From positions 1-9,674 of the forward strand of contig CAINUH010000171.1 of the NCBI GenBank assembly GCA_903853735.1: a DNA stretch of 9,674 nt, read 5' to 3'. Of the stretch, positions 1-9,674 are shown in pieces. The notes beneath the pieces were generated by a model. The model was not told where the DNA came from. It worked only from the letters and a program-made list of their open reading frames with translations, and made no database searches. The DNA comes from an uncultured Desulfomonile sp. Its GTDB lineage: Bacteria > Desulfobacterota > Desulfomonilia > Desulfomonilales > Desulfomonilaceae. Made by a program: the position numbers and the translations under genes. Within the stretch, counting starts at the first letter, position 1; the number at the start of each line of letters is the position of its first letter.

Positions 1-237
1 AGTGGATGATCCTTTGCCCTCTATGGCCACCTTTACACCGGGATAATTTGAGCGGAAGCCCTCGCTCCACAAGGTCATGAGATTGTTAAGTGTATCAGAA
101 CCTACGGACTTTAGATTGCCCGACACGCCGCTCACAGCCGTATAAGAAGAAAGCTGCGGATCAATTTCTGTGGCAAGACTAAGGCCGCCTGCCAGGCACG
201 CCAAACAAGCAACGATTGTGCAAAACCTCCGTATCAC
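1..237 (-). CDS. pstS: PstS-type phosphate ABC transporter substrate-binding protein, N-terminal part
   Basis: The first 79 codons are visible; the rest lies beyond the window edge. Residues 1-22 form a signal peptide (MIRR, a hydrophobic core, then a small-residue end at LSLA), so the product should be exported to the periplasm. Residues 45-79 carry the N-terminal signature of PstS-like phosphate-binding proteins: VGSDTLNNLMTLW, then a YPGV segment and an EGKGSST stretch that in this family contributes to anion binding. The start is GTG at 237, six bases after a strong GGAGG (complement of 244-248). An I-V-A-C string at residues 8-11 resembles a lipobox but sits too early, so a soluble binding protein is more likely. 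It probably delivers phosphate to a PstCAB transporter, which is not visible. The Pho-box-like promoter upstream supports a phosphate role. Confidence 0.85.
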   Translation of the reverse strand, partial: MIRRFCTIVACLACLAGGLSLATEIDPQLSSYTAVSGVSGNLKSVGSDTLNNLMTLWSEGFRSNYPGVKVAIEGKGSST

Positions 238-288
238 AAGTCACCTCCAGACAAATGTTTGGTTTGGTCTCTTGAACGGTTTTAAGGT

Positions 289-329
289 TCTATAGTGAGG
301 GTGCTCGTGTTTTGTTAGAAAAATGTTAG
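289..329 (-). promoter_or_regulatory. Pho-box-like promoter of pstS
   Basis: On the minus strand CTAACATTTTTCTAACAA contains two 7-base units (CTAACAT and CTAACAA) separated by four T, an 11-bp period. This is the 7-4-7 layout of PhoB binding sites. The units lie at 323-329 and 312-318. A -10 hexamer TATAGA lies at 289-294, so CTAACA of the second unit sits about where a -35 element would be (18-bp spacer). There are 51 bases from the -10 to the GTG of pstS. The sequence differs from the E. coli CTGTCAT unit, but the spacing and the gene served agree. Phosphate-starvation control is inferred. Confidence 0.65.
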
Positions 330-380
330 GAGAGAAATAGAATTCGATGAATCCAGATGGTGCCGCATGCCCACTAATTA

Positions 381-1175
381 TTAGGTAAAATGGGAGATCT
401 CAAGAAACCGGTCGATAATGTATTTGCCCGAAAACACGTAAAGGATAGCGGTAGAACTCAAGAATGGCCCGAATGGAATGGGAGTAGTGGATGCCGAACC
501 CTTCGTCAGCATGCCCACAAGAGCGGCCAGTGATCCGGTGAGAGACGAAAAGAACAGGACGAAGACCACCCCGTATGGTCCTGTAAAAGCCCCTATCATT
601 GCCAGAAGCTTTATGTCCCCTCCTCCAAGCCCCTCGATACCCCTTATTTTCTCATAGAGGAAAGCTGGAACGTAAAGAACAGCGGCCCCAAAAAAAGCAC
701 CTCCAAGTGAGGACTGCCAGTCCAAATTGGGGATCAGACCGGCGAACGACGCCACAATTCCAACGGGAATCCCGTTAAGAGAAATGGCATCCGGAATGAT
801 CATGTGATCCAGATCGATCCAGAAAACCACCGACATGGCAGAGCAAAATAAGAGATAAGTCACGAATGCGGCATTAAACCCGCATTTCAGATACAAGGCC
901 GTGCACAGACATGCGCTGATGAACTCTATCACCGGATACCGCAGGGAAATCCTGTTGCCGCAATCCCTGCAGTGACCGCCCAGCAAAAAGAAACTGAGTA
1001 CGGGCATGTTGTCGTAGAATCTAATGTTACGACCACATTCCGGACATCTTGAAGCCGGATAGGTGATGGATTGGCCTTCTGGAAGGCGAATAATCACAAC
1101 ATTGAGAAAACTGCCGACCACAGCGCCTAACAGGAAGGCTAATGCGGCCTCAAAGATATCCGTTTGCATCTGCAT
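381..1175 (-). CDS. pilD: Prepilin peptidase / N-methyltransferase (A24 family)
   Basis: Inner-membrane aspartic protease that removes the leader of type IV pilins or type II secretion pseudopilins and usually methylates the new N-terminus. At 264 residues it has normal family length. Residues 10-31 match the family opening (GAVVGSFLNVVIIRLP). Two cysteine pairs, C44/C47 and C69/C72, form the zinc-binding cytoplasmic loop typical of bifunctional enzymes. The catalytic aspartates lie in WIDLDHMIIPD (D121/D123 region) and in GGGD (D187). The rest is about seven hydrophobic segments. The ATG at 1175 follows AGGA by six bases; a second ATG two codons in is also possible. No pilin or assembly ATPase gene is visible, so the substrate is unknown. 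Because ComEC lies about 3.5 kb away, processing of a DNA-uptake pilus is possible. Confidence 0.93.
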   Translation of the reverse strand: MQMQTDIFEAALAFLLGAVVGSFLNVVIIRLPEGQSITYPASRCPECGRNIRFYDNMPVLSFFLLGGHCRDCGNRISLRYPVIEFISACLCTALYLKCGFNAAFVTYLLFCSAMSVVFWIDLDHMIIPDAISLNGIPVGIVASFAGLIPNLDWQSSLGGAFFGAAVLYVPAFLYEKIRGIEGLGGGDIKLLAMIGAFTGPYGVVFVLFFSSLTGSLAALVGMLTKGSASTTPIPFGPFLSSTAILYVFSGKYIIDRFLEISHFT

Positions 1176-1196
1176 TAGTAATCCTAAGAATCAGGG

Positions 1197-1367
1197 TCAT
1201 TCCCAAGAGTTCAGGCCTAGTACTGTTGACCCCAAGGAGAATCGGACATCATTGCCGGCAACGACTATGACATCATACTCCTCAGTCCGGTCTACGACTT
1301 GGAGGATGATCGGCGGCGTCTCCGAAGCCGGTGTTGAAGGTCTTGAAACTGCCTCTAAACTCGACTT
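1197..1367 (-). other. Coding-like tail in the -1 frame after the DprA-like gene
   Basis: After the TAG at 1355-1357 the -1 frame stays open for 56 codons, from 1367 to a TGA at 1197-1199. The translation looks like ordinary protein (TPPIILQVVDRTEEYD, then VIVVAGNDVRFSLG). It has no ATG, GTG or TTG in a position to start it with a ribosome binding site. It could be the lost C-terminus of the preceding gene after a one-base indel, a remnant of another gene, or chance. I see no slippery heptamer for programmed frameshifting. Confidence 0.3.
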
Positions 1368-2971
1368 TCAATGCCTGCCGACTCGACCCTGTAAGAGACT
1401 TGAGGCCCCATGAATTCCTCCTCTTCCATTGTAGCAACGATTACCACAATATCGCTGCAGGATACAGCGTTGAGGGTGATATCCCCAACAATTCTCCATT
1501 CTTTTTCCAAGGACCAGTCATTTGACGAGGTCATTTTTACTTGAAACAAGTGTTTTACAGATTCGGAAAGTTTCACGTAATCTTCATCCTTGCCATAGAT
1601 TACCTGGAGCGCTCCCAGTTTCATGAGGGAGGCTCGACGAATCCCTATTGCGTAAGGCTCAAAAGACCATCTAACAAGGCCGGGACGCCACTTGACGATA
1701 TTGCGTAGCAGTGAAGGCTCACATTCGCTGAAACAAACTACCCGCGTTTCTCCACGAGTAAGCTTATTGCCGGCTCGAATGACTCCTTCTCGCAAAATCC
1801 GCGCCAGAGTGTCCAGGGCGGTGTGTCCGGCATCGTTGCACCCGTTAATTAGAGATCGCCAATATTCTCCAATGGTTTGACCAGGCCAGGGACCCGGGCA
1901 AGAGCGCGTGTAGTGGTAAAGAAAAACCGATTCTTCGGAGCAATGAGCGTCCGATGGGTAAATTGAAGAGTTTGCAGTCGAGTCCTCCGGCGCTCCTTGG
2001 ATATTTGTTCGGCCGGATTTTGAGGTTCCCGAATCAAGGCCGGTCTTGATGCTTCCATGGGCTTCTCTGGACTCCAGCGCCTTCGCTGCGCGATTCCGGC
2101 CGCGCTCTTTTTCCAATTCCACTGTATTATGAAGCCTGACTGGTGCCCTCCTCCTCGTGGCAACATCCAAGACAGCTTCCATGTTTCCACCCGCCCGCGC
2201 ATCTACTGCATGGATCTCGCAGGATAAGGCGGCGACCATGTGGTCCCTCTCCAACAATCGCTGGGGCACGGCGGGTTGAGTTCCGGGAGGGAAAGGAGAC
2301 AGAAACAAAGTGTGTCGAAAATCAAAAACATCGCCGTATTCCGACACGAATTTTGCTCTGCCTTTCGAGGGATTCATGAAAGGCAGCAGGTTCGGGCAGA
2401 CTATTATAGTCGGGAACCCCTTTGACAGTAAACTGACCAGAAAGTAACCAGGAGTTCCATAGCTTGATACTATTGCGCAACCTTTTTCCGTGGCCGACTC
2501 GGCCAGCACTCTAGTGGTCAATAGCCAGGGATCCAGAGGCGTTATCCGCCTGGACCTTCTTGAACTGAGAATAGAAACAGAAGGTTTTTCAAGAATTGCG
2601 CTATCACCGAAGGCGAAAAAAACCGGAGGCGGGTCGTGCAATTCCGGGAAGGGGGATTTCAATTGATCCTTGCGGATCAAGAATATGCCTTGTTCCATCC
2701 AATCTTCGGATTGTTTGGCAGCCCTGAGGATTTCATTGATACTGATGGATTCTTGAGCGCCATGAGCTACCCCTGCTTTGAGGAAGGCTTTTTGCACCTC
2801 CTCCATAGCCTCTACCGGAGAATAGATGTCGAAAGGACGTACAGCGGCTGACACCTGCGATCGAACTCGACAGTTCAAATCAGCGTGCTTGGAAACAAGG
2901 GAGGCAGTGAACAACGCTGAGGTAAGGTTACTGGCCGTCAAGGACCTGCGCCGAAACAATCCCGCCGTCAT
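1355..2971 (-). CDS. DprA/Smf-like Rossmann protein fused to a DUF2971/AbiGi-like domain
   Basis: 538 residues, apparently two domains. Residues 95-280 follow DprA/Smf order: a P-x-LHDPPPVFFAFGD lead-in, a strand and SSRRSRR loop (134-142) where DprA has GSR, IVSSYGTPGY (167-176) where DprA has SGxAxGID, and RDHMVAALS then VDARAGGN (242-263) where DprA has R-xx-IAxLS and VEAxxxSG. Residues 281-345 are a polar, probably disordered linker. Residues 348-520 contain LYHYT (351-355), LARILREGVI, VVCFSE (411-416), RWSFEPY (434-440), VIYG and EKEWRI (489-494), a pattern like DUF2971 or AbiGi-type proteins and perhaps an ADP-ribosyltransferase-like fold. No signal peptide or membrane segment is seen. 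The start is uncertain: ATG 2971 lacks a clear ribosome binding site, and ATG 2806 (483 residues) is an alternative. A defence role is inference; the DprA resemblance is the stronger call. Confidence 0.7.
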   Translation of the reverse strand: MTAGLFRRRSLTASNLTSALFTASLVSKHADLNCRVRSQVSAAVRPFDIYSPVEAMEEVQKAFLKAGVAHGAQESISINEILRAAKQSEDWMEQGIFLIRKDQLKSPFPELHDPPPVFFAFGDSAILEKPSVSILSSRRSRRITPLDPWLLTTRVLAESATEKGCAIVSSYGTPGYFLVSLLSKGFPTIIVCPNLLPFMNPSKGRAKFVSEYGDVFDFRHTLFLSPFPPGTQPAVPQRLLERDHMVAALSCEIHAVDARAGGNMEAVLDVATRRRAPVRLHNTVELEKERGRNRAAKALESREAHGSIKTGLDSGTSKSGRTNIQGAPEDSTANSSIYPSDAHCSEESVFLYHYTRSCPGPWPGQTIGEYWRSLINGCNDAGHTALDTLARILREGVIRAGNKLTRGETRVVCFSECEPSLLRNIVKWRPGLVRWSFEPYAIGIRRASLMKLGALQVIYGKDEDYVKLSESVKHLFQVKMTSSNDWSLEKEWRIVGDITLNAVSCSDIVVIVATMEEEEFMGPQVSYRVESAGIESRV

Positions 2972-2987
2972 ACCCAGGGCCGGATGC

Positions 2988-3034
2988 TGAAAACGCGTCG
3001 TTTTTCTTCGGACACGAGAAAAAAGTCGTTTCAG
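2988..3034. repeat. Imperfect inverted repeat upstream of the DprA-like gene
   Basis: Outer arms CTGAAAACG (2988-2996) and CGTTTCAG (about 3027-3034) are complementary apart from one bulged A. Inside them TTTTTCT and AGAAAAAA pair as well, across a loop of about nine bases. In RNA this gives a long AT-rich hairpin with a small internal loop. It ends about 17 bases before the first possible start codon of the DprA-like gene. It is not a classic terminator, because no T run follows the closing arm. Positions could be off by one base. Confidence 0.45.
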
Positions 3035-3145
3035 GACAATCCGTTAGGTCTAAAATTCTCTTGCGACGCTTGATCGCTGCAATCCTAAACCGTAACATGA
3101 ATCTCGGTTTATGCTGTCTCACCGGCGCGTCCCCATTCTAGTCAA

Positions 3146-3174
3146 ATTTTAGTCCCTAAAGATACAGAGAGCAA
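3146..3174 (-). promoter_or_regulatory. Candidate promoter for the DprA-like gene
   Basis: On the minus strand TTGCTC (3169-3174) and TAAAAT (3146-3151) are separated by 17 bases, a fair sigma70-type match. It lies just after the 113-residue gene and would give a leader of about 165 bases to ATG 2971 that includes the inverted repeat. Apart from this and the repeat, the stretch 2972-3208 shows nothing convincing. Confidence 0.3.
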
Positions 3175-3208
3175 CCGAGGAAATACGGACCGACGATTGT
3201 AGAGTCGC

Positions 3209-3550
3209 TCAGTTGAAAAGGCCTTCGAGGTCGTCCTCCGAAACGTAAACCGACCCATCCGTATCGGTGTAGAGCGTGATCTTGTCCGATATGTTGTAGT
3301 CAGCTCCGGAAAGCACTACCACTCTACCCTTGGATTTTTCAAGAGAATCCCACTCTTCTTTTGACGCCTTCCATGGGATCTCATCCTGGTCTACAACGTA
3401 ATTGCCGCTCCAGTGAGTCTCATACGACGTTCCGGTTTTTTTGTAAAAATCTCTCACGTTGTACCACCCCTCCGACTCCATGACAGGAATCAGGTCTTCC
3501 TCCAGACGAATCGGGATCACCAACAGCAGCTTCTTCACCGGTGCTTTCAT
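3209..3550 (-). CDS. Hypothetical 113-residue acidic protein coupled to rodZ
   Basis: I do not recognise this family. The product is a small soluble-looking protein without signal peptide or membrane helix, rich in Asp, Glu and Tyr, with a short hydrophobic strand near the N-terminus (KLLLVIPI) and an acidic C-terminus (VSEDDLEGLFN). The middle reads like alternating strands and turns (VVVLSGADYN, then ITLYTDTDGSVYV). The ATG overlaps the TGA of the upstream rodZ gene in an ATGA tetranucleotide. AAGGA (complement of 3557-3561) lies six bases before the start. The overlap strongly suggests one transcript and coupled translation with rodZ. Coding status rests on the ribosome binding site, the overlap and the protein-like composition. 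Function is unknown. Confidence 0.75.
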   Translation of the reverse strand: MKAPVKKLLLVIPIRLEEDLIPVMESEGWYNVRDFYKKTGTSYETHWSGNYVVDQDEIPWKASKEEWDSLEKSKGRVVVLSGADYNISDKITLYTDTDGSVYVSEDDLEGLFN

Positions 3551-4395
3551 CCTAAATCCTTAGGAGCGGTTTGTGGTCCGTATATGTTTTCCGTGAGCGA
3601 CCTGTTTACATCTGTTTTTTTCTCTAGACACGGAAGCGTCAACGAGAGTGACTGGTTCATTTTCCCCAGCACAGGCAGTTCCCGGCCATCGTAACGCAGC
3701 CTCATGCCACCGGCATTGCCTGTCTGTAAATTGAAAACCTCATTCGCAGTAAAGACCTGTATGTCCCCCGGAGCCATCATAAGTTCCTCAGTAGCCCCAG
3801 CGTCAGGTTCCACCCTCACCCAAGTATTGGCCAAGGCTTTAATTTCAAGAATTTTCTTTCCCGCCTGCTTTCTAGGAGGATCGGCAAAAAAGCTCTTCCC
3901 AGATACCTTTTCGGCCTGCATGCGGGAATTCAGGGAAACAGGACTCCCTGCCTGACTTGTCACCGCCGAAGGCTGTACGACATGTGCAACCTCGTCGGAA
4001 AAAATAAGGCGACTTACTCCGGTAATGATGAGGATACATAGAGAAAGTAGGCCGGCCGCTGTAAGAACTATCGTGAACCACTTATTATGTATAAATGAAT
4101 GTGTAGGAGAGACTTGCTGAAAAACTGGGTGTCCCTCTTCAGCATAGTCGGACAACTCTCCTTCACTTATGTATTCTTCGAATTTCCTCACCACGTCGCC
4201 TGCGTCCAAACCAAGTTCTTGGACATAAGACCTTATGAAACCTTTCACGAACACCCGTGGAGGCAGCAGGTCATAGCGATCCTTCTCCATGAATTCCAGA
4301 TTCGCTACCGCCACTTTGGTGCTTTCCGATATTTCTTCCAGAGTCTTCCCGGCTTCCTCTCTAAGGCTCTTCAGATATGGTCCAAAGGATTCCAT
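3547..4395 (-). CDS. rodZ: RodZ-type HTH membrane protein with C-terminal DUF4115 domain
   Basis: 282 residues in the RodZ arrangement. Residues 1-75 are a cytoplasmic helix-turn-helix of the HTH_25 type (FGPYLKSLREEAGKTLEEIS, then the family motif LPPRVFVKGFIRSY at 44-57). About 106-128 is a single transmembrane helix flanked by NKW and R. A polar linker (135-180) leads to a beta-rich DUF4115-like domain at 183-255 (LEIKALANTWVRVEPD, then MMAPGD). In E. coli RodZ the HTH binds MreB and the protein helps keep rod shape; the same role is inferred here. HTH-plus-DUF4115 proteins of unproven function also exist, so the symbol is provisional. The ATG at 4395 has only a distant AAGGTG. The gene is coupled to the downstream 113-residue gene by a four-base overlap and diverges from comEC. 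Confidence 0.82.
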   Translation of the reverse strand: MESFGPYLKSLREEAGKTLEEISESTKVAVANLEFMEKDRYDLLPPRVFVKGFIRSYVQELGLDAGDVVRKFEEYISEGELSDYAEEGHPVFQQVSPTHSFIHNKWFTIVLTAAGLLSLCILIITGVSRLIFSDEVAHVVQPSAVTSQAGSPVSLNSRMQAEKVSGKSFFADPPRKQAGKKILEIKALANTWVRVEPDAGATEELMMAPGDIQVFTANEVFNLQTGNAGGMRLRYDGRELPVLGKMNQSLSLTLPCLEKKTDVNRSLTENIYGPQTAPKDLG

Positions 4396-4515
4396 AACTA
4401 CTGTTGCACCTTCATCACGCCTACTATTTTCAGCTTGTTAACCGAACCGCCCTATGTGACACTTACTATCGATCCGCCCCTGGACCCTTCCGTCAGACAA
4501 CTGTAAGAGACGGGT

Positions 4516-4557
4516 GTTCCAGGACGGCACCCATTCCAGACAAAAAATTATTCCAGA
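4516..4557. repeat. Three TTCCAG hexamers at exact 17-bp spacing
   Basis: TTCCAG occurs at 4517-4522, 4534-4539 and 4551-4556, each 17 bases from the next. The last two copies extend to a perfect octamer ATTCCAGA; the first is GTTCCAGG. They lie in the 224-bp intergenic region between the divergent rodZ and comEC genes, about 60-100 bases before comEC. Regular spacing of a short motif suggests an operator or a tandem activator site. No binding protein is known to me for it. I found no convincing -35/-10 pair elsewhere in 4396-4619. Confidence 0.45.
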
Positions 4558-4619
4558 TTTCGATTAGCACTCCCGCGCAGGATGATCAAGAGTTTATTGC
4601 CGTGTGAGGCGATTCATTT

Positions 4620-7151
4620 GTGACAACCTTTTCCCAAACAACTGAACGCTATCCAGCCTTTGTGGCAACTATTTCTCTTTGCCTGGGCATACTCGTCGCA
4701 CACTGGATTGACGGGGCTTCGTGGGGACTCCGGATCGGTCTCGTAATAACCGCTTCGATAGTCACACCGGCCATGTTGTGGCAGGACAAGAGATTCCTAT
4801 GGTCTGCCGTGGCTATTATTTTTTTTGTTCTTGGATTGAATGTAGCCACGAGAGAGCTTTGGGAAGGGCGAGACTTTGAGCCTTCCAATGCTTCGGTCTG
4901 TGTTCAAGCCACTGTTGCAAAGACCTGGTCGACAGGGCCTGATTTTAGGATCTTGCTGGTAGGATCAGGAATCGAATCGGAATCCGACCGACCGTTGCCG
5001 GGATTGGGCAGATTGTTTACCAGAAATGATTCGCTTCCCCTGCTCGCAGGCGATAGAGTGGCTTTCCGTTCAAGAATCAGAAAGCCCGTCAACAGGGGCA
5101 ACCCGGGCGAATTTGATTGGGAGCTGGATTGCAGAAATAACGGGATTTGTTGGTTGGCATCAGTTAAAGGGCCCGGGTCTCTTCTCGTATTGAGACGCGG
5201 GTCCCCCTATGACCCCAGAGCCGTGATGTTCAGAATTCGGGATACCATGACGCGGTTCCTGGATACCAATTCTGCCCGGTTCTTGGATGATGAGGCTAGA
5301 GTCAACGTCAGGGCCGTTCAAAAAGGAATTATTTTGGGGGACATGGGGGAAATCAGCCCTGCTCTGAACAAGAGTTGGGCAGAATCAGGGATTGCTCATG
5401 CCTTGTCGGCTTCGGGTGTTCACATCGCAATAGTGGCTTTGCTCTCTCTCTTTCTTGTGAAATCAGCCGGGTATGCGGCACCGCAAATCTTTTTACGCGT
5501 ACCTTTCAGGAAGCTTGGAGCACTTGCTTCTGTCCCTGCCATGGTGCTTTACTGTGTGCTCGTCGGCGCCAGAGTCCCTGCAATCAGGTCCACCATCATG
5601 GGATTGGTCGTAGCTGCGGCCATTCTTCTGGATCGAAGATGGAATTCCCTTAACTCGCTTGTCGTGTCGGCCTTGATCATTCTTCTGATTTATCCACTTT
5701 CTCTGTTTACTCCAAGTTTCCAGCTTTCCTTCCTGGCTGTGGCAGGCATTTTGATGGTGTTCGGCAACGTCCGTAGGCATGTCTACGGCCATAACAACCG
5801 AGCAGTCGAAGGGCCGACTCCTGGTCCGAACATCAAGAATGAATCCGCGTTTGGGGCAAAACTTGCCACTGTCAAAAGGGCCTTAACGATCCTGATCGTC
5901 ACATCACTGGCTGCCACCCTTGCGATAGCACCGCTCATCCTCCAATACTTTCATTCGTTTCCCGTGTACACCTTGTTTGCGAACCTCGTGACCGACTTTG
6001 CGATGACTCTCGCGTTATCTCTTGGATTATCAGCTTCTACAATAGGATGCGTATGGCCAATGTTGGGGTCCATTCTTCTGGCGCCATCCGATATATTGGT
6101 ATGGACAATAAACAAGACTGCCGATTTCTTCTCAGGGCTGCCTTGGAGCACTGTGCGTCTCGCACACATGGGCGTGATGGAATTCATTCTCATTTCAGGC
6201 TCCGCATGGACTTTTCTCTGGTACCTGGGCAAACCTTCAAGAAAGGTTCTCCTGTCCTTTGCTGCGGTACTGTCTGGAACAGTCATTTTCCTCGGATTCT
6301 CGACGTGGATTACCGATAACAAAACTGGGTTGAAAGTAGTTTTCCTGAATGTTGGCAAGGGAGACGCGATCTTTGTAAAACCTCCCAGTTCCAAGGGATT
6401 GCTTATAGATGGAGGAGTTTACACAAATCAATTTGACGCAGGACGTAGTATCGTATTGCCATTCCTTGATTGGACGGGTGCATCCACCCTGAACGCAGTA
6501 ATAATGACGCATCCTGATATGGACCACATGGGAGGGCTTCTTTCAGTGGTTCAAAGAATTCCGTCCCTGCGCTTCCTTTGGAATCCTGTGCAGGCAAACG
6601 TGTTTCATCTGGAAAAGATACTGTCGGCGACTCAAATTTCAGGTGCGCGGGTGGAATCAGTCTCGCGGGAGAGCGAACCAATAGCACTCGGATGTGCCGT
6701 CCTGACATTTCTGAACAAAGCGTTTCCCTCATACCAAGACAGCCATTCACGCTATAACGTCAACAACTATTCTGTGGTCTGCCGCCTGGATCACGGACAA
6801 TCCTCTTTTCTCTTCACTGGAGACTTGCAGCGCGAAGGAGAACAAGAACTTCTTGAGTCAGGCTTGCCGCTCAAAGCTACTGTGCTCAAGGTAGCCCACC
6901 ACGCCGGCAACACAGGAACAACCAGGCGTTTCGTAGAAGCAGTACGACCGGACATTGCAGTCATTTCGGCAGAGCACCCTCCTGTAAGAGGATTGCCGAA
7001 CATGGACGTAATCAATCGGCTTGAATGCGCTGGGACCCGCATTCTTTGGACCGGCCGGGATGGAGCGATCACCATTGAATCCGACGGCGTGATGCTGAGA
7101 AATGTTGCCCTGGGCAAGAGGCACAAGAGTTCCGGGGAACCGGTCTTTTGA
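4620..7151 (+). CDS. comEC: ComEC/Rec2 DNA internalization protein
   Basis: 843 residues, a full-length three-domain ComEC. Residues 15-190 are two N-terminal membrane helices and the DUF4131 region (OB-like). Residues 230-565 are the polytopic Competence domain with the signature HALSASGVHIA (260-270) and ARVPAIRS (317-324). Residues 572-825 are a metallo-beta-lactamase domain with THPDMDHMGG (metal ligands H631, D633, D635, H636), FTGD (D735) and AHHAG (H760/H761), so the nuclease centre looks intact. The usual FLDVGQGD opening reads FLNVGKGD here (N577). ComEC carries single-stranded DNA across the inner membrane during natural transformation. The start is GTG at 4620, the only candidate after an in-frame TGA at 4605; its ribosome binding site is weak. 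It is transcribed away from rodZ, and no comEA or comF is visible. Confidence 0.95.
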   Translation: MTTFSQTTERYPAFVATISLCLGILVAHWIDGASWGLRIGLVITASIVTPAMLWQDKRFLWSAVAIIFFVLGLNVATRELWEGRDFEPSNASVCVQATVAKTWSTGPDFRILLVGSGIESESDRPLPGLGRLFTRNDSLPLLAGDRVAFRSRIRKPVNRGNPGEFDWELDCRNNGICWLASVKGPGSLLVLRRGSPYDPRAVMFRIRDTMTRFLDTNSARFLDDEARVNVRAVQKGIILGDMGEISPALNKSWAESGIAHALSASGVHIAIVALLSLFLVKSAGYAAPQIFLRVPFRKLGALASVPAMVLYCVLVGARVPAIRSTIMGLVVAAAILLDRRWNSLNSLVVSALIILLIYPLSLFTPSFQLSFLAVAGILMVFGNVRRHVYGHNNRAVEGPTPGPNIKNESAFGAKLATVKRALTILIVTSLAATLAIAPLILQYFHSFPVYTLFANLVTDFAMTLALSLGLSASTIGCVWPMLGSILLAPSDILVWTINKTADFFSGLPWSTVRLAHMGVMEFILISGSAWTFLWYLGKPSRKVLLSFAAVLSGTVIFLGFSTWITDNKTGLKVVFLNVGKGDAIFVKPPSSKGLLIDGGVYTNQFDAGRSIVLPFLDWTGASTLNAVIMTHPDMDHMGGLLSVVQRIPSLRFLWNPVQANVFHLEKILSATQISGARVESVSRESEPIALGCAVLTFLNKAFPSYQDSHSRYNVNNYSVVCRLDHGQSSFLFTGDLQREGEQELLESGLPLKATVLKVAHHAGNTGTTRRFVEAVRPDIAVISAEHPPVRGLPNMDVINRLECAGTRILWTGRDGAITIESDGVMLRNVALGKRHKSSGEPVF

Positions 7152-7163
7152 GAATCCTTTACG

Positions 7164-7192
7164 TTCATTTCGACATGGAGGCGTGTTATTAT
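7164..7192 (+). promoter_or_regulatory. Weak candidate promoter before the CoA-transferase genes
   Basis: TTCATT (7164-7169) and TATTAT (7187-7192) are 17 bases apart in the 85-bp gap after comEC. The -10 is good and the -35 is poor (3 of 6). It would give a leader of about 38 bases before the 53-codon ORF. Read-through from comEC is the alternative. Confidence 0.25.
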
Positions 7193-7236
7193 CATGGCTC
7201 AAACATGAATGATTATGGGGGCGAATTGGAGGACAC

Positions 7237-7398
7237 ATGGCGGAAGTCAAATATCATCTTGATCCTGCCTCGATGGTGGCCACAATGGCCATCGACACGG
7301 CCGGACCTGTCAATACGATAGGAAGCCGGTTCACGGCAGACCTTGAAATCGCCGTGGCCCGCGCACAGGCAACCACTTCACAGCCTACTGGAGCGTAA
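7237..7398 (+). CDS. 53-residue ORF, likely N-terminal remnant of a crotonase/hydroxyacyl-CoA dehydrogenase gene
   Basis: The ATG at 7237 follows a strong GGAGGA (7228-7233), and the frame ends at TAA 7396-7398. Residues 1-47 (MAEVKYHLDPASMVATMAID, then TAGPVNTIG and a helical ADLEIAVARAQ) resemble the first strand, turn and helix of enoyl-CoA hydratase or FadB/FadJ-type proteins, which open with a short strand, an ID/xDxPGxxVNT turn and an EL/AVxxA helix. Everything after that, including the oxyanion-hole and catalytic regions, is missing. The last residues (TTSQPTGA) look like a junction. It stops one base before the CoA-transferase ATG, so its translation may drive that gene. It may be a deletion remnant now acting as a leader ORF, or an unrelated small protein. 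The family call rests on a short match. Confidence 0.5.
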   Translation: MAEVKYHLDPASMVATMAIDTAGPVNTIGSRFTADLEIAVARAQATTSQPTGA

Positions 7399-7399
7399 C

Positions 7400-8551
7400 A
7401 TGTCCCAAGCATTGACCGGACTAAAAGTTCTCGATTTGACCATGAATCTGCCGGGCCCGTACATGACCTGGCTGCTCGCATCGCTTGGTGCGGAGGTGAT
7501 CAAGGTCGAAAACCCGGTTGGTGGAGATTACGCACGTGCCCTCGGAGGTGGACAGAGTTCACCTTTTTTTGCCGCGTTGAACAGGAACAAGAAAAGCCTC
7601 GCTCTCAACCTCAAACATCCCGAGGGCAAACGTCTATTCTTGGAATTGCTGGAAGGTTACGATGTTCTTGTGGAGGGATTCAGGCCAGGTACCATGGATC
7701 GTCTTGGCCTGGGATTTGAGGCGGTGAACGAAATCCATTCGCGCCTCATCTATGTATCCATTTCGGGCTACGGGCAGGATGGTCCCTATCGCCTCAGGGC
7801 AGGGCACGATATCAACTATCTGGCTTTGGCCGGCGTCATAGGGATGACCGGCTCCAAGAACGGCGAGCCCGGCATTCCGGGTGTACAGGTGGCTGATATC
7901 GCCGGTGGGAGCCTCATGGCACTTGCCGCTCTGTTGGCCGCTATCATTCAGCGGAATAGAACCGGACGAGGCCAGTTCATTGATACATCCATGTTCCACG
8001 GCTCTCTTTCTCTGGCAACCATGGTATTCTCAGGTGTGGATAGGGGGTTGGAGTGCCCGGAACCCGGCAAGATGCTCCTCAATGGTCGTTTCCCGTGCTA
8101 CGGCCTATACCGGACGGCAGACGCCGGATACATGTCACTTGGAGCACTCGAATTCAAATTCTGGCAAAATTTCTGTGCGGCTGTGGGCCGTGATGATCTA
8201 GCCGCGCAACAATTTGGCGGACCGCAAGTTGTGGTAGAACTGGAGAGGCTTTTTGCATCACGCACCTTAAGTGAGTGGATCAAGATGATGGAGAGTGCGG
8301 ACGCCTGCTGCGAGCCTGTCTTGACGCTTCATGACGCTGTGGATTCACCCCTCGTTGATGCTCGAAAAATGGTCAATCCGGCGCCTGACGGCGGACGTTT
8401 CCTGGGATGCCCAATAAAGATGTCGGGCTCCCATCCATCGGCTGACGTACCTGCCCCGGAATTGGGTCAACATACGTGCGAAATCTTGGGTCGGCTCGGA
8501 TTAAACAAAGAACAGATGGAGTCGTTGTCGAAGCAGGGGGTGATCGGATAG
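7400..8551 (+). CDS. Family III CoA-transferase / alpha-methylacyl-CoA racemase-like (CaiB/BaiF)
   Basis: 383 residues from ATG 7400, which has GGAG (7390-7393) six bases upstream; this is preferred over a TTG at 7343 that would add 19 residues overlapping the preceding ORF. The N-terminal Rossmann part is typical: GLKVLDLTMNLPGPYMTWLL (7-26), GAEVIKVE (30-37), then NRNKKSLALNLKHPEG and VEGFRPG. RAGHDINYLALAG (133-145), QVADIAGG (163-170) and SLGALEFKFW (246-255) place H136, D166 and E251 at the positions of the general acid/base residues of alpha-methylacyl-CoA racemases; D166 is also the position of the aspartate that forms the acyl anhydride in family III transferases. The enzyme is cytoplasmic and acts on an acyl-CoA that cannot be named. 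Racemase and transferase are both possible. It is convergent with queE. Confidence 0.88.
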   Translation: MSQALTGLKVLDLTMNLPGPYMTWLLASLGAEVIKVENPVGGDYARALGGGQSSPFFAALNRNKKSLALNLKHPEGKRLFLELLEGYDVLVEGFRPGTMDRLGLGFEAVNEIHSRLIYVSISGYGQDGPYRLRAGHDINYLALAGVIGMTGSKNGEPGIPGVQVADIAGGSLMALAALLAAIIQRNRTGRGQFIDTSMFHGSLSLATMVFSGVDRGLECPEPGKMLLNGRFPCYGLYRTADAGYMSLGALEFKFWQNFCAAVGRDDLAAQQFGGPQVVVELERLFASRTLSEWIKMMESADACCEPVLTLHDAVDSPLVDARKMVNPAPDGGRFLGCPIKMSGSHPSADVPAPELGQHTCEILGRLGLNKEQMESLSKQGVIG

Positions 8552-8619
8552 GCAGGGACGCCCACCCCACTACAAGATCTCTTCTCTCACAATGCTACTT
8601 TTCTCATGGCAAATAGGTA

Positions 8620-9261
8620 TTAGACTCCACGAGCATCCGGCGTCCAAATATACTTGTGAATCTGCAACTGGAGCCTTGCCTGGATGTTGTCCGTGAGCAT
8701 CCAATGAGCCAGATGTCGTGGGTGCAGTTCCCCGAATACCGTGGAAAAAAGTATCCCGGCCTTTGTGTCCGCCAGTTTTTCAAACAAGGTTTTCTTGACC
8801 CACTCGTAGTCATGCCGGTTTGATATCACAAACTTGATCTCATCTTCAGGCCTCAACTCAAGTATATTCTCCCACCTCATTTTGTCGCTTTCTCCGCTCG
8901 ACGGACATTTTATGTCCATGATTCGGATTGCCTCTTGAGGCAAAACTGAAATATCCTGAGTCCCGTTGGTTTCCACCAGAACTTTGCAATCCTTTTCGAT
9001 GAGGGCGGCCGCAAGATCCGCGGTTTTTCTTTGGATGAGGGGTTCGCCTCCTGTTATTTCCACAAGGCTGCATTGGTATGAGACGACCCTGGAAAGGATC
9101 TCGAGCACTGACGTCTCTTCCCCTTCATTGTAGGCGTAACGAGTGTCACAATAGCGGCAGCGAAGATTGCACCCGGCCAGTCGTATGAATACGCACGGGA
9201 GCCCTGAATAGGAGGATTCGCCCTGAATACTCTTAAAGATTTCTGAAACTTGTAATACCAT
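8620..9261 (-). CDS. queE: 7-carboxy-7-deazaguanine synthase (radical SAM)
   Basis: QueE converts 6-carboxy-tetrahydropterin to 7-carboxy-7-deazaguanine, a step towards preQ0 and queuosine, with a 4Fe-4S cluster and S-adenosylmethionine. Diagnostic features: VSEIFKSIQGE at the N-terminus, GCNLRCRYCDT with the C-x3-C-x2-C cluster motif (C35, C39, C42 counting from the upstream GTG), VEITGGEPL (the GGEP SAM-binding motif), LVETNGT and a C-terminal LQLQIHKYIW. Length is about 213 residues, normal for the family. The start at ATG 9261 fits family length; an in-frame GTG at 9273 would add four residues, and neither has a well-placed ribosome binding site. queC, queD and folE are not in view. The gene is convergent with the CoA-transferase (68-bp gap, no clear terminator hairpin) and divergent from the ferredoxin-type gene. 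Confidence 0.94.
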   Translation of the reverse strand: MVLQVSEIFKSIQGESSYSGLPCVFIRLAGCNLRCRYCDTRYAYNEGEETSVLEILSRVVSYQCSLVEITGGEPLIQRKTADLAAALIEKDCKVLVETNGTQDISVLPQEAIRIMDIKCPSSGESDKMRWENILELRPEDEIKFVISNRHDYEWVKKTLFEKLADTKAGILFSTVFGELHPRHLAHWMLTDNIQARLQLQIHKYIWTPDARGV

Positions 9262-9282
9262 TGCTCTATCCACTTATTACGA

Positions 9283-9298
9283 CAAGCTCCTCCGCTTG
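9283..9298 (-). promoter_or_regulatory. Small hairpin with GGAGGA loop upstream of queE
   Basis: On the minus strand CAAGC-GGAGGA-GCTTG is a perfect five-base-pair stem whose loop is a full Shine-Dalgarno sequence. It lies 14 bases before the in-frame GTG and 26 before the ATG of queE, farther than usual. It may be chance, or may influence ribosome loading on queE. It does not resemble a preQ1 riboswitch. Confidence 0.25.
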
Positions 9299-9334
9299 GG
9301 TAACCATTCATCAACAACAGGATAGGAGAAAATC

Positions 9335-9362
9335 TTGAAAAAGTCATTCGTGGTGATACAAT
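9335..9362 (+). promoter_or_regulatory. Candidate promoter of the ferredoxin/ASKHA gene
   Basis: TTGAAA (9335-9340) and TACAAT (9357-9362) are separated by 16 bases, a good sigma70-type match. Transcription would begin near 9369 and leave a leader of about 145 bases before the TTG at 9515. The rest of 9262-9514 shows no gene that I can support. Confidence 0.45.
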
Positions 9363-9514
9363 CGGCCAAATGTCTACCAATACTGATTTGCTTTCAAACG
9401 AGGAAGCGTGCAGGCATGGCAGAAAAGGTATTGGATAATTAGCCACTTGAACTCGAATCGGTATGATGGTGTGGGACACAAACAACCGGTGAGCCCGGTC
9501 TCGGAGGCAAAGGT

Positions 9515-9674
9515 TTGGGGAACGTTGTAGTTAGATTTCTTCCTGATGACGTTGTAGTAGAAATTCCCGATGGACAGTTCTTGTTGGATGCGGCGCTGGA
9601 AGCCGGGGTTTTTATTCGGGCGGCCTGTGGAGGCTCAGGTGCCTGCGGTCACTGCAAGGTGAGGGTTCTCAGCG
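9515..9674 (+). CDS. 2Fe-2S ferredoxin N-terminus of a RACo/DUF4445-type ASKHA protein, partial
   Basis: 53 codons are visible before the window ends. They form the start of a plant-type 2Fe-2S domain: VVVRFLPDDVVVEIPDG (4-20), LLDAALEAGV (23-32) and CGGSGACGHCKV, with cluster ligands C38, C44 and C47; the fourth cysteine would lie outside. The opening RFLPD plus the AALEAGV and CGGxGxCGxC patterns is typical of DUF4445/RACo proteins, which reductively reactivate corrinoid methyltransferase proteins using ATP. An ordinary ferredoxin cannot be excluded. The start appears to be TTG at 9515: GGAGG (9503-9507) is seven bases upstream, and no ATG or GTG lies in frame after the stop TGA near 9463. 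No corrinoid protein or methyltransferase is visible. Confidence 0.75.
   Translation, partial: MGNVVVRFLPDDVVVEIPDGQFLLDAALEAGVFIRAACGGSGACGHCKVRVLS

Follow-up and report, generated by a model that had tools for sequence, protein, structure and literature searches.

ADP-ribosylation of DNA in bacteria is mostly known from toxin–antitoxin enzymes. For the binding of single-stranded DNA (ssDNA) by DprA two motifs are reported, G-S/T/A-R and F/L/Y-x-x-R-N/D (PMC9769556); SLOG domains are described as either enzymes acting on nucleotides or sensors of nucleotide ligands or DNA (PMC9503650). Homologues of DprA have further been reported to act as antitoxins in two-gene systems (PMC9122126), and the lactococcal AbiGi alone is reported to have given no inhibition of E. 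coli (PMC3985639). A literature search found no described mechanism for AbiGi or DUF2971 and, in the titles and beginnings of abstracts listed, nothing on a fusion of DprA with an ADP-ribosyltransferase (ART) or on DprA paired with DarT; a survey of viral NAD+-ADPr systems (PMC9503650) likewise does not mention AbiG, DUF2971, Smf or DprA in its main text.

The protein presented here is encoded in a window of 9,674 nucleotides—the whole stretch of DNA analysed—from an uncultured Desulfomonile sp., and joins a DprA half with an AbiGi/DUF2971-type half. The presence of both domains and their fusion in one frame are established at the level of sequence, while both folds are predicted. The features are as follows:

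381..1175, minus strand: pilD prepilin peptidase gene, next downstream of the fusion on the same strand after a gap of 179 bp
1355..2971, minus strand: DprA–ART-like fusion gene, 538 amino acids, ATG start
1358..1936, minus strand: C-terminal AbiGi/DUF2971-type domain, approximately residues 346–538, with a predicted ART-like fold and the residues H353, S415, E489 and E491
1937..2059, minus strand: linker of low confidence, residues 305–345
2096..2689, minus strand: DprA Rossmann domain, approximately residues 95–292 (Pfam, structure match and alignment), with the ssDNA motif residues S137 R138 and R242 D243 and the altered loop SSYG at 169–172
2693..2935, minus strand: N-terminal helical part, residues 13–93, like DprA/ShosA (helices of the model; alignment with 8zva from residue 12)
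3209..3550, minus strand: conserved protein of 113 amino acids between rodZ and the fusion, no Pfam match
3547..4395, minus strand: rodZ-like gene (HTH_25 and RodZ_C)
4620..7151, plus strand: comEC/rec2 gene of the DNA-import channel, divergent from the rodZ–fusion–pilD run

Towards the end of the window, the minus strand carries QueE (8620–9273), for which the best NCBIfam model, TIGR04349 (rSAM_QueE_gams), gives 254 bits, under its cut-off of 300, and an open frame starting on the plus strand (9500–9674) is cysteine-rich and, by eye, 2Fe-2S ferredoxin-like.

The open reading frame and all the motifs named in the initial annotation (DPPPVFFAFGD, SSRRSRR, SSYGTPGY, RDHMVAALS, VDARAGGN, LYHYT, VVCFSE, RWSFEPY and EKEWRI) are present in the translation, and the frame is more than a chance one, given its match to the Pfam family PF02481 and its many near-full-length homologues. 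Since several homologues start near that point, a TTG at residue 11 (position 2941) is a possible alternative start. The two halves and the flexible linker between them, the latter with a pLDDT below 50 in the model, have thus stood from that annotation, whereas a single-gene defence system and a ligand other than ssDNA have not.

The reading preferred here, plausible yet tentative, is that of a tethered enzyme directed to ssDNA in the cell's own DNA handling, with a half predicted to be a DarT-like ART. The DprA half would grip ssDNA through the retained arginine and aspartate of its motifs and the tethered C-terminal half, as an NAD+-using ART, would ADP-ribosylate the bound strand where ssDNA enters or is exposed, i.e. 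in uptake, repair or surveillance. Before DNA binding, the enzyme might moreover be kept inactive by the DprA half, in the way that DprA-like antitoxins restrain separate toxins.

Concerning the N-terminal half, PF02481 (DprA) matches residues 107–293 with an E-value of 6.8e-8 and 32.4 bits, passing the gathering score of 29.6; the dprA equivalog TIGR00732 of NCBIfam, with 29 bits versus a cut-off of 191.15, is missed by far, which weighs against the preferred reading. Among solved structures a DprA match with the helical plus Rossmann fold is present, as had been expected, the top rank being taken by ShosA, a DprA-like antitoxin. In the alignment of 171 sequences, the fusions retain the S, R, R and D of the ssDNA motifs; the glycine of motif 1 is replaced by asparagine in 145 of them and motif 2 begins with a variable residue, only partly F/L/Y, both of which are points against the preferred reading. 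The canonical DprA proteins of the same genomes have the loop SGLARG in 15/15 cases, whereas the fusions mostly exhibit S-S-Y/L-G. The altered loop pointed out initially is therefore real, whereas the different ligand deduced from it finds no support, the motif arginine and aspartate being kept, and the DprA half probably binds ssDNA.

A protein search yielded 173 matches; among the 120 listed, the query included, 89 span 90% or more of the query length, the others being 34–51% identical to the query. A search of genome contigs with the single protein as query found nothing, and a scan with the alignment found 30 loci; its patterns derive from the C-terminal half only, so that it sampled relatives possessing that half. 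The carriers are Desulfomonile-like genomes, Desulfacinum, Desulfosoma, Desulfoferrobacter, Desulfarculales, other Deltaproteobacteria, LCP-89 and Lindowbacteria. Separate profiles of the two halves place both in one open frame at 29 of the 30 loci, the exception (L021) being cut by a contig edge, so that the proposed domain pair recurs in homologues. Three open frames (L014:8282-11227, L015:9029-11398 and L017:1396-4038) correspond to fusions of 982, 790 and 881 amino acids with long N-terminal parts, which have no Pfam match and may be open frame only.

The phylum to which one carrier belongs was covered by 395 genomes, and the profile found matches in 72 of them, the weak ones mostly by the N-terminal half alone, as ordinary DprA would; both halves share one frame in 17 genomes and a C-domain protein occurs alone in 11, besides an additional C-terminal part located at the edge of a contig and a weak C-terminal match left unread. 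Within the family of the Desulfomonile record G001, 18 genomes contain the fusion in 17 cases, a canonical dprA over the cut-off in 16 and DarT in one, and the window probably belongs to this same family, judging from the shared gene block and close relatives. Of the 24 genomes reached through fusion loci, 23 possess, in addition to the fusion, a canonical dprA gene scoring above the cut-off.

The evolutionary tree of 73 C-terminal domains, which includes 15 C-domain proteins taken from the 120 listed, separates 46 fused domains on one side of a branch from 27 standalone ones (SH-aLRT 100); the stretch PGPWPGQ, common to the fused rows, contributes to this split. With the fused domains all on one side of one branch, the fusion appears, most simply, to have arisen once. 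Its descent seems to have been mostly vertical, because the fusion and dprA trees have correlated distances (Mantel r 0.84, a value reached in 0 of 5000 permutations); this comparison used 13 of the 15 genomes that carry both genes, partial genes excluding the other two. The inner resolution is low, the two trees sharing 4 of 10 splits, which weighs against the preferred reading. Viral contigs contained one C-domain relative and no fusion, and plasmids three weak C-domain matches, all from Streptomyces.

With regard to the neighbourhood, the order of the divergent comEC, rodZ, a gene for 112–116 amino acids, the fusion and pilD is found in 8/8 further genomes of the family; this same order is also present in L001, L003 and L008, making the block complete in 11 of 17 (G351 being left unread). 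Two more genomes (L006 with L021; L007) agree up to the limits of their contigs. Against the preferred reading, the block is broken within the family in L002 and L004, which have other genes upstream, and in L010, where pilD lies apart; at the loci read outside the family neither comEC nor pilD was seen nearby. The 4-bp overlap between the fusion and pilD in L138 and the spacing of 3 bp in L143 suggest that the two genes share one transcript there. The 113-amino-acid protein, kept in 8/8 between rodZ and the fusion, is a possible partner of the latter; its PADLOC match to REase_II is weak (E 0.027) and unconvincing.

At other loci, 15 of 20 neighbours matched Pfam families, such as Obg, YchF, ThiC, RlmN, BPL_N, AAA, a transporter and a methyltransferase; no known defence family is found among these 15, the remaining five having no Pfam match. 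A gene family located just upstream of the fusion in L009, L013, L016 and L018, overlapping it in L009 and L013, matches BPL_N in L013 and L016. Directly upstream of the fusion in L018, BLAST grouping put an open reading frame of 377 amino acids (L018:2004-3137) into the fusion family, but the frame has no Pfam match and was found by neither half-profile. A macrodomain gene, considered as a partner of the fusion, is present in 15/18 genomes; on one contig with the fusion it lies ~12 kb (G334), ~31 kb (G010) and ~2.3 Mb (G421) away, and no linkage is claimed.

The single-gene defence system proposed in the initial annotation is not supported by this distribution: presence in 17/18 genomes is not the patchy presence of an anti-phage system, the gene sits in the conserved comEC/rodZ/pilD block and none of the neighbours with a Pfam match belongs to a known defence family. 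For the 17/18 presence and these neighbours, a defence role, though conceivable, is ranked below the preferred reading, and the gene context would rather indicate a function for the cell itself, in dealing with ssDNA that is imported or exposed, than a mobile defence island. Nor does the step from an AbiGi-like domain to an effector follow, because Pfam names AbiGi an antitoxin and the lactococcal protein alone gave no inhibition of E. coli.

A related alternative is a one-chain toxin–antitoxin, in which a toxic ART half is kept in check by the DprA half, acting like ShosA or PsyrA, until infection sets it free as an abortive defence. The first rank of ShosA among the solved structures, the antitoxin role described for DprA homologues (PMC9122126) and the relatedness of the C-terminal half to AbiGi all speak for it, as does one standalone C-domain gene (L147) that adjoins an HNH protein and an Eco57I-like methylase. 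PADLOC, at E up to 1, matches PsyrA in 33 and ShosA in 23 of 43 fusion members, with best E-values of 5.2e-11 and 1.4e-10, respectively. These matches, considered for an antitoxin identity, are generic, since canonical DprA scores far better (3/3 scanned; ShosA 2e-71 to 1.5e-68, PsyrA 2.4e-39 to 6.9e-37). A separate toxin gene adjoining the DprA-like gene is absent, the window neighbours being pilD, rodZ, comEC and the 113-amino-acid protein. With the conserved place in 17/18 genomes and its neighbours without a known defence family also against it, a toxin–antitoxin in one chain is considered unlikely.

The C-terminal half of the window protein has no match in a Pfam scan, AbiGi (PF10899) at its gathering score included. 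The reference set was freed of twelve repeat loci and 58 of the remaining 61 were aligned (L021, L050 and L077 left out); at E up to 1, AbiGi is matched by 13 of these 58 C-terminal domains (best 9.7e-5) and DUF2971 by one. Compared as a profile by hhalign, the 58 domains give 97.6% (E 4.8e-12) with AbiGi, itself represented by only 3 sequences, and 92.9% (E 3.6e-7) with DUF2971, while 17 unrelated families, used as a control, give at most 0.75%; for the standalone set alone the values are 96.5% and 7.8%, respectively. The half is thus homologous to AbiGi/DUF2971 by profile comparison, just as first annotated.

As to the fold, the model of this half resembles best the DNA-modifying DarT, with the RNA-directed Tpt1/KptA as the second group. 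Several points here stand against the preferred reading: the Z-scores are below 8, in a range flagged by the tool; the best Foldseek match, with an E-value of 0.29, stays outside the limit of 0.001; the C-domain profile shows no significant similarity to DarT (1.0%, E 0.053; standalone set 1.1%), and among the sequences of solved structures the eight matches to the C-terminal half (best E 0.17) include no ART. The residues E489-x-E491, present in 170 of 171 sequences with one gap, fit the catalytic E/Q-x-E motif; their equivalence to it rests on the motif and the order of the strands rather than on a superposition of coordinates. The near-invariant polar residues are H353, T355, R356, R406, E489, E491 and R493. 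NAD+ would be used in an active site with E491 (and H353 and S/T415), and DNA would be the target. Both halves point to nucleic acids, as one carries ssDNA motif residues and the nearest folds of the other are DarT (ssDNA) and Tpt1 (RNA).

It may be considered that the C-terminal half ADP-ribosylates proteins, e.g. RecA or SSB on ssDNA, the DprA half being only a guide, in line with the facts that many ART folds modify proteins and that DprA binds RecA. Since the best fold matches are DarT and then Tpt1, and not protein ARTs, this is rather improbable, even though E-x-E is also reported from ARTC enzymes that modify proteins, SdeA among them (PMC11281641). Equally doubtful is that the half serves as a non-enzymatic binding or antitoxin-like module of a DNA-handling accessory protein: the Pfam label of AbiGi, the weak Foldseek scores and the lack of E. 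coli inhibition by the lactococcal AbiGi noted above would agree with it, whereas the near-invariant polar residues resemble an active site.

The C-domain profile matches 2313 proteins (120 listed). Seven of nine standalone loci read (L146, L148–L152 and L154) have the gene between phoH and lnt, with ybeY called in five, alaS in six and a release-factor gene in three; the families were named on L148, ybeY also on L154, and at four of these seven loci the gene calls show longer overlapping frames that mask the C-domain frame. Of the other two, L147 was mentioned above and L153 is placed elsewhere; one standalone copy matches the PADLOC AbiGi model (2.8e-5). The domain is thus found both in housekeeping nucleic-acid settings and in a defence-like one, and the phoH–(ybeY)–lnt standalones may place an ART-like protein in the context of ribosome maturation. 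That the fusion's C-terminal half acts, like Tpt1/KptA, the second structural group, on RNA ends or tRNA, with the DprA half binding nucleotides or RNA, is very unlikely despite this RNA-maturation setting, as E489 and E491 are unvarying while Tpt1 is not known to possess the ART catalytic glutamate, and the DprA half retains its ssDNA motif residues.

Should the ART activity prove true, a family-wide DprA–ART gene would bring DNA ADP-ribosylation into the everyday handling of DNA and provide AbiGi and DUF2971 with a testable function. The broader proposal—that this is a core, housekeeping, DprA-guided DNA ART, encoded with the import genes comEC and pilD and marking incoming or exposed ssDNA with ADP-ribose, and that the whole AbiGi/DUF2971 superfamily forms a clade of nucleic-acid-directed ARTs—has a low probability.

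Compared with known systems, the fusion shares with DprA/Smf (TIGR00732, PF02481) the helical plus Rossmann fold and the S/T-R and R-N/D of the ssDNA motifs, but differs by the SSYG-type loop instead of SGLARG, the ART-like domain that follows, the score far under the equivalog cut-off and the coexistence with canonical dprA. ShosA and PsyrA are antitoxins of two-gene systems (PMC9122126), whereas the fusion is one chain and its scores with their models are under those of ordinary DprA. DarT1 and DarT2 (PF14487), ssDNA ADP-ribosyltransferases, are the top fold matches of the C-terminal half and have the glutamate in E/Q-x-E, but lack significant profile similarity to it, PF14487 being unmatched by Pfam; among the 8 window proteins scanned there is no Macro match, i.e. 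no DarG-type macrodomain gene, and DarT occurs in 1/18 family genomes versus 17/18 for the fusion. AbiGi (PF10899) and DUF2971 (PF11185) are the homologues of the C-terminal half, but the frames compared (3 and 20, respectively) measure 222–329 amino acids and have no reported DprA half, and no AbiGii-type partner gene is found among the same 8 proteins scanned with Pfam. Thoeris ThsA (SIR2–SLOG), finally, has SIR2 in place of the ART-like domain, in the other order, and is described as an established defence effector (PMC11204291).
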